Of a stretch of DNA of 29,339 nucleotides, positions 1 through 29,339 are shown piece after piece. The first letter of the stretch is position 1. Each line of letters begins with the position of its first letter. The stretch comes from a virus. The notes under the pieces are model-generated. The model was not told the DNA's origin and ran no database searches. It saw only the letters and a program-made list of their open reading frames with translations. The position numbers were made by a program, and so were the translations under genes. The stretch covers positions 1 through 29,339 of the IMG/VR virus record IMGVR_UViG_3300042882_000202. One strand, 5' to 3'.

Positions 1-302
1 ATTGCAACTTTAATAATAGAAATGGTGATTATATGAAAAATATAATAATTAAACCCGTTAATAGTGGTAAAGAAAATGCAGGTCATTCTTTTGCTTTTGG
101 TGATTGGTTACCTAATTTTTTTATTAATAATTTTTCAAAAGAAAATGATTTAATATATGATCCATTTATGGGAACAGGAACAACTGCAAAATCAGCACAT
201 ATATATAAAAGAAATTGGATAGGTAGTGAAATATCAAAAGAATATGTTAATATTGCAAACAAAAGATTAAAACCTTATTTAGACCAACAAACACTTTTTT
301 AA
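1..302 (+). CDS. DNA methyltransferase, C-terminal part (gene cut by window edge)
   Basis: This is the 3' portion of a DNA amino-methyltransferase that transfers a methyl group from S-adenosylmethionine to adenine N6 or cytosine N4. The frame is open from base 3 with no stop before 302, so the first in-frame ATG at 33 is probably internal. The visible motif is DPFMGTGTT (bases 162-188), the FxGxG-type SAM-binding motif I, preceded by a target-recognition-like stretch and followed by an acidic motif II region (IGSEISKEY). Motif I lies in the C-terminal half, as in beta-class enzymes, so the catalytic S/DPPY should be upstream. It is missing here but begins in the fragment at the right edge (29244-29339). 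The protein ends in QQTLF, which resembles a sliding-clamp-binding pentapeptide. It is followed after 2 bases by the next gene. The family call is firm; the base specificity is not. Confidence 0.85.
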   Translation, partial: CNFNNRNGDYMKNIIIKPVNSGKENAGHSFAFGDWLPNFFINNFSKENDLIYDPFMGTGTTAKSAHIYKRNWIGSEISKEYVNIANKRLKPYLDQQTLF

Positions 303-304
303 TT

Positions 305-616
305 ATGACACATTTTGACGAAGTTTTGGGATTCAAAGAAGAATCGAAAAAAACAAATTACGAAATTGATTTTGAATTCATTCAGCAATTAGCAGAACGA
401 ATGAACGAAAACAAATTTAAATATCAACCTTATAATTGGCAAAAGCCAATTGAAATTGAAAAATTGAAGCAATCGCTTTTTAGGCACGTTGTCGAAATAA
501 TGAAAGGAAATTTCAAAGACGAAGACCGCGAGTTTGGACATTTGGAAGCAATAGCACTAAATTCAATGTTCATAAATTATCAACTTAAAAACAATAAACA
601 AAATGACAATGAGTAA
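305..616 (+). CDS. DUF5664-like protein (dATP/dGTP diphosphohydrolase N-terminal-type domain)
   Basis: This is a 103-residue helical protein. The segment from about residue 38 (KYQPYNWQKP) through a helix containing RHVVEIMKGN to GHLEAIALNSMFINY has the pattern I know from DUF5664: YNWRKG, then LLRH, then DPESGLxHLAHAL. Phage proteins with this domain are annotated as dATP/dGTP diphosphohydrolase-like, MazG-related all-alpha enzymes acting on purine dNTPs. The RH, DED and GHLE residues fit a metal-binding helical hydrolase, but activity cannot be read from sequence alone. It sits 2 bases after the methyltransferase and overlaps the next small frame. A role in nucleotide pool control during phage DNA synthesis is an inference. 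Confidence 0.55.
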   Translation: MTHFDEVLGFKEESKKTNYEIDFEFIQQLAERMNENKFKYQPYNWQKPIEIEKLKQSLFRHVVEIMKGNFKDEDREFGHLEAIALNSMFINYQLKNNKQNDNE

Positions 617-722
617 TTTGCAAAGAATCCAACGTGTTATGAATTTTTACTACAAACGTGGTTGCAACAAAGAATCGGTGAATAAATTATATTATAAAAT
701 TTTAAAACAAAAATTCAAATGA
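603..722 (+). CDS. Hypothetical 39-residue basic protein
   Basis: This short frame starts inside the end of the preceding gene (ATG at 603 or 609; the second sits in an ATGAGTAA overlap) and ends in an ATGA overlap with the next gene at 719. It encodes a basic peptide rich in K, R, N and Y (LQRIQRVMNFYYKRG, then KLYYKILKQK). I recognise no domain. The tight overlaps on both sides match how neighbouring phage genes are coupled, and this is the main reason to accept it. The region would otherwise be a 102-base gap in a genome with almost none. Confidence 0.5.
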   Translation: MTMSNLQRIQRVMNFYYKRGCNKESVNKLYYKILKQKFK

Positions 723-1018
723 AAAGAAAACCTTTTAAAGATATGGTAAATATTGACGAAGATTTTAAAAAGAATCCTTTTGAAGGTAAAAAAGAAACAC
801 GTCAACAAAGAATTGAATATATATCTTCTATTCATAAAAAAAACCTTAATAGTATAGAAACAAAAGACGAAATTTTTGAAGCTGGAATTTTGGCTGGTAT
901 TAAAGAAACTGAAGAAATATTGTATAGTAAAGAACAAGTAATTGAAATAATATCAATATTTCACCAATTAAAATTAAATGAATTTAAAAATTTATTAGAT
1001 TTATTAAAATTAAAATAA
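719..1018 (+). CDS. Hypothetical protein, 99 residues
   Basis: This is a charged, probably all-helical protein with no motif I recognise. The N-terminal part is basic (MKRKPFKDMV). The middle alternates E and K. The C-terminal 30 residues (VIEIISIFHQLKL, then FKNLLDLLKLK) form amphipathic leucine-rich helices that could support oligomerisation. It begins in an ATGA overlap with the preceding small gene, so translation is probably coupled, and a 50-residue frame follows 7 bases after its stop. An AT-rich antisense frame covers the same bases but has no coding character. Confidence 0.65.
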   Translation: MKRKPFKDMVNIDEDFKKNPFEGKKETRQQRIEYISSIHKKNLNSIETKDEIFEAGILAGIKETEEILYSKEQVIEIISIFHQLKLNEFKNLLDLLKLK

Positions 1019-1025
1019 ATAATAT

Positions 1026-1178
1026 ATGAAACAATTTATTTTTTACTATTGGATTGAGCGAAACGACGAATGTCAAGATCGCGAAATTGTTATTCAAGGC
1101 AAAGACATCAAAAACGCGATTGATATTTTCTTCAATATTTATCCGTCCGCTAAATTAAGAAAAATTGATTTTTTATAA
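1026..1178 (+). CDS. Hypothetical protein, 50 residues
   Basis: This small frame fills the gap between the 99-residue protein and the second methyltransferase. It starts at ATG 1026 and stops at TAA 1176-1178, 3 bases before the methyltransferase ATG at 1182. The peptide (MKQFIFYYWIERNDE, then GKDIKNAIDIFFNIYP) looks like a beta strand followed by an amphipathic helix and could be a compact folded domain. I know of no function. It is kept because of its exact fit between neighbours, its A-rich leader and its protein-like composition. Confidence 0.55.
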   Translation: MKQFIFYYWIERNDECQDREIVIQGKDIKNAIDIFFNIYPSAKLRKIDFL

Positions 1179-1181
1179 ATT

Positions 1182-1823
1182 ATGGAAATAACAAATAAAA
1201 TAAAAATAACAAACGAGGATAATATGCTATTAATGGCTCGTTATCCTGATAACTATTTTGATTTGGCAATAGTTGATCCGCCTTATGGAATTGGATTTGA
1301 TGGACAAAAGAAAAGTATTAAGAACGGAACGCAAATCAGAAAACATCACGAGTTCAAAGGATGGGATAATGCAATACCTTCTGAAGAATATTTTAACGAA
1401 CTAAAAAGAGTTTCTAAAAATCAAATAATTTGGGGTGGTAATTATTTTACAGAATATTTAAAACCTACAAAGTCTTGGATATTTTGGTATAAAGGACAAC
1501 AAGATTTAACAATGAGCGATGGAGAAATGGCTTGGACATCTACAAAAGAAGTAACAAGAATGTTTAACCTGCATAGAACTCATTTATGGCAAGAAAAGCC
1601 AAGTCATCCAACACAAAAACCTTCTAAACTTTATAAATGGATATTAGAAAAATATGCAAAAGAAGGAAACAAAATACTCGATACACATTTAGGTTCAGGT
1701 TCAATTGCAATAGCTTGTCACGATTACGGATTTGAATTGACTGCGTGTGAACTTGACAAAGAATATTTTGACAAAGCAATTCAAAGAATAAGCAATCACG
1801 TTTCACAACAAAAACTTTTTTAG
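1182..1823 (+). CDS. Adenine-type DNA methyltransferase (DPPY, beta-class order)
   Basis: This is a complete 213-residue SAM-dependent DNA methyltransferase. The catalytic motif IV is DPPY at residues 32-35. Motif X-like HPTQKPSKLYKW is at about 142-153 and motif I LDTHLGSGSIA at about 166-176, followed by acidic motif II (ACELDKEYF). Motif IV before motif I is the beta-class order, and DPPY is typical of N6-adenine enzymes, although N4-cytosine enzymes can share it. HPTQKP followed by LDTHLGSGSIAIACHD is very close to phage orphan methyltransferases, and there is no restriction endonuclease next to it. The likely role is modification of phage DNA against host restriction, or timing of replication or packaging. 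The C-terminus is QQKLF, nearly the same as the QQTLF end of the other methyltransferase. It lies 2 bases before the helicase gene. Confidence 0.93.
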   Translation: MEITNKIKITNEDNMLLMARYPDNYFDLAIVDPPYGIGFDGQKKSIKNGTQIRKHHEFKGWDNAIPSEEYFNELKRVSKNQIIWGGNYFTEYLKPTKSWIFWYKGQQDLTMSDGEMAWTSTKEVTRMFNLHRTHLWQEKPSHPTQKPSKLYKWILEKYAKEGNKILDTHLGSGSIAIACHDYGFELTACELDKEYFDKAIQRISNHVSQQKLF

Positions 1824-1825
1824 TT

Positions 1826-3037
1826 ATGATTTTACGCGATTATCAACTTGACATTGTAAGCAAAGGCAAAACGATTTTGAAGCAATTCGGAATCGTTTAC
1901 CTTGCAATGGAAGTGCGAACTGGAAAAACCGCAACTGCCTTGACAATTGCAAATGATTTCAAACGGGTTTTATTTATAACTAAAAAGAAAGCAATTCAAT
2001 CGATTTTGGACGATTTCAGCGCTTTAAATTATAAATATGAACTTGTTGTCATAAACAACGAATCGTTGCATAAAATCGACGGAAAATTCGATTTGATTAT
2101 TTCAGACGAACATCATAGAAACGGAACTTATCCAAAGCCGAATTTGTCAGCGAAATTTATTCGCGCTAATTTTGCAAATCTTCCAATGATTTTTTTATCC
2201 GGAACGCCTTCGCCCGAATCCTTTTCGCAATTGTTTCACCAATTTTGGATTTCAAACAATTCACCATTCAAAAATTATAAGAATTTTTATGCTTGGGCAA
2301 AGGATTTTGTCAATATAACTGAAAAAAATTTCGGATACGCAACTATAAAAGATTACTCAAATGCAAATTTTTCGAAGATAAATGATTGTGTTTCAAAATA
2401 TTTTATTAAATTTACCCAAAATGAAGCGGGTTTTTCAACCCAAGTGAATGAAAACGTTCTTATTTGTGACTTGAAACCAACGACAATTCAATTAATCAAT
2501 CAGTTGAAACGTGATTTAATTATCGTTGGAAAAGAAGAAGAAGTTGTCGCAGATACAAAGGTCAAACTTATGCAAAAGATTCATCAATTGTGTTCGGGAA
2601 CGATTATCTTTGAAAGCGGAAACGCAAAGGTCATTGACGATTCAAAGGCGCAATTTATAAAATCAACGTTTGCAAATAAGAAAATTGCAATCTTTTATAA
2701 GTTCCAACAAGAATTGAACGCATTGAAATCGGTTTTTGGTGATTCCTTGACAACTGATTTAAACGAATTTAATTCAACAAATAAATGTATAGGTTTACAA
2801 ATTGTTTCGGGTCGTGAAGGTATAAGTTTAAAAAACGCCGACGTTTTGGTTTATTACAATATTGATTTCAGCGCATTGTCTTATTGGCAAAGTCGTGACC
2901 GACTTACAACAATGGATCGCAAATCGAACGACGTTTATTGGATATTTTCAAGAAACGGAATTGAACAAAAAATATATAATAAAGTGATTGACAAAAAAGA
3001 TTTCACATTGAAACATTTTAATACTGAATTTTTATGA
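1826..3037 (+). CDS. SF2 DNA helicase (SNF2/DEAH-type, phage)
   Basis: This is a 403-residue ATP-dependent DNA helicase or translocase. It shows a Walker A variant VRTGKTATA (about residues 30-38, GKT at 33-35), a DEHH box (94-97), SGTP motif III (125-128), and in the C-terminal RecA-like domain VSGREGISLKNAD (motif V, about 328-339) and QSRDRLTTMDR (motif VI with arginine finger, 355-365). The order and spacing fit compact phage SNF2-like helicases. It acts in the host cytoplasm on phage DNA, probably in replication, recombination or repair alongside the VRR-NUC nuclease downstream. Its stop overlaps the next start by four bases (ATGA at 3034), so the genes are coupled. The substrate is unknown. 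Confidence 0.92.
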   Translation: MILRDYQLDIVSKGKTILKQFGIVYLAMEVRTGKTATALTIANDFKRVLFITKKKAIQSILDDFSALNYKYELVVINNESLHKIDGKFDLIISDEHHRNGTYPKPNLSAKFIRANFANLPMIFLSGTPSPESFSQLFHQFWISNNSPFKNYKNFYAWAKDFVNITEKNFGYATIKDYSNANFSKINDCVSKYFIKFTQNEAGFSTQVNENVLICDLKPTTIQLINQLKRDLIIVGKEEEVVADTKVKLMQKIHQLCSGTIIFESGNAKVIDDSKAQFIKSTFANKKIAIFYKFQQELNALKSVFGDSLTTDLNEFNSTNKCIGLQIVSGREGISLKNADVLVYYNIDFSALSYWQSRDRLTTMDRKSNDVYWIFSRNGIEQKIYNKVIDKKDFTLKHFNTEFL

Positions 3038-3261
3038 CGCCAAAAGAAAAAGCAAAGGAGTTGTTTGATAATTATTTTTTATTAAATGAAAGCTCAACTG
3101 ACAAAAATGACGTTTGGATTCTTTTAGCATTAAATAAAGGATTATCTAAAAAATGTTGTTTAATTACGATTGACAAAATTCTTGACGAATTAAAAATCAA
3201 TTATAATGAACAAAGAATTAATTTTTATTTAGAAGTCAGACAAGAAATCAAAAATTTATAA
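3034..3261 (+). CDS. Hypothetical protein, 75 residues; paralogue-like to 3445-3690
   Basis: This is a small helical protein starting in an ATGA overlap with the helicase. It begins KEKAKELFDNYF and ends FYLEVRQEIKNL, with KCCLITIDKILDEL in the middle. This plan, an 'AxELxxxY' N-terminus, a helix with a cysteine and IxxI near the centre, and an aromatic-xxV end, recurs in the 81-residue protein at 3445-3690 (KAVELYNQF, CKIFINEMI, YWQNVNKFLL). I have seen such small proteins in Bacteroidota phages but cannot assign a function. The resemblance between the two is seen by eye and is modest. Confidence 0.7.
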   Translation: MTPKEKAKELFDNYFLLNESSTDKNDVWILLALNKGLSKKCCLITIDKILDELKINYNEQRINFYLEVRQEIKNL

Positions 3262-3272
3262 TAGAAAAACAA

Positions 3273-3437
3273 ATGACCGCACCTCAAATCACAATTTTAG
3301 CAATATTTTTTATTGCATTATTATTAAGTGCAAATTTGCACGGAAAACCAAAAGACGAAAATCACAACTTTTGGAAAACATTATTCAGCGTATTTTTATG
3401 GATTTTAATTTTACACTGGGGTAATTTTTTTAAATAA
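3273..3437 (+). CDS. Small membrane protein, two transmembrane segments
   Basis: This is a 54-residue frame with ATG at 3273 and TAA at 3435-3437. Residues about 5-20 (QITILAIFFIALLLSA) and 37-51 (LFSVFLWILILHWG) are hydrophobic helices separated by a charged loop (HGKPKDENHNFWKT), so the protein should be a helical hairpin in the inner membrane. The MTAPQIT start, the GKPK...HNFW linker and the WG...F end are a combination I know from small proteins of Bacteroidota phages. The function is unknown; it lies far from the lysis cassette, so a holin role is less likely. It sits between two related soluble genes (3034-3261 and 3445-3690). Confidence 0.7.
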   Translation: MTAPQITILAIFFIALLLSANLHGKPKDENHNFWKTLFSVFLWILILHWGNFFK

Positions 3438-3444
3438 ATAACAA

Positions 3445-3690
3445 ATGACCGAACAAAACAAAGCCGTTGAATTGTACAATCAATTCACATTCAAAACATC
3501 AAACGAAGACGTCAACAAAATGCTTGAAGACGTGGCATTCTTTTCGTGCAAAATATTCATTAATGAAATGATAAAAAATTGCTCAAAGAAAAAATTAATC
3601 TATTGGCAAAACGTAAACAAATTCCTTTTGGAACATTACACAAATAAAGTTTTAAATGTTAGAATCCCAAATCCAAGCGAAGATAATTAA
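3445..3690 (+). CDS. Hypothetical protein, 81 residues; paralogue-like to 3034-3261
   Basis: This is a helical protein with N-terminal EQNKAVELYNQF, central DVAFFSCKIFINEMI and a C-terminal YWQNVNKFLLEHY helix. It shares a general plan with the 75-residue protein at 3034-3261. The last 35 bases overlap the start of the VRR-NUC nuclease gene in another frame, so the C-terminal tail (KVLNVRIPNPSEDN) is constrained by that overlap. No enzymatic motif is visible. It may be a small regulatory or structural partner of the nearby replication proteins, but that is only a guess from position. Confidence 0.68.
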   Translation: MTEQNKAVELYNQFTFKTSNEDVNKMLEDVAFFSCKIFINEMIKNCSKKKLIYWQNVNKFLLEHYTNKVLNVRIPNPSEDN

Positions 3691-3892
3691 AAGGTATCAA
3701 TCCGAAGGGTGGATTGTTGTCAAACTAATTAAAACAAACACAAACGGAATTCCGGATTTAATGTGTTTACGCAACGGCGAAACGATTTTTATTGAAGTGA
3801 AACGACCAACGGGCAAATTGTCCGAACTCCAAAAGCATAGAATCAAACAATTAGAAAACGAACAATTTAAAGTTTTTGTGTTATATGAATAA
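3656..3892 (+). CDS. VRR-NUC domain nuclease (PD-(D/E)xK fold)
   Basis: This is a 78-residue stand-alone VRR-NUC nuclease. It has an N-terminal helix (ESQIQAKIIKRYQ), then GIPD at residues 31-34, then IEVK at 46-49, and a later Q (Q59) in GKLSELQKHR. GxPD, then E-x-K, then Q is the PD-(D/E)xK core as seen in VRR-NUC proteins, which cut branched or flapped DNA. Phages often encode it beside SNF2-type helicases, as here. The likely role is resolution of replication or packaging intermediates. The start MLESQ at 3656 overlaps the previous gene by 35 bases; the first helix belongs to the fold, so a later start is unlikely. Confidence 0.88.
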   Translation: MLESQIQAKIIKRYQSEGWIVVKLIKTNTNGIPDLMCLRNGETIFIEVKRPTGKLSELQKHRIKQLENEQFKVFVLYE

Positions 3893-4106
3893 AGAAAACG
3901 TAATAATTAACCAAGACGGATCAGTTAATCAAACACGATTCACCATTGACGGAATGGATCTTGAAATTGTAGGAACATCATTTGGCGATTCTTACAAAGC
4001 AATGGACGCACACGACACAATTCGAAATCATACAACCGGACGCGAAACAATTTGGAATCGAAGAAAATTAAAAGAATTAACCGATAAATTATGCTCGAAA
4101 AATTAG
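3885..4106 (+). CDS. Hypothetical protein, 73 residues
   Basis: The start chosen is ATG at 3885, which overlaps the nuclease stop in an ATGAATAA arrangement; an upstream TTG in the same frame is not needed. The protein begins with polar beta-like segments (ENVIINQDGSVNQTRFTIDGMDLEIVG) and ends with a basic helix (RRKLKELTDKLCSKN) that overlaps the first 16 bases of the sigma-like gene. I recognise no family. The position between nuclease and sigma factor and the tight coupling suggest a small accessory protein of the early operon. Confidence 0.65.
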   Translation: MNKENVIINQDGSVNQTRFTIDGMDLEIVGTSFGDSYKAMDAHDTIRNHTTGRETIWNRRKLKELTDKLCSKN

Positions 4107-4579
4107 CACAACGGCACAACGAATGGTTGAAATTAGCATTCAATATTTGTAGAAATAAAGAATATTCAAAAGATTTAGTTCAAGATATGTATATAAAAAT
4201 TCATAACTCGGGCAAAGAATTTGACGAAATAAACGAATGCTATATTTATTTCATTATGCGAAATCAATTTCTAAATGAAATAAAAGAAGACAAAAAATTC
4301 ATTGACGTTGACGTTAATATTTTGAACGAAATTGACGAAGAATACAATATTATAAACGATATTAAAGAAGAAGTGACAATTGAAACACTGCAAAAAGAAT
4401 ATGAAAAACTAACTTGGTACGAAAAACAAATAATTGATTTGACTTCCGAATATGGACAAAGAGGATTGTCACGTCAAACCGGAATCCATATACAAACCAT
4501 TCACAACACAACAAAAAAAATAAAATTAAAATTATGGCAAAACGTGCAAAAAAAGTTGAAGGAACTCAACCTTCCGTAA
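4091..4579 (+). CDS. Sigma-70-like factor / helix-turn-helix protein
   Basis: This 162-residue protein has the layout of a small sigma-70 family factor. An N-terminal region 2-like helical domain (residues about 10-65, with AFNICRNKEYSKDLVQDMY) resembles the core-binding helices, where KDLVQDxxIK is typical. A linker of about 40 acidic residues follows. A C-terminal region 4-like helix-turn-helix (about 105-150, LTWYEKQIIDL then GLSRQTGIHIQTIHNTTKKI) could bind DNA. Bacteroidota phages often carry such a protein just upstream of the terminase. It may direct host RNA polymerase to late phage promoters, or be a DNA-binding factor derived from sigma. Its 3' end overlaps the next gene by 46 bases. 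Confidence 0.75.
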   Translation: MLEKLAQRHNEWLKLAFNICRNKEYSKDLVQDMYIKIHNSGKEFDEINECYIYFIMRNQFLNEIKEDKKFIDVDVNILNEIDEEYNIINDIKEEVTIETLQKEYEKLTWYEKQIIDLTSEYGQRGLSRQTGIHIQTIHNTTKKIKLKLWQNVQKKLKELNLP

Positions 4580-4962
4580 AAGCAAAAAGAACGTACACGA
4601 AAAAATCAATGCAAGGTATTGGCGACATCGTGGAAAAGATTACCGAAGCAACTGGAATCAAAGCAATTGTCGGCGATTGCGTGGAATGTACCGAACGTAA
4701 ATTCTTATTGAATCGTTTGTTCCCGTTCAAACGTGTGACAAAATTAATGACCGAAGAACACAAACAAGAATTTATTTTGTTTTTAGAAGACTGCGGAAAT
4801 CGTGTTCTAGAAAACCGCGTGACCGATATTTCAAATTACGTTCCGTTTTTAAATTCTTTGTATGCTGAATATTTTGGAATCACAATCGAAATTTGTCACA
4901 ATTGTTCCGGCATTCATAAAGCAATTATCAAAGATTTAAATAAGTTATATTCGAATTCATAA
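4534..4962 (+). CDS. Hypothetical cysteine-containing basic protein, 142 residues
   Basis: The first 25 residues are strongly basic (MAKRAKKVEG, then KAKRTYTKK) and likely disordered or nucleic-acid binding. Residues about 44-62 contain VGDCVECTERKFLLNRLFPF, a CxxC motif followed by a conserved-looking RKxLLNxLFPF box that I know from Bacteroidota phage proteins found near the terminase. A second pair occurs near the end (EICHNCSGIH, again CxxC plus H). The two CxxC pairs suggest one zinc site, but this is an inference. The start overlaps the sigma-like gene by 46 bases. The function is unknown; its position suggests DNA packaging or late transcription. Confidence 0.72.
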   Translation: MAKRAKKVEGTQPSVKAKRTYTKKSMQGIGDIVEKITEATGIKAIVGDCVECTERKFLLNRLFPFKRVTKLMTEEHKQEFILFLEDCGNRVLENRVTDISNYVPFLNSLYAEYFGITIEICHNCSGIHKAIIKDLNKLYSNS

Positions 4963-4982
4963 ACGATAATTATCGCAATCTT

Positions 4983-5294
4983 ATGGTACGTGACGAAAAG
5001 GGGCATTTTTTAAAAGGACATAAAGGATTGAAGCCGAAAGGTGTCACACACGCACTCACAATTGAAGCGCGTGAATTGTTTATTATGACACTTGAAGCGC
5101 AAGTTCCAAACGTTCACCAAGCATTCGCAGACGTCTTGGAAAAAGACCCGGCAAAGTATTTGGATTTGTTTGCGAAATACGCGCAATATTTCATTCCGAA
5201 AAAGATTGAATCCGACGTGAACTTTAATATTGAAAAACCAATCTTTAAACAATTAGATTTAAATGTCATTTCAGAAAACGACGGCACAAAGTAA
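4983..5294 (+). CDS. Putative terminase small subunit
   Basis: This is a 103-residue protein directly upstream of terL and overlapping it by 32 bases. It starts with a Gly/Lys-rich arm (DEKGHFLKGHKGLKPKG) like the 'GRPKGSKN' arms of small DNA-packaging proteins, then a helical region (ALTIEARELFIMTLEAQVPNVHQAFADVLEKDPAKYLDLFAKY) that could form the oligomer core. The C-terminal tail (IEKPIFKQLDL) could contact the large subunit. Small terminases bind the packaging site and feed DNA to the motor. The assignment rests on position, size and general character rather than on a decisive motif. Confidence 0.6.
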   Translation: MVRDEKGHFLKGHKGLKPKGVTHALTIEARELFIMTLEAQVPNVHQAFADVLEKDPAKYLDLFAKYAQYFIPKKIESDVNFNIEKPIFKQLDLNVISENDGTK

Positions 5295-6426
5295 AATCGC
5301 AAGGTTACGAAAGCGAATTCGAATCGTGCAAGGCGGAACGTCAAGTTCGAAAACATTTTCAATTGTTCCTTTGTTGATTTCGTATGCGATTGAAAATCCA
5401 ATGTCAGAAATTTCGATTGTGTCGGAATCAATACCGCATTTGAAACGGGGTGCGATTAAAGACTTCCAAAAGATAATGATTCTTTGCGATTTGTACCGCG
5501 ACGAACAATTCAACAAATCCGATTTAAAGTATAGATTCAAGAACGGAAGTTTTATTGAATTCTTTTCAGTGGATCAACCGGACAAATTGCGAGGCGCTCG
5601 ACGTGACATTCTATTTGTAAACGAATGTAACAACATCGACTTTGAATCTTATCAACAATTGGCAGTTCGTACAAAGAAGTTTATTTATTTAGACTACAAC
5701 CCAACAAGCGAATTTTGGGTGCATAGCGAACTAATGAAGGACATCGATTCCGACTTTGTTATTTTGACGTACAAAGATAATGAAGCGTTGGACCCGGCAA
5801 TCGTTCGAGAAATTGAAAAGGCGAAAGCAAAAGCAAAGACGTCGTCTTATTGGGCGAACTGGTGGCAAGTTTACGGACTTGGTCAAATTGGATCGCTTGA
5901 AGGTGTGGTGTTTTCAAATTGGAAAATCATTGACACAATTCCAAGTGAGGCAAACTTTATTGGGTGTGGTCTTGACTTTGGTTTCACAAACGATCCGACG
6001 GCACTTGTTGCAGTGTTCGAATACAACAACCAAATAATTGTTGACGAACGAATTTACACAACCGGACTTTTAAACTCGGACATCATTCGCAAAATGGAAC
6101 AAGACAAACGATTTCCAATTTATGCCGATTCAGCCGAGCCGAAATCAATTGAAGAAATACGACGTGCGGGATTCAATATCAAACCCGTTGTCAAGGGCAA
6201 AGATTCAATTTCGTTTGGGATTGCGATACTTCAAGAAAAGGAAATCCTTGTAACAAAGTCAAGCACCAATTTAATAAAAGAATTCCGCGCTTATTCCTGG
6301 GACACTGACAAAACGGGAAAACGATTGAACAAACCAATTGACGAAATGAATCACGCAATTGACGCATTGCGATATTTTGCAATGTCGCATTTCAAAATAA
6401 TTAATAAAAAATTTCGCGTTACATAA
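5263..6426 (+). CDS. terL: Terminase large subunit
   Basis: This is the packaging motor ATPase and nuclease, 387 residues. Walker A is GGTSSSKT (residues 24-31) and Walker B with the catalytic glutamate is DILFVNEC (115-122, Glu121). The C-terminal RNase H-like nuclease shows GLDFG (Asp238), YADSAEP (Asp289) and NHAIDALRYF (Asp367), the three acidic metal ligands. All key residues are present and the length is usual for the Terminase_3/6C-type families. It docks on the portal and translocates and cuts concatemeric DNA. The portal gene is not next door but about 11 kb downstream (17200), which is unusual. A terminator (6497-6527) follows, so terL is probably the last gene of its transcription unit. 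Confidence 0.97.
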   Translation: MSFQKTTAQSKIARLRKRIRIVQGGTSSSKTFSIVPLLISYAIENPMSEISIVSESIPHLKRGAIKDFQKIMILCDLYRDEQFNKSDLKYRFKNGSFIEFFSVDQPDKLRGARRDILFVNECNNIDFESYQQLAVRTKKFIYLDYNPTSEFWVHSELMKDIDSDFVILTYKDNEALDPAIVREIEKAKAKAKTSSYWANWWQVYGLGQIGSLEGVVFSNWKIIDTIPSEANFIGCGLDFGFTNDPTALVAVFEYNNQIIVDERIYTTGLLNSDIIRKMEQDKRFPIYADSAEPKSIEEIRRAGFNIKPVVKGKDSISFGIAILQEKEILVTKSSTNLIKEFRAYSWDTDKTGKRLNKPIDEMNHAIDALRYFAMSHFKIINKKFRVT

Positions 6427-6443
6427 ATTATTTTATATATTTG
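6412..6443 (+). promoter_or_regulatory. Possible Bacteroidota promoter after terL
   Basis: TATATTTG at 6436-6443 is a perfect match to the Bacteroidota -7 element TAnnTTTG. Twenty bases upstream, TTTC at 6412-6415 is one base from the -33 element TTTG. Transcription would start near 6450 and meet the strong terminator at 6497-6527, giving an RNA of only about 75 bases if termination is efficient. The site overlaps the last codons of terL. Confidence 0.4.
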
Positions 6444-6496
6444 CAATGTACCCATACACTTTTCATTTAATTAGTTTTTAGTTTTTAGCAAGGAAG

Positions 6497-6527
6497 CACT
6501 CACTTTTTAAGTGGGTGTTTTTTTTTT
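6497..6527 (+). terminator. Rho-independent terminator after terL
   Basis: CACTCACTT (6497-6505) pairs with AAGTGGGTG (6509-6517), giving a 9-bp stem with one G-U wobble and a TTT loop, followed by a run of ten T (6518-6527). This is a classic intrinsic terminator. It lies 70 bases after the terL stop and probably closes the replication/packaging transcription unit. Confidence 0.88.
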
Positions 6528-6545
6528 GCGTGACGTTGGGACGAT

Positions 6546-6557
6546 GACACAAAGACG
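6546..6557 (-). repeat. CGTCTTTGTGTC box, inverted copy
   Basis: GACACAAAGACG here is the exact reverse complement of CGTCTTTGTGTC at 26596-26607, just upstream of the primase-helicase gene 20 kb away. It faces the related forward box at 6620-6639. Its place in the same cluster as the TTTGCGTC repeats suggests a shared binding protein. Confidence 0.55.
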
Positions 6558-6619
6558 GAATCCTATATGTGCGGTCTAGTATTAAAATAAAAACACACTC
6601 CCCTCAAAAAAGTGAAACT

Positions 6620-6639
6620 TTTGCGTCTTTCCGTCTAAT
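6620..6639 (+). repeat. 20-base box shared with the primase-helicase leader
   Basis: TTTGCGTCTTTCCGTCTAAT matches TTTGCGTCTTTGTGTCTAAT at 26592-26611 in 18 of 20 positions. The shared core is TTTGCGTCTTT, two variable bases, GTCTAAT. A short hairpin (6608-6622, AAAAGT and ACTTTT arms) overlaps its left end. It could be an operator or a replication-protein site. Confidence 0.65.
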
Positions 6640-6658
6640 TAGAATTTTATTAATTTTG
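6628..6658 (+). promoter_or_regulatory. Possible promoter overlapping the shared 20-base box
   Basis: TAATTTTG (6651-6658) matches the Bacteroidota -7 element TAnnTTTG, with TTTC (6628-6631) 19 bases upstream in place of TTTG at -33. The -33-like part lies inside the CGTCTTTCCGTC box, so a protein bound to the box would cover the promoter. It would read towards the virion operon at 6931. Confidence 0.35.
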
Positions 6659-6702
6659 TAAGTTATTAAAATCCAACACATTAACTTTGAAAAAGTAATC
6701 AA

Positions 6703-6791
6703 AAAAGCGTGACGCAAATTTTTTAAAATAATTATTTGCGTCTGTTATTAACAATTTGCGTCTTTTATTAACACATTTGCGTCACGCTTTT
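6703..6791. repeat. 17-bp inverted repeat enclosing TTTGCGTC direct repeats (candidate iterons)
   Basis: AAAAGCGTGACGCAAAT (6703-6719) and ATTTGCGTCACGCTTTT (6775-6791) are perfect inverted copies. Between them lie two tandem 20-base repeats differing at one base, ATTTGCGTCTGTTATTAACA (6734-6753) and ATTTGCGTCTTTTATTAACA (6754-6773). The right arm supplies a third TTTGCGTC at 6776, so the three forward copies are spaced 20 and 21 bases apart, about two helical turns, on the same face of the DNA. This regular phasing is typical of iterons or operator arrays. The arms could also extrude as a cruciform. Confidence 0.75.
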
Positions 6792-6845
6792 ATATTAATT
6801 TTCTAACGTGGGAAAAAAAATAATAAAGAATAATATAAATAAATG

Positions 6846-6870
6846 CTTATTTAGAATGATTCTAAATAAG
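6846..6870. promoter_or_regulatory. 25-bp perfect palindrome, operator-like (copy 1)
   Basis: The left arm CTTATTTAGAAT (6846-6857) and right arm ATTCTAAATAAG (6859-6870) are perfect complements around a single central G. It lies 60 bases before the first virion gene. A related copy occurs at 24164-24188, before the replication operon. The inner 7-1-7 part (TTAGAAT, n, ATTCTAA) resembles binding sites of Fur/PerR-type regulators, which may be coincidence. I see no matching regulator in the window, so a host protein or an unseen phage protein would have to bind it. Confidence 0.65.
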
Positions 6871-6930
6871 GAATGAAAAATAAGTTTAAACAAAACGTAT
6901 TTTTGTTGTTATATTATAAATGGTATATTT

Positions 6931-7623
6931 ATGAAGATTACAATTCCAAGTGATTTGTCTGAAATTAAGTTGTCGCAATACTTACGTTATTCAAAAGTGT
7001 TACAAGACAACCAAGAAGACGAAACGTTTATTGCAATTCAAATGGTTTCAATTTTCTGCAAATTAAAAATCGAAGACGTTATGAAAATACCGGCTTATGA
7101 TTTTGCGGAAATTGTGCAACACTTGTCGGAAGTATTAAAACAAAAACCGGCACTTGTTCGAACGTTCAAATTAAATGGTGTGAATTATGGATTTGTTCCG
7201 AACTTTGACGAAGAATCAATCGGGACATTTGCTTTTATCGATTCGCATTTAGGTAGTGAGGAAAATTGGTCAAAATTAGTTTCGGCAATGTATCGACCAA
7301 TCACAAAACGATTTGGTCAATTCTATGACATTGGCGAATTCGAGGGCGACAAATACGCCGAAGAATTTTTCGACATTCGAATGGACTGCGTAGTTGGTGC
7401 GGTGCTTTTTTTTTGGACTTTAAAAATCGAATTATTGAACAATATTCTAGCTTATTCGGAACAAGTCTTGACAACGGAAATGAATTCGGAAGCGGTGGAA
7501 GTTTTTTCGAACGTTGGAATTGGTATCACTCAATTGTCAAAATTGCGCGAGGAAATTATTTTGACATCGAACGAGTTGAAACTACAAACTTACATTTTGC
7601 GCTTACCTTCCTTTCTTATTTAA
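6931..7623 (+). CDS. Tail assembly chaperone, zero-frame product (gpG-like)
   Basis: This is a 230-residue protein that opens the virion operon. Its first 160 residues (ITIPSDLSEIKLSQYLRYSKV, then VLKQKPALVRTF, NGVNYGFVPNFDEESIGTF) have the look of the tail-assembly-chaperone-like proteins of Bacteroidota phages. At codons for LFFW there is a run of nine T (7406-7414), and a -1 slip there enters the open frame ending at 7682. In lambda-type tails the short and long chaperones made this way guide tape measure protein and tube assembly. The zero-frame tail after the run (about 70 residues, IELLNNILAYSEQ onward) may be a real product or a readthrough tail. The leader is AT-rich with no Shine-Dalgarno site, as elsewhere here. 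Confidence 0.8.
   Translation: MKITIPSDLSEIKLSQYLRYSKVLQDNQEDETFIAIQMVSIFCKLKIEDVMKIPAYDFAEIVQHLSEVLKQKPALVRTFKLNGVNYGFVPNFDEESIGTFAFIDSHLGSEENWSKLVSAMYRPITKRFGQFYDIGEFEGDKYAEEFFDIRMDCVVGAVLFFWTLKIELLNNILAYSEQVLTTEMNSEAVEVFSNVGIGITQLSKLREEIILTSNELKLQTYILRLPSFLI
7405..7414 (+). promoter_or_regulatory. Putative -1 ribosomal frameshift site (CTTTTTTTTT)
   Basis: The zero frame reads GTG CTT TTT TTT TGG. Slipping back one base on the T run re-pairs TTT with TTT perfectly and continues TTG GAC TTT AAA in the frame that stays open to 7682. The position, in a chaperone-like gene upstream of the tail and tape measure genes, is where many tailed phages use programmed frameshifting. A run of nine T is also a place where sequencing or assembly may miscount. 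Confidence 0.65.
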
Positions 7624-7682
7624 AGGATCAAGAAGAAGAAGAAGCGAAACAAATAAATAATAAATTCAAAAAGAATGAATGA
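7413..7682 (+). CDS. Tail assembly chaperone, -1 frame extension (gpGT-like T part)
   Basis: This open frame overlaps the zero-frame gene by 211 bases and has no sensible start of its own (TTG at 7413), so it is best read as the C-terminal part of a frameshift fusion of about 250 residues. Its sequence looks like real protein: a Gly/Asn-rich linker (LDNGNEFGSGGSFF), then ERWNWYHSIVKIARGNYFDIE and a helix (LHFALTFLSYLKDQEEEE) ending in charged residues. This resembles the second domain of tail chaperones in related phages. The stop overlaps the next start (7675) by 8 bases. If the T run were one base shorter or longer the gene would be a single uninterrupted frame, so a sequence error must be excluded. 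Confidence 0.68.
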   Translation: MDFKNRIIEQYSSLFGTSLDNGNEFGSGGSFFERWNWYHSIVKIARGNYFDIERVETTNLHFALTFLSYLKDQEEEEAKQINNKFKKNE

Positions 7683-8130
7683 ATTTTATAAAATAATAGA
7701 ATTTTTAAAATTGACAATCGATTCAAATCCGTTGGTGCATACAATCACACACGGAACGCCTGATTTGATTGATATTGATAAAAAGAACATTTATCCTTTG
7801 GTGCATTTAAACGTTACGCAATCGCAAGTTTTAAACGGCTACGTTGCGTTTGATATTGAAATCACTTCATTGGACATTAGAAACGTTGTAAAAACGAACG
7901 TTCGTGACAAATTCTTGGGGAATGACAATGAACTTGACAACTTAAACACTTGCCACGCGATTTTGAATCACTTAATTACTAAATTGAAATTGCAAAATAA
8001 TGATTATGACGTTGAGTTGTTGAATGAGCCGAATTTAATTCCTATACTATTGCAATTTTCAAATCAGTTGGACGGGTGGCAAACAACGTTGACGCTTGGA
8101 ATTAAGAATGAAGTAATTGTTTGCGATTAA
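7675..8130 (+). CDS. Tail terminator/completion-like structural protein
   Basis: This 151-residue protein starts inside the end of the chaperone extension. The pattern is a helix (FYKIIEFLKLTIDSNPLV), then NIYPLVHLNVTQSQV, a beta strand with ITSLDIRNV, a central acidic helix (NDNELDNLNTCHAILNHLI), and a C-terminal QLDGWQTTLTLGIKN. The ending 'LxGWxxxxxxxIxN' with preceding strands is one I know from tail terminator or neck-type proteins of Bacteroidota phages, which form a ring at the head-proximal end of the tail. The next gene (gp10-like) supports a head-tail joining role. The assignment is by pattern and position. Confidence 0.55.
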   Translation: MNEFYKIIEFLKLTIDSNPLVHTITHGTPDLIDIDKKNIYPLVHLNVTQSQVLNGYVAFDIEITSLDIRNVVKTNVRDKFLGNDNELDNLNTCHAILNHLITKLKLQNNDYDVELLNEPNLIPILLQFSNQLDGWQTTLTLGIKNEVIVCD

Positions 8131-8131
8131 T

Positions 8132-8668
8132 ATGGATCAACAAGAAGTCGAAAAAACGTTCAAAGAGTTTGGCGATTATGTAATCGAAAAAGCAAAATCG
8201 AATTTAAAGTCCGGCGGAAAATACGGGTCTTATAATTCGTCGGGCAAACTTACTGATTCATTGGATTACGAATTGAAAGTGAATCCAAATTCGGTTGAAT
8301 TTGATTTCTTTGCCGAGGATTATTGGAAATTTGTTGACAAAGGGGTCAAAGGAAAAACGTCAAGTGCGAAAGCACCGAATTCACCTTATCAATTTGGCAG
8401 TGGAACTGGTAAAAAAGGCGGTCTTCGAAATTCAATTGATAAGTGGGTTGTTCGTAAAGGATTGGCGAATGTTCGTGACAAAAAAGGAAAATTCATAAAC
8501 CGCAAACAAATGGTGTCAATGATTTCGAGTGCAATTTATAATCGAGGTTTGACTGCTACTGAATTTTTTAGTAAACCATTTGACGAAGCGTTTAAGAATT
8601 TGCCGGACGAAATTTTGGAAGCATACGGCAAGGACTTTGATAAATTTTTAATTAAAGAAATAGAATAA
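8132..8668 (+). CDS. HK97 gp10-like head-tail joining / tail completion protein
   Basis: This is a 178-residue protein. The start chosen is ATG 8132, 2 bases after the preceding stop; a TTG further upstream in frame is unlikely. An N-terminal helix (VEKTFKEFGDYVIEKAKSNL) is followed by GKLTDSLDYEL, a strand (VEFDFFAEDYWKFVDKG) and a basic glycine-rich loop (GVKGKTSSAKAPNSPYQFG). The order 'G.L..SL', then a strand ending 'YWKFVDKGVKG', is what I associate with the HK97 gp10-like family, which acts at the head-tail interface. The middle also carries KKGGLRNSIDKWVVRKGL. It overlaps the next gene by one base. Confidence 0.65.
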   Translation: MDQQEVEKTFKEFGDYVIEKAKSNLKSGGKYGSYNSSGKLTDSLDYELKVNPNSVEFDFFAEDYWKFVDKGVKGKTSSAKAPNSPYQFGSGTGKKGGLRNSIDKWVVRKGLANVRDKKGKFINRKQMVSMISSAIYNRGLTATEFFSKPFDEAFKNLPDEILEAYGKDFDKFLIKEIE

Positions 8669-9666
8669 TGAAAAAAATATTTGTGCGTTCACCTTATTTC
8701 ATAGAAATAAACGAAGTGGGTCAAACAAGCGGAAAAATTGAATTGTATCTTTGGAACAAAGGAACATCAATGCCAACAAATCCGTCGTATACATTGGAAA
8801 AACAAATCCCCAGTCAATATCAAACAAATTTGTCTTGGAACATTTCAAACTTTGCAAAGGAATTTATCAAACCTATTTCACCGGTATTGGTTTCAGTACC
8901 TACGGAAGACAACGTAAAAAATTGGTGCTACATTCGAGTAGTTTCTTATTCGGATAATGTGGAAATAAATGACGAAACTTTTATTTGTTTGAATGGATAT
9001 AATAATTATATCGGCGGTTACAATCAAAGCACGGAAGAAACAATTGTTCCGTTGGTGAATCCTGATATTAAATTCACTACATTTTTAGGTTTTAATTATA
9101 TTAATGTTTGGATTGAAGAAAACACTGACTTTGTTTGGGAAGGTAACGACGAATATTTTTTCACGCCTTCAAGCGAGGGTCTTTGGAAATTACCATTTGA
9201 TTACGATACATATACTTTAGTATATGAAGGCGGTGAAACAATTTTTAATATTAATACCGAGCAATTATGCGAGGCAAAATATACGCCAATCACTTGCAGT
9301 TTTATCAATCGTTTTGGCGGGTGGCAATTCTTGACATTCTTTAAAGCGAATCAACAATCAATTGACGTGAATTCTAAAACTTATAATTTAATGCCACAAT
9401 CATTGAATTATAATTCATTAATTGGAGTGAATAAAAGTTTCAATTTTAATGGAATGCAAAAAATAACTTGCAACACTGGCTGGGTTGACCAAAATTATTT
9501 TGAATTAATTCAAGATTTGTTGTTGTCAGAAACAATTTTGCTTGACAATATTCCGGTTATTTGCAAATCAAATTCAGCGGATTACAAAACGCACTTGAAG
9601 GAAAAAAATATAAATTACACAATTAATTTTGAATATAATTTTAATCTAATAAACGACGTAATTTAA
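8668..9666 (+). CDS. Tail structural protein (baseplate/distal tail type), 332 residues
   Basis: This is a beta-rich protein with few charged runs and many aromatic and asparagine residues, typical of virion components. It begins MKKIFVRSPYFIEI with a strand GKIELYLWNKG, has a middle of beta-sandwich character, and a C-terminal domain with CSFINRFGGWQFLTFF and later INYTINFEYNFNLINDV. The 'cysteine, FxNxxGxW' feature and the final 'YTIxFEYxFxxIN' are a combination I know from tail proteins in Bacteroidota phages. It overlaps its neighbours by one base at each side (ATG at 8668 and 9666), so it is co-translated with the 774-residue tail protein, probably its partner at the tail tip. Confidence 0.65.
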   Translation: MKKIFVRSPYFIEINEVGQTSGKIELYLWNKGTSMPTNPSYTLEKQIPSQYQTNLSWNISNFAKEFIKPISPVLVSVPTEDNVKNWCYIRVVSYSDNVEINDETFICLNGYNNYIGGYNQSTEETIVPLVNPDIKFTTFLGFNYINVWIEENTDFVWEGNDEYFFTPSSEGLWKLPFDYDTYTLVYEGGETIFNINTEQLCEAKYTPITCSFINRFGGWQFLTFFKANQQSIDVNSKTYNLMPQSLNYNSLIGVNKSFNFNGMQKITCNTGWVDQNYFELIQDLLLSETILLDNIPVICKSNSADYKTHLKEKNINYTINFEYNFNLINDVI

Positions 9667-11990
9667 TGCAAGTTAATTTATTTATATATACGGATTCAAT
9701 TATTTTTGAAGACACGCCTTTGACTTGCGATAATACTTTGATAAGTTGTGATTCGACTGAAATCACTGCGGATCAAACGCAAACTTCTCAAAGGGTTTTA
9801 GCGAGAACGGCGAAGAAAATAGATTTATTCAAAGACGAAAAAATTTCTTTGACATCGTCTATTCAAAACGTGAACGATATTTCAAAAGTATTTACCGACT
9901 ATTCGCAATCATTTACAATTCCGGCAAGTGAAAACAATAATCAAATTTTTCGTCATTGGTACGAAAATAGTTTGAACGACGGATTCGATCAAAATAAAAG
10001 ATATTCTGGTTATATTGAAATCGACACGCAGACTTTTAGAAGTGGAAAATGGCAATTAGAATCAGCGACAATAAAAGATAATAAGGTTGAAGATTACAAA
10101 ATTACTTTTTATGGTGAATTAAAATCTTTGACCGATAAATTTGGCGAGGACAAACTTAAAGACGTTGAGCAAATAAATGATTACACTATTGCTTACAGCG
10201 GTACGAATGTTAGAAGTTTAGTCACTACGGCAACGCCTGGCGACGTTATGTTTCCGCTTATTACTTCAAACCGAGTTTGGCAATATGGTAGCGGTGGAAC
10301 AAGTGATATTTCAACAAGTGGCGGGGCGATTAATTTTGACGAATTATTTCCGGCATTAAAAGTTTCAAAAATATTTAACGCTATTGCCGACAAATACAAT
10401 TTGAATTTTAGCGGTAGTTTTTTACAACAACAAAAATTTAGTAAAGCTTATTTGTGGTTGAAGGGCAACGACGCGACAAATTTTGTATCAACAACACAAA
10501 GAAAACAAATTCTTTTAAATAACAATACAACTTATTTGCCGGACGTTTTTGTAATTGAAGACAACATTTATAAATTATTAAGCACAACACGAACAAGAAT
10601 CGGAACAAATGTTTATGCAGATATTCCGGACTTTAAAATAACAATAAATTTTCCTAGTGTTGTGACGCATAGAGTTTTTATATATCAATATGATACATTA
10701 TACGCTTCATTTGAATACACTTCAAATCAAACAACAATCAACTTGCCTTGGCAGTATCGCGGTGGTGATTATACATTTTTCGTTGAATCTTTTACGCCAA
10801 CTTCATATACTTATAGTTATGAGTTTAAATATAGAAGAACAACACAAAATGGTTTGTTTTTAGGTTATCCTTCCATAATTTTAGGAACTGGAAGCGGAAG
10901 TGTAAACGCTAATATTAATTTATTAAATTATGTTCCCGATATGAAAGTCGCGGATTTCTTTAGCGGAATATTGAAAATGTTTAATTTAACCGCATTCAGT
11001 ACCGACGGAACAAATTTCACAATTGAGCAATTGGAAAATTGGTATTATTTAGGCGGAATAAAAGATTTCACCGAATACACGACAACTGATTTGAATTTTG
11101 AAAGGATTAAACCATACAAGAAAATAAATTTTGAATATGAAAAAAGCGAGAATCTTTTAAGTAGACAATTTTTCACGACAAATTCAAGAGAATACGGAAA
11201 TTTAAGTTCTACATTCAACACGGACGGAAGCGATTATTCGATTAAGTTACCATTTGAAAACATAATGTTTAATAAATTCACCGGAACGAATTTACAAGTT
11301 GGCTATGCTTTGAAATCAGATTTGACTTCTTATGCACCAAAGCCGATTATTTTATATTTTACCGAAAGGAATTCCGGAACATTATTTATCAATAACGGAA
11401 GTGCGCCGACAAACGTTTCGAATTTCAATATTTTTGGTCAAGATTGTATTGACACAAATGATTTGACAAAAAATAGTTTAAATTGGGGTGTTGAAATTAG
11501 TTCTTATTTTTTAGAGCCAATTGACAATTCTTTATTTCAAAATTATTATTTAGATTATCTAAATAACTTATATAATTTAAAATCAAGAATGTTAAAGGTG
11601 AAAATGCGTTTGCCTTATTTGGAATTGCTGAATTTAAAATTAAATGATAGAATTGTAATTCGTGACAAACGATATATTATCAATCAATTTACAACCGATT
11701 TAATTTCTTTTGAAAGTGATTTCGAATTGATTCAAGATTTTAGAAGTGTTAATTTCAATAATAGTAGTTTAAGACGTTTTGATAATCAACCGGTAATTTT
11801 TGACGTATATACAACATCAAAAGAAATATTGACTTGGACAATTGACGATCCGGACAATATGTTATCGGGTGTTACTTCTACCGAAACGGCGGTGACAATT
11901 CAAGTCAAACCTAATGTAAGTGGATTTGAAAAAATAGCTTCAATAGTTAGTAATAATTTAGACATAATTACAATCATACAAGATGCATAA
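9666..11990 (+). CDS. Large tail/baseplate protein, 774 residues
   Basis: This is a large beta-rich virion protein. The N-terminal part has KIDLFKDEKISLTSSIQNV and FTDYSQSFTIPASENN, a conserved-looking segment of tail proteins in Bacteroidota phages. The centre is rich in Y, F, N and T and predicts long beta stretches. The last 65 residues or so (PVIFDVYTTSKEILTWTID onward) read like an Ig-like or BACON-like beta domain, often linked to surface or carbohydrate contact. The length and position next to the 332-residue tail protein and just before the tape measure suggest a tail tip or baseplate hub. No enzymatic motif is visible. The start overlaps the preceding stop (TAATG). Confidence 0.7.
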   Translation: MQVNLFIYTDSIIFEDTPLTCDNTLISCDSTEITADQTQTSQRVLARTAKKIDLFKDEKISLTSSIQNVNDISKVFTDYSQSFTIPASENNNQIFRHWYENSLNDGFDQNKRYSGYIEIDTQTFRSGKWQLESATIKDNKVEDYKITFYGELKSLTDKFGEDKLKDVEQINDYTIAYSGTNVRSLVTTATPGDVMFPLITSNRVWQYGSGGTSDISTSGGAINFDELFPALKVSKIFNAIADKYNLNFSGSFLQQQKFSKAYLWLKGNDATNFVSTTQRKQILLNNNTTYLPDVFVIEDNIYKLLSTTRTRIGTNVYADIPDFKITINFPSVVTHRVFIYQYDTLYASFEYTSNQTTINLPWQYRGGDYTFFVESFTPTSYTYSYEFKYRRTTQNGLFLGYPSIILGTGSGSVNANINLLNYVPDMKVADFFSGILKMFNLTAFSTDGTNFTIEQLENWYYLGGIKDFTEYTTTDLNFERIKPYKKINFEYEKSENLLSRQFFTTNSREYGNLSSTFNTDGSDYSIKLPFENIMFNKFTGTNLQVGYALKSDLTSYAPKPIILYFTERNSGTLFINNGSAPTNVSNFNIFGQDCIDTNDLTKNSLNWGVEISSYFLEPIDNSLFQNYYLDYLNNLYNLKSRMLKVKMRLPYLELLNLKLNDRIVIRDKRYIINQFTTDLISFESDFELIQDFRSVNFNNSSLRRFDNQPVIFDVYTTSKEILTWTIDDPDNMLSGVTSTETAVTIQVKPNVSGFEKIASIVSNNLDIITIIQDA

Positions 11991-12126
11991 TTTATCCGAG
12001 TTGCTAAAATTAGCACAAAATTTTCAAGCAAATGAAGTGATTTCAATTGCAAAAGGGAAATATCAATTTCCAAAAACTATAAAAGAAATTATTAAAAAGG
12101 CGAAACAATGGCAATTGAAAAAATAA
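11983..12126 (+). CDS. Hypothetical protein, 47 residues, between tail and tape measure genes
   Basis: This small frame starts inside the end of the 774-residue tail gene (ATGCATAA overlap) and ends 19 bases inside the tape measure gene. It encodes MHNLSELLKLAQNFQANEV, then ISIAKGKYQFPKTIKEIIKK and a basic end. It looks like a short amphipathic helix hairpin. The precise overlaps at both ends and the lack of any other gene in this 117-base interval argue for translation, perhaps coupling the two flanking genes. No function is known to me. Confidence 0.5.
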   Translation: MHNLSELLKLAQNFQANEVISIAKGKYQFPKTIKEIIKKAKQWQLKK

Positions 12127-14147
12127 TTGACGTAAAAATACAAAGCGAAGGCGCGGAAGAAGCGGTAAAATCATTAAGAACGCAATTCCGCGAAGCACAA
12201 CAAGACGTTGCGGAATTAAGCAATAAATTCGGTGCAACTTCAAAAGAGGCGGTCGAGGCGGCGAAACGTGCTTCGGAATTAAAAGACCAAATCGGCGACG
12301 CAAAAGCATTGACCGACGCATTCAATCCCGACGCGAAATTCAAATCTTTGACATCGTCTTTGTCGGGCGTTGCGGGTGGATTTTCAGCCGTTCAAGGTGC
12401 TATGGGTTTAATGGGTGCGGAATCTGAATCAGTTGAAAAAACACTTTTAAAAGTTCAAAGCGCAATGGCGTTGTCAACTGGTTTGCAACAACTTGGTGAA
12501 AGTGCGGACGCATTCAAACAATTGAAAGCCGTTGCAATAAACGCATTGAACGGAATTAAAACTGCAATCGGATCAACCGGAATCGGTTTGCTTGTTGTTG
12601 CGCTTGGTGCAATTTACGCTTATTGGGACGATATTAAAGAAGTTGTTAGCGGTGTTTCGGAAGAACAAAAACAATTGAATAAATTATCCGAAAGCAATTT
12701 AGAAGCAAGTCAAAAAAAATTAGATAATTTTTCACTACAAGAAAATTCTTTAAGATTGCAAGGCAAGTCGGAAAAGGAAATTTTGCAAATGAAAATTGCA
12801 CAAACCGACGAAACAATTAAAGACGCTGAAATAAGGTTAAAGAATAGCATTGTAACTGCAAAGGCGCAAGAAGCGTCGGCAAGAAGAAACCAGGAAATTT
12901 TGGCGGGAATTCTTAAATATATGAGTGTTCCTTTGACATTGCTTTTAAAAACAATTGACTATGTCGGAAAAGCACTTGGAAAAGATTTTGGATTAACTGA
13001 TAAATTTTATGAAACTGCGTCAAAATTTGTTTTCGATCCGGAAAAAACAAAAGCGGAAGGCGACAAAGTAATTGAAGAACAAGAAAAAGCATTGTTGAAA
13101 CTTAAAAATGACAAAGCCGGTCATCAAATTGCGATTAATAACATTGATAAAAAAGCAAGTGACGACGCGCAACAAATTGCAAACGACAAAGCCAAGAAAA
13201 ACGAAGAAGCACTTAAAAAGGAAGCCGACGAATTACAAAAGCAAAAAGACGCTTTAAAAGCAATTGAAGAAAAACACGCAAAAAGTGTTGAAGATTTAAC
13301 CGCGAAAACGGAACGCGAAAAATTGGAACTACAAAAAAAGCGTGATTTGGAAGAACTTGACAATGTTAAATTGTCGGCTGAAGAAAAAGCAAAGGCACGT
13401 TTGGAAATTCTTGAAAAATATAAAATTTTAGAAAAAGAAATTGACGACAAAGACGCCCAAGAAAAAACTCAAAAAGATTTACAAAATAAACAAAAGGAAT
13501 TTGAAGACCAAACTTTAACGTTTGAAGAACGCAAAGAATTGCTTGACGAACAATCGCAATTGATTGACGAAGGGTTTTTCAAATCGGAAGAAGAACGAAC
13601 AAAAGCAAAGGACGACAATACAAAAGCGAGAATTGAACTTGACAAATTGGAAGTTCAATCAAAAGAGGCGCAACTTGCCGGAATTGGAAATGCACTTTCT
13701 CAAATGTCAGCGATTGCCGGTGAATCAACAACCGCCGGAAAAGCACTTGCAATCGCGTCAACTGCAATTTCAACTTATTCAACCGCGCAAAAAGCGTATG
13801 AATCAGCATTCCTTCCCGTGCCAACGGTTTCATCACCGGCACTTGGGGCGGTTTTCGCGGGTGTTGCCGTTGCGGGTGGATTAATGAATATTAAAAAAAT
13901 ATTGTCAGTAAAAACGCCGGGCGGAAAAGGTGGCGGAACTTCAGCACCTTCAATTTCAGCCGGTGGCGGTGGCGCAACTTCCGCACCACAATTCAATGTT
14001 GTTGGAAATAGTGGAACAAATCAATTGGCGTCAACGCTTGGCAGTGCAATGCAACAAAATCCAGTTCAAGCGTATGTCGTTGCTAGTAATGTAACAACCG
14101 CACAATCTTTGAATCGAAATATTGTTCAAAATGCAACACTTGGATAA
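12108..14147 (+). CDS. Tail tape measure protein
   Basis: This 679-residue protein sets tail length and is threaded through the tail tube. The N-terminal domain (residues 1-70) is a coiled-coil-like helix rich in A, E and K. Residues about 80-135 form a small-residue amphipathic region (LSSSLSGVAGGFSAVQGAMG). A transmembrane-like segment lies at about 156-171 (GSTGIGLLVVALGAIY). A long charged coiled coil spans about 330-530, with K/E/Q heptads. A second hydrophobic Ala/Gly-rich stretch (SPALGAVFAGVAVAGGLMNI) and a glycine-rich linker (GGKGGGTSAPS) follow before the C-terminus. These are usual features of tape measure proteins. Its length predicts a tail of roughly 100 nm at about 1.5 Angstrom per residue, an estimate only. 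Confidence 0.9.
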   Translation: MAIEKIIDVKIQSEGAEEAVKSLRTQFREAQQDVAELSNKFGATSKEAVEAAKRASELKDQIGDAKALTDAFNPDAKFKSLTSSLSGVAGGFSAVQGAMGLMGAESESVEKTLLKVQSAMALSTGLQQLGESADAFKQLKAVAINALNGIKTAIGSTGIGLLVVALGAIYAYWDDIKEVVSGVSEEQKQLNKLSESNLEASQKKLDNFSLQENSLRLQGKSEKEILQMKIAQTDETIKDAEIRLKNSIVTAKAQEASARRNQEILAGILKYMSVPLTLLLKTIDYVGKALGKDFGLTDKFYETASKFVFDPEKTKAEGDKVIEEQEKALLKLKNDKAGHQIAINNIDKKASDDAQQIANDKAKKNEEALKKEADELQKQKDALKAIEEKHAKSVEDLTAKTEREKLELQKKRDLEELDNVKLSAEEKAKARLEILEKYKILEKEIDDKDAQEKTQKDLQNKQKEFEDQTLTFEERKELLDEQSQLIDEGFFKSEEERTKAKDDNTKARIELDKLEVQSKEAQLAGIGNALSQMSAIAGESTTAGKALAIASTAISTYSTAQKAYESAFLPVPTVSSPALGAVFAGVAVAGGLMNIKKILSVKTPGGKGGGTSAPSISAGGGGATSAPQFNVVGNSGTNQLASTLGSAMQQNPVQAYVVASNVTTAQSLNRNIVQNATLG

Positions 14148-14187
14148 AAAAAGTTTATAACAAATTAAAATTTTAAATTATATATAT

Positions 14188-15273
14188 ATGTTACCAACGT
14201 ACGAAATAGTATTTGACGAAGAAAAAGTTGACGGAGTTTTCGGAATTTCACTTGTTGAAGATCCGGCAATACAATCAAACTTTATTGCATTAAGCAAACA
14301 AAAAAAAATTCAATTGTCAACAATTGACAATGAAAAAAGAATTTTGCTTGGTGCGGTTTTAGTTCCTGATTTACCGATTTATAGAAATCAAAACGGAATG
14401 GAATTCAATATTGTATTTTCAGCCGACACGATTCGCAAGTCAATGGAAAACTTTTTCAAACAATCGTATCAACAAAATTCATCATTGGAACACGACAAAG
14501 AAATTGACGGCGTGACATTTGTTGAATCTTGGATAAAAGAAGACGACGTTCACGACAAATCGGTTGCCTATGGAATCAATGAGCCGAACGGAACTTGGTT
14601 TGCAACAATGAAAGTTGATAATGAGGAAATTTGGAACGACTACGTTAAAACGGGTCAAGTCAAAGGATTTTCAATTGACGGAATGTTTGATTTAGAGAAA
14701 ATTAATTTAAACACTGATATGAATTTAGAATCAATCACAAATGCAATCAAAGAAGGATTTGAGGCAGTTTTAAGCAACAAACAAGAAGAAGTTGTTGTTG
14801 AATTAGCACAAATTAAATTGATTGACGGGGTGACCATTTTAGAAGCTGAATCATTTGAAGCCGGAATTCCGGTTTTTGTGATTGCTGAAAATGGTGACAA
14901 AGTTCCGGCGCCAATTGGCGAACACGAACTTGAAGACGGCAGAATTTTAGTAATCACCGAAGAAGGTATGATTGCAGAAATTAAAGAAAAAGTTGTTGAA
15001 GACGTAGAAGAAGAAAGCGCAGACGTTGAAATGAATGCAGACGAAACTCAAAAATTCGTTGATATGATTCGCGAAATGTTCACGCAATTTTCAAAACACG
15101 TTGCAAACGAAATGGAAGCAATCAAAATTGAAATGAAAGCTGAAATCGAAACTGCAAAAGCAACAAAAGAAATCAAACCAAGCGCAAAAGTAACGCCGGA
15201 AATTAAAAACGACGTGACTATTGCAATGAGTAAAAAAGAAAGAATTTTATCAAACATTAAAAATTTGCAATAA
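14188..15273 (+). CDS. XkdF-like prohead protease fused to scaffold-like C-terminus
   Basis: This 361-residue protein begins with the pattern of the phage XkdF-like putative serine protease family: EEKVDGVFGISLVEDPAIQ, LLGAVLVPDLPIYR, FSADTIRKSMENFFK, then SSLEHD (His102), FVESWIKEDD, TWFATMKVDNEEIW and VKGFSIDGMF (Ser162). The His and Ser are the likely catalytic pair. From about residue 270 the sequence becomes a highly charged coiled coil (EEESADVEMNAD, then EMEAIKIEMKAEIETAK), as expected of a capsid scaffold. Fused protease-scaffold proteins cut themselves and capsid subunits during prohead maturation. The major capsid gene follows 3 bases downstream, which supports the role. Confidence 0.85.
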   Translation: MLPTYEIVFDEEKVDGVFGISLVEDPAIQSNFIALSKQKKIQLSTIDNEKRILLGAVLVPDLPIYRNQNGMEFNIVFSADTIRKSMENFFKQSYQQNSSLEHDKEIDGVTFVESWIKEDDVHDKSVAYGINEPNGTWFATMKVDNEEIWNDYVKTGQVKGFSIDGMFDLEKINLNTDMNLESITNAIKEGFEAVLSNKQEEVVVELAQIKLIDGVTILEAESFEAGIPVFVIAENGDKVPAPIGEHELEDGRILVITEEGMIAEIKEKVVEDVEEESADVEMNADETQKFVDMIREMFTQFSKHVANEMEAIKIEMKAEIETAKATKEIKPSAKVTPEIKNDVTIAMSKKERILSNIKNLQ

Positions 15274-15275
15274 CA

Positions 15276-16205
15276 ATGGCAACAACAACAACAATCGCTT
15301 CAAATTATGAAGGAAAATCGGCTGGTGCAATCATCGGTCAAGCATTCAAAGAAATTGACACTATTTCAAAAGGATTGGTTACAATCGCTGAAGACGTTAA
15401 TTATAAATTGTCTTTAAGAAAAATTCAGTACACAAACGGAACAACTGCATACACTTGCGGATTCACTCCGGCGGGTGCTATCGTATTAAACGAAAATACT
15501 TTAGAGCCTAAAAAATTCAAAAATGATTTAGACGTTTGCAAAGAAGATTTCCGCGCAACTTGGTCGGATTCTATTATGGGCGCAAACGCTTCAAATCCAA
15601 ACGCACCGGCTGACATTATGGAAGCATTGCAAATGGAAGTTTTAGGCGCAATGGCTGAAAAATTAGAAACTGATATGTGGCAAGGTGACGCCGGAACTGC
15701 ATCTGAATTCGACGGATTCTTAACTTTGTGGGATGACGACGCTGACATTATCAAAGGTGGTAACGGATTAACAAACCCAAGCGCGGTTGTTTCTGAATCA
15801 AACGTTTTAGATTCTTATTTAAAACCGGCTTTAAATGCAGTTCCTTACGCTTTAAGACGTAAAGAATTAGTTGTTGCGGTTTCACCTGACGTTGCTCAAA
15901 TGTATGCTTTTAAATTAGCGACTGCTGGTGTTACAAATGGTCTTGGAAATACTGATTTCGCTTTATCAATCGGAAGATACCAAATTCAAGTTGTGAACGG
16001 ATTACCTGACAACACAGTTGCTATTTTCGAAAAGAAAAATCTTGTTTTCGGAACGGGTCTTTTAGCTGACTACAACACTTTCACACTTGTTGACGAAGAT
16101 TCAATCGGTTTATTAACTGGAAAAGTTCGTGGAAAAGTTGTTTATTCTGCGGGTGTTGGTTACTACAACCCAAGTGAGATTGTTTGGTTAACTTACGAAG
16201 CATAA
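15276..16205 (+). CDS. Major capsid protein (HK97-fold type)
   Basis: This 309-residue protein lies directly after the protease/scaffold gene. The N-terminal part has a helical arm, then FTPAGAIVLNENTLEPKKF and a helix AADIMEALQMEVLGAMAEKL-like segment; the centre has DMWQGDAGTASEFDGFLTLW, a spot conserved in Bacteroidota phage capsids. The C-terminal half shows LDSYLKPALNAVPYAL, KELVVAVSPDVAQMYAF and INVVNGLPDNTVAIF-like strands of the HK97 A-domain type. Codon choice differs from neighbours (more GCT, GGT and ACT codons), consistent with a very highly expressed protein. A strong hairpin (16218-16243) follows the stop. No cleavage site can be fixed from sequence alone. Confidence 0.9.
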   Translation: MATTTTIASNYEGKSAGAIIGQAFKEIDTISKGLVTIAEDVNYKLSLRKIQYTNGTTAYTCGFTPAGAIVLNENTLEPKKFKNDLDVCKEDFRATWSDSIMGANASNPNAPADIMEALQMEVLGAMAEKLETDMWQGDAGTASEFDGFLTLWDDDADIIKGGNGLTNPSAVVSESNVLDSYLKPALNAVPYALRRKELVVAVSPDVAQMYAFKLATAGVTNGLGNTDFALSIGRYQIQVVNGLPDNTVAIFEKKNLVFGTGLLADYNTFTLVDEDSIGLLTGKVRGKVVYSAGVGYYNPSEIVWLTYEA

Positions 16206-16217
16206 TCAATAAATAAA

Positions 16218-16243
16218 AAACCGCGATTGAAAAGTCGCGGTTT
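16218..16243 (+). terminator. Terminator-like hairpin after major capsid gene
   Basis: AAACCGCGATT (16218-16228) pairs with AGTCGCGGTTT (16233-16243) as an 11-bp stem with one wobble and a GAAA tetraloop. The T tract is short (TTTATT), so it may terminate only partly or act as an mRNA 3' stabiliser, which suits a highly expressed capsid gene followed by co-directional virion genes. Confidence 0.72.
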
Positions 16244-16270
16244 ATTAAATTAACTTTTAAATAAAAAAAT

Positions 16271-16801
16271 ATGTCTTGTTTAGTTTCAAAAGGTCGTTTA
16301 TTAAATTGTAAAGACCAAAAAGGCGGAATAAAATCAATTTATTTCGCAAATGGAACTGCTGAAGATTTTGGAATAACAATTGCAACGCACGTTGTCACTT
16401 CATTAGGAACTTTGGAAGAAGTTTTCAAATACGAAGTAAAAGCAACAACAAACACTTTGACTGAAACCGGTACTTCTTCGGAAGACAACGGAACTTTCTT
16501 TGTTGCCCAAGCGTTGGCGGTAACACTTCCTAAATTATCGGCGGATCTGCAAGCACAATGCCAATTGATTTGTGCTGGAAGACCGAGTGTTTTTGTTGAA
16601 GATTATAACGGAAACATTGTTTATGTTGGTGCTTATAATGGTACTATGTCAAACATGACAAAAGTAAGTGGGGGCGCAAGTGCGGATTTATCCGGATTTA
16701 CACTTTCAATCAATGCCGAGGAAAAAGACAATTCACCATTCCTTGACAATACGACAAAAACCGCTTTAAAAGCAATCGTTTCGGACGTAGTGGTTTCATA
16801 A
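16271..16801 (+). CDS. Major tail tube protein
   Basis: This 176-residue protein begins MSCLVSKGRLLNCKDQKGG, a start shared by tail tube proteins I know from Bacteroidota phages ('VSGRLxxCKDxxGG'). It continues with IKSIYFANG, FKYEVKATTNTLTETGTSSEDNG, FFVAQALAVTLPKLSADLQ and CQLICAGRPSVFVEDYNG, then a beta-rich end with ADLSGFTLSINAEEKD. These features, tandem beta strands with the GRPxVxVEDYNGN turn, match the stacked-ring tube subunit. It is framed by two terminator hairpins (16218-16243 and 16823-16855), so it may be expressed at its own level, probably high. Confidence 0.85.
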   Translation: MSCLVSKGRLLNCKDQKGGIKSIYFANGTAEDFGITIATHVVTSLGTLEEVFKYEVKATTNTLTETGTSSEDNGTFFVAQALAVTLPKLSADLQAQCQLICAGRPSVFVEDYNGNIVYVGAYNGTMSNMTKVSGGASADLSGFTLSINAEEKDNSPFLDNTTKTALKAIVSDVVVS

Positions 16802-16822
16802 ATTGTTCATTTTTTGTAAAAG

Positions 16823-16855
16823 ACGCACTTCATTTATTTGAGGTGCGTTTTTTTT
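16823..16855 (+). terminator. Rho-independent terminator after tail tube gene
   Basis: ACGCACTTCA (16823-16832) pairs with TGAGGTGCGT (16839-16848), a 10-bp stem with one wobble and a 6-base loop, followed by an eight-T run (16848-16855). It is a strong intrinsic terminator only 22 bases past the tail tube stop and 34 bases before the next start, so downstream genes depend on readthrough, antitermination or an internal promoter. Confidence 0.88.
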
Positions 16856-16888
16856 ATGTTACATTTTGAATTTTTTTGTTATTTTAAT

Positions 16889-17197
16889 ATGGTAGTATTT
16901 AACCCAATCGACGAAATTCATTCTTTACGTTGCATTCCAAGAAAGCAATGCGAGGTTGTTGTTTTGAAAATTAGAAACGAATTAAAAGACACAATCGAAA
17001 CATTTGAAATTCCCGCTTTACAAGAAGGAAATTATATGATTTTAGAATTTGAAAAGGTATTTGTTGAAGGTGAATCTTCGGACATTGAAATTTTCGACAT
17101 AATAGACGACCAATTGTTGTATCGTGGAAAATCTTATGCAACAACTCAAACCGATTTGGAAAATTTCAAATTGACAAAGGGTGTTTTAAAAATATAA
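16889..17197 (+). CDS. Small virion-operon protein, 102 residues
   Basis: The start chosen is ATG 16889 (MVVFNPIDEIHSLRC); an in-frame ATG at 16856 would begin just after the terminator T run and add a phenylalanine-rich stretch (LHFEFFCYFN) unlike a virion protein. The body is all-beta: CEVVVLKIRNELKDTIETFEI, NYMILEFEKVFVEG, SSDIEIFDIIDDQLLYRGK and FKLTKGVLKI. A protein of this plan, ending 'YRGKxY', occurs beside the portal in other Bacteroidota phages and is probably a minor head or neck component; no specific function is known to me. The portal gene follows two bases after the stop. Confidence 0.7.
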   Translation: MVVFNPIDEIHSLRCIPRKQCEVVVLKIRNELKDTIETFEIPALQEGNYMILEFEKVFVEGESSDIEIFDIIDDQLLYRGKSYATTQTDLENFKLTKGVLKI

Positions 17198-17199
17198 AA

Positions 17200-19113
17200 A
17201 TGGAAAACAATATTCAAATTTTACAACTTGCCAATTATGTAAGACCGGAAATCAAAGAAGTTTCGGGCAAAAAGTGGGTGTTAAATGGCGACAAAAATCA
17301 ATTTTATTATGATATTATTGACGCTTATAACGGATCGCCTACAAATTCGGCAATCATTGATTCTTATTCTCAATTCATTTACGGAAAAGGATTGACTTCA
17401 AAAGACAAATTCAAACAGCCTTCGCAGTGGGCAAACGTAATGTCAATGATTTCGAAAAAAGATTTGCGTAAAATATGCAAGGATTTCGAAATGTTTGGCG
17501 AATCGTCAATTGAAATTAAATATTTGGACAATAAAATTGCAAAAATTTTCCATTTACCAAAACAATGCGTTGCACCGGAAATCGCAAACGAGGACGGAGA
17601 AATTACGGGCTATTATTTTTCTTATGATTTTAGAAACGTAAACAAATATAAACCAACACGATTTGACGCGTTTGGATATGGTGAACAAACAAAAGGTGAA
17701 CGAAGCGAAATTTGTGTTTTTCACGATTACCAGGTTGGGCAATTTTATTTTGCTTTGCCGTCATACGTTTCGGCGATTCCATATTCGAAACTCGAGGCCG
17801 AAATTGCGAACTATTGCGTGAATCATATTCAAAACGGATTGTCATTCGGTCACGTTATAAATATGAATACCGGAGTTCAAATGTCCGAAGAAGAAATTCA
17901 AAGAAATACGGCTGAAATTAGAAAACATTTGACCGGATCTTCAAACGCGGGAAAATTCTTTTTGAATTGGAACGACAACAAAGATTCTGAAATTACAATT
18001 GCGCCGTTGGAAGTAAGCGACGCACATTCACAATATCAATTTTTATCTTCCGAAGCACGTCAACAAATTATGACATCGCACAAATTGACATCGCCTATGT
18101 TGGTGGGTGTTAAAGAAGCGAACGGATTTTCTTCAAATGCGGACGAAATAGCGGTTGCATTTGCTGAATTAATGGAAAAAGTAATAAAACCAAAACAAGA
18201 AATTATTTGTGACGCATTGGAAGAAATTTTTTCGGTTAACAATATCACAATTTCGCTTGAATTCTTAAACTTAAACGCAAGCGACGTTGTTGAAGAACAA
18301 ACAAATAATTTGATTGATTCAAAAGTTTCGTATAATGGTGCGCAAATTTCAAGCGCGGTTGATATTATTGCAAAAGTAAAAGAAGGAATTTTGACGGAAG
18401 AACAAGCAATTGTTTTCCTTGTTCAATTCTTAACGCTTCCAGTTGATGTTGCTCGCGCAATGTTTACAAATCAACCGGCACCAGTGCAACAACTTCAATT
18501 GCAATGTTCAAATCATTCAAAAGAAGACGAAAAAATTTTTAATGACATTGCCGACGCTTTGATTGAATTGGGCGAAAGCGAAGATTTGGAAAACTACGAA
18601 TTGATTGACGAACGCACCCAAGAAGGATTGCCACAAATAACGGAATTGACTTTAAAATTGGCTTCAGTTCCGACATCGTTTCCAAATGTAACAAGCGAAC
18701 AAGACAATGATTTGTTTAAAGTTCGTTATCAATATGCGCCTTTGAAAGTTGGTGACAATTCACGCGAATTTTGTCGCAAAATGGTAGGTGCTTCGAAAGT
18801 ATATCGCAAAGAAGATATTTTGTTTGCAAGTGAAAATCCAAATATCAATCCAGGATTCGGACCAGGTGGGTCGGACACGTACAACCTCTTTTTTTATAAG
18901 GGATCGGTCAATTGCCAACATTTTTGGCTCCGAAAAATATATTTGAAAAGAAACAACAAATCAATTTCAGTAAGCGAAGCAATTAGAATAATTAACGATT
19001 TAGACCCAGCCGAGCGAGCGGGTGCAAGGTTGCCACAAAATCCAGCCGAAGTTGCGCAAGTTGCTGAATCAAAAAACAATTATTGGTCATTAGATCCAAA
19101 TTATAGAAAATAA
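17200..19113 (+). CDS. Portal protein with C-terminal MuF-like domain
   Basis: This 637-residue protein is a portal fused to a head-morphogenesis-like tail. Residues 1 to about 400 have portal features: YYDIIDAYNGSPTNSAIID, SQFIYGKGL, LRKICKDFEMFGESSIEI, HLPKQCVAPE, LEAEIANYCVNHIQNGLS, QFLSSEARQQIMTSHKLTSP and MLVGVKEANGFSSNADE, with a long stem helix. A linker of about 80 acidic residues follows. From about residue 510 the sequence NSREFCRKMVGASKVYRKEDIL, then GGSDTYNLFFYKGSVNCQHFW and LRKIYLKR matches the plan of the MuF/SPP1 gp7-like C-terminal domain ('SRxFC', 'NCxHxW'). The portal forms the DNA gate at one capsid vertex; the fused domain may enter the head. The separation from terL is unusual. 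Confidence 0.88.
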   Translation: MENNIQILQLANYVRPEIKEVSGKKWVLNGDKNQFYYDIIDAYNGSPTNSAIIDSYSQFIYGKGLTSKDKFKQPSQWANVMSMISKKDLRKICKDFEMFGESSIEIKYLDNKIAKIFHLPKQCVAPEIANEDGEITGYYFSYDFRNVNKYKPTRFDAFGYGEQTKGERSEICVFHDYQVGQFYFALPSYVSAIPYSKLEAEIANYCVNHIQNGLSFGHVINMNTGVQMSEEEIQRNTAEIRKHLTGSSNAGKFFLNWNDNKDSEITIAPLEVSDAHSQYQFLSSEARQQIMTSHKLTSPMLVGVKEANGFSSNADEIAVAFAELMEKVIKPKQEIICDALEEIFSVNNITISLEFLNLNASDVVEEQTNNLIDSKVSYNGAQISSAVDIIAKVKEGILTEEQAIVFLVQFLTLPVDVARAMFTNQPAPVQQLQLQCSNHSKEDEKIFNDIADALIELGESEDLENYELIDERTQEGLPQITELTLKLASVPTSFPNVTSEQDNDLFKVRYQYAPLKVGDNSREFCRKMVGASKVYRKEDILFASENPNINPGFGPGGSDTYNLFFYKGSVNCQHFWLRKIYLKRNNKSISVSEAIRIINDLDPAERAGARLPQNPAEVAQVAESKNNYWSLDPNYRK

Positions 19114-19115
19114 AA

Positions 19116-19622
19116 ATGACAACGATACTATTAAGACAAGACGAACTGACAAAAAACACGCCTTTGGGCGGAAATATTGACGTTGACAAATACGTTGTTG
19201 CAATTGCTGACTTTCAACGTATTAGAGTTGAAGAAGTTCTTGGCGAAACGCTTTACAATAAGATTTGCGAAGACTTTGAAAACGACGATTTGGCGGGCGA
19301 TTATTTAAAATTGTACGAAGACTATTTGAAACCTTATATTATTCACGGGTCAGCAATGGAATATTTGCTTTATGGTGCTTATCAAATCAATAATGGTGGC
19401 ATTTCAAAACACAATCCGGCAGATTCAACTTCAATTGACAAAGTTGAGGTTGACTATTTAGTGCAAAATCAACGTTTAAAAATGGAAATGTACGAATCGC
19501 GTTTGGAACGTTGGCTTTGTAAATTTCATTTACCGGAATATGTTTCAAATTCAAACAATATTGTTAATCCTTTGAAATCAAAAATGATTTGCGGGAAATG
19601 GTATTTAGATAATCCTTATTAA
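19116..19622 (+). CDS. Head-tail connector protein (DUF6712-like)
   Basis: This 168-residue helical protein lies 2 bases after the portal gene. The pattern DVDKYVVAIADFQRIRVEEVLGETLYNKI, then YLKLYEDYLKPYIIHGSAMEYLLYGAY, with a later helix (LVQNQRLKMEMYESRLERWLCKF), is the one I know as DUF6712, a gp6-like connector that docks under the portal and closes the capsid. It is directly next to the portal, as expected. The last residues (KSMKICGKWYLDNPY-like end) are aromatic. The short spacing suggests one co-translated portal-connector unit. Confidence 0.8.
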   Translation: MTTILLRQDELTKNTPLGGNIDVDKYVVAIADFQRIRVEEVLGETLYNKICEDFENDDLAGDYLKLYEDYLKPYIIHGSAMEYLLYGAYQINNGGISKHNPADSTSIDKVEVDYLVQNQRLKMEMYESRLERWLCKFHLPEYVSNSNNIVNPLKSKMICGKWYLDNPY

Positions 19623-19623
19623 T

Positions 19624-19746
19624 ATGAGAAGAAAAACGGATAAAAGAACGGAAGAAAACATCAAAAAATTAAAAATATTTTTAAAAAATGCACACACTTT
19701 TAAACGGAGTAACAACGAACACAACGTCAACAACGCGAAACGTTAA
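19624..19746 (+). CDS. Doubtful small basic protein, 40 residues
   Basis: An ATG one base after the connector stop opens a 40-codon frame rich in K, R and N (MRRKTDKRTEENIKKLKIFL, then NAHTFKRSNN). It overlaps the next gene by 59 bases, more than is usual here, and the second half may only reflect that gene's coding sequence. It could be real, as the 64-base gap otherwise holds nothing, or it could be just the leader of the 89-residue gene. I list it with low confidence. Confidence 0.3.
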   Translation: MRRKTDKRTEENIKKLKIFLKNAHTFKRSNNEHNVNNAKR

Positions 19747-19957
19747 TGGATTGCACACAATAACTTGCAAAGGTTTAAAAGATTATAAGCAATATATTTA
19801 TTTTTATATTAGTCTTGATAATTCGCATTTTGTTTTATTTAAAACAATCACACTTGGTCAAGAAGTGTTCAATGTTTATGTTGGAAATTCACATATTTAT
19901 TGTAAATTTGAAACGGAACTTGATCAAAACGATCCGGTCTTTGTTCATATATCATAA
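19688..19957 (+). CDS. Hypothetical beta-rich protein, 89 residues
   Basis: This is a small all-beta protein (LNGVTTNTTSTTRNVNGLHT, then ITCKGLKDYKQYIYFYISLD and FETELDQNDPVFVHIS) with a Thr/Asn-rich N-terminus. Alternating hydrophobic and polar residues suggest a beta sandwich. It lies between the head-tail connector and the fibre-like gene, so it may be a minor tail or fibre component. It ends two bases before the next small frame. I recognise no family. Confidence 0.65.
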   Translation: MHTLLNGVTTNTTSTTRNVNGLHTITCKGLKDYKQYIYFYISLDNSHFVLFKTITLGQEVFNVYVGNSHIYCKFETELDQNDPVFVHIS

Positions 19958-19959
19958 AA

Positions 19960-20094
19960 ATGAAAATAGATTTTGAAATAGCATTTTCGATTTTTGACAC
20001 AATTAAAATTGTAAAAAATAAAATAAAATCCGTTTTAGTTTCGGATACCAAAATAAAAATAGACGACACAACAATAACTACTGACATAGATTAA
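19960..20094 (+). CDS. Hypothetical protein, 44 residues
   Basis: This frame fits exactly between the 89-residue gene (stop 19957) and the fibre gene (ATG 20097), with TAA at 20092-20094. The peptide MKIDFEIAFSIFDTIKIVKN, then KIKSVLVSDTKIKIDDTTIT alternates polar and hydrophobic residues, giving short beta strands. It could be a small fibre accessory or chaperone; this is only a guess from position. The even spacing is the main support. Confidence 0.55.
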   Translation: MKIDFEIAFSIFDTIKIVKNKIKSVLVSDTKIKIDDTTITTDID

Positions 20095-20096
20095 TT

Positions 20097-21044
20097 ATGG
20101 CACAACAAACAATAAACGTTGGAACAACGGCAAATGACGGAACTGGGGATTCGTTAAGAAATGGTTTTATAAAAACCAACGACAATTTTACCGAATTATA
20201 TTCGGGAAAACAAAACACTCTTATATCAGGAACTAATATAAAAACAATAAACGGAAATAGTCTTTTAGGAAGTGGTGATTTAACAATTACCGGCGGAATA
20301 AGCGGAAGCGGTACTGACAATTATATCCCAAGATTTAACGGAACAACAGCGCTTGAAAATAGTATTCTTTTTGATAATGGTACAAACGTAGGAGTTGGAA
20401 CTGCTTCACCGGTTGATAAATTAGACGTTAACGGATCTTTTCGTTTTAGGGGAAATACTTCAAATTTTACCGCTGTTAATAATAGCGGGGTTATTGATTT
20501 TGTTCCAACTTCAATTTTCCCAACTGATCCGCAAGTTAGAATTGTTGCATTGGGTAGTAGTTCAGTTGGTGCTTCAATAGTATTTCAAACGGGTATTAAT
20601 AGCGGAAGTATTACTGAACGAATGAGGTTAACTCCTTTAGGAAAAGTTGGTATTGGAACAAGTAGTCCATCAACTACATTACAAGTTATGGGTGATTTTA
20701 TTGCCGATTCAGGAAATTCATTTTTAAATGTATCTTCAACGGATTATATTTCAATGGGTGAAAATAGTGGATCAGGAATTGAATTAACGGGAGGTCTTGC
20801 TACTTTTGGTTATATGCCCGGAGGAGATTTTATAGGAGTTCGTGCTTCAGGTGGTAGCGGAGTTTGGTTTCAAAATGATTTTAATAATAAGTTTGGACTT
20901 CAAAATTCTAACAATAGTTTGTTTGCTGAAAATGGTATAATACAAAATTCAGAATCACCATCTAATCCAATTTCAGTTGTTTATTGGATAAAAATTTATA
21001 ATAATGACACGGGTGAAAATCTTTATTTTCCTATTTACAAATAA
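20097..21044 (+). CDS. Tail fibre-like protein, 315 residues
   Basis: This is a probable trimeric tail fibre or appendage. It opens with INVGTTANDGTGDSLRNGF and KTNDNFTELY, a start typical of fibre-type proteins in many phages. LISGTNIKTINGNSLLGSGD is another fibre signature. Two copies of a 'VGxGTxSPxxxLxVxG' repeat follow: GVGTASPVDKLDVNG (about 99-113) and VGIGTSSPSTTLQVMG (about 184-199), like the beta-helix repeats seen before intramolecular chaperone domains. The C-terminus (SVVYWIKIYNNDTGENLYF) is short and lacks a full chaperone domain. It likely contacts the host surface and may determine host range. Two small genes follow. Confidence 0.8.
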   Translation: MAQQTINVGTTANDGTGDSLRNGFIKTNDNFTELYSGKQNTLISGTNIKTINGNSLLGSGDLTITGGISGSGTDNYIPRFNGTTALENSILFDNGTNVGVGTASPVDKLDVNGSFRFRGNTSNFTAVNNSGVIDFVPTSIFPTDPQVRIVALGSSSVGASIVFQTGINSGSITERMRLTPLGKVGIGTSSPSTTLQVMGDFIADSGNSFLNVSSTDYISMGENSGSGIELTGGLATFGYMPGGDFIGVRASGGSGVWFQNDFNNKFGLQNSNNSLFAENGIIQNSESPSNPISVVYWIKIYNNDTGENLYFPIYK

Positions 21045-21055
21045 AAATAAAAAAT

Positions 21056-21373
21056 ATGATAACTTACAAATGGACAATTTCAGCTTTTGATTGCAAAGCT
21101 ATTGTAGAAGATTTAAAAGACGTTGTTTGCAACGTGCATTGGAAATATGAAGCTACAAAAAATGATATTGTAGTTTCTAATTATGGAGTTTTAACACTTA
21201 CAAATCCAAACAAAGATAATTTTATTGCTTTAAACGAATTAACTGAAAATGACGTAATTGATTGGTTGCAATCAAAACTAGACGTTAACGAATTAAATAC
21301 AAATTTAGAAAACGAAATTAATTTAATTGAAAATCCAATTCAAAAAACAATAAATAATCCTTTCAAAAAATAA
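21056..21373 (+). CDS. Small fibre-associated protein (DUF7936-like), 105 residues
   Basis: The first 60 residues (MITYKWTISAFDCKAIVEDL, then VVCNVHWKYEATKNDI and SNYGVLTLTNPNKDNFIALN) follow a plan I know from small tail-associated proteins of cyanophages and other phages: 'YxWxIxxxxC', then 'DVVxxVHWxY', then 'YGxxxL', then 'FxxxxxLTExxVxxWL', sometimes named DUF7936. Here ELTENDVIDWLQSKLDVNEL continues that pattern, and the end FKK follows a short proline-containing tail. It lies just after the fibre-like gene. The function is not established; a fibre tip or assembly role is an inference. Confidence 0.6.
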   Translation: MITYKWTISAFDCKAIVEDLKDVVCNVHWKYEATKNDIVVSNYGVLTLTNPNKDNFIALNELTENDVIDWLQSKLDVNELNTNLENEINLIENPIQKTINNPFKK

Positions 21374-21377
21374 TAAT

Positions 21378-21539
21378 ATGGAAAATTTAAAAATAATTGA
21401 ACAAGCTATAAATTTATCAGTTACAAAAGGCGCATTTAATTTACAAGAAATAGACGTAATTATTAAGGCGTTAAAAGAATTATCAGCAATTGTTGAGCAA
21501 GGTCAACAAGCGTGTCAAAAAGAATGTAAAAATGAGTAG
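21378..21539 (+). CDS. Hypothetical helical protein, 53 residues
   Basis: This frame begins four bases after the fibre-associated gene and ends in an ATGAGTAG overlap with the holin-like gene (ATG 21532). It encodes MENLKIIEQAINLSVTKGAF, then NLQEIDVIIKALKELSAIVE and an end with two cysteines (QQACQKEC). Two amphipathic helices are likely. In Bacteroidota phages a small helical protein often precedes the holin; its function is unknown to me. The overlap implies coupled translation with the lysis genes. Confidence 0.65.
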   Translation: MENLKIIEQAINLSVTKGAFNLQEIDVIIKALKELSAIVEQGQQACQKECKNE

Positions 21540-21735
21540 AAAAGAAAAAATAGATTTGTTTTTAACGAAATGGTTGTCACGTAAACTTATGATTTTGACA
21601 ATTGCTTCAATTGGTTTATTTGCTGGGAAAATAGAAAGTGCGGACTGGGTTATTGTTGCGACAATGTATGTTGCAATTCAAGGCGCAACCGATATTGTGG
21701 AACGTTTAATGAAGGCAAAAAATGTCAATGAATGA
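21532..21735 (+). CDS. Holin-like membrane protein, 67 residues
   Basis: The start is ATG 21532 in an ATGAGTAG overlap; the same frame runs further upstream but lacks a good start. The protein has a charged N-terminus (SRKEKIDLFLTKWLSRK), a first hydrophobic helix (LMILTIASIGLFAG), a short polar loop and a second (DWVIVATMYVAIQGATDIV), then a charged tail (MKAKNVNE). Two membrane helices with short polar ends, placed just upstream of a second membrane protein and the endolysin, fit a class II-type holin that opens the inner membrane. The function is inferred from topology and position. Confidence 0.7.
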   Translation: MSRKEKIDLFLTKWLSRKLMILTIASIGLFAGKIESADWVIVATMYVAIQGATDIVERLMKAKNVNE

Positions 21736-21895
21736 TTTAAAACTTTACGCATTGAACACCATTACAATGGCGATCAGTTTCACAAATATTGAAAACACAT
21801 TAAAAATAATTCTTTTATGTATTTCAATTTTTTACACTATTTTAAAAATATTTGATTTATTATCCAATAAAAATAAAAAAAATGAAACTGAATAA
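21722..21895 (+). CDS. Small membrane protein of lysis cassette, 57 residues
   Basis: This frame overlaps the holin-like gene by 14 bases and the endolysin gene by 14. Starts at ATG 21722 or 21728 are both possible. It has an N-terminal polar helix (MNDLKLYALNTITMAISFTN), a membrane helix (TLKIILLCISIFYTILKIF) and a basic tail (SNKNKKNETE). Such a protein next to the holin may be a second holin subunit, antiholin or a membrane partner of lysis. I know similar proteins in Bacteroidota phages ('LYxLNTxxxxISFTN') but not their tested function. Confidence 0.62.
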   Translation: MSMNDLKLYALNTITMAISFTNIENTLKIILLCISIFYTILKIFDLLSNKNKKNETE

Positions 21896-22331
21896 CGAAG
21901 GTTATAAGCAAATAACGAAACACGAAGGTTTGGTTTTAAAACCTTATTTGTGTCCGGCAAAAGTTCCGACAATTGGCTACGGAAACACTTACTATGAAGA
22001 CGGAACAAGGGTGACATTGCTTGACAAACCAATTACAAAAGAACGCGCTTTTGAAATGTTCAAAGAAATTGCCGACCGATTTGCAAAATCAGTTTCGCAA
22101 AGTGTGACTTCTAACTTAACGCAAAATCAATTTAACGCATTGGTTTCATTTGCTTATAATGTAGGGGTTGCAAACTTTAAAAAATCGACATTATTAAAAT
22201 TAGTCAATGCAAACCCGAACGATCCAAATATAAAAAATGAATTTATGAAATGGACAAAGGCAAACGGGGTTGTTCTTAATGGTTTAATAAAAAGAAGAAA
22301 TGACGAATTTAACGCTTATTTTACGATATAG
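21882..22331 (+). CDS. Endolysin, GH24 (T4-type) lysozyme
   Basis: This 149-residue muramidase starts at ATG 21882 (MKLNNEGYKQ); the frame extends upstream only via a TTG start with a hydrophobic, lysine-rich leader that is not needed. The catalytic set is Glu15 (KHEGL), Cys24 (PYLCP, in the place of the usual Asp) and Thr30 (VPTIGYG), spaced 9 and 6 as in T4-type lysozymes, where an Asp/Cys and Thr are alternatives. Later motifs LTQNQFNALVSFAYNVGVANF and the aromatic end NAYF fit the family. No signal or SAR segment is seen, so export depends on the holin. It cleaves peptidoglycan glycan chains at lysis. Confidence 0.93.
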   Translation: MKLNNEGYKQITKHEGLVLKPYLCPAKVPTIGYGNTYYEDGTRVTLLDKPITKERAFEMFKEIADRFAKSVSQSVTSNLTQNQFNALVSFAYNVGVANFKKSTLLKLVNANPNDPNIKNEFMKWTKANGVVLNGLIKRRNDEFNAYFTI

Positions 22332-22572
22332 GGACGCTATTTATATTTCAATAATACTTTTGTTGATTTTATTTAGAAGTAGCGGGAAATCGCAAAAAAA
22401 CGATATAATTCAAAGCGAAAAGAAAATAGATTCAATTCAATTTGAAATCAAACAAGCAAAACAACAAATTCCAAACTATGAAAAAACGAACGTTGATTCT
22501 ATTAATCATTTTCAACCTACTGACTTGGAAATCTTTTTGTCAAAACGATACGATAATAAGAATTCCAATTGA
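22300..22572 (+). CDS. Spanin-like inner membrane protein (i-spanin candidate)
   Basis: This 90-residue protein starts within the end of the endolysin gene (32-base overlap). It has a hydrophobic helix near the N-terminus (AIYISIILLLILF) followed by a polar coiled-coil-like periplasmic part (QSEKKIDSIQFEIKQAKQQI) and a proline-containing end. A short cytoplasmic stub, one membrane helix and a coiled coil are the plan of Rz-type inner membrane spanins. The next gene overlaps it by 95 bases with an exported product, as in overlapping Rz/Rz1 pairs. The sequence does not match lambda Rz, so the role is inferred from layout. Confidence 0.6.
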   Translation: MTNLTLILRYRDAIYISIILLLILFRSSGKSQKNDIIQSEKKIDSIQFEIKQAKQQIPNYEKTNVDSINHFQPTDLEIFLSKRYDNKNSN

Positions 22573-22897
22573 ATACGCCCGTAATATTGTAAAAGAATTG
22601 ATTCAATTTGACGTGTGCAAAGACCAAGTCAAAAAACAAAACGAATTAATTGTATTATTGGAATCAAAACAAACCGAACAAAGCACAATAATTGAATCAC
22701 AACGAAAATTGTTGATTGATAAATTTAGATTTTCACAAAACGTTGGTGCTTCTTATTTCGTGAACACGCCTTTTTTATTTACGAATTTAAACTTCGGTAC
22801 TTCAAAGACAATATTTTCATTACAAATGAATATTCCATTCAATAACAAACCGCATTTAACGTTCAATTTTACGCACAAATTATGGCAAAGCAAATAA
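22478..22897 (+). CDS. Exported protein overlapping the spanin-like gene (o-spanin candidate)
   Basis: The start is ATG 22478; an upstream TTG in the same frame would precede the signal peptide. The protein has a signal peptide (MKKRTLILLIIFNLLTWKSF) followed by CQNDT, so Cys-21 could be lipidated or the cut could fall just after it; the box KSFC is not a good lipobox. The mature part has a coiled-coil-like helix (KELIQFDVCKDQVKKQNELI, then KQTEQSTIIESQRKLL) and a C-terminal beta-rich part (GASYFVNTPFLFTNLNF, then LTFNFTHKLW) like a short outer-membrane or membrane-contact hairpin. It overlaps the i-spanin candidate by 95 bases. Its size (139 residues) is large for an o-spanin; a one-protein spanin is another option. 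Confidence 0.6.
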   Translation: MKKRTLILLIIFNLLTWKSFCQNDTIIRIPIEYARNIVKELIQFDVCKDQVKKQNELIVLLESKQTEQSTIIESQRKLLIDKFRFSQNVGASYFVNTPFLFTNLNFGTSKTIFSLQMNIPFNNKPHLTFNFTHKLWQSK

Positions 22898-23001
22898 ATT
22901 CAACTAATAAAATCGAAAAACCGAAGAAGAAAAGACCGGGAATTCACGCAAAATCAAAGACTTCTAAATTAAAAAATTCAAAAAATTATAAAAAGATATA
23001 A
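22882..23001 (+). CDS. Small highly basic protein, 39 residues
   Basis: This peptide overlaps the end of the exported lysis-region protein by 16 bases and is extremely lysine-rich. The core KPKKKRPGIHAKSKTSKLKN, then SKNYKKI matches a small basic protein with 'RPGxHAKxKTSKxKxSKNYKK' that I know from many Bacteroidota phages, so the call of a real gene is firm. The function is not known to me; a charge of this kind suggests nucleic acid or phosphate-rich binding. It is the last short gene before the metallophosphoesterase. Confidence 0.75.
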   Translation: MAKQINSTNKIEKPKKKRPGIHAKSKTSKLKNSKNYKKI

Positions 23002-23035
23002 ATTTTTTGTATATTTAGCACCATAAAACCAAATT

Positions 23036-24157
23036 ATGGATTCAAAACTTTACTTCGACGACATTGATTTTTCAAAAAATCACCTTGAAAACTTTCAAAA
23101 CATCGTAAAAAAACACAACTTAAATTTATCTAATATTGAAAAGGACACTTTAAGACGTGCTTTAAAAAGAAAAATCGATTCAAGCGGTATTGTTGACGCG
23201 TGTCAAAACTTAAATATTGACGACAAAAACGTCAAACATTTATGGCTTAAAGACAAAAATTCGTCGTTATTCGTAAAGAATCCAAACTATATTGAGGCGG
23301 AAATACAAGAATTTGAATTGTTGTCGAGCGCATTAATTGAAGACATCAAACAATTTGCACCGGTTTTCCCTAAAATAGAACGCCAATACACAAATGAAGG
23401 TCATTGCTTGGTATTGTCACCGGCTGACATTCACGTTGGTAAATTATGCAACGAATGGGAAACGGGCGAAAAATACAATTCAAGCATTGCAATTCAACGA
23501 ACTTTGGAAGGAGTGCGCGGAATCCTGGACAAGTCGTCCGGATTTAATATTGATAAAATTGTTTTCATTGGCGGAAATGATATTTTGCATATTGACAACC
23601 CAAAAAGAACAACAACAAGCGGAACGCCCCAAGACACGGACGGAATGTGGTATGAAAACTTTATGTTGGCAAAGCAATTATATGTTGACGTATTGCAAAC
23701 GTTGGTTTCTATTGCCGACGTTCACTTTGTTTTCAATCCTTCAAACCACGATTACACAAACGGATTTTTTTTGGCGCAAGTGATTGAATCATATTTCAAA
23801 GACTGCGAAAATATTACATTCGACATTTCGATTTCACATCGTAAATACTTCAAATACTACAACAACTTAATTGGATCAACACACGGCGACGGCGCAAAAC
23901 TTGAAAATCTTCCTTTGCTTATGGCTTCGGAATCGTCGCAATGGTCAAACGTGAAACATAGATATATATACACGCACCACGTTCACCATAAAATTGCAAA
24001 AGATTTTATCGGTTGCACAATTGAAAGTTTACGTTCACCAAGCGGAACGGATTCTTGGCACCATAGAAATGGTTATCAACACGCACCAAAGGCGATTGAA
24101 GGTTTTATTCACCACAAAGAATTCGGACAAATCGCACGATTAACACATATTTTTTAA
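23036..24157 (+). CDS. Calcineurin-like metallophosphoesterase
   Basis: This 373-residue protein has all the metal-binding motifs of the calcineurin-like superfamily: DIHVG (Asp131, His133), GGND (Asn181, Asp182), NPSNHD (Asn237, His238), THGDG (His283) and THHVHH (His314 to His318). An N-terminal domain of about 110 residues (LRRALKRKIDSSGIVDAC, helical) precedes the catalytic one and may bind DNA. Phages of Bacteroidota often carry this protein; it may act as a phosphodiesterase or a DNA nuclease of the SbcD type. A TATATTTA at 23010-23017 resembles a weak -7 element, so it may have its own promoter. It is the last gene before the regulatory gap at 24158. Confidence 0.88.
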   Translation: MDSKLYFDDIDFSKNHLENFQNIVKKHNLNLSNIEKDTLRRALKRKIDSSGIVDACQNLNIDDKNVKHLWLKDKNSSLFVKNPNYIEAEIQEFELLSSALIEDIKQFAPVFPKIERQYTNEGHCLVLSPADIHVGKLCNEWETGEKYNSSIAIQRTLEGVRGILDKSSGFNIDKIVFIGGNDILHIDNPKRTTTSGTPQDTDGMWYENFMLAKQLYVDVLQTLVSIADVHFVFNPSNHDYTNGFFLAQVIESYFKDCENITFDISISHRKYFKYYNNLIGSTHGDGAKLENLPLLMASESSQWSNVKHRYIYTHHVHHKIAKDFIGCTIESLRSPSGTDSWHHRNGYQHAPKAIEGFIHHKEFGQIARLTHIF

Positions 24158-24163
24158 ACGTTG

Positions 24164-24188
24164 CTTATTTAGAATCGTTATAAATTAG
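24164..24188. promoter_or_regulatory. Palindromic operator-like element (copy 2)
   Basis: The left arm CTTATTTAGAAT (24164-24175) is identical over 12 bases to the left arm of the perfect palindrome at 6846-6857, and the preceding G is shared too. The right arm GTTATAAATTAG (24177-24188) matches the ideal right arm in 9 of 12 positions around a single central C. It lies 30 bases upstream of a promoter-like site and 91 bases before the first gene of the replication operon. The pairing with copy 1 suggests one regulator for both transcription units. Confidence 0.6.
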
Positions 24189-24217
24189 CATTTTTTTGCA
24201 ACTTTTTTAATAATAAA

Positions 24218-24248
24218 TTTTGTATTAATAAAAATTGTATTACTTTTA
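24218..24248 (+). promoter_or_regulatory. Putative promoter of replication operon
   Basis: TTTTG (24218-24222), an 18-base spacer and TACTTTTA (24241-24248) fit the Bacteroidota promoter TTTG-N17-23-TAnnTTTG with one mismatch at the last base. The predicted start at about 24255 lies 24 bases before the ATG at 24279. The operator-like palindrome ends 29 bases upstream of the -33 element. Confidence 0.5.
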
Positions 24249-24278
24249 CATCATCAAACAAAAACAAAAACAATTTTT

Positions 24279-24482
24279 ATGAAAACATTATTATCACGAA
24301 TCAAACCGGAAATTGCAGAGCAAATTCAACAAATGCCAAATCCTATGTTGGCTTATGACATTTTAAATTCACAAAGTTATTGGACTGAATTAACATTGAA
24401 ACAATCATTTGATTTAATGCTTTTATTGAATTTAAACACTATCGAACAAGTTATTAATATTTTTGAAACTCCCGAAAAATAA
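24279..24482 (+). CDS. Hypothetical protein, 67 residues, first gene of replication operon
   Basis: This small helical protein is the first gene after the 121-base regulatory gap. It runs KTLLSRIKPEIAEQIQQMPN, then YDILNSQSYWTELTLKQSFD and LNLNTIEQVINIFETPEK. Position right behind a promoter and operator is where phages place fast-acting host-takeover proteins, but no motif supports any specific role. Its stop overlaps the next start by one base (TAATG), so the next tiny membrane protein is coupled to it. Confidence 0.7.
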   Translation: MKTLLSRIKPEIAEQIQQMPNPMLAYDILNSQSYWTELTLKQSFDLMLLLNLNTIEQVINIFETPEK

Positions 24483-24607
24483 TGAAATCAACAATCACCT
24501 TTTTAGTATTGGCAACAATAGCAATGCACACTGAAAATTTTTATGTTATGACAATAACATTTATTTTATCTATATTAATTTTTTTAAAAACAATCAAAAA
24601 TGAGTAA
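24482..24607 (+). CDS. Small membrane protein, 41 residues
   Basis: This frame lies between the 67- and 144-residue genes, overlapping both (1 base and 8 bases, ATGAGTAA). It is almost wholly hydrophobic: TITFLVLATIAMH, then a short polar turn (TENF) and YVMTITFILSILIFL, with a basic end (KTIKNE). It should be a helical hairpin in the inner membrane. Early phage membrane peptides may act on the host envelope or on superinfecting phage, but no evidence allows a choice. Overlaps support a real gene. Confidence 0.6.
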   Translation: MKSTITFLVLATIAMHTENFYVMTITFILSILIFLKTIKNE

Positions 24608-25034
24608 ACAATTATTTGAATTAATGCGTGAACAAGAATCGTTCCCAATTCAATTTGGAAAAAAAGACTACATTTCGCGAGGCAAAGAAATCGTGAATTC
24701 AGTCATTGAAAGTGGCGACATCGACAAAATCGAGTTTTGGACAAAAGTCGCAAAGATTAAAGAAACCATTAACGCAATGGACGCGCAACTTCGTGAATCA
24801 ATTACGTTGTCAGAAAAAACAACTTTGAACGGCGTTGAATTCAATCCAACAAACGGTGGTCAAACAATTAATTTTGAAGAAGACGAAATTTATCGAGAAT
24901 TAAAAAAGGATTTAAAAGAACGCGAAGAACTTTTGAAGATAGCGCAAAAATCCGTTATTTTCGACGCATACGGAAACGAAGTTCCCAAATTGGGAACAAC
25001 CCAAAGAAAAAATTCAATAACCATTAAATTTTAA
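24600..25034 (+). CDS. Hypothetical helical protein next to SSB-like gene, 144 residues
   Basis: This protein is mostly helical. An N-terminal half (LFELMREQESFPIQFGKKDY, then IVNSVIESGDIDKIEFWTKV) precedes a coiled-coil-like helix (AKIKETINAMDAQLRESI), a short beta turn (TTLNGVEFNPTNGG) and a second charged helix (YRELKKDLKEREELLKIAQK). I recognise no family. Its location just upstream of the SSB-like protein suggests a role in DNA recombination, nuclease control or replication. The start overlaps the preceding gene in ATGAGTAA and the stop is 5 bases from the next ATG. Confidence 0.68.
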   Translation: MSKQLFELMREQESFPIQFGKKDYISRGKEIVNSVIESGDIDKIEFWTKVAKIKETINAMDAQLRESITLSEKTTLNGVEFNPTNGGQTINFEEDEIYRELKKDLKEREELLKIAQKSVIFDAYGNEVPKLGTTQRKNSITIKF

Positions 25035-25039
25035 TTAAA

Positions 25040-25708
25040 ATGAGCAGACAATCAGAATTTCAAACAACAAGTTCAAATCCGACTAAATTATATTTAGAAT
25101 GGAAATCAGACGACAAATGCTTTGCGTATTACGACAAAGAAAAAAAACAAAACGTAAAATTGGAATTACCAATGAAGTTTTTGACACTTATGGAATTTCA
25201 CACAATCAAAGGGTGGAATGACAAAAATCAATCCGGAGTTTATTCGAATGAAGTCAAATCAATTGGCAACGACGAATTGAACGTGCGTCTTTTCAAAGGC
25301 AATCAAAGTGTAAAAGGAATTTACAAAGAAATCAAAGAAACCATTGTTGCAATGGGTGGTCATTACACAAAATCAATTTATGTAATGTTAGAAGACGGAA
25401 CGATTGCAAACATTAATATCAAAGGAAGTGGCGTTCAATCGTGGGGCGATTTCACACAAAAAACGCGTTCACGTTTGAGCGACGAATGGATCGAGGTTGC
25501 AAATGCAATTGAATTGAAAAAAGGAAAAGTTGAATATTCGATTCCGGAATTCAAATTCGCAACGTCTTTGAACGATTCACAATCTAAATTGGCCGACGAA
25601 GCATACAATATTTTAAAATCTTATATTGACGGATATTTGTCAAAACAAGTTGAAGTTAATGACGAAGAAATTGTTGATACTGAAAACGACATTTCAGATT
25701 TATTTTAA
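25040..25708 (+). CDS. Putative single-stranded DNA-binding protein
   Basis: This 222-residue protein has a beta-rich core (KLYLEWKSDDKCFAYYDKE, then VKLELPMKFLTLMEF, KSIYVMLEDGTIANINIKGS and KGKVEYSIPEFKF) followed by a low-complexity acidic tail ending DTENDISDLF. A beta-barrel core with an acidic tail and hydrophobic tip is the plan of phage SSBs, whose tail recruits partners. The location, with helicase, primase and nuclease genes in the same operon, supports this. The sequence does not match the classical SSB motif and could instead be an unrelated phage protein with the same build. Confidence 0.5.
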   Translation: MSRQSEFQTTSSNPTKLYLEWKSDDKCFAYYDKEKKQNVKLELPMKFLTLMEFHTIKGWNDKNQSGVYSNEVKSIGNDELNVRLFKGNQSVKGIYKEIKETIVAMGGHYTKSIYVMLEDGTIANINIKGSGVQSWGDFTQKTRSRLSDEWIEVANAIELKKGKVEYSIPEFKFATSLNDSQSKLADEAYNILKSYIDGYLSKQVEVNDEEIVDTENDISDLF

Positions 25709-25764
25709 TGAACACAACCTTTTCGGTCGTATAGGTTAAACCGATTTTTAAAACTAATGCCGTT

Positions 25765-26232
25765 ATGATACAAAATGAAGTAATTAAACACATTTACGAC
25801 TTAACCGGAATAAATATCAATACCAAGTCAAGAAAGCGTGAAATCGTTGAAATGAAAGCCGTTTATTCGACTATTTTAAGAAACAAAAAAGTTTTGACGC
25901 TTCGTGAAATTGGCGAATCAATTGGACTTGGTCATTGTTCTATAATACATTTATGCAAAATTTATCCAATTATAAAAAATCAATATTTAATTGACATTCA
26001 AGAAAAGGTTTTAATGTTATTAAATGGAATGTCAATTGATTTAATACTTTTACAAGAAGAAAAAAAGAAAATTGAAGAAGAAAAATCAAAAATTGAAATT
26101 GAAAAACAATCAAATTTTGATCCATTTTTCGAAAATTTGATTAAACTTGCAAATGAAAACCCGGACGTTATGTTTAAACTTGAAACTTTTTACAAAATTA
26201 ATAATCAAATCTACAACAAAAATGAATCCTAA
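25765..26232 (+). CDS. DnaA domain IV-like DNA-binding protein
   Basis: This 155-residue protein has an N-terminal domain like the DNA-binding domain IV of DnaA. TKSRKREIVEMKAVYSTILR (residues 20-39) matches the 'SRKRxIVxAR' helix, TLREIGESIG (45-54) matches the 'eIG' helix, and GLGHCSIIHLCK (54-65) stands in the place of the DnaA signature 'GRDHSTVxHA', which reads the DnaA box. The AAA+ ATPase of DnaA is missing. The C-terminal half has a charged coiled coil (EEKKKIEEEKSKIEIEKQ) that may allow dimers. It is an attractive candidate to bind the TTTGCGTC repeats and start or regulate phage replication. A 56-base gap with weak inverted repeats precedes it. Confidence 0.75.
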   Translation: MIQNEVIKHIYDLTGININTKSRKREIVEMKAVYSTILRNKKVLTLREIGESIGLGHCSIIHLCKIYPIIKNQYLIDIQEKVLMLLNGMSIDLILLQEEKKKIEEEKSKIEIEKQSNFDPFFENLIKLANENPDVMFKLETFYKINNQIYNKNES

Positions 26233-26419
26233 AACGTACAAATCAATTCCGTCACACGTTCGAAAACGTGCAATTGACAAAATGAATAAAAAAACGCAAA
26301 CAATTTACAATGCGATTTTTTATCAACTGGGAAAACTACCGAACAATTTTAATGAAGCAATCAAAAACGAAATTAACAATGAAATCGACAACCTCAACGC
26401 AATCAAATCAAAAATCTAA
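26222..26419 (+). CDS. Hypothetical basic protein, 65 residues
   Basis: The start is ATG 26222 (MNPKTYKSIPSHVRKRAIDK), overlapping the DnaA-like gene by 11 bases; a longer reading upstream lies in another gene's frame. The N-terminus has a 'K-SIPxHVRKRAIDKM' stretch and helices follow (TIYNAIFYQLGKL, then EAIKNEINNEIDNLNAIKSK). I recognise no family. Its coupling to the DnaA-like gene suggests a partner protein, for example a small DNA-binding or clamp-like factor. The end overlaps the next small frame by 41 bases. Confidence 0.6.
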   Translation: MNPKTYKSIPSHVRKRAIDKMNKKTQTIYNAIFYQLGKLPNNFNEAIKNEINNEIDNLNAIKSKI

Positions 26420-26570
26420 AATTGAGCAAATGCAAAGATTTTATAATTGGTTGACAAAAATTCAATCAGTTCACTTAAACGATAACAATTCAATTATGAA
26501 TGCCTGTGAACGCGTGACGCAAAGTCAAAGTTTCTTTATGTGCGTTTCAAAAAGAACAAAGTTTTTGTAA
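26379..26570 (+). CDS. Hypothetical protein, 63 residues
   Basis: The start taken is ATG 26379 in a long overlap with the preceding gene; ATG 26430 (MQRFYNWLTKIQSVHLND) is an alternative that avoids the overlap and may be the true one. The peptide has a helical centre and polar rest. The 3' end holds GCGTGACGCAAA (26512-26523), identical to a piece of the inverted repeat at 6707-6718, so the coding sequence may also be a regulatory or replication site. I know no function. Confidence 0.5.
   Translation: MKSTTSTQSNQKSKIEQMQRFYNWLTKIQSVHLNDNNSIMNACERVTQSQSFFMCVSKRTKFL
26512..26523 (-). repeat. GCGTGACGCAAA element, second locus
   Basis: GCGTGACGCAAA is identical to 6707-6718 and is the reverse complement of TTTGCGTCACGC at 6776-6787. 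It lies at the 3' end of the 63-residue gene, 80 bases before the forward box at 26592. The two face each other, as the copies at 6711 and 6735 do. Confidence 0.6.
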
Positions 26571-26591
26571 GTGGTTGAAAATTTCAAAAAA

Positions 26592-26611
26592 TTTGCGTCT
26601 TTGTGTCTAAT
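26592..26611 (+). repeat. 20-base box shared with the 6.6-kb region
   Basis: TTTGCGTCTTTGTGTCTAAT matches 6620-6639 in 18 of 20 bases, and its CGTCTTTGTGTC part is an exact inverted copy of 6546-6557. It lies in the 58-base leader of the primase-helicase gene, so it could be an operator for that gene or a second replication-protein site. Confidence 0.65.
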
Positions 26612-26628
26612 ATAAAAACAATTAAAAA

Positions 26629-28983
26629 ATGAATATTTCAGTTTTCAAATCACTTTATAAAAGTGACGACGTACCTTTTGAGGTTGACGTGTTGAAAGTT
26701 TTAGCACGAATCAAAAATGGAACGTCAAAAGATAAAATTATTAAAATTCGCAAAATGAATGATTGCGAAGAAAAAAAGAACTTGAAAAATTCTTTGCTTT
26801 CAATTCTATTCAATGGAACTTTTTCAGCACGAAACGACAATTCATTGATTGAGCATTCCGGACTTTGTATTTTAGATTTTGACAAATACGAATCCATAGA
26901 AAAACAAAACGAAGAACGTCAAAAACTTATGAATTGCGAATTCGTGTTTTCGGTTTTTGAATCACCAAGCGGAAACGGATTGAAAGCATTGATTCGAATT
27001 CCAAAATGTGACAAAGAAACTCACAAACGTTATTTCAAATCATTTGGCGAATATTTTGAAAGCGATTATTTCGATTTCAAGAATTCAAATTTAAGTCGTG
27101 TTTGTTTTGAAAGTTATGATCCGGACTTGTATATAAATGAAGAAGCAAAAGTTTGGGAAAAATTAACCGAAGAAGAAGGACATTCAGTTTTTGAACGAAA
27201 TCCAATTTTGCCGTTGACGGACGAAGACGAAATCATTCGTCGTTTGTTGAAATGGTGGGATAGCAAATTCGGTTTCAAATCAGGTGAACGAAACAACAAC
27301 CTTTTCATTTTAGCGAACGCGCTTTGTGAATATGGAATAAACCAAGACTATGCGTTCAATTATGTTAATGCAAACGTTGTGTTTGGTGATTTTTCAGAAA
27401 ACGAATTGTTGACGCTTTTCAAATCGGCTTATAAACGTGCAACGTTCAATTCAAAGTATTTTGAAGACATTAACAAAATAGAACGAATCAAATCGAATTT
27501 GTCAAAAGGAATCCCAAAAAAAGACATAGCAAATTTGCTGAAAATCGACGAAACAATTATTGACGAAGTAAAAGAAATAAACGACGACGACGACTTTTGG
27601 AACAAATTCGAAGATAAAAAAGGAAATGTGACAATAAAAATTGATTCACTAAAATACAAATACTGGCTTGAACGAAAAGGATTTAAGAAATATTATCCGG
27701 AATCGGCAACAAATCCGACGTTTGTTCATATAAAATCAAACAAGGTGACACAATCGAGCGTTGATATTATCAAAGACGTTGTGTTGAAGTTTCTTTTAGA
27801 ACGCAACGAAATTGAAGTTTTCAATTTTTGTTCAAAGTCGGCGCAATTATTTAGTGACTATTATTTAACAATGCTTGAATCAATTGACTTGAAAATGATA
27901 AAAGATTCAAGAAATGAAGCATTCATTCCGTTTCAAAATGGTATTGTAAAAATCACAAAAAACAAAGTTGAATTGATTGACTTTATAGACGTTGACGGCT
28001 ACATTTGGGAAAACCAAATAATCAATCGCGATTTTGTGGAATCAAAAGACATTGAAAATGATTTCAAAAATATGGTTGCAAAGGTTTCAGCGGACGACCA
28101 AAAGCGAATCAATGCGTTGGAACATACACTTGGATATTTGATTCACTCGTTTAAAGATAAAACCGACCAAAAAGCAATCATAATAAATGACCAAGAAATT
28201 GACGACAATCCAAACGGCGGATCTGGCAAATCATTAATGATTTCAGCATTGTCAAATTTTAAAAAGGTTGTAAAGATTGACGGCAAGTCGTTCGATTCTA
28301 AAAAAGGCGATTTCGTTTATCAACGTGTCACGTTGGACACTCAAATTTTAGCATTCGACGACGTGAAAAAGAACTTTGATTTTGAACAATTGTTTTCAAT
28401 TATTACGGAAGGAATCGCAATCAATAGAAAAAACAAAGACGAAATATTTATTCCGTTTGAACGTTCACCGAAAATCATAATTACGACAAATTATGTCATC
28501 AATGGAAGTGGAACATCACACGACCGAAGAAGACACGAAATTGAGTTCTTCCAATACTTCAACGGCAAACGAAATCCATTGACCGAATACGGACGTTTAT
28601 TGTTTGATTCCTGGGAAACGGAAGATTGGATAAAATTTGACAATTATATGATTTCAAACTTGAAAAAGTTTTTAAAGAATGGTCTTGTTGAATCGGTTTC
28701 AATCAATGCAGACATCAAACGATTAATTCAGTCAACCAATAAAGATTTTTACGACTGGGTAATTGACGGAAATCTTCCGGAAAACGTTCGCGTTTATAAT
28801 ACGGAAATAATGGCTAAATTTACAAATGAATACAAATCATTCGGACTTATGAATTCAAAAACATTCTTGAAATGGATTCACGAATATTGTAAATTTAACG
28901 ATTACGAAATTGACAAAGACAAAGATCACGTCGGACGATTTTTTATAATTAAAACAAACAAAATTGAAGACGTTCCATTTTAA
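26629..28983 (+). CDS. Primase-helicase (VirE-N/BT4734-like plus SF3 helicase)
   Basis: This is a 784-residue replication protein. The N-terminal part (GLCILDFDKYESIEKQ, residues about 78-93, and FVFSVFESPSGNGLKALIRI, 105-124) has the look of the VirE N-terminal/BT4734-like domain found with primases in Bacteroidota mobile elements. The C-terminal half is a superfamily 3/D5-like helicase: Walker A NPNGGSGKS (527-535), Walker B ILAFDD (573-578), sensor IITTN (617-621) and an arginine-finger region HDRRRHEIEF (631-640). Such proteins open DNA and may make primers at the origin. The C-terminal tip reads EDVPF, like the acidic SSB tail. It is preceded by the shared box at 26592 and is the largest early gene. 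Confidence 0.88.
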   Translation: MNISVFKSLYKSDDVPFEVDVLKVLARIKNGTSKDKIIKIRKMNDCEEKKNLKNSLLSILFNGTFSARNDNSLIEHSGLCILDFDKYESIEKQNEERQKLMNCEFVFSVFESPSGNGLKALIRIPKCDKETHKRYFKSFGEYFESDYFDFKNSNLSRVCFESYDPDLYINEEAKVWEKLTEEEGHSVFERNPILPLTDEDEIIRRLLKWWDSKFGFKSGERNNNLFILANALCEYGINQDYAFNYVNANVVFGDFSENELLTLFKSAYKRATFNSKYFEDINKIERIKSNLSKGIPKKDIANLLKIDETIIDEVKEINDDDDFWNKFEDKKGNVTIKIDSLKYKYWLERKGFKKYYPESATNPTFVHIKSNKVTQSSVDIIKDVVLKFLLERNEIEVFNFCSKSAQLFSDYYLTMLESIDLKMIKDSRNEAFIPFQNGIVKITKNKVELIDFIDVDGYIWENQIINRDFVESKDIENDFKNMVAKVSADDQKRINALEHTLGYLIHSFKDKTDQKAIIINDQEIDDNPNGGSGKSLMISALSNFKKVVKIDGKSFDSKKGDFVYQRVTLDTQILAFDDVKKNFDFEQLFSIITEGIAINRKNKDEIFIPFERSPKIIITTNYVINGSGTSHDRRRHEIEFFQYFNGKRNPLTEYGRLLFDSWETEDWIKFDNYMISNLKKFLKNGLVESVSINADIKRLIQSTNKDFYDWVIDGNLPENVRVYNTEIMAKFTNEYKSFGLMNSKTFLKWIHEYCKFNDYEIDKDKDHVGRFFIIKTNKIEDVPF

Positions 28984-28993
28984 AAATAAATAT

Positions 28994-29251
28994 ATGATTG
29001 AAGAAAAAAAAGAAATAATTTATTGCAATTTAACTTTAAAAAAAGGAAAAGAAATAATTGAATTGAAAAATGTTGTTTATAAATACAATGACGGATTTTT
29101 TAAAAATTCAAGATTAGGAATAAAAGATCCTTTACAAGTTTTAAAAGTTGAAAAAATTGTTAGTTTAGGATTTGAAAACAAATTAAAATCTTATACCGAA
29201 GTAAAAAAATCAAATGAAAAACGTAATAAAATAACCGGAGTATATGAATAA
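28994..29251 (+). CDS. Hypothetical protein, 85 residues
   Basis: The start is ATG 28994, 10 bases after the primase-helicase stop; the frame also runs upstream into that gene. The protein is lysine-rich with beta-like strands (EKKEIIYCNLTLKKGKEIIE, then LKNVVYKYNDGFFKNS) and a basic end (KKSNEKRNKITGVYE). I recognise no family. Its stop overlaps the methyltransferase start (ATGAATAA at 29244), so the two are co-translated. Confidence 0.65.
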   Translation: MIEEKKEIIYCNLTLKKGKEIIELKNVVYKYNDGFFKNSRLGIKDPLQVLKVEKIVSLGFENKLKSYTEVKKSNEKRNKITGVYE

Positions 29252-29339
29252 TTTAGAATTAAATAAAATATATTGCGAAAGCAATTTAGAAACAATGGCA
29301 AAAATGCCTAATGACTTTGTAGATTTAGTTATTACAAGT
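29244..29339 (+). CDS. DNA methyltransferase, N-terminal part (gene cut by window edge)
   Basis: The first 32 residues of a DNA methyltransferase are visible: NNLELNKIYCESNLETMAKM, then PNDFVDLVITS. This matches the N-terminus of beta-class enzymes, where a 'I-xxGDxLExMxxxPDxxVDLVxTSPPY' segment leads to the catalytic motif; the window stops just before PPY. The complete enzyme at 1182 has the same build (NKIKITNEDNMLLMARYPDN, then FDLAIVDPPY). TS before PPY suggests an N4-cytosine-type motif. The C-terminal part of a methyltransferase lies at 1-302, and the two probably belong to one gene across a circular junction with the middle missing. Confidence 0.8.
   Translation, partial: MNNLELNKIYCESNLETMAKMPNDFVDLVITS

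Follow-up and report, generated by a model that had tools for sequence, protein, structure and literature searches.

A conserved two-unit box array as a candidate replication origin in phages encoding a DnaA-like protein and a primase with SF3-type helicase motifs

The alpha protein of P4 binds the repeats of its origin through a winged helix and then unwinds and primes the DNA, and ORF904 of pRN1 is likewise a primase/SF3/winged-helix protein, the origin of which still functioned when moved elsewhere on the plasmid (PMC4234260). Little has been described of replication origins in Bacteroidota phages, and in the open-access literature, most subscription-journal papers lying outside this coverage, we found no account of an element such as the one reported here, which is located in the virus contig IMGVR_UViG_3300042882_000202 (29,339 bp, analysed over its whole length and hereafter called the window). 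As in the P4 replicon, where short repeats form the origin, a primase and an SF3 helicase are joined in one protein with a winged helix, predicted in our case, and short repeats make up the candidate origin (PMC4234260). The phage locus differs from P4 in having a BT4734-like primase rather than one of the Toprim type, a different box sequence that turns over between lineages, divergent box pairs together with a direct array, and a DnaA-like gene in the cassette. With pRN1 it shares an archaeo-eukaryotic-type primase, an SF3 helicase, a C-terminal winged helix (again predicted here) and a candidate origin that can move, whereas pRN1 uses a long stem-loop without iterons (PMC4234260) and here the direct boxes are conserved and the hairpin is not. 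Iteron plasmid origins have repeats of 20–22 bp, comparable to the spacing of 20–21 bp in the phage array, and AT-rich flanks and DnaA-box-like sites are common to both; in the phage, however, these sites, TTWTNAACA, depart from the canonical sequence and are contained in the repeat unit, and no RepA-type initiator was found among the phage proteins scanned. The same motif differs from the TTWTNCACA of bacterial oriC (TTATNCACA) at one fixed position (6, A), position 5 being free in both, and the phage, too, encodes a protein resembling DnaA domain IV, but an AAA+ DnaA was not identified. A canonical DnaA-box origin was rejected because the box TTWTNCACA is absent from the window.

The genome map is circular and the window represents approximately the whole genome, since the contigs of its close relatives G003 and G009 (29,809 and 29,979 bp, with terminal repeats of 58 and 121, respectively) open at different genes. 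Nearly all genes of the window are carried on the + strand, and among named phages its terminase is best matched, at 54% identity, by Flavobacterium phages. The first gene of the window (33–302) matches the C-terminal part of a DNA methylase, the other part of which may sit in the last open frames (28964–29251), a split that is expected if the circle was opened inside the methylase gene. A sigma-70 region 2 gene (4091–4579; Pfam E 3.1e-7) is found just 5′ of the terminase. The end of the terminase large subunit (TerL) gene at 6426 and the start of the next gene at 6931 are separated by 504 bp, the longest non-coding stretch of the window, and it is here, as a first-pass annotation made from the letters alone had stated, that the array is found.

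The complete element in this gap, site A, comprises two units (Table 1). The TTTGCGTC copies listed for it by the first-pass annotation, forward at 6620, 6735, 6755 and 6776 and inverted at 6711–6718, are all correct, as is the inverted box at 6546, where GACACAAAGACG is an inverted CGTCTTTGTGTC; the five TTTGCGTC copies fall within 164 bp. Unit I is built of divergent box pairs (<< N70 >>), with an 8-bp step in complete pairs and about 70 bp between the arms, whilst unit II, 60–80 bp beyond it, consists of one inverted box and three direct boxes. The spacings of 20 and 21 bp that had been given for the forward copies are those between the direct boxes of unit II, which alternate with the DnaA-box-like TTWTNAACA, and the true repeat unit of the array is thus 20–21 bp long, TTTGCGTC-TK-TTWTNAACA. 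Clustering lies far above chance: none of 500 dinucleotide shuffles reached five copies in 200 bp (shuffle maximum, three), no other 8-mer of the window is as clustered as TTTGCGTC, and the window as a whole holds eight copies against 2.1 expected, a number reached in 0 of 100 shuffles. Three further copies are located at 26516, 26592 and 12297, the last of which lies inside a coding gene and looks like a chance copy. The AT-rich flank noted earlier is also present at 6790–6940; only one other 150-bp stretch of the window is less stable, a weak pointer given that several other places are similar.

Table 1. Coordinates of the box elements and associated genes in the window.
Feature	Position	Strand	Conservation or basis
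Site A, complete box element (unit I + unit II), candidate replication origin	6525..6791	+	Same layout in 28 relatives; upstream of primase in many cousins
Unit I left arm, inverted boxes (TTTGTGTC at 6546-6553 on - strand; degenerate GTC repeats)	6532..6560	-	
CCTATATGTGCGG block	6562..6577	+	Position equivalent to TCTCTTATTA / TTCTTTATATGCG in site B and cousins; sequence comparison
Unit I right arm, two head-to-tail boxes 8 bp apart, TTTGCGTC-TTTCCGTC	6620..6635	+	97% conserved in 28 relatives
Perfect 17-bp inverted repeat, left arm	6703..6719	+	Not conserved in second clade
Unit II inverted box, TTTGCGTC	6711..6718	-	
Unit II direct box 1, TTTGCGTC	6735..6742	+	98% conserved
DnaA-box-like TTATTAACA (TTWTNAACA)	6745..6753	+	~91% conserved
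Unit II direct box 2, TTTGCGTC	6755..6762	+	100% conserved
DnaA-box-like TTATTAACA, second copy	6765..6773	+	
Unit II direct box 3, TTTGCGTC	6776..6783	+	94% conserved
Perfect 17-bp inverted repeat, right arm	6775..6791	-	
AT-rich flank, candidate unwinding region	6790..6940	.	Stability scan
TerL gene	5263-6426		PHROG terminase families
DnaA-domain-IV-like protein, 155 aa, candidate initiator partner	25765..26232	+	Pfam Bac_DnaA_C
Site B, partial copy (unit I only), directly upstream of primase start	26516..26607	+	Boxes 26516 (-), 26592 (+), 26600 (+, TTTGTGTC)
Primase with SF3-type helicase motifs, predicted C-terminal winged helix	26629..28983	+	Pfam BT4734-like_N, PriCT_1

In 28 of 28 close relatives the array likewise follows the terminase gene at an unchanged position, these relatives being the phages from a terminase search with readable DNA downstream of the terminase. 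Across these 28 distinct sequences identity to the window was 94–100% in the boxes and 97% in the right arm of unit I but 63–71% in the spacers, and the TTATTAA stretch between the boxes was 91–97% identical. The direct boxes follow each other at intervals of 20 and then 20–21 bp, the last interval measuring 31 bp in four relatives. A second clade has GACGCAAAGACGATGACGCAA in place of the left-arm box of unit I, no exact copy of the inverted box of unit II, and TTTGCGTCTTTGCGTC in place of the right arm of unit I, a replacement also seen at site B of most relatives. Among viral contigs, the 19-bp unit occurs in tandem in this phage group only. The TTTGCGTC boxes constitute a genuine and strongly conserved DNA element. 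The 17-bp inverted repeat previously described around the boxes is indeed perfect in the window, where longer imperfect arms extend around it, but does not hold as a conserved feature, as the second clade does not share it whilst the boxes are kept there. These arms fold strongly (6700–6795, -28 kcal/mol), and we take them to resemble bacterial genome repeat families, so that a structured RNA transcript and a mobile REP/MITE-type palindromic repeat (GACGCAAAG...CTTTGCGTC) had to be weighed. We regard either as highly improbable: no fitting Rfam family was found, all matches being weak and sub-threshold, in the genomes of 84,980 bacterial and archaeal species no single stretch carries the array unit more than once, and the second clade retains the direct boxes and not the strong hairpin. 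A conserved RNA structure or hairpin was rejected because the arms are not kept in that clade.

A perfect 25-bp palindrome, CTTATTTAGAATGATTCTAAATAAG, lies at 6846–6870, 60 bp ahead of the 6931 gene, and is 99% conserved in the 28 relatives. It includes the flavobacterial Fur box ATTTAGAATNATTCTAAAT, which has been reported for Riemerella (PMC5609570). The same 25-mer precedes putative phage structural genes by about 40–60 bp in other viral contigs, and late genes may for this reason be under host iron control; in five bacterial genomes it had no match with up to one mismatch allowed. Also ahead of the 6931 gene, and common to the relatives, is TTGTTATATTA, which might be the late promoter of this gene.

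More distant phages, termed cousins here, were collected by a primase search (about 70 loci at 53–57% identity), with more added by an alignment search. In most of them the two-unit layout is found immediately 5′ of the primase gene. The box sequence differs by lineage and is largely uniform within each genome (TTTGCGTCAT, CTTGTCAT, ATCGTCAC, ATCGTCAT, TTTTGTCGCG, TGTGGAAT and others), and box positions remain near-constant whilst the motif changes: relative to the primase, ATCGTCA boxes start near -204 (<), -196 (<), -128 (>), -120 (>), -73 (<) and -55 (>), and TGTGGAAT boxes at -203 (<), -196 (<), -117 (>), -109 (>), -65 (<), -44 (>) and -34 (>). At least four copies of one 7-mer occurred within 450 bp upstream of the primase in 69% of 100 distinct loci, against 5.6% for random places in the same loci, and at least five copies in 53% of the 100 distinct loci, against 0.07% for random places. 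Two further lineages have TTWTNAACA immediately after a unit II box; this arrangement accounted for 19 matches in 15 loci (four of which belong to the phage group of the window), compared with one match for the reversed motif and none on the other strand.

A gene for a DnaA-domain-IV-like protein was present near the primase in 107 of 112 loci, and upstream of it in all except the MW202828 locus. TerL and portal proteins of the cousins are mostly 20–35% identical or were not detected, which indicates that the DnaA-like gene, the element and the primase act as one cassette. A gene of the HNH/homing-endonuclease type lies directly 5′ of the primase in eight loci (L351, L355, L357, L368, L380, L382, L388 and L391), and in the four that were read further up (L357, L380, L382 and L388) the element keeps its form behind the DnaA-like gene, with the HNH-type gene between element and primase; in L386 a different gene separates the two. 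The layout of MW202828, the primase of which is 42% identical, is similar, with ATCGACATA boxes about 11 kb from the primase and a few boxes near it. No box cluster was found in Muminvirus phages (tooticki), in which a DnaA-like protein is present. In L224, L289 and L281, a Bacteroidota-type promoter-like sequence is followed, about 20–120 bp upstream of the primase, by a leader that has paired segments and a T-run and looks like an attenuator; no Rfam family matched it at threshold.

Site B of the window reads GACGCAAAG ... 68 bp ... TTTGCGTCTTTGTGTC, its right part being mostly TTTGCGTCTTTGCGTC in relatives, and is the counterpart of the left half, unit I, of the main element; that it matches this half alone shows the main element to have two units. 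As a second repeat cluster away from the main element it recalls crr of P4, a phage with iterons in both ori and crr. In one relative (L088, contig G007) a pentapeptide-repeat-like gene with ANLxSADLxSA repeats lies between site B and the primase, at ~23,500–24,180 of the contig. Site B ends about 20 bp ahead of the primase start (26629), and this brings in the main rival explanation, a multi-box operator without origin function, at which the DnaA-like protein or the primase would bind the boxes and control the primase operon (site B and cousins) as well as the late operon from 6931 (site A). Consistent with such a role, the element of most cousins adjoins a promoter-like sequence of the primase operon, TTG-N19-21-TAnnTTTG following the last box, and site A too precedes an operon. 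An element that is solely an operator should, however, stay at the primase promoter, whereas in the phage group of the window some 9.4 kb of the circle separate the full element from the primase gene, and the promoter keeps unit I only. The full internal layout is also retained elsewhere, behind TerL, upstream of an HNH-type gene and 11 kb from the primase (MW202828), at site A the next gene is some 150 bp away and the boxes themselves have no conserved promoter match immediately beside them, and the DnaA-box-like repeats between the boxes suit an origin better. We therefore consider the operator explanation unlikely. In the origin reading, the unit I copy at the primase promoter probably serves for autoregulation or as a second origin-like site.

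Two further explanations concern the position of the array and its resemblance to plasmid iterons. Site A lies directly behind the TerL gene of a circularly mapped genome, as would a packaging site of the pac/cos type in which the boxes serve as small-terminase binding sites. We judge this very unlikely, as the element of the cousins lies by the primase, about 7–9 kb from TerL, and contigs with terminal repeats start at differing genes (a helicase gene in G003, g25040 in G009 and inside TerL in G032), so that no fixed end is seen near the array; a packaging site was rejected as the main reading because in the cousins the element follows the primase and not the terminase. On plasmids, iteron-like arrays also act in partition and copy-number control, and the element might accordingly be a parS-like iteron site or an incompatibility element of a phage with a plasmid-like stage. 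The chance of this appears very slight, since the element follows the primase and the DnaA-like gene, and family scans, which covered part of the ORFs, gave no ParA/ParB or TubR-type gene.

The DnaA-like protein of the window matched Bac_DnaA_C with an E value of 5.9e-6 and 26.7 bits against a cut-off of 31.5, which the proteins of four cousins pass. Primase and, as read from its motifs, SF3 helicase are combined in a single protein, in which NGGSGKS, LAFDD and TTN are invariant or nearly so in 50 sequences and a BT4734-like N-terminal domain takes the place of a Toprim-type primase domain. The C-terminal domain, about residues 685–784, is predicted to adopt an H-H-E-H-H-E-E fold (mean pLDDT 76), and its fold matches were mostly winged-helix proteins, albeit generic and weak with all E values above 0.1; the model of the full-length protein was poor (pTM 0.31). 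Among solved structures this domain had no relevant sequence match, one such search hitting an unrelated PPR protein.

It is doubtful that the DnaA-like protein reads TTTGCGTC. This protein is 99% identical in G029 and G023 despite their TTTGCGTCAT and CTTGTCAT boxes, which differ in the 5′ half, and a role as the specific box reader is not supported. L338 has boxes and no DnaA-like gene found within 9 kb, one case that favours the primase in this role. Residue 420 of the primase is the site that covaries best between the TTTGCGTCAT and CTTGTCAT box classes, since 16 of the 18 cousins with TTTGCGTCAT boxes have G there and 10 of the 11 with CTTGTCAT boxes have E, but the D or E found in the window group with TTTGCGTC breaks the rule and the independent events are few, so that a specificity switch at this residue was discarded. 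Neither the DnaA-like protein nor the primase sequence tracks the 5′ half of the box. The likeness of the boxes themselves to DnaA boxes (TTATCGTCA, TGTGGAAT) was set aside, the matches being oppositely oriented in different lineages.

Taken from sequence comparison, the element is probably an iteron-type origin of a replicon based on a DnaA-like protein and a primase/SF3 helicase in a family of Bacteroidota phages. An origin is favoured over an isolated operator because the box layout recurs with the replication genes of many cousins. The first-pass annotation had called the array an iteron origin or multi-site operator, and clustering, conservation and recurrence with replication genes agree with this; GC skew, which it had put forward as a check, does not mark the origin. 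Skew at four-fold sites is high after the array and low before it; the shift, however, lies near TerL in the window group and in many cousins, including those with the element elsewhere, and follows gene modules. Since it sits there regardless of the position of the element, it lends the origin no support and was rejected as evidence.

If the element is an origin, the winged helix of the helicase, possibly together with the DnaA-like protein, would bind the 8-bp boxes, several protomers being positioned along the DNA by the divergent pairs in unit I together with the direct boxes in unit II. The intervening TTWTNAACA sites could then be taken by the DnaA-like protein or by host DnaA, whereupon an SF3 ring would assemble and melt the AT-rich flank, and the primase would lay the first primers, allowing replication forks to start. 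Every one of these binding, melting and initiation steps is what we infer from an element that is itself observed, with its conservation, its layout, the turnover of its boxes between lineages and its co-occurrence with both genes.

It is conceivable, and we offer this more tentatively on the basis of sequence, that the phages represent an undescribed family of origins, in which a DnaA domain IV detached from its AAA+ motor and a primase/SF3 helicase would operate on a box array of fixed geometry, the boxes of each genome turning over together and the array moving as a unit. If true, these phages would offer a natural series in which the co-evolution of an initiator with its origin could be followed. 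The retention of the layout over many distinct loci, with a box sequence that has wholly changed, predicts the replication start in many uncultured phages, and the element makes it possible to test how specificity shifts jointly in an initiator and in its multi-copy sites. In one phage group the whole element has been relocated, a transplantation experiment performed by nature that helps to separate origin from operator.
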